Source of the DNA: Sipunculus nudus
Lineage: Eukaryota > Annelida > Sipuncula > Golfingiida > Sipunculidae
Direction of reading: 5' to 3'
DNA length: 64,000 nucleotides
Assembly: GCA_026874595.1 (NCBI GenBank)
Contig: CM049310.1
Span: forward strand, 39,685,558 to 39,749,557
In this document: positions 1 through 64,000 of the stretch, piece by piece
Layout: each line of letters opens with the position of its first letter
How positions within the stretch are numbered: the stretch's first letter is position 1
Notes under the pieces: generated by a model
Seen by the model: only the letters and a program-made list of their open reading frames with translations
What the model was told of the DNA's origin: nothing
Database searches by the model: none
Program-made: the position numbers and the translations under genes

Positions 1-119
1 ATGAGTAATCTTTACTGGGCTTGCCATACAGAATAAATTGGGTGATATGTCCATATCTTGTTCGAGGTTGTGAAGGTGTATGCGTCTTTCATAATTGTAT
101 ATAAACCACACTCAAGGAA

Positions 120-220
120 AACATGAAAGGCGTTTTCTTTTATGAATCCACATCTACAGGAAGGATTGTCAATGATGTGACGTTGTGTTAAGTGGTAATT
201 TAGATAATAATGGAAATGTT
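120..220 (+). repeat. Upstream segment of an interspersed repeat, second copy at 4.33 kb
   Basis: This segment is nearly identical to 4334-4424, sharing the stretches around CATCTACAGGAAGG and GATGTGACGTTGTG. In the 4.33-kb copy it is joined directly to the sequence found here at about 1330-1425, so 1.1 kb lies between the two halves here but not there. Bases 1-119 show nothing I can assign. Confidence 0.75.
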
Positions 221-429
221 GTGCCCTTCACCATATATATGACAGAATAGGGGTGTTAAATTGTTAGAGTATATAAAATGGAGGGCAATTTTTCAAAAAG
301 TAAAAAGTTCATGTATGGATCTAGATACAGAGAGGATTAACTCAACGGAAGAAATTTCTAGTTTTACTTTAGGTGAACTTGATAATGGTAAAGTATTAGA
401 TCTAAATTTCTTTAATTAAAAAAAAAAGA

Positions 430-1012
430 TTTATGAAATATTGGTCAGCTCAGTAGATTCTACATGTAAACACATTGTCCCAAGAATTTTTAGATTTTGT
501 GATACATTTTATTTAGAAAATATTGACTGGAAAAAAGTCTTTCAGCTAGCATTCAAAGTTTGTATAGATACTAAAACCAGATGTTTTCAGTTTATTGCAC
601 AATATTTCAGCTAATAATTATTGGTTAAACAAATGGGGAATAATAGAAAATAATCTCTGTACATTTTGTCAACTGGAGACTGAGACTGTTGAGCATCTAT
701 ACTGGTCTTGTTCATGTGTTCAACACATTTGGCAGATATCAATAACTATCTATTCAGAATCTGAGCAAAATTATATTCTGGACAAAAATTGATGTAATCT
801 TGGGGAATCTTAATTTTGGTGTTAGTATCAATTTATTCATTATCTTAACCAAGTGTTACATTTATCAGAGCAGGCAACAGAATCAAAATCTATCATTTGA
901 CAGATTAAAAAAATACCTGAATAATATTCGAAATATTGAATTCAGTATATTTGTGCGAAAAGGAAACACAGATCTTTTCTATGACAGGTGGCACTCAATT
1001 AAGGTATAACAT
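430..1012 (+). pseudogene. Non-LTR retrotransposon ORF2 C-terminus with zf-RVT-like motif, decayed
   Basis: Conceptual translation gives the pattern typical of the end of LINE ORF2 proteins. A segment with WKKVFQLAFK and TRCFQFIAQ (about 525-590) is followed, after a frameshift near 590, by NNYWLNKWGI and then LCTFCQLETETVEHLYWSC (about 655-710). The C-x2-C ... H-x4-C spacing with ETVEHL is the zinc-knuckle-like tail (zf-RVT) seen downstream of reverse transcriptase in LINE families. Further reading frame continues to about 1010 with stops between pieces. The RT domain itself is absent upstream, so this is a 5'-truncated, frameshifted relic. The exact LINE clade cannot be fixed from this part. 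Confidence 0.72.
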
Positions 1013-1315
1013 TTTGTTGAACTAATTAGAGAAGTATAACATATTATTTACACAAACAGTCATGTAAGTGTATAAAGCTTGTTTTTTTTTTTTTGTTGTT
1101 TTTTTTTAAACTGCTATGGTTATTTGTATATACATAGTAGTATACATCAGTATACTCATGTAAACCCATATATTTTGTCGATTTGTATTGTCTTGCTTAG
1201 TATGTAACGATGTATTTTGTAGTTTTGAACAAACAGGTGTACAGGACAACAAAGAGGAAGATTTTCCTAGTCTATGTATTGTTTTTGGAAATAAAAATTC
1301 ATTTAAAAAAAGTAG

Positions 1316-1444
1316 TAATTTAGATTGCTACATTTCAATCTTAATCTTGAATGAAATATTTAACATTTTCTTTTCCCAATGAAATAGTACATAGGTGGTT
1401 TCAAGTTTGTTTATTAACGTCTTTAAAGATTGATTGATTGATTG
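1316..1444 (+). repeat. LINE 3' end with GATT microsatellite tail
   Basis: Bases 1330-1425 recur at about 4424-4517. The segment ends in a short (GATT)n run at 1429-1444, the kind of tandem 3' tail that marks the end of CR1/L2-like LINEs. It lies about 300 bp downstream of the zf-RVT fragment and plausibly belongs to the same insertion. Confidence 0.6.
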
Positions 1445-2110
1445 ATATACGTTAATTCCTCCAATATATACATCACAATGTTTCATGTGGACAGAAGGTA
1501 AATTAATATTTCGAAACGCAAATTAATTTTAAAAATATATACATAAATATGCATAAACTAATGTGTACACATACACATATCTAATCTAGTGCATCTAATA
1601 CACCCATACAACATATACACACATACATATAATGAAATACATAATAAAATACCTATATATACATTTACATATATACATACATACATACGTACATACATAC
1701 ACATAAACATAAACATACATATACATACATATAATGAATCGCGACACTATAACAACATGAGCTTCTGACACAGCTAAACTAGTACGCACATGAAATATCG
1801 CTTTACATTATACATTCACGGACCAGAGAATGAAAAATTAATAACAAAGCAAAGGTCTTACTTTAGTTAAGAAGTTAATTTCAGGTAGCATAGTTTTAAC
1901 CAATTGTCTTACGAGTTAAATATTCTAGATTCGATCAATTGAGAAGTAAATAAATTTCGTCCACATATAAAGGAAGATTTCATGAACTCCCTCATCCAGA
2001 ATCAAGTCATCTGGTAGCGGTCAACCAAAAATTAATTTTAACCATAAGCTTATGATCCTCCCTGAGCTTAGAAATAAATGCTTCTGACGAAAAGGTCCTA
2101 ATCCGCTGCC
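1445..2110. other. AT-rich spacer with (TACA)n microsatellite
   Basis: There is an imperfect TACA/CATA microsatellite at about 1595-1735. The remainder is AT-rich, and I see no gene, RNA or element in it. Confidence 0.6.
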
Positions 2111-4330
2111 ACATCAAATCACGCAGCTCGTCTAATGAATAGCATCCGAAAAGTACGTGTTCAATTTTATCCCGGAACATTGATCCACATAAAATACATA
2201 ATTCCCTGTCAGAAAATTGAAGATTTGGAGTATAAAATACGTGCCAAATACATAAACATAAATAATGAACCTGGAAAAATAAGAGCGACTATCCAGAAGG
2301 GAGACAGGAACAAACAGGCATAACATCGTAAAATGTACGTAGGCGATCATCAATGGAAACATTTTCCACGTGTATAGATTGTTCAAAAGCATTTATTGCT
2401 TGTTTAACAATACTTTTCCATGCTCGTTTACACGGGAATGATCCGGAGTCGAGATAATGCTAAAAATACCCAATAAGTTGTACTTAGTGAGTATGCTCAA
2501 TATATCGCCGACAAAGCTTCTTCTAGCTTGACGTCTGCAAATATGGACATTAAAGAATCGTGAGATTAATATAGATTTACAAATATTGCCATCTGGTAAG
2601 TAACATAGTATACACAGAAATAACAATTCGTGAATGTCAATAATACTTCCCACGCTCGAAAACCCCATCATGGTCAGAACACAGGTAGTGCTGGTACGCT
2701 TTCCGAACCCTTGTGAAATTTTAAGACAAAACTTAAGGAATCGTTCTAAATCTAGATATTCTGATTCAGGAAGACCACACCTCGCAGCCATACAAGGCTC
2801 GCGGTTAAATAACTGAACGTAACAGTTTCCCCATTGTGATAGGATTCAGTTTAGAATCTCCTGCCTATTTCAGACATAAAGGTGGATCTCCCCTTCCTAA
2901 TCGCTTGCTGTAAACGGTCTTTACTACTACTATTGTTGGCCAAAATAACACCCAGGTGTTTCACACTGCAATCTTGACGATTTTTTTATCACCTAAATAC
3001 CAAGATATAGTATTATGAAGAGCGGCTTTTCCAAAAATCACGATTTTAGTTTTGCTTATATTGTAATTAAACCTCCACATTTTCCTGTTATTTTCACAAA
3101 TATCAAGCATGGACTGAAGGGCTCTTGCGGAAGCAGTCAGTAGACAGACATCGTCAGCCTGGGTTGGAGAACCACAGTACAGCCCTTCCCTTCAATAGAC
3201 CAACCACTATTACGCAACTGTTGAAGAAGGCCATTCACGTACACCAGGTACAGCCAAGGTGATAAAATTCCACCCTTTCTCACCGACTGTATACATCGAA
3301 GGGCCTTGAGGTGACGCCACAAACGCGTACTACTTAACGGCAGTTTTGGTACAGATCGTAAAGAATATACCAGAGTTTTCCATTGATCCCCAATTCATTT
3401 AATTTAAATAGAAGACCATCATGCCACACGACACCAAAAGCTTTTGATGTGTCCAAAAACATGCATATAAATGAGAATTGCGCTTGTTATATTAGCTAAT
3501 GCATTCTTAGACAACAAAGGACGCATTCAAACTTGATAGCCCTTTCTGGTACCCAAACTGCATAGCGTCTGAAAAACCAGACAGAGATCCATTTTGAACT
3601 AAGTGCTAGAAGTATCTTCTCACAAAGTTTAGATATACAGGCAGCAAAGTTATACCACGGAAATCGTTAACGTCATACGTTCTTCTGCCACTAACTTTTG
3701 GTATAACCACTATTACTCCAAGTTTTAAAAGTTCAGGGGTGAACTCGCGACAAAACATGGCGGAAAAAGACTATATAGGTGTTTTTTTAAGGAGCGGCCC
3801 CCCAATTCATAATATGCTCATTAGATATATTATCATGATTGCAAGCCTTTCTTTGATCTAGTGTTGCAATGGCCGAGAACACTTCCTCAGAAGTGATGGA
3901 TTCGTCGAGAATGGGGGTCAGGTGCCTGTATTCATTTTTATTTTAGACTTTACTGACTTTTCTATATTTCTTAAATGATCGTCATCGAACTCTGGGCTAT
4001 AAAGAGGGGAGTACTGATCAGAAAAGTGGTCTCTCCATGCATGCAAGATTTCCGTCCGATCACGTAACATTGATCCATTAAATAACAATTCGGACGGCTG
4101 ACAAGACTTCTTGCCGGACCTTTGTTCCATGAAGGGCCAAAAGGTAGCATCATTCTTATCTGCTAGTTTATCGATTTCGTCACAGTCCTGCCTTTCATGT
4201 ATCAGCTTAAGCTTTCGCGGCTTTTTTCTAAATAGCCGTTTGGCCTCTTTATACCTACGGAAGTCAATATCACCAGTGTCATGCGATTTGCCGTTCAATA
4301 ACCACGATTTTCGCATATTTCGCATTTCTT
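2110..4330 (-). pseudogene. Degenerate LINE ORF2 (pre-RT region, RT, C-terminal part)
   Basis: Read on the minus strand, this is one badly decayed non-LTR reverse transcriptase. At 4325-3918 an open stretch of 135 codons has the pre-RT pattern RRYKEAKRLFRK, DEIDKLADKNDATFW and ILHAWRDHFSDQYSP. Around 3460-3400 comes FLDTSKAFGVVWHDGLLFKL, an RT block close to the usual D-x-SKAFD-x-VWH. At 3290-3200 follows RKGGILSPWLYLVYVNGLL, the RT GG-LSP block. A later segment with KHLGVILANN marks the region after RT. Many stops and frame changes separate the blocks. The same family seems to recur at 44.2-45.5 kb on the plus strand. Confidence 0.8.
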
Positions 4331-4333
4331 TGT

Positions 4334-4517
4334 GAAAAAAATGAAAGGCGTCTTATATCATAGATCCACATCTACAGGAAGGATTTTAGATGATGTGACG
4401 TTGTGTTAAGTGGTAATTTAGATTCAATCTTAATCTTGTATAGTATATTTAACATTTTCTTTTCTCAATGTAATAGTACATAGGTGGTTTCAAGTTTGTT
4501 AATAAACGTCTTTTAAG
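4334..4517 (+). repeat. Short repeat copy lacking the 1.1-kb middle of the 0.1-1.4 kb locus
   Basis: This copy matches 124-220 and then immediately matches 1330-1425. The two halves in the longer locus are each bordered by AGTRGTAATTTAGAT (about 190-206 and 1311-1326), so a deletion between direct repeats can explain this copy. Confidence 0.72.
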
Positions 4518-4524
4518 TGCATGT

Positions 4525-5225
4525 ACACTGTTACTATTTTGTATTTGAGGTTATTCCACTTAGTGATAGTATCGGGTAAGAATGATTTTTGATAAAGTGA
4601 TGTGTTAGCATGAACAGATCATGGTATGTAAATAATGGTATCTTCAGCAGATAATTTAATGTGACTAGTGATGTTGTTTGCAAGATCGTTAACGAATACC
4701 AGGAAGAGGCCCCACAGGTGAATCCTTGTGTCACTCCTTCTGCTGTGTATGCCCAATTAGAAAACTCATGATCCATAATCCATACCTTATCGAAAGCTTT
4801 ACTTATGTCAAGGAACACCGCTCTTACTTCTTTGTTGTTATCAAGTGACTGACAAATATAGATCTACGAGTTGTTAAGTGGTTTTATCGCCTGGTATGAA
4901 GCCTGACTGATGAATCGAGAAACAGGAGTTTGCTACGAGAAAATTATAACTTATTCTGTACAGTATTTTTTCAAAATTTTGCAGATGCAAGGAAATTAAA
5001 GATATTGGTCTATAAGGGATTTGATTTGTCACCTTTTTTATAAACTGGTGTCACCCGCCATCTTTCCATTGTACTCGCAGTTCTTCTGACATTAGGGATG
5101 AGTTAAAAAATCGATAGAGTGGAAAGCTTAGTTCATGTGAACATTCACTTAGTAAGTATGAAGAAATATTATCAGGGCCTGGTGACTTATTCTTATCTGA
5201 TGTATTCTAATGTATTCAACTAGTG
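4525..5225 (-). pseudogene. Non-LTR reverse transcriptase fragment, CR1/jockey-like
   Basis: The minus strand shows an ordered series of RT motifs: NKSPGPDNISSYLL (about 5190), YRPISLISL (about 5020), FEKILYRI (about 4975), HQSGFIPGDKTT (about 4900), and VFLDISKAFDKVW (about 4820-4780), followed by a degraded GVTQG block. The order matches the fingers-palm part of CR1/jockey-type LINE RTs. Stops and frameshifts interrupt it. Its motif wording differs from the neighbour at 2.1-4.3 kb, so it is probably another family. The sequence downstream of the GVTQG block is lost. Confidence 0.8.
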
Positions 5226-5321
5226 TTTTTTATTATTGTTTGTAAACTATGAAGTGAAATTCCATAATATTTTGTATGGTATATAAGTTTCTGCCGAAAT
5301 TAATATATCACTATTTGTGTG

Positions 5322-5323
5322 GC

Positions 5324-5363
<40 letters not shown>

Positions 5364-5425
5364 TATATCACACTTTCTCGACCTTGTCTCTCTCCCCCCC
5401 CCCCCCCCCACACACACACACATTT
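5322..5425. repeat. Compound microsatellite (TA)n, C-run, (CA)n
   Basis: A (TA)n run, a polycytosine run of about 17 bases and a short (CA)n tract follow one another. ORFs through this stretch are simple-sequence artefacts. Confidence 0.9.
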
Positions 5426-5678
5426 AAGCACAGGCGCATGCAAGCACAAACAAATGTGACACACACGTTATATTGGATGACAAAAACAGAGGCAACGTCT
5501 CAGGAATATATTATTTATTTTGCCATATATACAGAACAAAAAGTATCAACATAATTATAACATATTATGTGATATATATTAACAGACATATTTACAGACT
5601 TAAGGCATTAACAGTCTATACATATCACAGGCAATATCACAGTTGTGCCGTCCTGGCGTATAAATTATTCATAGTTAT

Positions 5679-6820
5679 TTATAAATCCCTATAGTCCTGA
5701 CCCATGTCCAGGTCACAGATCAAGTCCAAACTGATATCAGGTAAACAGTCCTCCCAGGATCTGAGAGAGAGGATTTCTTCCAAGAACAACCCACTCTCAT
5801 GGCTGCTCTCATTCTCACTTGGCGCATCATTCTGCCGAGACGAACAACACGTTAACTGTGTGATGTTACCATCTGCCGGTAGAGGGCAGCCTCTGTCTGT
5901 CGTCTGATGCACTTCTGCCGTTGCCAACTTCACAAGTAGAGCTGGTTGTGGCGCCCTTTGGCCTCGCTCCTCTTCAAGAAGTCCAGGAAATTTACTGTAA
6001 TCTATGTGATACTCTGATCCGACCTGGACAGAGAGAGGCTGGTCGACCGACACGGAGGGTTCTGTCGTCTGCTCTGTATATGACGTCATCTTGAGCTTCA
6101 CCATGGACTCGTAAGTTGAATGTGTGATGTTACATTCTGCCGGTAGAGGGCAACATCTCCTTGTGTTATGCCCTGCCTCTGTCGGTACCTTCTTCACAAG
6201 AAGAGCTGGTTCTGGCGCCCTCTCCCCTCGCTCCTCTTCAAGAAGTCCAGGGAATTTACTATAATGTATGTGATACTCTGATCCGACCTGGATAGAGAGC
6301 GGATGGTCTACCGGCACGGAGGGTTCTGTCGTCTGCTTTGCATGTGACGTCATCCTGAAGTTCAACAAGGGTTCGTATTGGCTGTAACAGTAATTCCCCA
6401 TGGCGCTCCCGTAATCTTCATAACTGTATGAGTTGTGACAATGCGAGTCACCCTGGAGAAAGTAATCCCTAGAGAAAGATGTCGTCTGCAAAGGATAACA
6501 CCAACTTGACATGAGTAGAGCTGCCATAGTATGCAAATGAAACGTGGTCTTTCAATAGAATGACTATATAATTTCCAGACTTTCGCTGATTTGATCCTTT
6601 TGACCAATCTGCAGGTTTGTCGTGGTGTACGTCTTGAGGTTCTGAGATCATCTGTTGAGGAATGACGGGAGAAGTATCCTTATATGATGGCTGCTGTCTT
6701 GTGAAGTGCTCAGAGTTTGTCACATCCAGCCACTGAGGAAGCGTTGTTTCAAAGAACACTGGACAAACAAGTGAGTGTGTTGATAACTCATTAACGGCTC
6801 TTAAAAGAACAAAGAGAGCG
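5679..6820 (-). CDS. 3' exons of an unrecognised acidic protein with an 88-residue tandem repeat
   Basis: I do not recognise this protein. The last exon probably runs from 6482 to 5679: a pyrimidine-rich acceptor (TTATCCTTTGCAG) precedes it and the frame stays open to TAA at 5679. It contains two copies of an 88-residue unit sharing QTTEPSV, VGSEYHI, YSKFPGLLEEERG, RAP.PALLVK, CPLPA and NIT. A 264-bp duplication in the DNA underlies this. The C-terminus is acidic and hydrophobic (LEEILSLRSWEDCLPDISL), like an activation or docking segment. A possible preceding exon (about 6820-6632) carries LFVLLRAVNELS and PQWLDV. Joining it through a weak GTAC donor at 6630 keeps phase 0 and gives a 148-bp intron. 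A minus-strand AATAAA at 5519-5514 fits as the poly(A) signal. The 5' part of the gene was not found. Confidence 0.5.
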
Positions 6821-9160
6821 GGGTCGTTGTCGCTATTCAGGCGTGACCGTGGCTTGTCCACTGTGAGGACTAGGCGTTTCAGGTGAGAACCAAACAATAT
6901 TTGATGTTAATTAATACGACATAACAAGGGACTTACGGTTTGACTGAACTGATGCGTGACCAACTAAGGTGTCTAACTTCATTTTCTGTTGTTAACAAAC
7001 TGTCTTTTATCTTCATTTACTTCAAAGACTAAATTTATACTCCTAAGGAATTACAAGAGATTGACCGATTTAATATTAATAATCAAAATCGGGTGTTCAG
7101 GACCGAATCTGACTTTGCAAATGAAACTTTGTAACCCCCCCCCCCCCCTCTATTCCTGACCAGTTGACACCGATTAAGGTGTTTACGCCCAATGATATTG
7201 TGAGGTCTATTATGCCTGTGCCCAAGGTGTTGGCTTCATCGGCGGATCAGAGGATTAACAATACAGGTAGTCCAGGTGTCTGAATACATTTTAATGCTGT
7301 GGTTCCTGAGCCTTAACCATTCACTGAATACACTTGTGATTTGTATTATCAATTATTTATTGTTTAGCATTGATAAATTTTTTTATTCAGGCAGGCTTGT
7401 GCTTACTGTGTCTTCTCTTTCGGGGGGGCCCTGATAAAACAGTCATAATATAGGGTGTTATAATACCTTTAACCTGTAGGGATTGATAATTATTCTAGAA
7501 AAAGGCTGTTTAAGTGATAAACCTATGTATATATTTGAATTGGAAAGATGAAGTAACCAGTATGGTGTAAATACAAAATTGTTTTGTATGTCAAAGTTAT
7601 CGAAGAGTGATAGAGCACACGTTATCATTATTATTTTGAAAAAAATGATTAACACTTGGCCCCAGTCCACAGGTAAAAACGGTGGAACACTTTCTATTGA
7701 ATTGTAGTAAACACAGATTAATTAGAAAGGAATTCGAGGAATAAGTCGGCCATGTACTAAATATTGATTTCGGTAATTTTACATAAAAAGATAGATTGGT
7801 GTTTTTACTGTCAAACGGCGACGTTGTCAATTTAACTGCAGGATTTGCACCAGAAGCATTTTGTAATCGGCTGTGATGCATCATGATTCATTTCATGTTA
7901 ATCTCACTCACTTCTGGACCATAACATTTAAATTGTGTTATTTAATTGTTGTTTTCAAAGTATAGTGCTTCATAAACCCTAGAGGCTGGATGTGTTAATA
8001 TGTATATTTAAATTGGTGAAAAATATGTACAGGTTGCACTTTCGTAAACTACTACTACTACATATTGGTCAAATACCAGAGTGGTTTGACAACTCATTAA
8101 GTCCCCCCTGTAGAACAAAGAGAGCGGGTGTTATCTTAATTATTATTTTCATTGTTATTTATATTTTTATAATTATGGTAAACAAATGATTAACACTTAG
8201 CCCCAGACCACATATTGGAAAAACACCAGGTTCGGTTGATAACTTAATAACTCCTCATAATAGAACAAAGAGAGTGGAAGTGTGCGTGTTACCACTCAGC
8301 CGTGACAAGAGCGATTTATTATCGCAAAGAAACGGATTTGGGTTAATTAATGACGCGCCAGAGGCTCCATGGTTTGACGGAGCTGAAGCGTGAAAGGGCA
8401 AATTCTTATGGTCACATAATACAAGTTACAAACTACGTTTGATCTTATCAACGTTGCAACTTGATCTTACAAATGTTTTGTATCAATATTTAGATGTTTG
8501 CTTGTAAGTCAGAGAGCCTTATGCCATATATGACTTGCCTATGGCGTATCCTTATGCAGGGGCGTATTTACCTACGTTTATAATGTTTATAAAAAATCCC
8601 AATTTTGATTACCTTCCCATTCCAAGTCAAGCGCCCCCTCCCCCAGACTTTATCTGTGAAAAAGTGTTAAATATATGTAATATTTATGTTTTTATGACTG
8701 TATATTTTATTTTTAAAAGTTTTTTATAATGTTTAATATTTCACATTATTTGAACAATGTTTGATATTTAATTATAATGTTTAATTGCGATATTTTTTCT
8801 TTAAAAATTTTTTATTGTTTAATTATTTTTTTATTTCTATGTCTATTATTATAATGTTTAATTTTTATGTTTAATTATAATTAGGTTTAAATGTTATATT
8901 AAATATTTTAAAATTTGTTAATATTTTAAATAAACATTCCTGTAATTTCATTTTTTAATCATAATGCGTAACTGCGATATTTTTCTCTAATTATATTATA
9001 TTGTTTTTATTAAGTTTTTATAATTATTTTTATTTTTATAATATTCAGTTGTGATTTTTTATGTTAATTATGTAAATATTATAATTGATGTTGCCATAAT
9101 TATGGTTTTTATTTCTATCATATATTCCTATACCAGATGTCGGTAACTGGCGTACGGGAG
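6821..9160. other. Intergenic or intronic DNA with decayed segment duplications
   Basis: Pieces resembling the 6.8-kb exon recur near 8110 and 8260 (the GAACAAAGAGAGNGG stretch and the sequence after it). The ATTAACACTTRGCCCCAG segment occurs at about 7648 and 8189. This suggests local tandem duplication followed by decay. A C-run lies at 7135-7148, and 8690-9130 is very AT-rich. I see no intact gene here. Confidence 0.5.
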
Positions 9161-9299
9161 AGAGCTATGATCGCGGGCAAAATAGTAAGGCAATTATTAT
9201 GCAGTCACATTTGGATCGGGGCAGTCAAAGCTCACAAAACTCTAGCCGTGACAACCAGACTCATTAGGCCCTGATATTTGGCTGGTAAGCCTGCTTGAG

Positions 9300-9800
9300 T
9301 CTAACTACAGGCTGTAATGCAAACAATTCTTATTTAATTGATCTTTCATGTTTAACGTTACAGTTCCTAAGGTTGAGTTTACCTTTAAAGCTTGGTCAGA
9401 TCTGACCAAAGTGGTTCAGACCACGATATTCGGCGTTCAGCGCGAGGACGTGACAATCCCATACATATGATGCATGGTACAGATGTGTTGGCTTAATTGA
9501 GAAATAAGTTATAAATTAATGGTCAGTACGTATGGAATTATTAGCATTTACTCTCAAGAAAACAAGATAATTGTTACCACCATCGGCTCATATTTACAGG
9601 CTGGCAAGGCGTGTTGGGAAGGCTTATAAGAGGGTCTATTTTTGGGCGACATTATGAGGGAACCACCATTATTATTAGGTAATTTGCATAGATCCTCCTT
9701 GTAATATGAATGATATTCCCGTTTTGGGTTGTGTCGAATCAGAGGGGAACCCTCACTCCCAGGACTCCGTTAATGGAGGCTGAATGTTCGGGCTTACCTG
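9300..9800. repeat. Interspersed repeat, copy 1 (copy 2 at 53.34-53.92 kb)
   Basis: This interval and 53.34-53.92 kb share several blocks in the same order: the ATTCTTATTTAATTG segment, the GACCAAAGTGGTTCAGAC segment, CGATATTCGGCGTT, the GGCAAGGC.TG.TGGGAAGG segment and the GGTTGTGTCGAATC.GAGGGGAA segment. Divergence is moderate with small indels. No coding motif is visible, so it is likely a non-autonomous element. 9800-10300 shows nothing I can assign. Confidence 0.72.
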
Positions 9801-10301
9801 AGTCGTGTAGAAGCGAAGATCGAGGAATGAATCTATGGTAACAGGTCATATCCTGTATCGCATACAAGTTGGCTGCGTCTAGTAACCTGTGTGAGCCATG
9901 CCTGTATTCACGCGGTCAGAAATTGAACAAACATAGGAAGGGATTTACCAATATGCTGATTTAAAATAAACTTCTCTCACTCCTGTTGATGTTGTTAGGA
10001 AGTATACTAAAAAGGCTAAAAATTAGTCTGGTTTACGTTAATTGACAGTGTACCTGTAAGCCATGAGGCGTTTAAGAAATGACGAAATATCTGTATCCTC
10101 AGTTAAACTATTTTATTATAAGTAAATTACCTGTCAAAGCTGTCATATGCTTTTTTTATACTTGTAATCAGTTTTTTTCCCCTTTTTAAACCTTTTATTG
10201 TTATCTTTTATTGTTATCAAATTCAAAGCGGGCTCGGAATGATGCTTATTACCTGAAATGTCAAATTTAGTGTTTAAAACGTGTAAGCACATGTAATTGC
10301 A

Positions 10302-10305
10302 TTGT

Positions 10306-10346
<41 letters not shown>
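10302..10346. repeat. (TA)n microsatellite at the left edge of TRIM copy 1
   Basis: A pure TA run abuts the element at 10347. A similar run resumes on its other side at 10732, so the element appears to have inserted within a TA microsatellite. Confidence 0.9.
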
Positions 10347-10350
<4 letters not shown>

Positions 10351-10727
10351 ACGAAGACAAATTGTTAAGGGGAAAAATCCTGGGCCAATCCGGGAGTCGA
10401 ACTATGGTCGGTGGCGCACAAGTCCGGCGTACCAACCGAATCGCTAGAAAAGCAAGCTTCACTAGCAGTTCAGTCCGCTTTTAATGGCACCCCCAAGAGT
10501 CACACTTTGGTGAGCTTATTCCCTGGGCCATAAAGTTAAACCGTCACGTTAGACTAGCCCCCATTTTGGGACGAAGGCAAATAAATGACGGGAAAATCCT
10601 GGGTCGAACCCAGGTCGGTGGCGTACAAGTCCGGCGAACCAACCGCTTCGCTAGAAAAGCGAGCTTCACTAGCGAGACAGTTCGGTCCGCTTTTATGGCA
10701 CCCCGTAACACAACAATTTGTCTTCGT

Positions 10728-10731
<4 letters not shown>
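10347..10731 (-). mobile_element. TRIM-like miniature LTR element, degenerate copy 1
   Basis: Two LTR-like units (10347-about 10495 and about 10567-10710) flank a short spacer sharing CACACTTTGGTGAGCTTATT with the better copy at 12.74 kb. The position matching the primer binding site (about 10548-10563) is degraded but keeps TGGGGGCT on the minus strand. Each LTR holds the same tRNA-like promoter boxes as copy 2. One oddity is a 20-bp block at 10712-10731, after the right LTR, that is the exact reverse complement of 10347-10366, making the whole unit a perfect-ended foldback. There is no coding capacity. Confidence 0.75.
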
Positions 10732-10786
<55 letters not shown>

Positions 10787-10820
10787 CACACACATAAATA
10801 TATATATATATATATATTGT
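10732..10820. repeat. (TA)n with short (CA)n, right flank of TRIM copy 1
   Basis: A TA-rich microsatellite continues the one before 10347. Confidence 0.9.
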
Positions 10821-10869
10821 TTACGTGAATGTTATTCTGTATTACTGACTAAAGCCGCTATCAAATATA

Positions 10870-11330
10870 CCCTACGGGGTCCGTACATTGAGTAAAATCA
10901 CCATTTTTGGCTATATTCGCACGGTGCCCGCAAAGTACCCGTACGACTTTCTATATTTACTCGCTGTACGGGCGCCGTGGTGCTGAGCTGGCTGCGCTCA
11001 ATTCTTCCGGCGTTTTCAACTCACCGTAAGCCCGAAGAAAGGCCGTAGACAGCACGTACGGTCGCCTTACGTGATCCGGCCGGTGTCCGTGCGGCACCCG
11101 TACGATTTTCCGGGTAATTTTCCCGAAAATATTCGTACGGGCGCTTTGCGGTGTCCGCCGTTTGTGAACGGGCACTGTCCGATAGCCTTACGGTAGCCGT
11201 AAGGGCTCGATGTGATATGTGGAAAGTCAAATGGCTGCTGTGCGGGGTCCGCACGGCTTCCTTGCGATGTTAATTTTGCCCGTGCGGTGTCCTCACGGTG
11301 CCCTAAATCTGAGCTGTCGGATATATGAAT
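10870..11330. repeat. CG-rich palindromic domain built of CGTACGG-like words
   Basis: The words CGTACG, CCGTAC, GTACGG and GTGCGG recur in both orientations. CCCGTACGA at about 11096 is mirrored by TCGTACGGG at about 11133. CpG density is far above that of the flanking AT-rich DNA. ORFs here look like composition effects. The texture resembles the arms at 11.7-12.3 and 13.3-13.9 kb, and it may be part of a related element. Confidence 0.6.
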
Positions 11331-11659
11331 ACAGCCACATCGGCATATACATATATTATAAACACTGAACCTCTGTGCGCTGAGGCTAACTTCTCTGAAC
11401 GTGTAAAGTGTTTTATTGAACCTTGAAAATTTATTTGAATAAGTATAGCGCTCAGGTTTGGTACTACAATAAATATAATATCAGTAAATGATTTCCAATG
11501 ATCATTTTGTAGTAAAAGTTAATTATGAAAAATCGAATCGTGTTACATAAGAAAAACTTTGATTGTAATATACTGAAAAATATTATTGGTCTCTATCCTA
11601 TTTGACCGTTTCTTATTCTTTAGCTTAATGTTCAACAGCGATATATAAAGCAGGAAATA

Positions 11660-12290
11660 ACCTTATGGTGGCCACACGGTGCAATTCACACCAAAATGCC
11701 GGTGCTGCTACGGTTTAAACCGTGGTAACACCTTGAAGAATCGTGCAGAACCCTAGCAATACCTTAAAGAACCTTAAGAGTTTCTTGAAGAACCGTGGAA
11801 AACCGTGAGGCACCGGGATTGAGTCCCGGAAGTTTTAAACGGTTTAAAATTTCCGGGACGTATGTCAAGGTACACCGTGGGGAAGGTGATACCGGGATAA
11901 ATCGTAGTCAAATCGTAGTAAAAGCGTAGTGAAATCGGATACACCGTAACAACACCTTGACGCCACCGTGAATTTCCGTAGTATTTCCGGGACAAACGGT
12001 GACTTTAAGAGGCTTTCAATGGCTCCACGGTTCTCCACGGTCCTTTTACGGTACTGTCACAGCGTCCAAGGTACAGCTACGACTAACCACGGTCTAACCA
12101 CGGTTTTTCACGGTATATTAAGGTTTTCTCACAGTGAAGGGACGGTTTTTTACGGAAATTGACGGTGGAGTCACGTTCGAGCCACGTTATGGCTACGGAT
12201 ATCAAGGTAACGCTACGTAAGACTACGCCACAAGGATGAGAAAGTACTAGCACTTTGGTATCACGGTTTGCCACGGTTTACCACGGTCTT
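11660..12290. repeat. Left arm of a putative DNA transposon: ACCGT/ACGGT word array
   Basis: ACCGT and its variants (ACCTT, ACCGG) recur about every 9-11 bases up to about 11990. The complementary word ACGGT then recurs to about 12290. In the middle of the first half, GTCCCGGAA (11823-11831) is mirrored by TTCCGGGAC (11851-11859). Reading inward, the word order is ACCGT then ACGGT, which is also the order of the right arm read inward from the other side. I interpret the pair as long degenerate inverted subterminal arms. Confidence 0.6.
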
Positions 12291-12739
12291 GTATATAAAT
12301 AGGGGTGATTTTTCAATGCTTTCATTCTTGCGCATGTGTTCTGCAGAGATGTCCCAACAACTTGACCAGAAGAAAAGACTGCAAATGATGCAATGGCAAT
12401 AGCAGCTGAACGAATACAAGTGAACCAGAAAATATTGCAAGCAAGTTTGCTTGCGGCTGTGGTGAACAGTAAAAGGACAAAAAGACCTGTACAAAAACAA
12501 GGAGGAAAGGCTCATAGAAGGAAAAGGAGATCGTGTTCGGTATTAAGTTATCATCACCAACGTCCCTGGCTGCGCCTGGAGTAGATCTATTTGCTGATTT
12601 TGACGTTGAAGCTCCTAATTCATCATCAGGTCTCTGTGTGTCTTCTTCCTCATCTGTAACCGTCTTGGTTGGCTCAGCTTTTCTCTTTCGCATTTTTTGG
12701 CATAGTAATAGCCTAATATTCGCTGTCAAAAATAAATAA
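12291..12739. pseudogene. Degenerate core of the arm-flanked element
   Basis: Two short coding-like traces meet in the middle. On the plus strand, 12345-12560 reads through a basic stretch containing SLLAAVVNSKRTKRP and HRRKRRS. On the minus strand, 12690-12540 encodes MRKRKAEPTKTVTDEEED and a Ser/Thr/Asp-rich stretch. Such basic and acidic fragments occur in two-ORF transposons such as PIF/Harbinger, but no catalytic motif remains, so the family is uncertain. Confidence 0.3.
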
Positions 12740-12892
12740 TGTTACGAAGACATAGCTGAGGGGAAACATTGGGCCGATCCCGGATTCGAACCCATGTCGG
12801 TGGCGCACATGTCCGGTGTTCCTACCGCTTCGCTAGCAAAGCAAGCTTCACTAGAAAGACAGTTCGGTCCGCTTTTATGTCACCCCGTAACA
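12740..12892 (-). repeat. 3' LTR of the TRIM with tRNA-like Pol III boxes
   Basis: On the minus strand this LTR has TAGCGAAGCGGTAGG, an A-box-like stretch, followed about 27 nt later by GGGTTCGAATCC, a near-ideal B box. It runs from TGTTACGGGG to TTCGTAACA. Confidence 0.8.
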
Positions 12893-12903
12893 CGTCCCCT
12901 CTT
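12893..12903 (-). other. Polypurine tract of the TRIM
   Basis: AAGAGGGGACG directly precedes the TG of the 3' LTR, as expected for plus-strand priming in LTR retroelements. Confidence 0.7.
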
Positions 12904-12990
12904 AAGAGCGTTCTGCTATCAGAACAAAACTAATTATCCCTGGAGTCACACTTTGGTGAGCTTATTTCCTGGGCCACAAAGTTTACTGTC

Positions 12991-13008
12991 ATCCCGGACG
13001 AGCCCCCA
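12991..13008 (-). other. Primer binding site of the TRIM (tRNA-Pro type)
   Basis: TGGGGGCTCGTCCGGGAT begins two bases after the 5' LTR. From established knowledge this 18-mer is complementary to the 3' end of tRNA-Pro, the primer of many vertebrate gammaretroviruses and of some other LTR elements. No viral gene is present here. Confidence 0.88.
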
Positions 13009-13010
13009 TT

Positions 13011-13166
13011 TGTTACGAAGACAAATTGCTGTGGGGAAAACATTGGGCCGATCCCGGATTCGAACCCATGTCGGTGGCGCACATGTCCTGCGTTCCAACC
13101 GCTTCGCTAGGAAAGCAAGCTTCGCTAGCGAGTCAGTTCGGTCCGCTTTTATGTTACCCCGTAACA
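13011..13166 (-). repeat. 5' LTR of the TRIM with tRNA-like Pol III boxes
   Basis: It carries TAGCGAAGCGGTTGG (A-box-like, with a possible GCG/CGC D-stem) and GGGTTCGAATCC (B box) in the element's own orientation, spaced as in tRNA genes. It is closely similar to the 3' LTR. Confidence 0.8.
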
Positions 13167-13259
13167 ATAAATAAAAACTGTCAATAAACACTGAGTGGGC
13201 ACGGATGAGCGGCTTATTTTTCTCGTGTTTTTTTTTTTCAAACTGTGCTGGAATGCTTG

Positions 13260-13860
13260 TGCTACCGCTCTTTAATAGCCCACGGCTTGTCTACCGTAAT
13301 AAACCGTAGTAACACCGTAGTAAGATCTTAGCGGCACCGTGACCACCGCAAGTCCACCGTAAATCCACCGTGGCAGCACCGTAAGTACCGTAGCAACACC
13401 GTAGTGGCACCGTATAGAACCGCAGGTCAAACAGCTACACCGTGTGTCAAACCCTGCTGAACCGAAATGACACCGTGGGCACCGTAGTGTCACCTTATTG
13501 ACACCCTAAGGCCATCGGGACAAACCGTGAGTATACCGTGCAATACCGTACTGACAACGGGGAAGATGATGACTGTTGACGATCGTCGAGACCTCCACGG
13601 TGGATTTTACGAAATTTCGTCCCGGTTTTCCCGGTTTAAAAACCGGGACGAACCGGGGTACATAAAACACCGTAGTAACACCTATGGTCGGTGTGACTGG
13701 GCCCTTATTACCAACCAAGTTTCGGAGGTCACCGTACGGTCGCCGTAGATTATGTGAGTGCAAACAACGTGGGATGAAAAATCACACGGTAACCGTACGG
13801 TCTCGAAAACTCACGGCAAGCCGGGGGTTTGAAAAAATCGTACGGCGCCTGGTGTATATG
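13260..13860. repeat. Right arm of the putative DNA transposon: ACCGT/ACGGT word array
   Basis: ACCGT recurs with mostly 11-bp spacing from 13290 to about 13555, then ACGGT-type words follow to 13850. A perfect 12-bp hairpin, CGTCCCGGTTTT (13618-13629) with AAAACCGGGACG (13639-13650) and a 9-nt loop, lies between the halves. The left arm has a matching CCCGG/CCGGG hairpin. Confidence 0.6.
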
Positions 13861-13869
13861 TTAGCTAGG

Positions 13870-14870
13870 CATTACGAATACTTCTTACTTCGTATTCAAT
13901 GTAGGGAACAAACCCAGAATATATGTCACTACAGGGATTTTGTGACAGAAAAGTTTGGTTGGTCTTTTCATTGATCAGTCCCCAGCAACCCTTTTGAACT
14001 GGCCATGGCCCTTCATCTGTTTCATAACTATACATTATACACACTTTCTCAATACCTTAAGCGTGCCCATTCTTAACCATATTAGGTTCACATGAAATTC
14101 ATTCTTCCTTACTGAAAAATGTAAGTGGAAGTATAAACATATAGCGTCCTGTGCTACTATCATAAATCAAGGTTTCGACTTACAGTAAATGTCCGTGATT
14201 CATGACAAACATATCTTTTTTCTTCGATGAGCACAATATCGTACCTCCGGTACAACACACGGTCTTTTTATATATGTAGTTAACAGACACACATGGAGTG
14301 TATTTATCAACAGACAGAACCAAAGTACTATAAGTAATACATGTAAGAGAGACACTTATAGTATTGGAGATGCGTTGAAATCGCAAGAGAAACTTTGTAC
14401 GTAGTCAAAATAAACTGACAGTATAGGATGCTACATATGCACTATGACAAATGACTAAGTATCTCTAATACCCCCCCCCCCCCCACCCTTTAATCTTTAG
14501 TACCAGTATACTCTTAATTTCGACAATCGACTTGTAACATCGGGGATTTAGTGTATACGCCAAAAGGCGACCCCCATGAGCGGTTTCGATATTTTTTAGT
14601 TGCCAGGGCACGTAAATACAATTGGCAACTACTCCATGTTCAGTTTGAAGGTGGTAATCTATCCGCAGAGAGAGTTTGGTGGTCAATAGACCTGTATGTT
14701 TTAAATAGAAGCCGGATGATCTTTCTGTCTTTGACCGCGCCCTCCTCCGCAAATTAAAGTAGAATGCTATACTCGGTAAGTCCTTACAAACGTTTTATCT
14801 AATCACGTGTTACAGAACATGCTTTGCCATCATTCTGAACTGTACTGTACAGTACTATACTTTGCGTTTT
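13870..14870. other. No gene recognised; likely 3' part or flank of the receptor gene
   Basis: There is a C-run at 14470-14484. The missing TM7 exon of the receptor should lie downstream of 14877 on the minus strand, but I could not find a convincing TY-x-x-x-L-x-QF signature here. Confidence 0.4.
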
Positions 14871-14876
14871 ACCTAC

Positions 14877-15298
14877 CTTGATATTGACGATGATCGCTGA
14901 CACAGACACCACCATCATATGAAGTGACACGTGGACAATCCAGAAGGCACTGGTGACGCGGTGAGACGTGTCGTACCCGGAATACACCAAGTTGTACATC
15001 AGGAGGCACAAGAGTGGGATGTTGGTCAGGTACGTGTTGGCCACATATATCTGGAAAGAAAGGTGCACACACAAATACCTAGAGTAATTAAATCACACAA
15101 AATGAGAGTCAGTTGTGTTTATACTGCGTATATTTCCAAAGAATTAAATGATAAGAGGAAAGGAAATGTAACAACAAAAAAATGCGAACATAATTCGAAA
15201 GTCAACATAATTCTATGACAACACTGCTAATAATCAAGGACCGAAGTTTTAGAGGTTTTACCCTCTTTTGCTTATATTGGCACTTCGGTGGTATAATA

Positions 15299-15335
<37 letters not shown>

Positions 15336-16583
15336 CAATCAATTCAATATAGAAAGTATATTTTTGAAAAAAACTTCATAAACATTGTGCCATACACATA
15401 TACAGCGTTAGTCTCTTGTTGATGACAAATTTGTCGTATGAAAATATAGTTAAGATTATGTCTACCTTATTTAACCTTCATTTACTTTGAAATTTACATA
15501 AGTTTATACCTTGAAAAGCGTGTCTGCATCCTCAACTAGCTGACATCGCTTCTGGTGCATGACCCTAAACTTCTCCAGATCGGCCGCGACCTGTCCATCG
15601 CGCATGATCGCCTGCGAGAACGTCATACACACGTGACGAAACTCCCGGTAAAGAATGTAGCAGACGACAGTAAAGAAACTCATCGTAAAGCCTGCAATCA
15701 TAGTGTTAAAGAACAACAAAGCTAAAACGAGGATTTTGGCGGCTACGTAACCTGGGGCTTGCGGAGATAAGGGGACCATGAATGTATCGTGCAGTCGCTG
15801 CATGTTTTCTGGCCCAAACATCCCGTAACACGTGATGCCGACATTGCATGTTACCAAGACAACTGTCAGTCCGATAAAACCTTTCATCAGTCTTTTTAAG
15901 GGTTCTTCATAATCAACAATACCGTCAATGAAACAGACTTTATCCAAAGTGATGAAGAATTCCTCCAGCCCTTTTTTCTTCCATAAGCATATAATGTACC
16001 CCAATAAAGCTCTTGCAAAGCACTCGTACCAGAATATGCAACCTTTGATTTTGAAGAAGAGAAGCGTTCCAAATGTGTCTCCTTCTGTGAAGGCAAGCAG
16101 AGAGCGGGCGAGGTTAAGGAACAATACCACAAGCAACACTGTACAATATATTCTCGAAGGCGTCCACTTTTTGGATCTTTCTTTAGATCGCACGAAAAAA
16201 GTGCCGCATGCCATCTGACAAAGAAAGAGTGGTTTGATAGCAGTGTAGAAATGAGTTTCAGTGATGTGTGTAAGTTCTATGGTATGCGCCATCGATGTTA
16301 GAGCCTTGCCTTTCAAAACCTGCCCCAAGGTGGAGTGCATATGCTGCAACGTTGCCCTGTTTTCGGTTGGGCGCATGCGCATTCGTGAAACGGAAGGCAT
16401 CGTGGTGCCGGGGATGTTTGGGGATGCCGTATCCGTTTCTTTGGTCTTGCCCCTTCGTTCTGAGGTCTGGTTATCTTGATCTTCCTTTGGGACGCATTTT
16501 TCTTCACAGTTTTCTTGTCTTTGTTTCTGTTCTATCTCCTCTTCCACATACAGCATTGTCGTTCTTTTTGAGAGTTGATGCAT
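14877..16583 (-). CDS. Gustatory-receptor-like 7-TM chemoreceptor (7tm_7 family), partial
   Basis: Exon 1 runs from ATG at 16583 to 15510 (358 codons) and ends at a GTATAA donor. Exon 2 runs from 15050 to 14877 (58 codons), bounded by a TTCTTTCCAG acceptor and a GTAGGT donor. Both introns are phase 0. The N-terminus to about residue 105 is polar and charged. A conserved-looking lead-in, AIKPLFLCQMACGTFF (115-130), precedes TM1 (about 144-165), TM2 (171-201), TM3 (225-246) and TM4 (279-312). Exon 2 supplies TM5 (VANTYLTNIPLLCLLMYNLV) and TM6 (AFWIVHVSLHMMVVSVSAII). The pre-TM5 stretch LEKFRVMHQKRCQLVEDADTLF has the L-x2-H-x2-L-C-x-L-V-E character of insect GRs and invertebrate GRLs, which are inverted-topology membrane channels or receptors. 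TM7 with its TY...QF signature must be in a further exon that I did not locate. The ligand is unknown. Confidence 0.78.
15298..15334. repeat. (TAA)n microsatellite in the receptor intron
   Basis: About a dozen ATA/TAA triplets lie in the intron between receptor exons 1 and 2. Confidence 0.9.
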
Positions 16584-18470
16584 AATGATCAGTTCACTGT
16601 AAAATCTGCTTGTGAAGTGTTGTGATATAAATGTTCACTAGATGCAGAGTAATTCCCTACAATTCTGTAACAGAGAAAGGTAATCCTTTTAAATGAAGAC
16701 GTCAAGATGAAGTTCCAATGTTAGAGAAAATGAGAATTTATGTATATATTACAATTATTGTATCAAGTAATGATGTATTCATTTGTTATATGGTTATATT
16801 AAGGAGTATTTTACCTTTCCAATCCTTGGCTACTTGGTCACAGACGTCCGTGTCAGGTATTGATATAAAGCCAATCTGATGATTTCATTTAAGGATAAAC
16901 CTTTTAGTTCCTCAGGAATGATGTTATCAAGACTGATGACAGAAAATCCAAAACCTTTCGTTCAAAGAAAAGTCCTTTACACGAATGTCTTCACGACGTG
17001 TTTAAGGCAAGCAAGGGTAAAATAGCTGGGTGTTGTCTTGGGGCAGTATATAATAACGTGCGCAGATCAATAAAAAATTATTTTGATTCCAATGAAGCTA
17101 CATGAGGGTTTCTGAATAGTAATATTAGGTGACAGGCTATGCTACGTCATATACCTTTGTCAGTTCTCATATTAAACCCGTCTCTCCGTGTAATTAAGGC
17201 TTATTGTGAGCGTGGTGAAGATTGACAACAAATTATTTTGCGTTGATAAGAGCGTTTGGTGGATCAATATCCACTGCTCCTGAAGAAATAAGAGGTGAAA
17301 ACGACATGATTATAACCTGAGAGCGATAAAAGGTCCTCCACAACACCTGGCGAGGAGCCGTTGTTCCCACTCCTCGCCTTTTTAGGCCAGGACAATTTAA
17401 CGTTGTGATTTCCGGCACGCTTATTTCCAATCTTAAAAGATTCACGATTTTAATGTTATGATTTCCAAGAACATATGACACTTTTATTTCCAATCTTAAA
17501 AGATTCCAAAATTTAACGTTAACCGCTGCATGCTCTTATCAATGGATGCTTTGTGACAATCTTCTTCCGACCATCTATGATATTAGTTCATATAAGGCTT
17601 TAAAGGTATTCACGTAACATTTTATATTTCATGACATCAATCTAGGCGCCATAGGACTGGTTATTTAGAGATGTAAATTATATGATCATAGGGCGTTTTA
17701 CAGTACCTATTAGTAATAAAATACATGTAATTATTCTTTTAATTTTGATATATTGCTTCTTTAATAATATGAACTGCTGAAATTAATGTCAACATAAATG
17801 TTTAAATAAAATTACTCATGTGATATAATTTTCCTATTATGGTAGCTATATCAATGAATATGCAAATTAATGTGATATTTTTGAGAAAGTTTACATACAA
17901 CTAGATCAACTTCAAAACAGAATGTTTATATGCAAAATTTACTAATATGTTCAGATTTAATTTCATTTATTGATGTTACATAAGTACTGACACGTCCCCT
18001 GTTTGATAAACTTTAAATCATGCATTTTTTATATTATAGGTATGTAAAAAAATAGTTGCATGGTTCTTCATGTTTGTATGTGTTTATGTCGCCTTGTTAT
18101 AAGTTGTCTATTTTTGTATCTTATCATGTATATCTGTATGGATATGTGTTTCTTTGTAATATAAAGTCAGTTAAAATGTGTTTGAAATATTCCCCAAGAA
18201 TATGAATAAGAAATAAGACTTGCTCTGACAGCCTATTCGGAATAATTCAGTTTGTAAATTTTTAATTTTAACTAATTTCCTATAAGGCCCATTAAATTTT
18301 AAAAGTTTGTATTTTAGACATGAAGAAAGAATCTTTAGATACTCCCTGATAAAAGAACCGTCCGGCCTAACGTGTCCGTGGCCTGAAAGAGCTAATGTCT
18401 GAACGGCACCAAAATGCCAATGAAAGCAAAGCGATCCCTGAGACCGGCAAGGACCTGTCACATATATGTA
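16584..18470. other. Upstream flank of the receptor gene; no feature recognised
   Basis: This is AT-rich DNA with no convincing ORF, RNA gene or repeat family shared with the rest of the window. The receptor promoter presumably lies in its left part, but I see no decisive motif. Confidence 0.4.
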
Positions 18471-19530
18471 CAAAAAGGCTTGTGTTTCCTGGAAATAAAT
18501 GGCAGGGGCGTAGCCGGGCCATGCCCCCCCCCCCCCCGCCCCTCGGTCGGATCCAGTACTCGCCATACTTTCGAAATTTCACTTAAACTAATATATATAT
18601 ATTTATATATATTTTTTTTTGTTAGTACCAATACATGTATATTAGCACCCCCCCCCCCCCAGTTTTAGAATATCTGGATCCGCCAATGATCATGGCCCCC
18701 TCCCCTCTCTCAATCCTGGCTACGCCCCTGAATGGCAGAAACTTAAAAAGATGTTTCAAGTGTTTAGTACTGCCTACGTCCTAGAAAAAAGACTTGTACT
18801 GCAGAAAATATATATATATATAAAGTTAGCGAGTCATTTCGTGGAGCTCAATTAACCTTATACCAAGACCGAACGTACGGATCATAAAAGGTAAAAATTA
18901 CCACAAATTTTCGGACAACACTGGATTTCGAACATACATCGAACCCACCCTATATCCGCTGGACAAACGGGTGCGACCGACTTTCTTGAACTACTCCGTT
19001 ACAGTTCCTCAGCCGTAGGAAGCTATGACAAGGGATCGATACAGGCTTTACAGAGGATAATTATATATAGAATCACGTCATATCCCGGATAAATACATAT
19101 AACACCTACTGAAATCCAGACTATGACCATTTCAGAATTTTTTTGGTGGTGATCTCATTTCTATATTTGGATAGCAGAACCCTCCTACCTCAAATTTCTT
19201 TACGTTGAGAAAAAAATAAACTGAACTTTATCTTTATTTTCATTTGCCTAATTTCAATATATTTGGACGAATCATGTCCACAAGATAAAAATAAACTTAT
19301 TACTGGTTCCCTAGCGGTTATCGAAAAAAATATCTTCTACTTTAGCTAGTCCTCAGCTCCGTTTTGTCAGGAAATGTATATTTCACCTATTGGAGTAAAT
19401 GTATAAACAGGACACAAATCTACTTTCATGAAGCGATGTATGTTTGTTCTTACTAAAGTGGTATATGTTTACTGTTGCATTGCTGGTTGGATATTCCAGC
19501 ATAGTTTTAAGACTAATTGATCTCTCTAAA
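18471..19530. repeat. Tandem duplication, copy 1 (contains a TIR insertion)
   Basis: After removal of the insertion at 18503-18730 this copy aligns with 19711-20520. Shared blocks include AGTTAGCGAGTCATTT, the GAACCCACCCTATATCCGCTGG stretch, TCACGTCATATCCCGGATAA and ATGAAGCGATGTATGTTTGT. The divergence is that of an old duplication. No protein is evident. Confidence 0.85.
18503..18730. mobile_element. 228-bp TIR element (MITE) with 5-bp target duplication
   Basis: The ends are CAGGGGCGTAGCCGG and CTGGCTACGCCCCTG, inverted repeats of each other. AATGG flanks both sides (18498-18502 and 18731-18735). The tandem copy at 19711-20520 carries a single AATGG (19731-19735) at the equivalent place, so the empty site is present in the same window. 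Inside are C-runs and AT-rich filler. CAGGG ends are typical of hAT elements; a 5-bp duplication fits a hAT5-like group rather than the usual 8 bp, but the family is not settled. Confidence 0.85.
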
Positions 19531-19710
19531 ACATCTGATACCGAACAGTGCTCTGTCCCCTTTCAAAACAGGATGTATTGTTAGGGAGACACACAGGACG
19601 ACACGTTTCATCCATCGTCAATTTCCATTTTTCAACATCGGCCCGGTAAAGACTCACCACTGACGTAAGCTTCTCCTGCGCTGGGGGTAAAATTAGTCAC
19701 CTTAATATAG

Positions 19711-20520
19711 GCTCATGTTTCCTGGAAATGAATGGCAGAAACTTAAAAAAGATGTTTCATGTGTTTAGGACTGTTTACGTCCTGGAATCAAGACTTGTAC
19801 AGTAGAAAATACGTAAAGTTAGCGAGTCATTTGGTGGAGCTCAATTAACTCTATACCAAGGCCGAACGTCCCGATCATAAAAGGTGAAAATTAACACAAA
19901 TTGTCGGACAATACTGGATTTCGAACATACAGCGAACCCACCCTATATCCGCTGGACCAACCGGGTATGACCGACTTTCTTGAACTAATCCGTTACATTT
20001 CCATAACCGTAGGAAGCGATAACATGGGATCAATACAAGCATTACAGAGGATGATTATAATAAAATCACGTCATATCCCGGATAAATACAAATAGTACCC
20101 ACTGAAATCTAGACTGACCATTTCAAATTTGATTTTTGATGGTGATCTCATTTTTATATTTTGGATTACAAACCCTCCTACCTCAAATTTCCATACGTTG
20201 AAAATAAACTGAACTTTATCATTATTTTCATTATCCTAGTTTCAATATATTGGGACGAGGACATGTCCACCAGATATAAAAATAAACTTATGGCTGGTTC
20301 CCTGGGGTTTAAGCGGTTATCGATCAAAATACCTACTGCATTAGCTAGTCCTCTGCTCTGTTTTGTCAGGAAATGTATATTTTTAGCTATTGGAGTAAAA
20401 TGTGTATAGACAGGACACAAATCTACATTCATGAAGCGATGTATGTTTGTTCTTAGTAAAGTGGTATGTTTACTGTTGCTGGCTGGATATTCCAGCATAG
20501 ATTTAGGACTAATTGATCTC
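19711..20520. repeat. Tandem duplication, copy 2 (empty site)
   Basis: This is the partner of 18471-19530, offset by about 1 kb, and it lacks the 228-bp insertion. The 180-bp spacer between copies ends with AAATTAGTCACCTTAATA, which recurs at about 21590. Confidence 0.85.
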
Positions 20521-22037
20521 TTGTTATGCCTCAATCCATAGGGAGGGAGGCCTATAGGGGTTGAAGAGTTTATTATATATTCATATTTGGGTAACATTTT
20601 ATGTGGGCGATCCTACTAGAAGTCTCCCCGAGTGCAAAACCATGCATGGAATTTTTTTTTGTCTTTTCTTTCTTCTGTCATTTTCTGTTTGCGATAAATC
20701 TCCAGTATTGCTGATTTTCAAAAGCTGATATTTGGGCACAATATTTGTCATGGTCACAATTAAGCATATTCCCAGGTTCACTCGTACATAAGTGACTCTA
20801 CATTTGTTAATATTCCTGGATGACGTTCCTGAGTCCGGGTCATGTGCCTGATCCACACCAAAATGTAATCGTCTATTTCTTGACCCATTCCTGAAATACC
20901 CTGGAAGTTAATGAGGTTCCTTTCAATATCGATCGAGTTATGTTGTGAAAAATACACACACAAATTCACACATACGAACACGTGCGCTCACAAACACACA
21001 CACAAGCACACACACAAACGGGGATGGACGCATTTCCTCCTGACGGAGGCAGCAATTTACCCCACGTCCTGTATAGTTCATAGAAAAAAATAAAATGAAA
21101 TGTCTGTGGGACTTATGACTTCAGAAACATATGCATTCCATGTGACTGTAGTACGTTAACATGCCGTTTGCAGTGTACGCCTTTTGATTCAGTGCTGCAA
21201 GCCACGTAAATGTAAGCCCTTTGGTTTGTCCGATTCAGAGGCGGCTTTATCATCTACTGCATTAATTAAGAGCTTTAAAATATGTGGTCTCGTGCAACTT
21301 TTAAATGTGGCGTGAACGCTGAAATTTTTTACCAGCTTTTACAACTGGTTTGCAGTTGTATTGGGAAAGATGTTTTATAACCCAGGTTTGGTATAACAGA
21401 CTATGGTTGCTACACTTAGTATAGCTTTCAGAGGCGGATTTGGAGGAGGCACACTGGGCGCCCTCTCTTTTTCGAAGTAAAAATATGGGAAATAGAATTA
21501 TATTAGCTTGATACCACACCAGCAACGCCGAAGTTAGCATCGTTTTCTGCCCTACCTCTGCATGTTTGAGTTCATCGCCCTTGAAATAAAATTAGTCACC
21601 TTAATAGGGAATATGTTTGTGGTAGACTGCGGGGGTATAGGGTGTGTGCATGTCTCAGATAAATCTTACCCAAAGGTCACTTGGCTCCATGGGTTCGCTA
21701 TCGTGTTAGCGTATAGCGATAGCGACCTCTGATGGATTCTGGTCTCAGATCTTGAAGAAAATACATAGGGTGGAAGGGGAGCACACGTGAACTTCCCCAT
21801 GCCCAAATTATGCCCCTTCGTAACCCCTTTTTATATTGCCCACAGCTTGTGTTTGTATTTAAAAAGTAAAAAATGATGTAATTTTAAAGACTACAGACAA
21901 ATGTATTACCTATATGAATCCATATAGATTCCAGTTGTTGCACTGTAGAACACCACTCATCGAGTTCGAATTTATCGACGGGGGGGGGGGGGGAGCGGTT
22001 GATTAACTGAAAGTGCCTTTTCTTTTTATTGTGTTTA

Positions 22038-22095
<58 letters not shown>

Positions 22096-22440
22096 AGAGA
22101 GAGGGTGGGCAGATAAACAGAAATTATATAGCTATAAAAAATCTCATATACACAATACATAATGGCCAAATTTTGGGTAACGTAATGTGTTTAATTTCAA
22201 AAAGAGAATCAAGAAGAGTAGAAAGAAATGCAAACAAGAAAAGTTGTGGAGTTTCATATCCCCGTGCAGGAGACCAATATTTTAACTACTTTCCCGTACA
22301 GTTTTCGCAGAAATAATTTTAACTCTGTTTAGTGTTTAGTACATTTGTGCTAACACGTACATACAAGAAAAAACAGGAAACTTATCAAGTCCGGTTAGTC
22401 TATAATTTTATCATCTTATCTCAGCCGGAATTCCAGAGGG
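20521..22440. other. No gene recognised
   Basis: The only recognised features are CA-rich simple sequence at about 20950-21020, a G-run near 21980 and a (GA)n run at 22046-22088. The ORFs through the latter are artefacts. Confidence 0.5.
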
Positions 22441-22528
22441 ATGACAAACCTGGACATGATGAAAACTGTTTACTATCACCAGAGTAATGACGCACAGTGC
22501 GGTAATCGCTGTGTGGTCAGAGCTACCG

Positions 22529-22537
22529 TATATAAAG
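22529..22537 (+). promoter_or_regulatory. Putative TATA box of NTR-like gene 1
   Basis: TATATAAAG lies about 30 bp upstream of the inferred start of a short exon that ends in a consensus donor at 22651. The arrangement is repeated at 34.25 kb upstream of the paralogous gene. It is inferred from sequence only. Confidence 0.45.
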
Positions 22538-22559
22538 CCCTGCCCGCATTCCTGTTTCA

Positions 22560-22650
22560 TTCATTTCAACATTCGCATTCCTGTTTTGTAGATTTCAACA
22601 GGCCACATTCCCCGGCTGTTCTGCAAAAGAGGCCCCTGGTCAATAAACCG
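22560..22650 (+). other. Putative non-coding first exon of NTR-like gene 1
   Basis: This segment lies downstream of the TATA box and ends CCG|GTAAGTAT, a strong donor. The next suitable acceptor in the correct context is TTATCTTCAG at 29437-29446, eight codon-free bases before the gene 1 ATG, implying an intron of about 6.8 kb. The start position is approximate. Confidence 0.4.
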
Positions 22651-22880
22651 GTAAGTATACCAATTTTCTGTTTCCTTATTCACAGAAGATCATTTTGTAA
22701 ATATTATTGCTTTAATGTTATACACATGCACTTGTAATGCACTATCTTTTTCTTCTAATTAATCTCCTTTCTGTTTAATTAGAAAATAATATATTCGTTA
22801 TAATGTGTATCAAGGCATAAAACTGATAAAGTAATCGTAATATTATTTAGGATTTTTTTCATATAATGTAAAAAAGTATA

Positions 22881-22886
<6 letters not shown>

Positions 22887-22924
<38 letters not shown>

Positions 22925-22925
22925 G
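22887..22925. repeat. (GA)n microsatellite
   Basis: A GA run precedes the SINE by about 35 bp. Confidence 0.9.
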
Positions 22926-22956
22926 CATTCTGCGTAACACATTCATGTTGTGGAGC

Positions 22957-23150
22957 GTCATGGCGTAAAGGTTTAGGGCGCTGGACTTGTGACCCCGAGG
23001 TTGTGGGTTCGCGTCCCGTACTGACCGCCGTTAGACTGGTACCCCGCTCTATTATGTCACCGCTGCTCTAGGCCAGTCATAGAGACGGGCGTACAACGCC
23101 ATCTTTTGTACTCTCGGCAGACCGGTTCAAACTCCAGTATGTATTATATA
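22957..23150 (+). mobile_element. tRNA-derived SINE, full head
   Basis: The 5' part carries an A-box-like TGGCGTAAAGGTTTAGG followed by GGTTGTGGGTTCGCGTCCCG, containing a B box. The tail (23032-23130) includes ACTGGTACCCCGCTCTATTA and CGTACAACGCCATCTT, and recurs inverted at 23447-23585. Confidence 0.82.
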
Positions 23151-23446
23151 TGATAAAAATTAGCATTTCGTTTGCTCAGAGAAGTTACCTAAAGTTGGCT
23201 GTACATTAAGTGTGACATTAATGATTAGATTAATAGCTATTACTAATAAATCACTGCTACGTACAGTGGAATATCAAAAATTCAGTATATCGTATTATCT
23301 ATACATCCATCATTCAATTTTTGTGCAACAACTCATTTTTCAATATTTGAAAACAAGAAATAACTAGAGAAAGTTATTTTATAAGAAATCTTCACGGATA
23401 ATCAACTAGGATCGCGTGAACGTCCATGACAACCGGTATGAGCGTG

Positions 23447-23585
23447 CATACTGGAGTTGGAACCAGTCTACAGGTAAGTCAGGAGTTGCAACTGGGAGTA
23501 CTTAAGATGGCGTTGTACGCCTGTCTCTATGCTTGGCTGAGGGCCATAATAGAGCAGGGTACCAGTCTATGACCGCCGTCTGCTA
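23447..23585 (-). mobile_element. Same SINE, tail-only copy in inverse orientation
   Basis: The minus strand matches 23032-23130 (GACTGGTACCC, CTCTATTATG, CGTACAACGCCATCT, and CAACTCCAGTATG at the far end). It lacks the tRNA-like head. With the copy at 22957 it forms an inverted pair about 320 bp apart. Confidence 0.78.
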
Positions 23586-23812
23586 AGACTCCTAAGGCAA
23601 AATCTTTGGGTGCGCTCTCTCGACGCAGAAATGAATGGGTACTGGTCATGGGAGGAAGGCAAATGCAGAACGAATAACCTTCTAGCGCCTGTTATGGCTG
23701 CTTGGATTGTATGAGAAAAGCTACAAGATTGAACAAGTCCGAAAGACAAGGAGGCTTAAGTGTATAAAGTCGGAAGAGACTGACATCGTGGGTGACATAT
23801 CAGACTATAAAC
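23586..23812 (-). repeat. Interspersed repeat, copy 1 (copy 2 at 28.96-29.17 kb)
   Basis: The minus strand shares ATGTCAGTCTC, TCCGACTTTA, CTTGTCTTTCGG, CAAGCAGCCATA, CAGGCGCT and ATTTGCCTTCC with the plus strand at 28985-29155. It abuts the truncated SINE directly. No coding motif is visible. Confidence 0.75.
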
Positions 23813-24184
23813 CAACACTTTTACCACCTTCACTTTTGCATATGTTTAAGATTTTGTGAACAATGAACTTGTTATTATTAAAATGACACGGATCCGTTTA
23901 TTTAAAGACATTTTGTACATGTAAAGCAAATTTAGCTTCGTGCAATTTTATATGATCCAATCCAATACTGGCGCATATTACAGATGCAAATTATATGTCA
24001 AAATTAAAATATAAAACCAAGATTTAGTGATTTATAGCAATAATGTTTGAAATTGACATTATTGCAGGTCAGCATATAGCATAGAACTACAGAAAATGCT
24101 CCAGCTGTAAATAAATCTAAAGTTGGGTCAGCCTTTTCAGGACTTTTTCGTAACTTGTGTAGTCGTATAATTATGAAACCATTT

Positions 24185-24186
<2 letters not shown>

Positions 24187-24267
<81 letters not shown>

Positions 24268-24268
24268 G
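24187..24268. repeat. (GA)n followed by (CAGA)n
   Basis: A long GA run changes into CAGA tetranucleotides. ORFs of Arg-Glu or Ser-Leu repeats here are artefacts. Confidence 0.92.
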
Positions 24269-25129
24269 GATGGAGCAAAGCGGATGGAGATTATATACGG
24301 ACACACGCACGGACACCGTCTGCGAGTGCACTCTATGCATGGAACTCAGCCATGAATGTACAGGCTTTTTCTCCATCCTTGAAAATATAATACGTTTTTA
24401 AAGTTAGACACGTCAAATTATCTATGTCTATCTCCATGGACGGGGTTCGTGCAAATATTATTGACTCATTCGAAAGGAATGTATGTTGTTTTGGCCGACT
24501 CCGAGCATAATGACCTGTAATAGCACAAATTATCAGCAAACCTCCCTCACATAATGTTGTCCAGTGTATATACATAATATATGTACACGCACGTGTTATA
24601 CACATTAGGCTTTTAAGTAATTGCAAGTTTTTGGGCAATTGTCCTAGATCATACAACTAAAAATTAACTTTCAGGCATTTGTATGATGATTAATAGGTTA
24701 ATGAGATGTAATACGTTAATAGCTCTAAAAAGCTCTTTAATAACTTAATAAATGGGTATTATTCTAAAAAAAATTGGTTAATACTGTGCTTGATATATTG
24801 TTCTAAACTTATCTGTTATTATGCAGAATTAAAACCCCGCATCAAAGTTATACTTAAACATTCTGTTTTTGTTATTATCTCTAATAACATGCAGTTATTC
24901 AGTGGTAATTAAACCATGCATGCAGAACTAAGCTTTGGTGGTGCATAAATCAGCACGGAAATTGAGGGTAACGTCAAGCAAAGTCATTAAAACATGATTA
25001 ATTAAAGAAATTAGATATATTCTGGTGATAATTTCCCATATCCGGGCATCTGCCTGCTCGTTGAATACACGTTTATGACTATGATACCACTTTTGAAGTG
25101 CAATTTGTATAGACTAATTGTTATGTATA

Positions 25130-25375
25130 ATTGCCATGGGGATACCCTTGTTCAGGTTGTATCCTCTCTCTTCCTCTCTCTGTCTGTCTGTCTCTCTCTC
25201 TCTCACTCACACACACTCATACACACATACCTGTTCACACATTTAGAGTTTGCTATGAGAGTGGGTTGTAGTTGCCCGGTTTTTTTCTCCTCGGGTTATC
25301 CGGTTGCCTCCACCCCTATATAAAGACTATACTGAACGCCACCAAATGAGCCATGGAGAGTGCTTTGATGAAAGT
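25130..25375 (+). repeat. Interspersed repeat with CT-rich core, copy 1 (copy 2 near 53.06-53.19 kb)
   Basis: A (TC)n/(TCTG)n tract is followed by a segment ending in GAACGCCACCA and GCCATGGAGAGTGCTT. The same order (CT tract, then GAACGCCACC and the ATGGAGAGTGCTT end) is found at 53077-53185. The CTATATAAAG inside is therefore probably part of a repeat and not a gene promoter. Confidence 0.65.
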
Positions 25376-28300
25376 GCAACTAGACTGAATAGAGTTGCCA
25401 TGTATAATCAAGGCTAAGCAGTTAAAGTCATTTTGTAAATACCTGGCAACTCAGCTCTGACATTTGAATACACAAAGTCCCAATTAACTTAAACACCTGC
25501 AACTTATATAATATATAATTATGATGAAATACAGAGAGTGAGAATTGTAGTAATAGACTGGCCCTTAGTACATTACACTGAGGTTTATAAATAAGAGGTA
25601 CAGAGGAGAAATTTTTTCATAATCATAGCTTTGCAAAATGTAAAATCAGCTGAAATAAAACCTGTGAAGTTGAGATTAAGTTCTGTATTACTTTTTCAAT
25701 ATATCTGTTTACAATGGGGCGGGCAGACAATCACCACTATATATAAGCAAGTGCACGATCTCTACTTGTGTATAACGAATTAATTTGACATTGAAGGCAT
25801 TGGATTTTTACTTGGCCCGTATGTATATATGAAACCTATATGGTGAAGTGATAAACGACGTTTCTGTGGTACGGAGTCAGTTATTTGATAAAGCATATTA
25901 ATGATAAAATATTATCTAAAATTGTTAAATTTAAAAGACATGTTAAACTGATCGACTGCATCTTAAAATCCCTGACAGCGGTATCTATACTGCTTGTCCA
26001 AAGCACCAGTATTATATATATATAAATGTATTATTTATATTAAAAACGAAATATTCTCTCAGAATATACAAAGGAAACATTTTGCCATTCATGTGCAATT
26101 TTACATGTACACTGTTATTGTGTTGTCAACATATGGGACTGTGTTATGAGGTCTGTAATCCTGCGGGGAAAAATCGCTCCAACCAAACCAGTTATGGCTG
26201 TACATTATTCTTCCATTTCAGCTATTTCATCTGGAATTGTCCTATTTATAAATATTACCAAATTTTACTGGGTACGCTTTCATGGGACAGACTATCCATA
26301 TGACTTTCGTTTCAGTTTAGCAGGATTATGTATAGGCATCTCCAAACGTAACCTTAATTCTAATTGTTTATGAAAACTAATCGATTTTTTAAATATTTTT
26401 TTTCGTTATATTGACCAATCTACAATTAACAAAGCTCTGGACTGATGCACAAAACAGATAAACCAAACATGAAAAAAAAACACGACTTTAAACACAAATG
26501 CCACTAAAAAAATCACAACTGATATACCTGTAAGAAGGTCTCGCCCTATAGGTGTATATGTACGTGACTGCATTACTGACAGCCCGTAACTGGTGGTTTG
26601 CGGAGTCATTTGACAGGAGTCATAATGCGGTTACTGCGGTTACTGCGGTCATGTTTGTGGTGAACACGTTTTCGGACATGATGTATTCACGGTCATCTTG
26701 ATCCGTGTCAACTCCGGTCAATATGTCTGGGTTGTCGCCAGACTACTAACCAGAACGTATCTGTAATGTGTGACAGACTTCTTTAAACAGCATGCTACCC
26801 ATTTGCCAGAGGTCGTTTATACCTTAAACAAACCAATTCCAGTCAGGCAGTGTGGGACGGCTGGGACTACTTGTCTCAATTGTCAAACTTTAAAGTCCAA
26901 ATTTGTTACATTTCAAGGAAACACCTTCTGTTTACATTTCACTTACGTATATACGTACAAAACATTACTTATTTCGTGAATTCCTCACCACAGAAACACA
27001 TATCTTATGTAATTTGCCGTGAAACAATTCTTATCCAGCGTACTTGAACGGACTACATTACTCTCTTCACTACATTGTGTATACCATGCATCTGTGTATA
27101 TAGAGGCCGCGGTGCATTGTGGGGTTCAGATTTTGACGCCCATAAACCATAACCAGCAGAGACGTACTCTTGTGAGTCTGATTCTGCGCAGTGTGACAGC
27201 ATGCACGAGATAATTGTGTAATCCTCCACTGGCTCCTGCTCTTTCTTGATCATTTCACGAGTAAATGTATAACAAGCGACATTTTATGCCACGTTTGAAG
27301 TTTTCATTATCTTATTACCTTGTTGTATTTTAAGGTTTCAGGCAAGTTATATTTGCCCATCCGGCAATATTTTACAGAAATATTCACACTTGGGTTGAAG
27401 GTAAAGTGAACATATAATATTATACCACGTGATCTGTGTTATGTTAATGAGTTTGCATGATTAGTTATTTGAGAGAAGCATTGAGCCGAGAACGAGTGAA
27501 CAGACAGAGGGCTAAATCTGCCTTCAGACATGCCTACAGCTTTTTAAGAAGCCAGACAAGATAGAAAAAAAATCATAACTAGCTTAAATAGGAAACAATT
27601 TCCTCTCTTGAAATTGTCTCAGTTTGTGCGTTATTTACAATAATACATTTTCTTCTGACAATCTGTCTTATAATAGAGTGGGAGCTGGGGCATGTTTGCA
27701 GGTAAATTAAATTTGTAGTACAATGTATATAATTATATGTATATCAATCTATTCATCCACGTTTGACCAGATGCGACAATCAAGACCTGGAGAGACCTCT
27801 GGTGGAGAATGCTTTAGTCAGTCGGACCACCCCTGAAGTTCCTTTCAGAAACCTTGTCCTGAATCAGTTTCGGGATACTTGACGGTGGTGCCGCGTAACC
27901 GGAACGCATCCTGTCTCTGTTTACATCATCAGCCTCGTTTTGACAAAAACATGACCGATGAGAACATCTGTGTTCACTGAATAACTCCAAAAACCTATAT
28001 TTATATCGGATTTGTAGTTGCCAGTATAAAGTACCTTATGTTTTTGTCGCCTGCTTTTGACGTTATCATGCTGAAGTTGTTTTCCCACACACTTTCGATG
28101 GCAATCTGGACTGTTTTGAGCGCTAGTTTGGTCTTCTATGAATCATTGAAAAAGATATCTTTAACCCAAAATTCTGTTTTCTTTAGACTGGGACAAAATG
28201 TGAGATTTTCCATGTGTCACTGTGCGAAGGAGAAAGATGTTTGTTTTAGCATATTATGTTCAATTAATCCGCAAAAGGCATTAATCATCGTCATCCTAAT

Positions 28301-28425
28301 ACAAGTATGAATGTACGCTTTTGAGTATATTTAATGCTTGCTGGTAATGCAAATTGCAATGTTGTGATTTTGCAATTTTAACGATTTAATTATCCCCCCC
28401 CCCCCCTCCGGGGAAACATGTTGAT
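25376..28425. other. No gene recognised (lies within the inferred intron of NTR-like gene 1)
   Basis: This is AT-rich DNA without motifs I can assign. Short ORFs, such as the hydrophobic ones at 26.1-26.6 and 28.0-28.3 kb, match no family I know and lack convincing exon borders. Confidence 0.4.
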
Positions 28426-28920
28426 TTCAGTGCCATCGTCTGTCGTCGTTCGCGTCGTAAGTCTTCGTCATCTGTTGGAAATCTTGTAAAAGCGATAACT
28501 TTTGAAGGATTGCATATTTTTTCCCGATATTTGACACATAAATTGTTTTTACCAAAGTCTCGAAGGAGATCGAAAACTGATTACCTTGACCATCTTCACG
28601 GTCAAATATGCCGCAATGTAAAATTTTTGTGAACCCCACAACCTTTGAAGTATTTCACATTTTGTCCTCAAATTAGGTACACGACTCATTTCAACAAAGT
28701 TCTTGGACTAGTTCGAAAACCGGTGACCTTGACCAAAGTAAAAAAAAGCCGATAGATATTGTCTTTGTCTTTTGAACACAATAACTTATGACGTTTTGCA
28801 TATTTTCCCCTCATAAGCGACACACCGGTTTATTCATCCAAATTATCGGAGGAGTTCGAAAACTTGTGACCTTGACCTTGATCTTCTAGGTCAAATCTGC
28901 TGAAATCTTTTGAGATACAT
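28426..28920. repeat. Short tandem-type interspersed repeat (C-to-T-rich CGTCGT entry, GACCTTGACC units)
   Basis: It begins with CATCGTCTGTCGTCGTTCG and then has irregular units containing GAAAACTG.TGACCTTGACC and CATATTTT at about 100-150 bp spacing. This resembles the other tandem-core repeats in the window, but the sequence family differs. Confidence 0.55.
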
Positions 28921-28959
28921 GTAGTGTATATTTTTACCCCTTATGGTTTGGGATGGTAA

Positions 28960-29175
28960 AGGTAAAGGTGGGTTTTTTAGTCTGACATCACCGACGGTGT
29001 CAGTCTCATCCGACTTTACACTTTGCCTTCCCGGTCTTTCGAGCCTGTTCGTTCTTGTAGTTTTTCTCAGCTCCCTGGGGAGCATTCAACCCAAGCAGCC
29101 ATATCAGGCGCTGAAAGGTTATTAATTCGTTCTACATTTGCCTTCCCCCATGACCATAGGGGGAACATATTGCGC
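28960..29175 (+). repeat. Interspersed repeat, copy 2 (copy 1 at 23.59-23.81 kb, inverted)
   Basis: This is the counterpart of 23586-23812. It ends with CCTTCCCCCATGACCATAGG just before a (TA)n/(GT)n microsatellite at 29199-29270. Confidence 0.75.
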
Positions 29176-29197
29176 TGCAAAAACAAAGCCATTCTTG

Positions 29198-29198
<1 letters not shown>

Positions 29199-29247
<49 letters not shown>

Positions 29248-29290
29248 AGGGTGGGTGTGTGTGTGTGTGTGTTCTGGGGGAGAGAGAGAA
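29199..29290. repeat. (TA)n, (GT)n and GA-rich microsatellite
   Basis: This compound simple repeat lies about 160 bp upstream of the NTR-like gene 1 acceptor. It generates spurious ORFs on both strands. Confidence 0.92.
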
Positions 29291-29446
29291 AAAAAATCGC
29301 TTAAATATAGGCCTTGGCAGTCCGAGCATTCTGTTTATTTTACGCATACTTTTTACGCATACTTCCGGTTCAATCAAGCACATATAACATGCAACATATT
29401 TCTGTTATTATTTAAGCAATTTACGAAAGTTTTTTTTTATCTTCAG

Positions 29447-29903
29447 AGCAAAGATGCAGTGGATCCTCATTTTAGCGGTCGAATTGGTAGCAGCACACTG
29501 CGCATGCGCACAAGTACCATTTGCCACAACATGCCAGAACACATGGGACATGCCGTTTTCTGAGCGTGCAGGTTACGCGCAAGTCATCGTTCGCGCCAAA
29601 TACACGGCTCAAATGATGGACACGAGGCCGAGCTCCAAGACGTACCTTCAGCCTTTCTATCTCTTCCGGGTCCAGTGTTTGCTACACAATGATCTGCAGC
29701 AGCCCGTGCACAGCATCCTGCTGATAAATGAAAAGGTGCCCGGTCCGTGCGGCGACCATCTCGACACACTCGACAGGAAACACCTCCGCAAAGAATTTGT
29801 GTTGCTGCTGAAGTATGAAAACGGAAAATTCACATTTGATCGGATACATGATCAGGATGCCGTTCTCATGGTTGATAAAGAACCTGAATATATGTGCTCG
29901 TAA
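29447..29903 (+). CDS. Small secreted NTR/TIMP-like protein, paralogue 1
   Basis: This coding exon follows the acceptor TTATCTTCAG (ending 29446) and starts at ATG 29454, giving 149 residues with TAA at 29901. The signal peptide is about residues 1-19 (hydrophobic, ending near CACA). The mature part has four cysteines shared with the paralogue at 37.6 kb (27, 75, 99, 148). Shared blocks are AQVIVRAKY (42-50), YLQPFYLFRVQC (64-75), EKVPGPCGDH (93-102), NGKFTF.RI..QDAV and a C-terminal CS. An early cysteine, a VIVRAKY strand and a later CG element resemble the netrin/TIMP (NTR) module, which suggests an extracellular binding or inhibitor role. The similarity is by pattern only; I do not recognise a named family. 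AATAAA at 30243-30248 would end the transcript. Upstream exon and promoter are proposed at 22.5 kb. Confidence 0.8.
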
Positions 29904-30260
29904 CCTTGTTGTGATTTCTTAAGGGCAGGCTAAGGTCAAGCCCTTAAAACGATAGCTGCGGTGACTGCATATACTGGGTTATAAAAACTGTTTAAAGCAA
30001 AAACGAAGGTAATATTAGCCTGATGTAAATGAATTTGGTCTTATTTTAAAGAATATATTGAAAGGTTAAAAATTTGACTTTACCTCGTGTTAAAAGAAAC
30101 ATAGAGCCAGGATTTGTGAATCTTTGTTTACGCTTACAATGTACAAGCATCCATTGTATTTATAATTAATGTGTGCTACCTGATTGGCATTATTCTTTAA
30201 AGAGATGCGCATGTATGATATATTTTTTGTATAAATTTGGAAAATAAACATGTTTTATAA
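29904..30260 (+). other. Probable 3' UTR of NTR-like gene 1
   Basis: This is AT-rich sequence from the stop codon to just past AATAAA at 30243-30248. It contains TGTATTTATAATT, also found twice in the 3' region of the paralogue. Confidence 0.55.
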
Positions 30261-30675
30261 TTTAAATCATTTGTTAATATCATTTTTCTCTTTTGTTGAA
30301 TTTTTGTTTCCTAAAATTGAATCACAGACGTGATCAATGTGGAGTGATTGAAGAACGGAGGACGAATGATTAAGACATGTGCTCAAAGAGAAACAGGCCT
30401 AATTCTTAAACAGGTTTAATATATTTTTCTTTGAGTTATTGAAGAATTTCATTTTTGTTTATTTATTTTAGTGTAAACGCAAAAGGGAAAGGTGACGTAA
30501 TATGATTTGTTGCAGGTACAGGTTTGACATGAAACAGACGTACGGCAGCCATGCAGGTTTCCGGAACTTTACACCATATGTTATAAACATATCCGGGTAC
30601 ATTATAGAATATCAGGAGGATGGAGTTGATTATAGTGTGACTGAAACCACCAAGTTCAAGCTCCCTTTCTCTTTC

Positions 30676-30682
<7 letters not shown>

Positions 30683-30772
<90 letters not shown>

Positions 30773-30782
30773 TGCACACACA
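30683..30782. repeat. (TC)n then (CA)n microsatellite
   Basis: This is a pure dinucleotide array. The 106- and 115-codon ORFs across it are artefacts. Confidence 0.93.
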
Positions 30783-33700
30783 AATATTTGGGTTATTTTG
30801 GTGTAAGAAAAAACTTAACCTTAGTTCATCCCGTTTAAATATTTTCTAGAATATGTTAGATTTTTATTACTTGAATTTCATTTAAATTGTTAAGCTTTTG
30901 GGCTCTTAAGGGCGTACGAATCCAATAAAATCTCGCAAAGAATCGTTTAATAAACAAACACAAGGTGGCGCTTATGAAAATCTTGGATTATATTTTTCTT
31001 CCGCCTTTTTATACGACGTTATCTTCGAAATGGAAATGTAAATATCCCGTAGACAAAACCTGCTTTGACACTTACCCTCATTACCGGACTGATACGTTAT
31101 GTGTTTACATTTTCTGTTTACCGCCGCATGTTTTGTTATACGATATCAGAAGAGGGAGGAATGGCTGGAGCCGAGTGGTTTACCTGTCAAGTGTTAATAC
31201 ATCAAAAACCTGCGCCCCTGGATGTCAGCCTTTTTGCTCGCAGACTTATTTACTACTACTATTATCTACTGTTATAGGTTTATTCAAAGTATAACTCCTG
31301 GAAATGAGACAAATAACCTGGTTAATAACTGACCCAGTTGGTCCAGTTCTGTATCATTTCTTCAAAAGTAATAATACATAAAATGTAATTAGAAAGCACC
31401 CACAGAGCGCATATATCCGCGTCCAGGTCCGAGCCATAATTTTGACGCGCACTTCCACGTTAAATTAATGGAATTAATAAAAAAAAAACGATTAATTGAC
31501 ATATATATATAATTTGAAAAAAATAAATAAATAAAATGGGGATCTGCCTATTGCCCATCCTTCCACAAAAATTCAATGACATTCATTTAGACCTTTTGAA
31601 ATAGATTAATGTGGCGAAAAACTACCGAAGACCTCTAAGAGTTTGCTATCATTTTGTAAAGGCTCTGACTACAGTCTGACTTCAGCCAATTAAGCTGGTG
31701 ACATACTCCCGGCTTAAACCAAAATATTGGGCATGGGAAACCGTATAAGTCATAAATGATAGACTTTCAACTTAGCATACACTCCTATACGCGTTGGTCT
31801 CGTTACATTACATCTAACTAGGTCCACAAAACCACTGCTTGAACAGTTCCGGTTAAGTTTCTTATGTATGGCTAATTAAAGAAAACGGTGTGTAATTACT
31901 TGTTTAAGAATGATTAATTTAAGAATGTGACATTTTGATTCCGCTACATTCGTTCCTATGCATGTAATGCAGTTATATTGCCCTTATTATATACCTTAAA
32001 GTGACAAACGTGCTAGGGATAAAACAAGTTGTATACTTGAGCTGTAAAATTGTGCAAAAGAGGTCAAAACGCCCGGCTTTTTAATCATGTTACGCAGAAA
32101 ACTTCAGTACAGCTGAGAAGCTTGACCGGCTTAGTTCGCCTTTATATGCTATTTATTTGCAGATGGTGTAGCGTGTCTGGCGGATAATTTTGAAACGTTC
32201 ATAATGAGCATATAAAGAAGCCTGAGGCCTACATGTCTAGACTGCAACGAACCGTTCTGTTGTTTAACTGTAATCCTTTTTTTTTGCTTTTAATTTCCAA
32301 GGAGAGATTTTCATGACAATTTACTCTCTCAGCGTAAAATAGACCTCTGGATAATCCGTTACACCCTTAATGTTGAGGTTTCAATTTACTTACACAGCAC
32401 CAGTTGTTCAGAGACAACGTCTGCAACATATTATTTTGACCAAAAAAACGAGAGAAGTCTATTTAATTTAAAAATGAATAATGAAATATGCAACCAGTCT
32501 CAATTAAATCGTTATAAAGCGCATATAAACGCTTTCATATATTTGGATTGATTACAGCGTGTTCCACCACGCATGCGCTGTCACAGGGTTCGCCCAGAAT
32601 GGTCCCGAATATTTTACATGCGGAAATATATATGACACGGGAAATTACCACCAACTGAATGACTCGTGAGTGTTCATTTCGAGGATTTCGTCGGCGATCG
32701 ATTTCCATGAACTGAAGAAACCGACGTTAAAGAAACGACCAAACTGTTTTCATCAAAATATAACAGAGCATCTCTGTGTTACATTATATACTAGTATTAC
32801 ATTGACTGAATTGCAAAAAGGATATAAGCAATTTTACTCTACAGTGAGCATATATCTAGGATATGATTGAATCCAAAAGAGTAATATTACATTTAAATCG
32901 GACGTATTTGAGAAGTAGGTGGTATACTGATAACCAAAGCGTTTTACTTTAGTAAAAAGAAAAAAAAATCCTGTTCTGTGATCTAAATGAGACCATCTGC
33001 TTGACCCTATGTGAAGGTCACAAGCCTATGAAAGGTTTTTAAATACAAAACCAAAGAATTCACACCCAATTAAAGTTCTGAATCCACAGTTTAATTGGGA
33101 TGCTCGAATCGTATTTGAACAAACTGAGTTAATCTCGTTCCCCTTCATGAATGACTAGATGTTTGCAATCGCCCAGCGATCGTTGGAAGGCTCCCTCTGA
33201 CGTCCGCAACTGAGCGATAAAGGGGAGCCAGCTATGAGTGTACGGCCTTAGAAATTAGGGCAAGGTAAAAATAAATATAACTTTGACTAATATCCTGACC
33301 AAGAATAGTTTCTGAAAGTCGGCCATATTTGAGATCTAACGTAAACACGGAGAGAAGGAAGAGGGAAAGAATTAATTTTCTTTTTAATTTTAAAAATTGT
33401 ACTTGATTGTTTTGTACTCTGAGAGGACTAAAGAACATCCGACCACAACATATATATATATATATATATATGACAGAGGACTGTCATAATAAGTTAAAGA
33501 AGATAGTCTTGCATTGTATTGGCTCATATCACGGCCCTGAAGGCATACTGTAATTCTGTATAAAAAGTTAGAAATAATGTAAACCCTATGCTATCAAACT
33601 ATTTACTATTAATTTGTACCATTCACATAACGGCAACTGAGGATAAATTATGAATTGTCAAAATTGGTAATTTACCTGTAGGGGATGTCCCTGTCTTTAC

Positions 33701-34250
33701 GCTACAGGATCTTTCTTTTTTTCATTGGCGAACTGACATAACATAAATAATTTGCTAACAAGCCACTTGTACAATTATATTTAAATGAGTATCAAAGGAT
33801 ACAGTGTTGTCGTAAAAAGTATAAGAGGATTTACGACCAACAGCCGGCACTAACTGATACCAGGTCCGGCCACGGCAATGTCGTAAAAAGCAACTTGTCT
33901 ACATGGTTGCCGAAGCCACTTGAAAGAAGATGTTTTACGTCAACAAACGATGCGGATACTTGCGGCCAGTCGGTACTTGTTCAGTAACCGTAGACGTGTT
34001 ACAATTACCCCATATCTTGCACGCTGGGTCCCTGCCCATGTTTATAAAATAGGATAACAAGCTGGTTGTATCGTATTTTGGCGGCTTTGTATCAAGTTGC
34101 GATCTAGCAGTATCTCCTGGGAGGAGCATCTGTTGTACGGTATTTACTGCGGGACAGGTTGTGCGCAGACACCCTGAACCCCGGCTCGCAACATCTTGTA
34201 ACGTGTATCTGCAGTGTATGGTATAGATAAAACATCCTTACTGGACATAC
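30783..34250. other. Intergenic DNA between the two NTR-like genes; no gene recognised
   Basis: It is AT-rich with a (TA)n run at 33451-33471. No ORF shows a domain that I recognise. Confidence 0.45.
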
Positions 34251-34252
34251 GC

Positions 34253-34259
34253 TATAAAT
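34253..34259 (+). promoter_or_regulatory. Putative TATA box of NTR-like gene 2
   Basis: TATAAAT lies about 80 bp before a strong GTAAGT donor at 34338. This mirrors the arrangement at 22.53-22.65 kb for the paralogue. Confidence 0.42.
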
Positions 34260-34282
34260 CGACTGGGTTGGTTTTCTTATTT

Positions 34283-34337
34283 GACCGCTGTACTGAGGTG
34301 TGATGGGAAGACTACGTTAACGCTGGTTGAGTTAAAG
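34283..34337 (+). other. Putative non-coding first exon of NTR-like gene 2
   Basis: It ends AAAG|GTAAGTGT. The matching acceptor would be TTCTAATTTCAG ending at 37588, twelve bases before the coding ATG, giving an intron of about 3.25 kb. The start is estimated from the TATA box. Confidence 0.38.
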
Positions 34338-35925
34338 GTAAGTGTGATATATTAATAAGGAAAGGTGTCAAATATGCTTCTGGGCGACCCGGGGAACAAT
34401 ATCTGGTGTATCCAAAGGATATACATGTATGCAATACGATTAAAACGATAAGTTGTAACCATCCACTGCGTGTTTAATTTTCACCATATCACCATGTTTG
34501 CGATATCATATCAATATCCACACAGGTTTCACATTTAACATTTTGTCAAAGCAGGCAATACTGAGTTAAAGTATTAAACTTAATTTTCTTACTTACATAT
34601 CCATCATTCGGGCTAGTTTACCCTCCGAAAAATCAAGGTCATGGGACCATTGCTTTTAATAAAAAACCGAGTCAAACTTGATAAACGGACAGGCATGCTT
34701 TACTGGGACTTGGGTCGAAAAATTTTCTAATTCAGCGTCTAGACAGTTTTGGTTTTCCTTCCTAACTTGAAAACCGAGTATGTGCCCAATAGCTGCGCAT
34801 GGATAAAAATCATGTTTTCCCCATCCAAGTATACTCGAATTCGGCTTCTTGTTCGTAATATATTCTAAAACTTAGTTGTGAAGCCACAAAATGAGATGAA
34901 GAGAGGCGTTCAACGGTGTGAAAACAAATACCCTGCATGGATCCAAATCATGTTCAAAACTATACCATCATTCAATCGGCCTTTCTTCGTCAAAGGGTAT
35001 TCTAAGTTTTATTAAAAACCCAATCACAAAAAAAGTAGAATTCTATAATAAAATCGATCAACAGACGCCTATCTAATCCTTCTTTGCAGAAATAGGTGCC
35101 AATTCACCTAACTTTTGAAATAGAATTTATGTGATTTCTAGCTTCTGTTTATATTTTAACAATCCAAGGTTAATTGTGGTTGTGAATAGTTCTTATAATG
35201 CCTTCGTGAAGGATGTGTGAACTTATTTATCAACAACATGTTTGTAAACACAGCAATGTTGACAAACGGGAAACATGTAACCTAAGGTGGTAGGCTGCAA
35301 ATGTGCGGAGGTGGAAATGTCACTTGTTGCAAACGCCATTTGTAAAGCTCTGGCGTATCTGACTTTCTGCAAGATGCCGCTTAAATTGTTGATTTTTTTT
35401 TTATTTTCGCGGCCCCCACATATTATAAACACGTTGTTATAAACAAATCAGGCAGCCTGTGTGCAGTGATATCAACGTTTTCTGCTCAATTTTTTAAAAA
35501 ATTACCTTTAGTTATTAAAGGTCAGATAGGTGATTGGGCTCTTTTAACCTAATTTTTCTAACATTTAAGATAAAACTGAACGTTGTCTTTCATGCACAAG
35601 AATGAACCTGCTATTCATCCATGAAGTATATTAGGAATTTTCAAGGATGGGTGATTATGAGCGTGGTTTTAATTCTGTATAGCAAAAAAAATACATTTAA
35701 TAATAATGAAAGGGAAATCTAAGAAAGAGTGGTGCAAAGCACCCCGGCCATTCCAACCTGTCATTGATATGGTAAAGGAAACCAAGATTTTTTTTATGTA
35801 GTGTATAAGATAACAACAGTAAACAAAACTAATACTGCCGATTCCCTCCGGTCTGGGCCTTGCCGTAAGCCTTTAAATACATGCATTACACAACAGTAAC
35901 CTCATTCAACACTACTGATAACTAG

Positions 35926-36800
35926 AATATCAGCAGAAGCTGATAAAAGCCCTCAGCCAAAAGAACAGTGTTTATAGGTGGTAACAGTAACAAGTACAAA
36001 ATATTTGTTCTCTTATGGATGTATATCTGTATATGTCTCACTTATAAATTTAAACTGGACAGGTATGTACCATGTTTCCTAACAATCCACCATATGCTTT
36101 TAGAAGATATTCTGCTCACAAGGCCAAAGTTGAAAAATCCAAAAAAAATTCATTAAAATCAGAAATTGTAGGTAGTGCCCCCAAACCTCTGCAGCAGGTA
36201 CAGACCATCAGTTTTAATGATCATAGTAAGTTTTGTGAAAATCCACCAAATGATCTCTGAGAATTAAGCTTCTAAGGGTTTTTCTATATTCAGCTCTAAA
36301 ACGTAGAAAAATAGGTCAAGGTCAACCATCTTCGAAGTTGACTGAGATATTGTTGATATAAATCTTCACTAATGAAATAAAATTCCCATGGTGAATCCTT
36401 TTAGAGATATCCCGCTCACAAGGCCAAAGTTGAAAAATCCGATAAAAATTCATTAAAAATTAGAACTTGTAGGTGGCGCCACCAAACTTGTGCAGCAGAT
36501 AGAGACCATCAGTCCCAATGACCATAGTAAGTTTTGTGAAAATCCACCCAATGGTTCCTGAGACATAAACTTCTAAGTGTTTTTCTATAATCAGCTCTAA
36601 AATGTAGAAAAATAGGTTAAGGTCACCCATTTTCGAACTTTTCCGAGATTTTGTCGATATACATCTTCATCGAAGAAATAAAATTCCTACGGTGAATCCT
36701 TTTAGAGATATCCCGCTCCCAAGGTAAAAGTTAACGGACGCCGGACGGACGGACAGCTTGGGTGTTGACAATAGCCCATCAGCTCAGGGCTTAGGGGTAA
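35926..36800 (+). repeat. Tandem-core interspersed repeat, inverted relative copy at 60.16-60.24 kb
   Basis: The left end (AATATCAGCAGAAGCTGATA ... GGTGGTAACAGTAA) recurs inverted at 60164-60235. The core has at least two units of about 307 bp (from about 36110 and 36418) sharing ATCCCGCTCACAAGGCCAAA, GACCATCAGT and TTTTCTATA.TCAGCTCTAA. The right end has GGACGCCGGACGGACGGACA and an AGCTCAGGGCTTAGGGG motif. GGTGGCGCCACC appears at 36472. Confidence 0.75.
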
Positions 36801-37286
36801 AAAAAAGCTTACATTTTGTGTTTATGCTGACATGCAGTACATGGCGCTGGTCATCATCATTCATTTTTGGGACCATGGGTCTTGTTTCGGGGGGCCATGT
36901 CCGACTCACTTTTTAGGGTTGGGAACAGAGCACATTTTGTCCCCCTCGCGTTCTAGGGGAATAAAGCAGATAAATAGTTTCTAGAGAATTCCCATCATTC
37001 AGTTCAAATATTGTTGTTTAGTCATATTTTATTCAGGATTCTTTAAATTGAGAAAATTTAAAATATTGCATGTGCCTCAATTGCCTCAGCTTCATAGGTC
37101 AGCCTACCATAGGTTTCTATAGTTTGAAAATTGAGCACAAGTATCTTCATGTAAAGAATATATTTTATTCCAATATATGTTGCGGGATGAAGAAAATTAT
37201 GATATTCGTGGAGAGGGTTTTTGTCTTCCGTTTCGCCAGGGAAGTTATCTGGAAGAGATTTTGAGCTGGTGTCTTTGTTTCCGGGG

Positions 37287-37296
37287 GGGGGGGGAC
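37287..37296. repeat. G-run
   Basis: A run of about ten guanines lies 300 bp upstream of the gene 2 coding exon. Confidence 0.85.
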
Positions 37297-37588
37297 AATC
37301 GACCCTCGCATTTTGAGCAAACTAGGCCCATATGCATATATGACACTGGAGTAAGTAACGTCAATGCTTTTCTTGCATCTCCATATCAGAAACAGTAAAA
37401 CCCCATGGCGCCAACCATCCTTTCGCATTTAAATCTTATTGTATACATCCCTGATAAATTTGGCTAAAGCATTACAAAGCCCAGACCACTTCAGGTACGA
37501 CATAAAGGGGTTTTACTCTATATATTTTTGAATTTCAGGACTTATATGTTAATGTAAGAAAAATGACACATATTTATTCTAATTTCAG

Positions 37589-38053
37589 GATCAACACGAG
37601 ATGAAGTTGCTGCTTATAATAACCGTGTTTTTAGTGGCGTACAGTGAAGCTCGCTCTAGAAGATATCTGTGCGACAGGTGGCGCACCATGTCTTTTGCTC
37701 AGCGCGTGCGTCACGCACAGATCGTTGTTCGCGCCAAATACTTGGCTCGCCTGGTAAATACCAAAACAACAGGCGGCTCGTATATGCAACCGCTATATCT
37801 ATTTTACGTCCAATGTGTCTTAAAAAACCGAAGCAGAAAACGTGTTTATAAACATTTGCTGGTTTCAGAACGGGTGCCAGGTCCCTGCGGGGATCATTAT
37901 ATGGCGCTTGCCAAAAGACATATGAAAGAGGAATTTCTTATATTGTTAAGGATCAGAAACGGAAAGTTTAGGTTTCATCGGATTAACCATCAAGATGCCG
38001 TCATACCAGGACCAGAAATGGCGCCATTTCAGTGTTCTGCGAGGTATTTCTGA
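37589..38053 (+). CDS. Small secreted NTR/TIMP-like protein, paralogue 2
   Basis: This coding exon follows the acceptor ATTCTAATTTCAG (ending 37588). ATG is at 37601, with 150 codons before TGA at 38051. The signal peptide covers about residues 1-17 (KLLLIITVFLVAYSEA). Cysteines at 24, 72, 96 and 145 align with those of the 29.45-kb paralogue. Shared blocks include AQIVVRAKY, YMQPLYLFYVQC, ERVPGPCGDH and NGKFRFHRI..QDAV. It is more basic than its sister (RSRKRVYK, AKRHMKEE), so binding partners may differ. The pair lies in the same orientation 8 kb apart with the same exon plan, indicating gene duplication with its own promoter copy. Function is unknown; an extracellular role is inferred from the signal peptide and disulfide-type cysteines. 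Confidence 0.8.
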   Translation, partial: DQHEMKLLLIITVFLVAYSEARSRRYLCDRWRTMSFAQRVRHAQIVVRAKYLARLVNTKTTGGSYMQPLYLFYVQCVLKNRSRKRVYKHLLVSERVPGPCGDHYMALAKRHMKEEFLILLRIRNGKFRFHRINHQDAVIPGPEMAPFQCSARYF

Positions 38054-39035
38054 AAACTATAACTTGATGGCGGCAACGGAAAAAATATGTTCCTGGTTAA
38101 ATATCTCGGATTGTTCATGTTGAAAAAATCATGTTTGGATATTTTTGTGTTTTTGATAATCTAAGAAAATGTTCATGTAAATGTATTTATAATTGTATAC
38201 TTTATTTTATATAGACCTATGTTAGGCTCTGTTCTAAATTATTCTAGGGCACGCCTAAATGTGATGATCTTTTTGATATGCACACATATATTATGTGACA
38301 TATAATCATGTATATGTATTTATAATTATTGATGTTAATGGAGAACATCAGTGACTCTGCTTTTAAATATTCTGAGGGCTGACTCTATGCTGTATTATTT
38401 TGATATGCACATGCCTATATTTGTTACGCCATTAATGTGCCTGCAAATGGGCGAACTTTTCACGTGACCTTGAGTATTTTTTCTTGGTACATCGTAAACT
38501 CATTTATAAGTGATGGTAAAGTATTTACTTTTTATGTAAACAATTACTTTCATTCTTCTCAAAAGAATGATAAGAACCCCTTTGGTGATAATACGTACCA
38601 CGTTTACGCCTGTTTGTCACAATTCCTTATACATCGTTTTCTGTATTCTTTCTTAGTGATATATCGTAATATTTCATTGCCTGGAAACAGGTGCTCGTAC
38701 GAACTGTTTGACGTACTAATGTATCTACCCATCCTTGCGATGGTTGCAAATGTGATACATATATGGTCTATATATGCACAATTTCATGCACAGATATTTA
38801 CATTTACATACCAATAATTATTACATACGTTGTTATGTAAACTATATCACATCATGCATTTCTTGTACTTAAATATTAAAGCAGCATGTATATGTACATA
38901 CCCAAGGGTAAATTGTATGGCAGCAAGATTCAGTGTCTAAAATTAATACAGAAAGAAATGGGAGACACGCAGTATTGCTAAATAAATTGCACACTTGACG
39001 TGTTGTCAAATATATATTTGGCAGCAAATAAAGAA
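38054..39035 (+). other. Probable 3' UTR and downstream flank of NTR-like gene 2
   Basis: AATAAA occurs at 38981-38986 and 39027-39032. A segment with TGTATTTATAATT and TTTGATATGCACA occurs twice (about 38180-38285 and 38315-38410), an internal duplication. The 126-codon ORF at 38.4-38.8 kb shows no recognised domain. Confidence 0.4.
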
Positions 39036-39135
39036 ATTATGTTTTCACAATGTTGTTCACTTTTAATTTATAACATGCGTGTATCATGGATCTAGATGTT
39101 ACCCATATATGATCTAACACAATTTCTAATGTTAT

Positions 39136-39860
39136 TAGCCCAATTCACACCAGAAAAAATGTGGCGCGCGCTAGACCGGTCCAGAAAAATGTGGAGCGGG
39201 CTACATTTTAACTTGCGTTCACACTGTGCCGGACAAAGTGACCATGCAGTGCGCGCTACCCTGTCAGGTTAGGCCGCATTGCATTTGGCCCGGCCTAGAA
39301 TCTGCATTGCGTTTACACGCAGATAAATACTGCAAGCTATAGCGCGGTCTAGATTGGATTCCCCCTAGACCCAGTTGTGGCTCTGTTTAAACAACAGAGC
39401 CACAACTGGGTCTAGATTCCCCCTTGGCGCATGACAGCCGAGTCTTGCTGGAGCGCGCTGTATAGACACATCCGATCGTGACGTAATAGAAACTAGGTCA
39501 CTGACCACGTGGTGCTCTGTAAGGCAAAACATGGGCTGCGGCAGGCACTGGACAAGCTATTTACACTACAATACCAGTCTGAGTTACGCTTCATTTTTCT
39601 CCCTGTTTAGTGTCATTTTGCATATCAAACACCATAAACCATGTCATTCTAGTGTCCCTACAATTAACTAGTCATTTTAACTCCAGGAGGCCTTCCCTAG
39701 AACATTCCACTTCTGTCTGGCGCGCGCCAGGATGTAGAACCGGCTCAAAACGGTGGTCAAATGTAGCGCGCTCCAGACCGAAAATCCACGAAATCTGGCG
39801 CGTTTGGGGGATGTAGAGCGCTCCAGAAAAACGTGTGTAAATGGGGCTATTAATATCAAA
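39136..39860. mobile_element. About 0.7-kb TIR element (MITE-like) with internal hairpin
   Basis: The left end ATTAGCCCAATTCACAC and the right end, read on the other strand, TAATAGCCCCATTTACACAC are imperfect inverted repeats. Subterminal GGCGCGCGC, GGAGCGGGC and GCGCGCTCC words recur on both sides. A 23-bp perfect hairpin sits inside (39365-39387 with 39393-39415, loop TAAAC). No coding capacity is seen. Confidence 0.62.
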
Positions 39861-40283
39861 ATGGGTTGAAATGGCTCATATATTCGCGTACGATGGATCG
39901 TAGACATATGCAGGTAATTATAGTACCTTATGCGCATGTGCATGATATAATACCTCGTGAGCACCCGTTATTTTACCAAATATTTCGAGAAAAAAAAGAC
40001 TTGCAAACGTCAAATGTGTACAGTGCCCGACACTTCAATCACCACGTACGCAAATATTTCACATCGCACATTAACATACACGTAAACAATCGATATGGTG
40101 CCTAATTAAAAATGAAATTTAAATTCAGAGTGATGCCATGTGCGTTTTTTTATGGCCTGGACATACATAATCGGTTTTCACAAGAACAAATGGTTTCATA
40201 AAAGTGAATGCTGACACATCAGACATTAGCGTGGCCCACATACATACCAGGTATTTTAAATATACATTACGTGTCTTGTTTTT

Positions 40284-41880
40284 AGCTCGGCTCACTGTAA
40301 GTCATCTGAGCTGTAGTGATCACTCTTTGTCCGTCGTCCGTCCGGTCGTCTGGCCGTCCGGCCGTCCGTCCGTTAACAGGGCACAAACTGTAACTGCTGG
40401 ACCTAGAATCTTGTAACTTGACATCCTGGGAGGTTCATAAAAAATCTCCTATCTCCTTGGAACCCTGAAATTAGGTCTCTGTTACCCATATTCTTCCAGC
40501 TACGGGGCTCCAAAGTACCCCCAAGAATAATGGAAAATTTGATACAAAGGCTCAATTATCTGAACAACTAATGCAGTGATCACCAAGATGTTTAGCATGG
40601 ATATTGATCATGGAGTGTTTCATCAGTTTCTGCAGTCTGGTGGCGCCAACTGTATTTTTTCGATTTTTACGAATTTTTTTCTCTATTTTTGAGACATCTT
40701 AAGATGTGGTCATCTGTTAACAGGGCACAAATCGTAACCACTGGACCTAGAATCTTCTCACTTGCCTTGCGGGGAGGCCCATGAAAAGTCTCTGTGGAAA
40801 CCTGAAATTAGGTCTCTGTTACCCATATCCTTTGAGCTATGGGGCTCCGAATTACCCCCCAAGAATAATGCAAAAAAAGCTCAAGTATCTGAATAACTAC
40901 TGCATTGGTCATCATGATTCTTTGCATGAATATTGATCATGGGATGTTCCATCATTTCCTGCAGACTGGTGGCGCCACCTGTATTTTTCCTATTTTCACG
41001 ATTTTTTTCTCTTTTTTTTCAGACCTGCAATGAAACTGTCATATTTAACAGGGCACAAATTGTAACCACTGGACCTGGAATCTTCAAACTTAATATACAG
41101 GGAGGGCCATAAAAAATCTCCTGGAAAACCTGAAATTAGGTCTTTGTTACCCATATCCTTCGAGCTATTGGGCTCTGAAGTACCCCCCAGAATAATGCAA
41201 AATTTGATACAAAAGCTCAAGTATCTGAATAACTACTACATTGATCATCATGATTCTTTGCATGAATATTGATCATGGGATGTTCCATCACTTTCTGCAG
41301 ACTGGTGGCGCCACCTGTATTTTTCCCAATTTTACGATTTTTTTCTATATATTTGAGACCTTCAAAGAAGCTGTCATCTGTTAACAGGGCACAAATCGTA
41401 ACCGCAGGACCTGGATTCTTCTAACTTGACATCAAGAGAGGTCCATGAAAAGTCTCTATGGAAACCTGAAATAAGGTCTCTGTTACCCATATCCTTCGAG
41501 CTATGGGGCTTGTAAGTACTCCTAAGAATAATTAAAAATGTGATACAAAAGCTGCAGTATCTGAATAACTAATGTACTAATGACCATGATTTTTTGCATT
41601 CATATTGATCATGGAGTGTTTCATCAGTTCCTGCAGACTGGATCGCGCCACCTATTTTTTTTTTAATTTGTACGCATTTTTTTCTCATTTTGAGACCTTC
41701 AAATAAAGCTTCATCTTGTAGCAGGGCACAAATCGTAACCACTTGACCTAGAATCTTCATACTTGACATCTAGGGAGCTCCATGAAAAGTCTTCATGGAA
41801 ATCCGAAATTAGGTCTCTGTTACCCATATCCTCTGAGCTATCGGGCTCATAAGTACCCACGAAATAATTAAAAATGTGAT
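40284..41880. repeat. Satellite array A, about 330-336 bp units
   Basis: It starts with a TTTAGCTCGGCTCACTG hairpin-like end and (GTCC)n, then repeats units marked by GGTGGCGCC at 40639, 40968, 41304 and (as GGATCGCGCC) 41639. Each unit also has CAGGGCACAAATCGTAACCA, CTGAAATTAGGTCTCTGTTA and ATTGATCATGG. It is the reverse complement family of array C. ORFs inside are not genes. Confidence 0.92.
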
Positions 41881-43340
41881 ACAAAAAACGGTGTTTGTTT
41901 CTGGGGAACTCCTCTGAGACTCTTGGACTGATCTTCCATAACCCGGCATAGTTGTTCCCTCACCTATGTAGTTGTGCATAACAAGACAGGTGGCACCACC
42001 TGCAATCCTTTCTGGCCATGGCATAGTAACCGAGGACGCGCTTTCTGATTGGTTGATATGTCTACTACTGGAGTCTTCAGATGGTGACACCGCTTACGTA
42101 ACAATGGTTCAGCCAATCATGCATGTACTTCAGTTTAACCGTAAGCCGATGTGCCATGGCTGTCGGGCCTAACAACGGGGGCTTCTTGCCTGCCTATCTC
42201 AAATATTAAGTAAATAATAAAGAGATGGACCATATAGTGCGCAAACGCTAGGAAAATGTCAGTTAAGTAATAGTTATAAGGAAATGACCCAGAAGAGAAA
42301 CAAATTTAACCGAAATCCCCCCTTATAACAATTCAAACCCCTGTGATTCGATTAAGGTCATAGAGAGTTCATGGATAGGTCAAATTGGAGATATATTATA
42401 TAACACCTAGCGCCATCAGTGGTGCAACACATGAATGGCAATGCAGTCTTGTTATCGTAAAAGACTCGTGAGGACTGTATTAACGAACAAACAGCATATT
42501 ATATAAGTATAAAACAGGTGATTTTGAGATAGTAAGTCACTGAGCCGTAAGGATCTTGCTAGGTAACTTTTATTCCGAAAAAATAACTAATAGCTTTAGA
42601 AAATACACATGTTAGGAAAAAAAATAAGGTTTGGTTCTCAGGCAATTTTTTTTCAGAAATCAATGCGGGCGGGCGGTTTTTTTATTTTTTATTTTTTTTT
42701 TTTGTATATGTTTCGATAAAATGCCAAATGATAAGGAAAAAGCATTATAATAACAGATTTGTTTTGCTAAACAAGTAAAAACACTACATAACAATGGAAA
42801 TTTTATCAAAATTGTATGATTTTATCTTCTTGAAAGAAATGTCCGAACGGCTGGAGATAAAAATTGGTAAGTTTCTATTAAAATTTTTGATGCGGGGGGT
42901 TAAAATTGTCGCGGGCGGTGCCTGAGAACCATACCTTTTATTTAATTATTTTTTGCCTTATAGCAAATGTTTGTGCAACTTTAGCTTGGCATGGTTGAGT
43001 AAATATTATTTAGCATATTATAATTCAACCATGCATAAATCATATAGGGTACCTGCATGGTACAATTTTAATGCATACTAGATACTACAATAACGACGTG
43101 AATCTTTAATAAAAACATACCTACATGTATGTTGATAAATATCCATATCAGTCCGAAACATTCATCAGTATAGAACAATATATAACTGACCATTCAACTT
43201 TTCTTTGTGATATTTGTCATAAGAAAAGGAAATATCAGCTGCCAAATGTATTCTCAATAATGCGTTTGATATACATATTAGATACCTAAACCTTTATATT
43301 CAGCTGCTTTCATTAGTATAACTATATATCACACATACTG
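41881..43340. other. No gene recognised
   Basis: A GGTGGCACCACC variant at 41989 links the left part to the satellite family. The rest is AT-rich with T-runs near 42.68 kb. Confidence 0.45.
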
Positions 43341-43880
43341 CCCACTTAAAGCCCGGGCCATGCAGACCCACTTGAGGGCCTTTGCCACATGGACACACTC
43401 AGTTCAATATGGTCAACGTCCCACAGACAGGGTTTCTGCATGCACCTCAAACCAAAAGAAATTCGAGGACTTTTCCAAGACTTTCAAAGCCCTTGTCAGC
43501 AATTTTCCAGGACCTAAGTTTAGTATAAAATTTTGTGCAAGCTCAATGATTAATTTAATGATTTTTTTATTTATACATGTACCATTATGTCAACTGTCTG
43601 AAATTGTGTATATGCAACTAGCAAAAGCACATGCTTCAGTCCAAAGTGTATTCTGTCCTTCAAAGGACACATATGGGGAAGGCAACACTTTGTAGTAAGT
43701 AAGGCCTGACAAGCAAAGCTGAAGATTTATCGTCCCTTCATTTCAAACTTGACTGTGAAGACCAAATTTCCATGAGAGTCAAAGATCTAAGAGCAAAAAA
43801 ATAAAAATTTCGAGGACTTCAAGTCAAGGCCTTGAATTTTATATTTTAAATTCCATGACTTTCCAGGTTTTCAAGGACCC
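43341..43880. repeat. Interspersed repeat with 'GAGGACTTTCAAG' wording
   Basis: Two ends carry related inverted-sounding phrases: AATTCGAGGACTTTTCCAAG (about 43463) and AAATTTCGAGGACTTCAAG (about 43805), with CATGACTTTCCAGG. This looks like a non-autonomous element, and no coding motif is recognised. Confidence 0.4.
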
Positions 43881-43885
43881 GGAGG

Positions 43886-43891
<6 letters not shown>

Positions 43892-43959
<68 letters not shown>
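43892..43959. repeat. (TA)n microsatellite
   Basis: It is a pure TA run of about 34 units. Confidence 0.95.
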
Positions 43960-43961
<2 letters not shown>

Positions 43962-44235
43962 CCTAAGTGAAAAAAAGAATGATACAGTCGTCGGAACCGT
44001 ACTGCCATAGTCCTGCCTACTTTGACAGGATCGTGATAAATGATGTGTTTACCACATTCAGGTTTATATATTGTGTTATGATAGATGATCCGGGGGCTGA
44101 TGTGTTTTGACAGGCAAATGTGCAGATCTCAGCGATTCAGTCTGTTATAGTGATATCCATCTACTCTCACAGACACGTCCCTGCAAATTAGCACGTTAAC
44201 AAGGCTAACGTTCTAAGACGTTAAACGTTCAATGT

Positions 44236-45460
44236 TTGACTATCTGTACAGCAGGGTGGGGTCCTATATCGCCCCGGTGGTTTTTGGTATACATAAATCA
44301 TCTCTTAGAAGAAAGGCGATATTCTAAATCTGGAGCCTATATTGCCGATACTTATATGGGTTCTCCAGTACAGGCTGATGATATTGCGCTATTGTCGCCT
44401 ACACCCCGGTGTCTCCAAAATATGATCAATATATGCTGTGCTCACAGTTTAAAATGGCTTTTAAACTTCAATCCCCCCCCCCCCCAAAAAAAAAAATCAG
44501 TTATTCTGACGTTTGGGGAGTGTTCATCGTTTGATAAATATTATTCTAAGCGGGCGTGGTAATGGACAGGACATTATTCGACAGGCGAGGAGTCACGTGC
44601 ATCTTGGTTTACATTTGCAGACTGACTTCACGCATAAAGAATCTGTTGCCAACGCGTGTCATAGGGGGAAAGGATCTTTTCTCTCATTGGTTGGTATCGG
44701 TGTTTGGCCAAAGGGTTTAAATTTAATTTCGTGTATGTTTCTATACAAACAGAGCGTAATTCCTAGTGCTTTATATGGCTGCGAGCTATTGAATAATCTA
44801 AATAAGACTGAACTCCACATATTGGAAAAATTTCACAAGTTTTGTGTAAGCACTACTCGGAACTTCAGGCCCACTGTTTGAACAAATATTGTTTTATCAA
44901 TTAATGGTAGGTATACCTTGTTTAAAATCTTTTATTGATAAAGCAAAGCTAATATTTTAGTAATTTGTATAGATTAATCATTTAAAATCCTAATAAGAAA
45001 ATCGTGATATACCGTTTTATTAACTTCTTGTTGAATAAAAATCTGAAAATATACGGATTTACCGCCGACACGTATCGACTGTTATATGAACAAATATGAA
45101 CTGTTTGATACCATTTATAGCTGCTTAATCGGTTGTTATACCTTTCCAGAGAGGGACGAATGGAGATGTAGAGTAATTGAATTAAAGCATGAGTATATAC
45201 CACGCGTGAATTTAGCGTTTCCCGAGATTTGACCTTAAGTAATTTTTTCGAGGTTCACGGTGATCGCTTCTCGCCGTCTGCTCTGTGGGTAACATAAAGT
45301 CAGATACCTGGTAGGCCCTACATTGCCTCGGTTCAGGTACTTAGCGCAGATACTTGTGAATCTGGAAATTTTTTATATGCAACATCAGTTCCTTTGTCAT
45401 CTTTGTGAAAAATTATATGCCAATGCAGTAATACATGTATAGTTGAATCCTGTACTGCTA
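44236..45460 (+). pseudogene. Decayed LINE reverse transcriptase, C-terminal half
   Basis: The plus strand reads SPRWFLVYINHLLEERRYS, then GSPVQADDIALLSPTPRCLQ (about 44356-44415), which is the RT catalytic A/Y-x-DD block, then LKWLLNFNP. A frameshift around 44470-44520 follows (a C-run and an A-run). Next come HVHLGLHLQTDF, SLVGIGVWPKGLN and VIPSALYGCELL, typical of the post-RT thumb and connection. Weaker traces continue (FTADTYRLLYEQ, LCHLCEKLYANAVI) to about 45430. The wording is close to the element at 2.1-4.3 kb (GGILSPWLYLVYVNGLL; KHLGVIL), so the two may be one family. It is 5'-truncated and dead. Confidence 0.8.
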
Positions 45461-47029
45461 CAATTATCCAGAGAGAACATATATGGAACTTTATTTGTTA
45501 AAAATTACCCGTTCAGTTTGAGGCACAATCGGTTGCCCTGTCGGACACTAAACTCGCAAGTGCCTTGATAAAAATGGACATTGAATATTGATTAAATTAA
45601 TCTTCCGGATACGAACACTATTCAGCCGATTTACTAAACGAGGTCTCTATATTCTTCAATTAAGGAGTCAAAGAAGATTCTTCATGAACTATCTTGATTA
45701 TTATCAAATAACATATTAATTGCCTGTATGCCATACAACAGATAATGTTTTCCTATTCTACCTTTTTGATTATTGGTTTGTAATTTGTAATGCTTTTGTA
45801 TTAGGCCTACTTCTGTAGTGACATTTTGTATGTTGATCTTCGCTTTGTCGGAGGAAATAATGGTTAACAACAGTATCGTATATGCATGCATGCATGGTCG
45901 CTTCTGAAATTTATAACAGCAGAAACTGTAGTATTGTATAAGCCGAACCAACAGAGATGAAAATTTTCTGCCGTTTCAACGTAAAGGTTTAAAGAACAAG
46001 TTCCATCATGTTTTATATATAATATAACATGAGGACATGCAACAACCTATACATTTGTCAATCAACTCAAATCATGCACGCCTAGGAAATGCCTGCATTT
46101 TGGTTTTGAACTGTCGGGAATCATAACAAGTGTGTGTGTGTGTGTGTGTATCCTTTCCCATATTTACCCAAAAATCCGGATACATTAGCATTGTGTGGTT
46201 ATTGTAGTGCCATCTATCGGGAATAACGTGAACTACGCTAATACGGTTAATACTCTGGTAAAGTATAAATACACTTGTGTTGACTCAGGTTTGGACATAA
46301 ATTGCGAAGGAATATTCCGTATGCATGAAAATAATTCTTCACTCTAGACAGTCAGATAAGGTTTGCCCATATTAGCATGGTCCATAGTTTTGACAGGTAT
46401 GATTCGAAGGCTGCTTATGAGAAGCCTTTGGCATCTATTCTTTTAATATTGGGAACGGTGCCAAGTGTGTCTTAATGAGGTAATTCCCCATATTTGCCCA
46501 TAAATCATGAGATATTTGATATTACTCCGCGAAAATAATACGACAGCGTCATCTGTCAGAAACTATAAACTAAATAAGAACGGGTATAAAACTCTGGTAT
46601 ACTACATATAAGAACACATGAAACCTGAATTAAAATTGAATGACGTTAAAGAAGAGAGAGTGGGCGGGGGAAAGAGGGGGGGAGGGGATAGGGCGACTGC
46701 AACAGACAACAAGTGCCCCATGGGTCATGACGCTCAGCTGACTGGGAAGAGATTCGCAAAAGGAAATTTTATCATCAGAATGGTAGTATATACCCATTCA
46801 ACTGAAGCATCAAACAGATTAACCAACAGGCCAAGATTTAGTCTGTATTTATATATCTCAAAAATAGAGAAAAATGTGTAAACTTTTAAAACTAGAATAC
46901 GGGTAACCGACAAGTGACTACATGTATCTGCCAAAATCGGATGGTGAGGCATGGATTGAGTGGCAAGGGGAAATAGAGTGAGGTATGTTGCATATTAGCA
47001 TGGATGTCTGCAGCCTAAATGTGTATGTA
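45461..47029. other. No gene recognised
   Basis: It holds a (GT)n run at 46131-46149. The CCCATATTTRCCCA...ATAA segment with a short downstream match occurs at about 46158 and 46487, a small dispersed duplication. Confidence 0.45.
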
Positions 47030-47850
47030 GGTTGTGCCACCTACCACAAATCCAGAAAGCTGTCCAAGTTGTATACACCTGCAAAATTTTAGGCAGAAAA
47101 GTCAAACCACTACATGTATATGAGCGATTTTTGCCCATGGCAGACAAACAGACAAACACTGTGCAAAAATCTTTGCAGGTAACCCCTCCAGTTTTGTGTA
47201 TGATAAAGACCTATGTGAGATCTAAACACATGCACAATTTTGGCCCAATCGGTCAAATGGTTCCTGAGATATGAGCTTGGATGTGTCCAGCGTTAACTAG
47301 AATGTAGGTGGCGCCACCTGTCATAAAATCAAGAAAGCTGTCCACGATGTATAAACCTGCAAAATTTTAGGCAGTTATGTCGAACCACTACAGAGAAATG
47401 AGTAATTTTAGGCCACGGCAGACTAACAGACAGACGCTGTGCAAACATTGTTACAGGTGGCGCCACCATTTTTTGTGTATGTTACAGAGCTATCAAAGGG
47501 TTACATTTGTATAAATTTTATTTCCTGATCGGTCAAACGGTTCCCGAGATATAAGCTTGGATGTCATCAGCGTGAACGTGAACGTAGGTGGCGCCACCTG
47601 TCATAAAATCAAGAAAGCTATCCTGGATGTATACACATGACGAATTTCAGGTGAATTAGTCGATTCACTGCAGAGATATGAGTGATTTTAACCCAAGGCA
47701 GATGAACAGATGGACACTGTGCAAACATGGTTACAGGTGGCGCCACCATTTTTTGTGTATGTTATAAAGCAATCCAAGGGCTACATTTGTATCAATTTTA
47801 TTTCCTGATCGGTCAAACGGTTCCCGAGATATGAGGGTTTATGAGTGGAA
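47030..47850. repeat. Satellite array B, 280-bp units
   Basis: GGTGGCGCCACC occurs at 47307, 47456, 47587 and 47736, two per unit with an exact 280-bp repeat distance. Units share CATAAAATCAAGAAAGCT, TTTTTTGTGTATGTTA and GATCGGTCAAACGGTTCCC. A first, more diverged unit begins near 47030. Confidence 0.9.
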
Positions 47851-48049
47851 ACAGACCCACAAATGGACACTGGATAGAGAGGAAAGGTCAGAGGTCAATG
47901 CAAATTGGTTAGGCACCAGTTCACATGTGACCCGATAATAGGTGTAAGTTTGGGAAAAATCGGTCAATTAGTCTCCGAGGAGCTCTCTGGAAACGAACGC
48001 CGCGGGGGCGGAGGAACTCGGTCAAAAACATAGTATCCGCAAAACTTCG

Positions 48050-51000
48050 TTTTGGCGGATACAAAAATACAGGTGGCTCCACCAGTCTGCAGAAACTAAT
48101 AAAAACACTTAATGGTCAATATCCATGCAAAAAATCATGGTGATCTCTGCATTAGTTGTTCAGATACTTCAGTTTTTGTATCAAATTGTCCATTATTCTG
48201 AGGGATACTTCGGAGTCCTATAGCTTGAAGGATATGGGTAACAGAGACCTAATTTCAAGTTTCCACAGGCACCTTTCATGGGCCTCCTTGCATGACAAGA
48301 ATGAAGATTCTAGGTCCAGTTGTTGCGATTTGTACCCTGTTGACAGATAACCACATCTTTAAAGGTCTCAAAAAAAAGAAAAAAAATTGTAAAAATTTGA
48401 AAAAAAAATAGAGGTGGCACACCCAGTCTGCAGAAACTGATGGAACAGCTCATGATCAATATGTATGCCTAAAATCATGACCATCAGTGTTGTAGTTATT
48501 GAAATACTGCAGTTTTTGTATCAAATTTTCCATTATTCTGGGGGGGGGGTATTTTGGACCCATACAGCTTAAAGAATATGGGTAACAGAGACCTAATTTC
48601 AAGTTTCCATGGAGACTTTTCATGGGTCTCCCTGTGTGTCAAGAATGAAGATGCTTGGTCCAGTTTTTATGATTTGTGCCCTGTTAACATATGTTCATAT
48701 CTTTAAAGGTCTCAAAAATACAGAAAAATTTCGTAAAAGAAAACGAACAAATACAGGTGGTGCCACCAGTCTGCAGAAACTTATGAAACACTCCATGATC
48801 AATATCCATGCAAACAATTATGGTTATCTCTGCATTAGTTGTTCAGATACTTTAGCTTTTGTATCAAATTTTCCATTATTCTGAGCTGTACTTTGGAGTG
48901 CCATAGCTCAAAGGATATGGGTAACAGAGACCAAATTTCAGGTTTCCATGGAGACTTATCATGGGTCTCCCTGTGTGTCAAGAACGAAGATTCTAGGTCC
49001 AGTCGTTACAATTTGTACCCTGTTGACAGATAACTACATCCTTAAAGGTCTCAAAAATGGAGAAAACAATTCGTGAACATTGAAAAATACAGGTGGCGCC
49101 ACCAGTCTGCACAAACTGATGAAACATCTCATGATCAATATGTATGTCGAAAATCATGACAATCAGTGATGTAGTTAATGAGATATTGAAGTTTTTGTAT
49201 GAAATTTTGACTATTCTGGGGGGTAATTTTGGGCCCCATAGCTCGAAGGATATGGGTAACAGAGACCTAATTCTGGTTTCCATGGAGACTTTTCAAAGGT
49301 CTCTCAGTGTGTCGAAAATGAAGATTCTAGGTCCAGTCGTTACGATTTGTGCCACGCTAACAGATGACAGCATCCTCAAAGGTCTCAAAAATAGAGGAAA
49401 AAATCGTAAAAAATCAAACAGTACAGGTGGCGCCACCAGTCTGCAGGAACTGATCGAACATCTCATGATCAATATGTATGCCAAAAATGAAGACCATCAG
49501 TGATGTAGTTATTGAGATATTGAAGTTTTTGTATGAAATATTTTACTATTCTGGGGGGTACTTTGGGGCCCCATAGCTCAAAGGATATGGGTAACAGAGA
49601 CCTAATTTCTGGTTTCCAAGGAGATTTTTCATGGACCTCTCAGTGTGTCAAGAATTAAGATTCTAAGTCCAGTCTTTATGATTTGTGCCTTGTTAACAGA
49701 TGTTCACATTTTTAAAGGTCTCAAAAATAGAGAAAAAAATTCGTAAAAAAATAAAAAAATACAGGTGGCGCCACCAGTCTGCAGGAAGTGATGTAACATC
49801 TCATGATCAATATGTATGCCAAAAATCATGACCATCAGTCAAGTAGTTAATGAGATATTGAAGTTTTTGTATGAAATTTTTGACTTTTCTGGGGGGTACT
49901 TTGGGGCCACATAGCTCGAAGGATATGGGTAACAGAGACCAAATTTCAGGTTTCCATGGAGACTTATCATGGGTCTCCCTGTGTGTCAAGAACGAAGATT
50001 CTAGGTCAAGTCGTTACAATTTGTACCCTGTTGACAGATAACTACATCCTTAAAGGTCTCAAAAATGGAGAAAACAATTCGTGAACATTGAAAAATACAG
50101 GTGGCGCCACCAGTCTGCACAAACTGATGGAACAGCTCATGATCAATATGTATGCCTAAAATCATGACCATCAGTGTTGTAGTTATTGAAATACTGCAGT
50201 TTTTGTATCAAATTTTCCATTATTCTGGGGGGGGGGGTATTTTGGACCCATACAGCTTAAAGAATATGGGTAACAGAGACCTAATTTCAAGTTTCCATGG
50301 AGACTTTTCATGGGTCTCCCTGTGTGTCAAGAATGAAGATGCTTGGTCCAGTTTTTATGATTTGTGCCCTGTTAACATATGTTCATATCTTTAAAGGTCT
50401 CAAAAATACAGAAAAATTTCGTAAAAGAAAACGAACAAATACAGGTGGTGCCACCAGTCTGCAGAAACTTATGAAACACTCCATGATCAATATCCATGCA
50501 AACAATTATGGTTATCTCTGCATTAGTTGTTCAGATACTTTAGCTTTTGTATCAAATTTTCCATTATTCTGAGCTGTACTTTGGAGTGCCATAGCTCAAA
50601 GGATATGGGTAACAGAGACCAAATTTCAGGTTTCCATGGAGACTTATCATGGGTCTCCCTGTGTGTCAAGAACGAAGATTCTAGGTCCAGTCGTTACAAT
50701 TTGTACCCTGTTGACAGATAACTACATCCTTAAAGGTCTCAAAAATGGAGAAAACAATTCGTGAACATTGAAAAATACAGGTGGCGCCACCAGTCTGCAC
50801 AAACTGATGAAACATCTCATGATCAATATGTATGTCGAAAATCATGACAATCAGTGATGTAGTTAATGAGATATTGAAGTTTTTGTATGAAATTTTGACT
50901 ATTCTGGGGGGTAATTTTGGGCCCCATAGCTCGAAGGATATGGGTAACAGAGACCTAATTCTGGTTTCCATGGAGACTTTTCAAAGGTCTCTCAGTGTGT

Positions 51001-52740
51001 CGAAAATGAAGATTCTAGGTCCAGTCGTTACGATTTGTGCCACGCTAACAGATGACAGCATCCTCAAAGGTCTCAAAAATAGAGGAAAAAATCGTAAAAA
51101 ATCAAACAGTACAGGTGGCGCCACCAGTCTGCAGGAACTGATCGAACATCTCATGATCAATATGTATGCCAAAAATGAAGACCATCAGTGATGTAGTTAT
51201 TGAGATATTGAAGTTTTTGTATGAAATATTTTACTATTCTGGGGGGTACTTTGGGGCCCCATAGCTCAAAGGATATGGGTAACAGAGACCTAATTTCTGG
51301 TTTCCAAGGAGATTTTTCATGGACCTCTCAGTGTGTCAAGAATTAAGATTCTAAGTCCAGTCTTTATGATTTGTGCCTTGTTAACAGATGTTCACATTTT
51401 TAAAGGTCTCAAAAATAGAGAAAAAAATTCGTAAAAAAATAAAAAAATACAGGTGGCGCCACCAGTCTGCAGGAAGTGATGTAACATCTCATGATCAATA
51501 TGTATGCCAAAAATCATGACCATCAGTCAAGTAGTTAATGAGATATTGAAGTTTTTGTATGAAATTTTTGACTTTTCTGGGGGGTACTTTGGGGCCACAT
51601 AGCTCGAAGGATATGGGTAACAGAGACCAAATTTCAGGTTTCCATGGAGACTTATCATGGGTCTCCCTGTGTGTCAAGAACGAAGATTCTAGGTCAAGTC
51701 GTTACAATTTGTACCCTGTTGACAGATAACTACATCCTTAAAGGTCTCAAAAATGGAGAAAACAATTCGTGAACATTGAAAAATACAGGTGGCGCCACCA
51801 GTCTGCACAAACTGATGAAACATCTCATGATCAATATGTATTTCAAAAATCATGACCATCAGTGATGTAGTTAATGAGATATTGAAGTTTTTGTATGAAA
51901 TTTTTGACTATTCTGGGGGGTAATTTTGGGCCCCATAGCTCGAAGGATATGGGTAACAGAGACCTAATTTCTGGTTTCCATGGAGACTTTTCATAGGTCT
52001 CTCAGTGTGTCGAAAATGAAGATTCTAGGTCCAGTCGTTACAATTTGTGCCACGCTAACAGATGACAGCATCCTCAAAGGTCTCAAAAATAGAGGAAAAA
52101 GATTCGTAAAAAATCAAACAGTACAGGTGGCGCCACCAGTCTGCAGGAACTGATCGAACATCTCATGATCAATATGTATGCCAAAAATGAAGACCATCAG
52201 TGATGTAGTTATTGAGATATTGAAGTTTTTGTATGAAATTTTTTACTATTCTGGGGGGTACTTTGGGGCCCCATAGCTCAAAGGATATGGGTAACAGAGA
52301 CCTAATTTCTGGTTTCCAAGGAGATTTTTCATGGACCTCTCAGTGTTTCAAGAATTAAGATTCTAAGTCCAGTCTTTATGATTTGTGCCTTGTTAACAGA
52401 TGTTCACATTTTTAAAGGTCTCAAAAATAGAGAAAAAGATTCGTAAAAAATCGAAAAATACAGGTGGCGCCACCAGTCTGCAGGAAGTGATGTAACATCT
52501 CATGATCAATATGTATGCCAAAAATCATGACCATCAGTCAAGTAGTTAATGAGATATTGAAGTTTTTGTATGAAATTTTTGACTTTTCTGGGGGGTACTT
52601 TGGGGCCACATAGCTCGAAGGATATGGGTAACAGAGACCTAATTTCTGGTTTCCAAGGAGATTTTTTATGGACCTCTCAGAATCCCAAGTTACAAGGTTC
52701 TAGGTCCAGCGGTTACGATTTGTGCCTGGTTAACGGACGG
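48050..52740. repeat. Satellite array C, about 14 units of about 336 bp
   Basis: Each unit has GGTGGCGCCACCAGTCTGCA, CATGATCAATATGTATGC, GATATGGGTAACAGAGACC, GATTCTAGGTCCAGTCGTTA and AAAGGTCTCAAAAATAGAG. It is array A in reverse complement. Bases about 48430-50115 are duplicated almost perfectly at about 50118-51803 (offset 1,688 bp, five units). A third related block follows to 52590. ORFs recurring at this offset reflect the duplication and are not genes. Confidence 0.95.
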
Positions 52741-52820
52741 ACAGACGGACAGACGGACAGACGGACGACGGACAAAGAGTGATCGCTATAGCTCAGATGA
52801 CTTTCAGTCAGCTGAGCTAA
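52730..52820. repeat. Terminal (GGAC)n and stem-loop of array C
   Basis: ACGGACGGACAGACGGACAG is followed by AAAGAGTGATC and a hairpin: TAGCTCAGATGACT (52789-52802), loop TTC, AGTCAGCTGAGCTA (52806-52819), with one mismatch in 14 pairs. The mirror-image end is at 40284-40380. Confidence 0.88.
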
Positions 52821-53059
52821 AAACTGATCCCCTTGTGTTATTGCCAAGAGTGAGTGTCTAGCAAAAAGCTCACGTTGATTTTAGCTCAATGTTATACGGA
52901 CTGTCGATAATTGTTGAATGACAAGGGTATGTTAGACATTTAAGTTTATCTGATCTGTCAGCTGAAGTAATCAACAAGGAAAGTCTCTGGTACAGCATCC
53001 CTGTCGGGTAAAACCCCGTTCATTTTACCCTCTTCTGCTCAGGGGCAGACTCAGGTTCA

Positions 53060-53190
53060 CTTAAATCTGGAACAGGTCTCTCTCTCTCTCCCTCTCTGAC
53101 TCTTTCTCTCCCCCGGATCCTCCCAGTTCCTTCACCTTACAAACTACCGAACGCCACCATCCGTGCCATGGAGAGTGCTTCGTAATGGTT
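53060..53190 (+). repeat. CT-rich interspersed repeat, copy 2
   Basis: This is the partner of 25130-25375. It has a CT tract followed by GAACGCCACC and CCATGGAGAGTGCTT. Confidence 0.62.
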
Positions 53191-53339
53191 ATTATTTATA
53201 ACCTGTTGTACATTTCATAAAAAATATATAAAGTGTGCAACCTATACAAGAAGTTTATATTGATACATTACTCAGTGTCTGCATACGAGTGCAGAGAACG
53301 TTACATAATCCTGTCATGACACTTCCTTTCTCTTGCTAC

Positions 53340-53920
53340 ATAGAAACTAGCGACAGGCCTGCAACGCAAATAATTCTTATTTAATTGTTCTTTCGTGTTT
53401 GCAATACAGTTCCTATCGTGGAGAGTTTACCCCCTAAAGCTTTGTCATATTTGACCAAAGTGGTTCAGACAACGATATTCGGCGTTAAGCGTGAGGACAT
53501 GCATTAACCCCTATATATTTCGCATGATACACTTGTGTTTACTCAGTTAAGACATAAATTGTAACTAAATGTTCAGTATGTATGAAAATATTGGCACTTA
53601 CTCTCAAGAAAACCAGTAACTGTTACCTCCATCGGCTCTTGTTTACAGCCTGGCAAGGCATGCTGGGAAGGTTTAGGAGTGTATATATTCTTAATTGGGT
53701 GACGTCATGGCGATCTATGAGGGAACGACTATCTATAAGTATATCTATAGCTATGGGTAAAAGTATATCTATGGGAATAAGTAGGTATAGGTACTTTGCA
53801 TAGATTCCCTTTAAATATGCATGAGATTTCCGTTTAGGGTTGTGTCGAATCGGAGGGGAAACTCTCCCCCACATGTGTTTGGACTCGATTTCTATATCGA
53901 GGCAGAATGTTCGGGCTACA
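53340..53920. repeat. Interspersed repeat, copy 2 (copy 1 at 9.3-9.8 kb)
   Basis: It shows collinear matches to 9300-9800. A run of TATCTATA/TATCTATGG units at about 53728-53790 expands the middle relative to copy 1. Confidence 0.72.
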
Positions 53921-55440
53921 TAGAAACCAGATCCATATAAAATACCTGTTTCCAGTGGATTTCCACTCAATTTATATAGATTAAAGAAGGAATGCGGTCA
54001 CAAAATAAGATTTATACATATTTCTCATTGGTAGGCATGTAAATGTCCAGCTACATCTATAGCGTTTTCATTGCATCGAGTACTGGAGTCCGAGTCAGGT
54101 AATGTCTATTTAAGTGGCGCCCCCTGCAGCTGAAGTACATTATACTAGTCACGTGATCACAATGAGTGTAAGTTTGGAGCCGCGAATTGCAGCCGTTCCT
54201 GAGATATTTGTAACAGACATTTCATTTTTCATCCTTGACAAATTATCACCAAATATTGCATAACTCGAAGTATATGGTCAGACTTTGCATTCTGATAGTT
54301 TTAAAACTGTATAGAAGAGGCACATATATATTGTTTCAATTTTATGACCCAAAGCAAACCTTTCTTCAGCAAACATTAACACTGAGAAGAATCTTTCATT
54401 CAGAGAACATAAATCATATTTTTGTCTTATATATTCAACTCCGACTTAACTGGCCCATTTAAATGCAAAAGTTTCAAATAAAGCATATGCGAATACAAAT
54501 GCAAAGACCAAATATCAAATTAGAGTGTGATAAAAATGAAAAATTCAGATGTAAAAAATATGCACTTATATAGCTAGGCCTACAGATGCATTTGCACTTG
54601 ATTTCTGTTTTTCTGTGTGTTTATTGTAATGACGATATTAGTCTATGGAGCTGCTGGAATGGTAGAATATAGTACTGAAATATTATAACACGATTTTCAA
54701 TTAATGTTGTGATTTTTATTCTAAGATAGGCCTACTGCTTAAGAGCTGCATTTGAATTTTGAATTTAAAAAATCACATTGCTACATGTGCTACGAATGTT
54801 CTATTTTAAAATGAAAATGCAAATTTGCGTTTTTGAAACAAAGTCTGGTATCGATTCATGCCAGCGCCATGACTTATGATCTTGGTAAACCCAAAGTTAG
54901 TAGAAAATCAGCTTAATAATTTCTAAATAAATTTGAAAAATGTTTCACGTTTACTGTTCCGATTATGATTTGGAAAAAGGGTGAATTGTTTATCCCTTTT
55001 GCTTACATATTTTGGCAAAAGCAGCTTTTAACATTTTTGCCTGGTCAAGACATTTACCCTTCACCCCCCCCCCCCCCCTCTCAATTTTCCTTGAGTTGCA
55101 AATGGTAAACCATCCTAAAGCCAGAGGGTACTACTCGCCGGACTGCGATTTCCCACTCGGAACTCCTCGGCCGAATTCGGATTCTAATATCGTGTCTCGC
55201 GAGATGAGGCGATTTCTCTGTTTCTGCAAAAGTGACATCTATCGGGGAATTAAGACACTATTTTCAGTCATCGAATGTTGATTATATTTTCGAATTCGAA
55301 TTTGTTTCCTTTTCCCATTTAGTCAATATAAAAATTTTATAAATGTCTTTTTAATATTGATATTTTGATAAATTCAAAATAATAAAACCATTAATTAACA
55401 ATGGAAAGAATAAACAATTAATACGAAACTAAACCAGTGT
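53921..55440. other. No gene recognised
   Basis: AGTGGCGCCCCCTGCAGCTG at about 54113, with CGTTCCTGAGATAT after it, looks like a single diverged unit of the satellite superfamily. There is a C-run at 55065-55078. The rest is AT-rich. Confidence 0.45.
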
Positions 55441-55441
55441 T

Positions 55442-55929
55442 TTGTTTGCAAACGGATATTCCAAATCCAAATCAGTGTCCGTGGATACTGCAAGCCGAGA
55501 AGAGATCTGTGGTGCATGTGAAAGCCTAAAATGTTGTAGAATGTCACTTTTTGCGGAGGCGCAATCAAGAAATGCTCAGGTAGGTTGCTTTAAATGTATC
55601 TTTTGCTCCACAGAACTCTTAAAATACACTTCATGTGGGTCTGTCAACGTTGACCTGAGGAGACACGCCACCTGTCTGGTATTTCTCCACTTGAAAGTTG
55701 AACAGCTGAGCTGTCTGGACAACCACCCCCACACACTTGATCCAAGTTATTTAATTAATATTATTGATGTCTTATTGATCTTGAGGTACGACTTTACAAT
55801 CAGTACCTACATTCTGGACTCTGTTATACCACTACTAGTTAGTAAGTTAGTAAAAGTTATATATCCAAATAGCCCCCCATATGGCAAAACTATAGAATCC
55901 GTCCTACCTTGCCTGTCCAACCATGATTC
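55442..55929 (+). CDS. Unrecognised ORF with zinc-finger-like cysteines, partial and doubtful
   Basis: An open frame of about 160 codons precedes the Merlin insertion and runs a few codons into it. It contains CGACESLKCC and, near residue 50, FKCIFCSTELLKYTSCG...LRRHATC, a C-x2-C ... H-x2-C layout reminiscent of BED-type fingers of transposase-derived proteins. The start is not supported by context, and the frame end is created by the Merlin insertion. It may be a fragment of the older element in which Merlin sits. No function is assigned. Confidence 0.25.
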
Positions 55930-56239
55930 GGTGCGACTATAGAATCCTTGCCTACACTTAAAACGACTGGCAGCCAAGTCTGCAGCACCTTACCTTATTC
56001 TGACACGGGTGTATGTTCCAATATTTGCCATTCACACATATTATTCAGTTCCATCTGCTCAATATACACCGCTACATATCTTGCATTTCTCAGGCGATGC
56101 TGCATCGGTATACAATGTCACCATGATGCAAGATTATCACCAGTTCGGCAAACACTCACACACCCTATTGAATGCACTCTTTTCTGAGGGGCACTTCTGG
56201 GATTTTCAACAAATTCACTACTATACAGGGCAAGTGCAG

Positions 56240-56450
56240 TGGGGGGGTGGGGGGGGTCTCCCCCCATTTCTCTTTACTTTTTTATTCATTTTACACGTAC
56301 CACCACTATGCAAAGGAAGTAAAAGGGGGGGTTTGGGGGGTCTCCCCCCAATGTTACTTTACTTACTTTATCTACCTTTTACACGTACCACTACTATGCA
56401 AGGCAAGTTGGGGTGATGGGGGGGTTTGGGGGGTCTCCCCCCAATATTCG
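56240..56450. repeat. Three G-rich hairpin modules, about 90 bp apart
   Basis: GGGGGGTTTGGGGGGTCTCC followed by CCCCAAT occurs near 56330 and 56423, with a variant near 56242. Each is followed by CTTTACTTWYTTTATC-like and TTTACACGTACCAC.ACTATG sequence. The Gly-Val-Ser-Pro-rich ORFs here come from this module. Confidence 0.85.
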
Positions 56451-56766
56451 CATAATTATTTCATTTAATTCCATTATCTCATGCTTACATCATTTACAAT
56501 TAACAATATAATTGTGTCTACATGTAACCAGTCCTTACCTCAAGTCCTCCCTTGACATCTCATATCCATTCTCCTCTTACGTCTCAGTGCTCCTAGTGCT
56601 GGTACCAAAATGTAACATATATACATTCACCCTATTTACAAATGTTCCTCCTCCTTCCCTGTCCTTAATGACAGAATTTGCAGCTCTCTTTGCCACAATT
56701 TCCATCATATAATGTTGTCACACTTTTGACAAATTCACTAAATAGGTTTTTCCCTTGGTTTTTTAA

Positions 56767-57585
56767 ATGCCAAATGTAAAATCTAGGTAACTTTGCAGAT
56801 GACACGATTTTACACCAAACCTTGGCATGCCTACACCTCTCTTTACCTTCTGCTAGTCACCCTCTATTGAATTGGTGTGGCAACCAGTGACTGGATCTTT
56901 AAAGTTCTGGCTATGATTTACACTTTCATGGACATAACCATGTGCACTCAGACAATCGTACGCTTTCCAGCAGTCCGATCTTATGATAGATCCAGCTTTT
57001 ATATACTTCTTGATTAAAGGCAAAAGTGTTTCCTGCGACCTGTCGGGTACTACAAACATGAACACCTTCCTCTTGTCTGTCTGTTCACGACCCCCAAAAA
57101 CCCAGTCATCTTTTACCATGTGTCCTCTATGGAACTTTCATTTGGAAAATTTTGATTCATTAATTTCCACAATTATTCCCTCACCACCAATCCGTACATC
57201 GTCTGTCTGTGAGAGGATGCTGTGTTCGCAAACCTCTCGACAAAAATTACACCAGTCTACACTGGTATTACTGCTTATTTTCAATTCATTTATCATTTGA
57301 GTTTGAGTCATACCAATTGACCACATATACGTGAGTTGTATGATATCCTCTATGGTCAAGTTGGCGAAACTAAACCAACTGCCATGCCTAATCGATAATC
57401 TAACATAATGTTTCACCGGCTGCCTTTTCTGACACCGCCACTTATAGGCGTCGCCAATGTCAACTCATCTGCACTCACAAGGGACATATCCCCACCACAT
57501 TTATAGCACTTTCTCTCATTTTTAATCATTCCCACACTCATTAACCAATTGATTGTACATTCTTTTGATATCAGGATTTTTTGCA
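56767..57585 (-). pseudogene. Merlin (IS1016/IS1595-like) transposase, inactivated
   Basis: In order on the minus strand: INWLMSVGMI; a zinc-ribbon-like CYKCGGDMSL (about 57510); a one-base frameshift near 57465; DAYKWRCQ; VRLSIRHGSWF; the helix-turn-helix-like region TIEDIIQLTYMWSIGMTQTQ; the first catalytic block IIVEINESKFSK; a stop; HRG..VKDDWVFGG; RSDCWKAYDCL; NSIEG; a second stop; and a C-terminal SYLDFTFGI. The DDE-type transposase normally has IDE, TD/SD and IEG residues. Here the first Asp is Asn (AAT), the second Asp and the Glu are kept. One frameshift, two stops and the Asp loss make it inactive. It would have cut and pasted Merlin copies through the TIRs. Confidence 0.9.
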
Positions 57586-58189
57586 TCAGGGTCTGCCAAG
57601 TTATGTCCTGTAATTCAGGGATATCCTTACGTTGATAGCTGCCTTTACAGGGGTTATACTGTGTCCCAGTTGTTTTTACTTTTTTTTTTCACCAATTATC
57701 ATACATTGTGTTTCTGCGCTGTCACTTTAATTCTCTGTTTCACTGCGGTGTGTGTGCTTTTTCTGCTACTGGTATTACCCGATACTGTTGTGCGCCGTTC
57801 TGTTCTTTCACTGGACACCTCACAGAACCCCCAGAACTGTCACATTCTATCACCTTCATTTTCTTTCAGTTTACTGTGCTCTCCTTAACTATTTGTCTTT
57901 TTTGCCCGCACGATTGTGTATGTTTTGCCTGTTCACCGCTTTACTCCATGATCAACTTGTCTAATTTACTCCTGAATTTCTTTATCTTTGGCAATTAAAA
58001 CTCACTGTCCGACGACATGATGCCTACTGTTAACGTCAACAGATTAACTACCTTGACAATCTTGACTGTTATTGATTACATCACTCCTTATTACATAACC
58101 CGTTATTGTTATCATTCGACACTAGTGAACCAATGCACTGAACGACCTGTAACTTAAATAAAACCCCCGTTTCCCGGTCAGTATCAAGC

Positions 58190-58263
58190 CTTCATGGCTT
58201 AGGGGTTAAACTCCTGTCTGCAGAGCGGAAGGTCGCCGGATTGATTCCCACATGGGACTTTGT
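58190..58263 (+). repeat. tRNA-like segment (SINE head) inside Merlin
   Basis: TGGCTTAGGGGTTAAACTCC resembles an A-box region, and GGTCGCCGGATTGATTCCC a B-box region, at tRNA-like spacing. The acceptor and T-stem pairings are poor, so it is not a functional tRNA gene. Confidence 0.6.
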
Positions 58264-58549
58264 ATGTTTATTTATTTGCATGTTTGTGATAATACATAAT
58301 TTCTCTTCCAGATTCCTGATGATGTATAGATTGCTGAGAGTGTCAAAGTCACTTAGTCAGATAGAACAGAGATGATAGAAAGTAGAGAGGAACATGAATG
58401 AATAACAACACAGATGGTACTGAAACATATTTATTTATAATTTTTTTTAACTCTATCCCCATCAAATATATCGCCCTCTTTAGCTTGACTACTATTCCTA
58501 TAGCCAAATTCATCATTTTATGCGTAGGCAAGGATTCTATAGTTGCTCC

Positions 58550-58680
58550 CATGATTCTCAGGGCACCTAAGTTGTGACAAAACATGCGGCCAAACTATAG
58601 TATCCGTCCTACCGTGCCTATCCAACCATGATTCACAGGGCACCTCAGTTGTGACAAAACATGCATGTACAAATCCTATA
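58550..58680. repeat. Short tandem repeat (about 72 bp), split by Merlin
   Basis: CATGATTCTCAGGGCACCTAAGTTGTGACAAA-type sequence occurs at 58550 and again at about 58628. Its upstream part, CTATAG(A/T)ATCCGTCCTACC.TGCCT.TCCAACC, occurs at 55889 and 58594. The pre-insertion locus was therefore a two-copy tandem repeat. Confidence 0.75.
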
Positions 58681-58830
58681 AGATATGCTTGTATCACTCC
58701 TATCTCTTAAGAACTTGTTTTTTTCCTGGTATATCCATATATCCATCTTTAACACTGTCTCATTCTAACACATTTCACAGCATGTCCTCCATTTTTGAGG
58801 TGTTGCATAAAATATTGATTCTCAGAATTT

Positions 58831-59060
58831 CCTCTCTCTCCTTAAATATCATGCTTATTATTTTAGGCTAAGCGGTGGTTTGGGGGCGTGGCCCCCAATT
58901 TAAAATAAAAACTATTTATAGACAAAAACATTAATTTCACAATTGACCGTCAGGTGGCGCTAGAGATTTTTCCCTCCCACTCCTTAAATATCATGCTTAG
59001 GCCATCCTTAAAAATTTCTGTGTTGGGGCTAACATTGGTCCAAAAAAAGTCATCAGGTAG
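58831..59060. repeat. GC-hairpin repeat unit, copy 1
   Basis: It contains TTGGGGGC-GTG-GCCCCCAA (58880-58898), CACAATTGACCGTCAGGTGG (about 58938) and CTCCTTAAATATCATGCTTA. It ends in a GGCCATCCTTAAAAATTTCT segment that recurs inverted at about 61308-61342. Confidence 0.85.
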
Positions 59061-59289
59061 GGAGGAAAAAAATATTTTTTTTAAACGAGGATCTGGAGTT
59101 TACTACACCTTTTTTTACCGGATATTAGCATATGCGAGGTTTATGTCAAATTACATACCCGTACTCCATTCATTCCTTGCCTCGATACCATTGAAACTTG
59201 CACAACAAGGTATCTCTGAACAGATTTTGTGTTTTATTACAGGCTTAAAATCCTGTACTTGGGTTTAAAATGTTTTTGTACATGCTTTG

Positions 59290-59430
59290 AACATGTACAT
59301 GTCAAACATTCACTGTTTGAAAAGTTATCAAGTACTTTTCCAATAATGGTCAAGCATGTTATCATGGAAGCATTATAACTTATGTATATCCCATTGCACA
59401 GGTTCGCATTAGGCCTGTAAGCCTTGTTGT
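59290..59430. repeat. Dispersed repeat, copy 1 (copy 2 at 63.54-63.64 kb)
   Basis: It shares AATGGTC.AGCAT, GAAGCATTATA, ATCCCATTGCA and AGGTTCGCATTAGGCCTGTA with 63560-63635 in the same orientation. Confidence 0.8.
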
Positions 59431-59589
59431 GGATTTCACATGAATTTGCAGACAATTTTATTTTGTGTTGTATGCGAGTGTCAGAATTGTAGGAATGAGT
59501 GCAGTTTGAGATTTCCTTTGCAAGTGAAGAGGTATAATTAAGAAGGACGGTAATAAATGAACTCTTTAGTAATGGTCAATGCCTAATAA

Positions 59590-60240
59590 GGTAGTAGAAT
59601 ATATAAAATGTTTATATAAATATATGTAAAACTGTACTTTTTGAATGACGAAACCATAAATTGGATGTCGGTACCCTGATTAGGAATTTTATTTCTTCGG
59701 TGTTGATGTATATACAAACAAAATCTTGGTCAAGTTCGAAGATTGGTGACCTTGACTTATTTCTTGACGTTTTAGAGCGAATTATAGAAAATAACCGGCG
59801 TTTGTTAACATTTACCATGTGAGGAGGATATCTCCAAAAGTATTCAACACACAAATTTCATTTCTTTGGTGCTGATACATATCAACAAAATCTCGGTCAA
59901 GTTCCAAGATGGATGACCCAAGGTCACAGAGCTTATAATAGAACAAAACTTAGGAGCTTATTTCTGAGGAACCACTGGATGGATTGTTTTGGAATATGGA
60001 ATGGTCATTGGCCTTGATGATCTCGTAAGTGCTGCATGACTCACAAAGACTGGGGCCAGACTAACAAAGTTCATACCTCTCTAGTTCCAATTCACAACTT
60101 GAACAAAAGACATATGTACAGATATACATCCATGTGAGAACAAATATTACATGAATACTTTTTACTGTTACCACCCATAAATACTGCTCTTTTGGCTGAG
60201 GGTTTTGTCAGCTTTTGCTGATATTCTAGTATTTTTCTGT
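59590..60240 (-). repeat. Tandem-core interspersed repeat, inverted relative of 35.93 kb
   Basis: The terminal block at 60164-60235 is the reverse complement of 35926-35998. The body has repeated AAATCTYGGTCAAGTTC and TTGGTGACCTTGAC phrases. Confidence 0.65.
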
Positions 60241-61300
60241 AATTAATGACTGAGCGAGCAATGTTGATCTCTATCTCATCTACGTCTAAACAAGAAATGC
60301 CGTACGGTCAGGAAATATCTGTTTATTATAAAAGCTATTAATAAAATGAAATAAATTTACAAAGGCAGTTAAAAAAAAACACAACCAAAAAAAGACAGTC
60401 GCTTATATGTTATGCCTGTTCTGATCAGCTGTGGCCGGTAGAAACGATGCGTCAGACACCTCGCAAAACCCTGTCATGATCGCCACAGAACTGACGAAAT
60501 CACGCAATTCTTGTAATACCAAACATCTGATTTGTGGAGATCGTGCATTACACATCGTCAGTTGCAGATTCCATTAAATATGCCCGCTTCATTTGCTTGA
60601 TATAGGCCTACTCACGGTGCCAACGTGAGTGTTGCTGAAAAATTATAACCAGCGTAAGCGACACGATGTCAGTGAACATTTTCCCGCCAAAATAGTGATG
60701 AATGAAGTCATATGGGGTGAACTTTTACTACGGACCTCTTATTGGCTCTCTGGCTATGACGCGTGACTCCTCCGCCAATCACAAGAACGTTTGCGTAGGC
60801 CAGGCACGTGTTAATGCATATCAACATGTCACATGGTTTAAATGCCAACATTGGTCAGTTGACAGTATGAATGTCGAGAGAACTTTCATTTAATCAGTTA
60901 ATGCTACAGCGTTAAGCTTCCGCTTTATTTGAAATCAAATAAGAACCATTTCTAATTGCTCAATATTTTTTTTCAGCCTGTTTCGCCAGAACAACGAAAT
61001 TTGATGGCGGTTTCCCGGCAGTTTTTCTACTCTTGCGCACGAGTGTAGCGAACGTTCCACGTGTATATATATAGGCACAACCTGACAAATTGTTAGGGGT
61101 CAAATTAAACGATCGGCGACGTTGGGTAATACCTTTCATTATGGAAATTAAGTGCATCAAAAAATGTTATAGAAGGACTATTTTTCTAGCACATGAAGGC
61201 AGATTTTTACGGGCCCAGGTGCTTGCGGCAGATCATATAAAAAAAATATTAATTTGCAGATATGTAAAAAAAAAATTCCAGCCGCAGCCAAAAATCAAGA
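60241..61300. other. No gene recognised
   Basis: Short ORFs at 60.7 and 61.1 kb show no domain. Near 60605 there is a small inverted pair, CTCACG...CGTGAG. Confidence 0.45.
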
Positions 61301-61304
61301 CCGG

Positions 61305-61690
61305 CCGGGTTAGCCCCAACACAGAACTTTTTAAGGATGGCCTTATTAATTAAACCTGGGTTACTAACCAGAGCGGGGGTTTTGGGGCGCGGCCCCCAAT
61401 TTAAAATTAAAACTATTTATAGACAAAAACATTTATTTCACAATTGACCGTCAGGTGGCGCTAGAGATTTTTCCCTCCCGCTCCTTAAATATCATGCTTA
61501 TTTTTAAGGCTAAGCAGGGGTTTGGGGGCGCCGCCCCCAATTTGAAATAAATATATATGTTGATTAATTAAACATGGGTTGCTAACCAAAGTGGGGGTTT
61601 GGGGGCTCGGCCCCCAATTTAAATAAAAAATATTTATTGATAAAAACATCAATTTCACAATTGACCGTCAGGTGGCGCTTCTGTAAAACA
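61305..61690. repeat. GC-hairpin repeat units, copies 2-4
   Basis: Hairpins at 61382-61399, 61522-61540 and 61599-61617 each have stem TTGGGG(G)C/GCCCCCAA with a three-base loop (GCG, GCC, TCG). CACAATTGACCGTCAGGTGG occurs at about 61439 and 61657. The first unit opens with the reverse complement of 59000-59033. Confidence 0.87.
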
Positions 61691-61726
61691 TAGTTATAAT
61701 TATCAGGGAACCACGGTTTGGTATCT

Positions 61727-61805
61727 CAGCAAGTTAGCTCAGATAGTTAGAGTGCTGTGTCAGATATCATGAGATTGCAGGTTCAAACCCAGGTAGTGCC
61801 AGGCC
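61727..61805 (+). mobile_element. tRNA-derived SINE head
   Basis: GTTAGCTCAGATAGTTAGAG is a good A-box region. GCAGGTTCAAACCCAGG is a good B box with a pairing T-stem. The anticodon stem is imperfect and there is no tRNA 3' end, so a SINE is more likely than a tRNA gene. Confidence 0.7.
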
Positions 61806-62171
61806 AGTTTACAGTTGTATCATGTGTTACCAATGAATAGAAGACGTACAGACAGGCAGAGAGACTGAAAATATGTGTGAGAAATGCTTGAAGGGGAAAT
61901 GGTAGGTGGAGAGAGGTAGGGTACTTTTTGTCCCTAGGACGGATTCTATAGTCGCTCCCTACATATTGCCAATTATTGGTTTTATTTCTAAAATTTAGAC
62001 TAAATACATTTTAGAATTCATTTTACAGATATATTAGTTATTACGTTTGGAGTACATATAAAATGCCACTAGTAGCATGTTGGTGGTATCCTAGTCCAGA
62101 ACTGGACTGTTTGGGGCCTATTTATAATCTGATGTCTTTGTTGCCCCGTCAAAGTCCAGCATAGCCGCCGA

Positions 62172-62210
62172 CGGCGACGCAACAGGTTTCAGGTTTCTGT
62201 TGCGTCGCCG
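62172..62210. repeat. Perfect 14-bp GC-rich hairpin
   Basis: CGGCGACGCAACAG (62172-62185) pairs with CTGTTGCGTCGCCG (62197-62210) across an 11-nt loop. Confidence 0.9.
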
Positions 62211-62771
62211 GCCAACCAAAGGGCTAACTGGGGTTATAGCAAGATACGATCTGTTACTCTAAGAAAGGAAATTGAATAAAAATATTTCCTATGGTTTTAA
62301 TAAACCAATGTTCACATAATGTTGTATTTCGAAAGGCCTGTAATAAAAAATAACCATTCTGGAAAGCATGAAGCACCTGTAACATCAACAACTGATATTA
62401 TTTGTCCAGAGAGAATTGAAGCATTAACAGCCCCGGTAGACATCTTGCATTTTGGTGGCTGTCCTGTATAAGGCTTTAGGCCTGTGTACTATTTTGTTCA
62501 TATTTTAACTTCCTTGGTGCAAATTAGGGCTGAGAAGAGAACAGTAATGTTTTCTAGTGGTCAAATATACAATACACATAGATGTATCATGTACTGAACA
62601 TTAATCAATGGATATATGTTAAATCTCACAGTTGTGTATGGAGTGTTATAATCACAGTTAACTGCAGGTGCAATTGAGGAGTTTATTCTTATGGGCTAAG
62701 TCCAGCACCAAAATATTATTCCTGAGAGTCCAGTGGAGAATCCCACTGGAAGGCTGTAGCTGCTGTTACAG

Positions 62772-63053
62772 GCCAACACGTGACGAAATACTGACCCAGT
62801 CTTATCAAATAAGTTGTTTTTTACCTCTCTGTATCGAATCCATATCCTCCCAGTACTGATATATCCATATATTTTCCTAACGCATCTGACTACTCGTATT
62901 GAAATGGGCTTACAGGATATATCACCTCAAGGGGATAATTATGAAAATATATGGATATATCAGTAGGCCTACTGGGAGGATGTGATTTTGATGCTGATAG
63001 GTGAATAACAACTAAGATGATAAGACTGGGTCAGTATTTCGTCACGTGTTGGC
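62772..63053. mobile_element. Foldback element with 35-bp perfect outer arms
   Basis: Bases 62772-62806 are the exact reverse complement of 63019-63053. The arms continue inward imperfectly for a further 75 bp or so, including CCTCCCAGTA and TGATATATCCATATATTTTC. The loop is about 65 bp. No coding capacity is visible. Confidence 0.9.
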
Positions 63054-63169
63054 AACTACCTTACCTTACTAAGCCTGGTCAACCCAGTGCATCAAACTCA
63101 AGGGAAGTTTGATGTATTGGCCTGATATGTTGACCTGTCAATGCGTCTTTGATGGCTTTTTCGTTCACA

Positions 63170-63470
63170 AGACAAGTGTCCCCACCTACATTGACTTTTG
63201 CACAGTGTATGCGCCTGCTTATTTCTACAGAGAAATTTGATACATCAGCCTAAAATTGGGCATATTTATACATATCAGGAAGCTTTATCGTGTACAAGAC
63301 TGGTGGCGCCACCTACAATAATTTTTGCACAATGTATGTCCCTGCTTATTTCGCAGGAGGGGTTTGACATATCAGTCTGACGTTGGGCATACGTTTATAT
63401 CTCTTCATTGTATACAAGACTGGTAGTGTCAGCTACAGTCATTTTTGTGTTGTGTGCACCCATGCCAGAA
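63170..63470. repeat. Short tandem array, about 120-bp units with GGTGGCGCCACC
   Basis: Units share TTTTGCACA.TGTATG, CCTGCTTATTTC, GGGCATA.TTTATA and ACAAGACTGGT. The palindrome GGTGGCGCCACC is at 63302, and a mutated GGTAGTGTCAGC is at about 63421. This is another member of the palindrome-marked satellite superfamily. Confidence 0.75.
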
Positions 63471-63539
63471 TTTCAGCAGTGATGTTTGTGTAATTGTTTC
63501 TTGTTCAAAATATTTAGTACTTGCATTGTTCAAATACAT

Positions 63540-63640
63540 GTTACACATGTTCTTGAAAAGTAATGGTCCAGCATTGAAGCATTATATCTGGTGTAATCCC
63601 ATTGCATAGGTTCGCATTAGGCCTGTAGGCCTTGTTTTTC
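63540..63640. repeat. Dispersed repeat, copy 2
   Basis: This is the counterpart of 59290-59430. Bases 63641-64000 are AT-rich, and I recognise nothing in them. Confidence 0.8.
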
Positions 63641-64000
63641 TTTGTCTCATGACTGCTGCAATTTCTTTAATATAAAAACAATCCAAGAAAAACACAAGCA
63701 TAAGGTTTTCAATAGTGAATTTATTCAATTATAAACACAGAAACTGTTCAAACAGTAAACAAATATAATAACAAACAAAAACAAATAGTAAATAATCTCA
63801 TATATAATAAGCTGTATATATATACAGGCTTAAAATTCACATTTTTAAGATAGGAAAAATTACATAGGCCTGTTATGGGTTGAATGTCCAGGCCTGTAGA
63901 AATTTTTTTAATCCCTCAGTAATTTTTTAAATGACCTACAGCTGGCAAGTTAAATTTAAATGACGCAAGTTATTTTTTTAGCCCACTTGCAGCAGCCGCA

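Follow-up and report, generated by a model that had tools for sequence, protein, structure and literature searches.

TRIMs that carry tRNA-like sequence in their LTRs were named Helenus in 2024 (Kojima, PMC10886601) and were described from fungi, six animal phyla and Selaginella. Pteriomorph bivalves hold 51 Helenus families, some of them with tRNA-Pro primers, and the zebrafish elements, with 5575 LTRs, form tandem arrays (PMC10886601). Animal members produce 4-bp target duplications, and their mobilisation by Gypsy elements was inferred from their primer sites; most Helenus encode no functional tRNA, according to Kojima, Pol III has so far been no more than proposed as the polymerase that transcribes them, and terminators are not discussed in the main text of the paper (PMC10886601).

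The element analysed here, from Sipunculus nudus, is of the Helenus type and at most a new member of that group, an assignment made from published features. A sequence-only reading of the locus had supposed that it may be undescribed, for which we find no support, TRIMs of this kind having been published as Helenus (PMC10886601). At 427 bp the element is shorter than the 1000 bp that bounds Helenus, with two LTRs and a non-coding interior; its PBS, complementary to a tRNA 3′ end, adjoins the 5′ LTR, a PPT precedes the 3′ LTR, 4-bp duplications flank it and its LTRs hold A and B boxes at tRNA spacing, the high copy number and the arrays being further points of likeness. It differs in box A, which has TAGCG where most Helenus have TRGCY (its CGG does fit their YGG, and box B has their GGTTC), and in that its LTR is also found on a gag-bearing leader, whereas no long LTR stretch common with autonomous elements is expected in PMC10886601.

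The plant element Cassandra, as presented in the available part of PMC7215508, is comparable in that its LTR contains Pol III signals, a promoter as well as a terminator, and in its LTR-sharing tandem arrays and a presumed read-through (there, of intervening LTRs in the arrays, as presumed by the authors); its promoter is that of 5S rRNA and its helper is given as unknown, whereas no 5S match appeared here when 20 of the 40 sampled loci were searched at E ≤ 5. The bivalve biv-TRIM, in the portion of PMC6934838 drawn on here, is likewise a small TRIM with tandem arrays and solo repeats, but its repeats measure 202–218 bp and its interior 77–80 bp, its PPT is mostly GGGGAGA, and neither a clear PBS nor a helper was found; our element has LTRs of 156 and 153 bp, an interior of 118 bp and an exact PBS. 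A tRNA-derived SINE would be a single unit without LTRs that inserts by target-primed reverse transcription, with which the LTRs, PBS, PPT and 4-bp duplications do not agree.

Structure and genomic copies of the TRIM

The coordinates of all features (table 1) refer to the window, i.e. the whole stretch of 64,000 nucleotides that was analysed. The order LTR, gap, PBS, interior, PPT and LTR on the minus strand, already proposed in the sequence-only reading, was borne out at the dimensions tabulated. The window LTRs start with TGTTACG, end with CGTAACA and are 89.5% identical to each other, and an AA gap separates the 5′ LTR from the PBS. Judged from its length, the interior is too short for any protein of the replication machinery. 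Beyond what that reading had noticed, the sequence TTAT is duplicated on both sides of the element, the match extending to 8 bp because the insertion site is itself repeated, and a second, decayed copy is present at 10710–10347, with a second form of the primer site (see below) and an inverted 23-bp piece of an LTR end 5′ of the copy (10347–10731).

Table 1. Features of the TRIM and its surroundings in the 64-kb window.
Feature	Position	Strand	Remark
Whole TRIM element, Helenus type	12740..13166	minus	427 bp
5′ LTR	13011..13166	minus	156 bp
CATAAAAG, TATA-like, LTR positions 14–21	13146..13153	minus	exact in 67/91 LTRs
Box A-like TAGCGAAGCGGTTGG, 5′ LTR	13095..13109	minus	strict pattern match
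Box B GGGTTCGAATCC, 5′ LTR	13056..13067	minus	strict pattern match
TTTT 3′ of box B, Pol III terminator-like, LTR 127–130	13037..13040	minus	5′ LTR
PBS TGGGGGCTCGTCCGGGAT, complementary to tRNA-Pro 3′ end including CCA	12991..13008	minus	18/18
Interior, including gap, PBS and PPT	12893..13010	minus	118 bp
Polypurine tract region CTTAAGAGGGGACG	12893..12906	minus	
3′ LTR	12740..12892	minus	153 bp
Box A-like TAGCGAAGCGGTAGG, 3′ LTR	12821..12835	minus	
Box B, 3′ LTR	12782..12793	minus	
5′ target site duplication, TTAT as read in the orientation of the element	13167..13170		
3′ target site duplication, TTAT as read in the orientation of the element	12736..12739		
Second, decayed TRIM copy (LTR 1–107, interior 1–68, LTR 7–156)	10347..10710	minus	within (AT)n tract

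Short direct repeats of families D2 and D3, related to CACCGTAGTAACACC, are scattered next to the element at window positions 13297–13682. Four ORFs of the window gave no Pfam match above the cut-off; one of the four has no PDB match and another no homologue at E ≤ 1e-5.

Searches of the genome with the full element, with the window LTR alone and with the LTR of another copy gave 48, 44 and 47 matches, respectively, from the best 40 scored of 3972, 3628 and 1478 first-look candidates, numbers that are candidates rather than counts but suggest that there are thousands of copies. Our sample of copies consists of the 40 loci of the full-element search (L001–L040; L041, a repeat of L008, was dropped) and is biased towards well-kept copies. 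It holds 91 LTRs, the fetched stretch containing exactly two in 33 loci and three to five in the remaining 7; the LTRs of two-LTR loci are on average 92.2% identical (range 87.2–98.1), those from different loci 89.0%. Full-length copies with 4–6 bp duplications, which the sequence-only reading had proposed to look for, do exist: exact 4-bp duplications enclose 24 of the 32 copies with both outer ends complete (8 of the 40 loci being set aside), as against only 2–5 of 32 at five shifted control positions, and 8 of the 32 have no exact duplication. Eight of the 24 duplications read ATAT and could be mimicked by the (AT)n site itself; the remaining 16 are words other than ATAT.

As for the loci with more than two LTRs, L008 consists of two elements side by side, and a single 4-bp duplication surrounds the whole array in L015, L021, L032 and L039. 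Three of the four LTRs of L015 are 97–99% alike and the fourth is 88–90% identical to them, which fits growth of the array after insertion; in L032, unlike this pattern, the outermost LTRs form the closest pair (94%). The other 36 scored places of the LTR-alone search were fetched as L047–L082, and five of them (L049, L050, L054, L062 and L081) have a single LTR with no interior match. One of these, L054, carries its own duplication, TCAG, and is a solo LTR of the sort that had been anticipated; L062 is a hybrid (see below). Paired LTR matches at C3:17284028/17293450 and C12:51328643/51341529 were considered as elements of 9 and 13 kb and rejected, since the same sequence adjoins both members of each pair, which makes them duplicated stretches.

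The 3′ ends of tRNAs prime the reverse transcription of LTR retrotransposons. A host tRNA-Pro gene equals the animal tRNA-Pro sequence that we typed as a query over 72 of 72 bases, and the window PBS is therefore complementary at 18 of 18 positions to the 3′ end of the CCA-tailed host tRNA-Pro. Among the 50 interiors with a readable start, the exact 18-mer is present in 7. A second form is common, in which the first 12–13 bases are kept and followed by AACGT (9 with CCAACGT, 6 with CTAACGT); the remainder of the 50 are changed in other ways. This second form, the interiors of L001–L040 ending it in AACGT where the other form ends in CCGGGAT, resembles a stretch inside the candidate helper discussed below, CTCGTCTAAC (near position 2810 of copy L116). 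Near-identical tRNA-Pro genes occur in clusters in the assembly, 14 on C14:19081274-19156561 and 24 on C5:41625442-41807381 among the best 40 scored of 153 candidates.

Putative transcription signals in the LTRs

In both window LTRs, box A, TAGCGAAGCGGT(T/A)GG, starts at LTR position 58 and box B, GGGTTCGAATCC, at position 100. The two LTR pairs are the only strict A and B pairs (30–70 nt apart) on either strand of the window; no such pair appeared in 5 shuffled windows, and 1 in 20,000 dinucleotide shuffles of the LTR produced one, so the boxes at tRNA-gene spacing that had been read from the letters of each LTR are confirmed. The start of box A, CTAGCGAAGC, occurs twice in the window 5′ LTR, 18 bp apart, at LTR 39–48 and 57–66 (window 13128–13119 and 13110–13101).

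Across the 91 sampled LTRs, box A (TRGYNNARNNG) is exact in 75 and box B (GGTTCGANNCC) in 57, the corresponding figures for base-shuffled LTRs being 7/91 and 0/91; with a looser B pattern, both boxes stand in order in 56 of the 91, 50 of these at one spacing. The 16 essential box columns are on average 95.2% conserved, against 92.1% elsewhere in the LTR (permutation p=0.075, or p=0.235 against columns of 80% or more, variable columns being omitted), and in a ranking of windows by conservation box A comes 16th of 142 and box B 72nd of 145. Selection on the boxes, judged by column conservation, was rejected as not significant. The boxes are retained, though with no measurable excess over the remaining LTR, and we attribute most of their retention to shared ancestry. 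Conservation of the boxes among copies, a point on which the sequence-only reading had staked its case, is thus confirmed as far as their presence in most copies goes, but not as a preference over the rest of the LTR.

In 79 of the 91 LTRs, box B is followed, before the LTR ends, by a run of four or more T (five or more in 8); of the 62 LTRs that have both box B and a later run of four, 51 have this run begin 16 nt past box B. The window 3′ LTR has only TTT at this terminator-like site. Runs of four or more T are found in 6 of 49 interiors, and by eye the window interior also has TTTT. To judge by the sequence, A box, B box and T4 are arranged as in a tRNA gene that ends in a short putative terminator, from which it follows that a full-length Pol III RNA would have to read through the T4 of the 5′ LTR. 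SINE-like transcription of the TRIM by Pol III is plausible. The further idea that the promoter is tRNA-derived finds agreement in the tRNA-type boxes and their spacing, but not in covariance-model searches: in 20 of the 40 loci, Rfam at E ≤ 5 gave 12 matches, all below their own gathering scores and none of them to tRNA or 5S, so the boxes may or may not descend from a tRNA. ARAGORN reported no tRNA in the window.

The LTRs also contain, near their start, the motif CATAAAAG, which we take to be a plausible Pol II TATA box; its columns average 96.3% conservation, and the form [CTA]ATAAAA is present in 75 of the 91 LTRs. The signal AATAAA was found in just 1 of 91 LTRs and 2 of 49 interiors.

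The candidate helper and its hybrids with the TRIM

Two loci of the LTR-alone search, L055 and L062, continue from a TRIM LTR and PBS into a different leader and a gag-like start. When the leader of these hybrids was used as a query (best 40 scored of 3187 candidates) and 30 of the loci were read as L085–L114 (L085 being the same as L055), 28 of the 29 other copies proved to have no TRIM LTR before the leader, the exception being L103. What stands 5′ of the leader is a helper LTR end reading TTCCGTAACA or a variant, followed in most copies by a tRNA-Pro-like PBS. The LTRs of helper copy L096/L116 align over 683 bp at 92%, the exact LTR start not being fixed, and the A and B patterns tested are absent from them. 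Among stop-to-stop pieces, RVT_1 was recognised in L115 and L116 (53.8 and 50.3 bits, cut-off 29.6) and RT_RNaseH in L116 (43, cut-off 24.8); L115 further has Integrase_p58_C (33.2, cut-off 27), with H2C2 and rve below the cut-off, all upstream of RVT_1. L115 holds an internal 673-bp duplication, and L116 has the same domain order by alignment. Zinc knuckles were below the cut-off in L084 and L116, and a SCAN domain (27.8 bits, cut-off 27) was seen only in the helper-derived part of hybrid L084, the submitted pieces of L115 and L116, which are broken in that region, giving no SCAN match.

The likely helper of the TRIM is this family of Ty3/Gypsy elements, which is abundant, has its integrase ahead of RT and a tRNA-Pro-like PBS, and bears an LTR unrelated to that of the TRIM. 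An integrase upstream of RT is the domain order of Gmr1. Together with the SCAN-like Gag, it points to a Gmr1-like Gypsy element, a likeness of domains, the helper being known here only from broken copies; a link between SCAN and Gmr1-like Gypsy elements appears in the available parts of PMC3424704 and PMC4131045.

The hybrid loci are L055/L083, L062/L084 and L103. L084 consists of a TRIM LTR, the PBS, helper sequence matching L116 to about position 2814, and then TRIM interior, PPT and an LTR of which the initial 82 bp are present and do not differ from the 5′ LTR; the interior resumes inside the second primer-site form, and the switch lies within CTCGTCTAAC, a 10-nt microhomology found in both parents. 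In L083 the TRIM LTR and PBS are followed by three helper pieces reaching position 3808 of L116, the TRIM PPT and LTR, and a further interior and LTR, with a switch at AGAA (4-nt microhomology). The 5′ LTRs of both hybrids retain box A and CATAAAAG undamaged, but a broken box B in L084 and the lack of a T4 in L083 speak against a functional Pol III unit in these loci. The TRIM LTR of L103 has an internal deletion that removes box A.

A query spanning the 5′ junction of TRIM LTR and helper leader was matched through in at least 40 loci (all of the 40 scored, of 3448 candidates), spread over 16 numbered sequences; they include the query locus and L062, the two in which the boxes were read. Because such a query favours hybrids, the search establishes that at least 40 exist, not what share they make up. 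At least 5 of the 40 leader-search loci carry the TRIM LTR (L085 and L103 as read, three more by coordinates). As to the larger autonomous partner with the same LTRs that the sequence-only reading had proposed to look for, there are loci that join the LTR to the helper leader, but no pol was seen between two boxed LTRs; L083 and L084, followed to their 3′ junctions, have none.

Template switching between co-packaged RNAs would be the simplest reading of the hybrids, with a precedent in the complex LTR elements treated in the available part of PMC1950507; DNA recombination at short shared sequence could also have produced them. No report of hybrids of this kind or of this helper appeared among the open-access papers that our searches listed. 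What the family adds to the knowledge of Helenus is thus a likely helper and hybrids joining it with the TRIM. With its high copy number, clean duplications, candidate helper and hybrids, it offers a concrete case for two questions: the identity of the polymerase behind the RNA, and the means by which a helper with an unrelated LTR recognises that RNA.

Origin of the replicating RNA and of the boxed LTR

In our view the element is probably a TRIM of the Helenus type, an LTR retrotransposon that is not autonomous but is mobilised by a Ty3/Gypsy helper, and its RNA would be made by Pol III. The LTR–PBS–interior–PPT–LTR order, the 4-bp duplications, the PBS for the host tRNA-Pro, the LTR boxes and the Gypsy-like hybrids are all seen in the sequence. 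Pol III would begin transcription some 10 nt ahead of the box A of the 5′ LTR; many transcripts would stop at the TTTT right after box B, and a minority would continue across PBS, interior and PPT to a stop within the 3′ LTR, such a start and stop giving an R of about 80 nt. The helper Gag would package the TRIM RNA, tRNA-Pro would prime its reverse transcription, and the helper RT and integrase would complete the cycle. Counting against this explanation are the small number of exact PBSs, the copies without a duplication and the missing Rfam tRNA match, and its Pol III component in particular is weakened by box columns not clearly better conserved than the others, by the T4 of the 5′ LTR, which could end most transcripts early, by the TTTT in the window interior and the mere TTT of its 3′ LTR, and by CATAAAAG, which allows Pol II. 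A doubtful alternative is a TRIM whose replicating RNA comes from Pol II starting at CATAAAAG, the A and B boxes being the relic of a SINE or tRNA insertion. The columns of that motif are at least as conserved as the boxes, L083 and L084 keep it even though box B is broken in L084, and the gag-bearing leader to which the TRIM LTR is also joined would require Pol II for its long mRNA; against a Pol II origin speaks the rarity of AATAAA, and the fixed spacing of the boxes, with T4 where a tRNA gene would end, exceeds what one expects of a relic; the boxes also recur across Helenus families of several phyla (PMC10886601).

That the locus is merely two independent tandem SINEs with a coincidental PBS and PPT, the test that the sequence-only reading had set for itself, is extremely improbable: each unit does have A and B boxes and one has T4, but the sampled copies repeat the LTR–interior–LTR structure with TG...CA ends and PBS and PPT at fixed places, the 4-bp duplications enclose the pair, and the solo LTR has its own TCAG. 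Harder to dismiss, though still unlikely, is a reading in which the boxed LTR is that of a separate, full-size Gypsy lineage, the TRIM being an internal-deletion product of this lineage and the ‘hybrids’ its ordinary members. The junction loci and the leader-search loci with a TRIM LTR speak for this account; it sits badly with L083 and L084, which are devoid of pol and have TRIM PPT or interior at their ends, and with the leader copies, 28 of 29 of which have no TRIM LTR ahead. In a search for hybrid 3′ ends with the LTR of L083, moreover, none of the other 39 junction loci was among the best 40 scored, and the nearest loci, as far as they were read, proved to be TRIMs or, in two cases, duplicated regions with a single LTR. 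Distinctly unlikely, in our estimation, is a lineage of Ty3/Gypsy elements that has gag, may have pol, and combines in its LTRs a TATA-like site for Pol II with a full tRNA-type unit for Pol III (A box, B box and T4), so that one LTR would serve both a long element transcribed by Pol II and a short TRIM transcribed by Pol III, their interiors being repeatedly exchanged by template switching at the shared tRNA-Pro PBS. The broken box B of L084 and the loss of box A from L103 lead us to give less weight both to this dual-promoter lineage and to the full-size Gypsy lineage. If gag-bearing elements do replicate with the boxed LTR, one could no longer expect Pol III-type LTRs to be confined to miniature elements.

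Some observations concern the assembly itself. A COX1 search gave 11 matches, and the two that were read, on C60 (56,865 bp) and C123 (112,245 bp), encode a cytochrome oxidase of bacterial type, the C60 protein being at most 58% identical to the best 80 GTDB loci; similar matches, listed by match only, are on C61, C62, C66, C72, C74, C75 and C89. The assembly thus seems to hold bacterial contigs among its small contigs. A short chromosomal COX1 match with an in-frame TGA, at C5:67852325-67852477, is possibly a nuclear copy of mitochondrial DNA.
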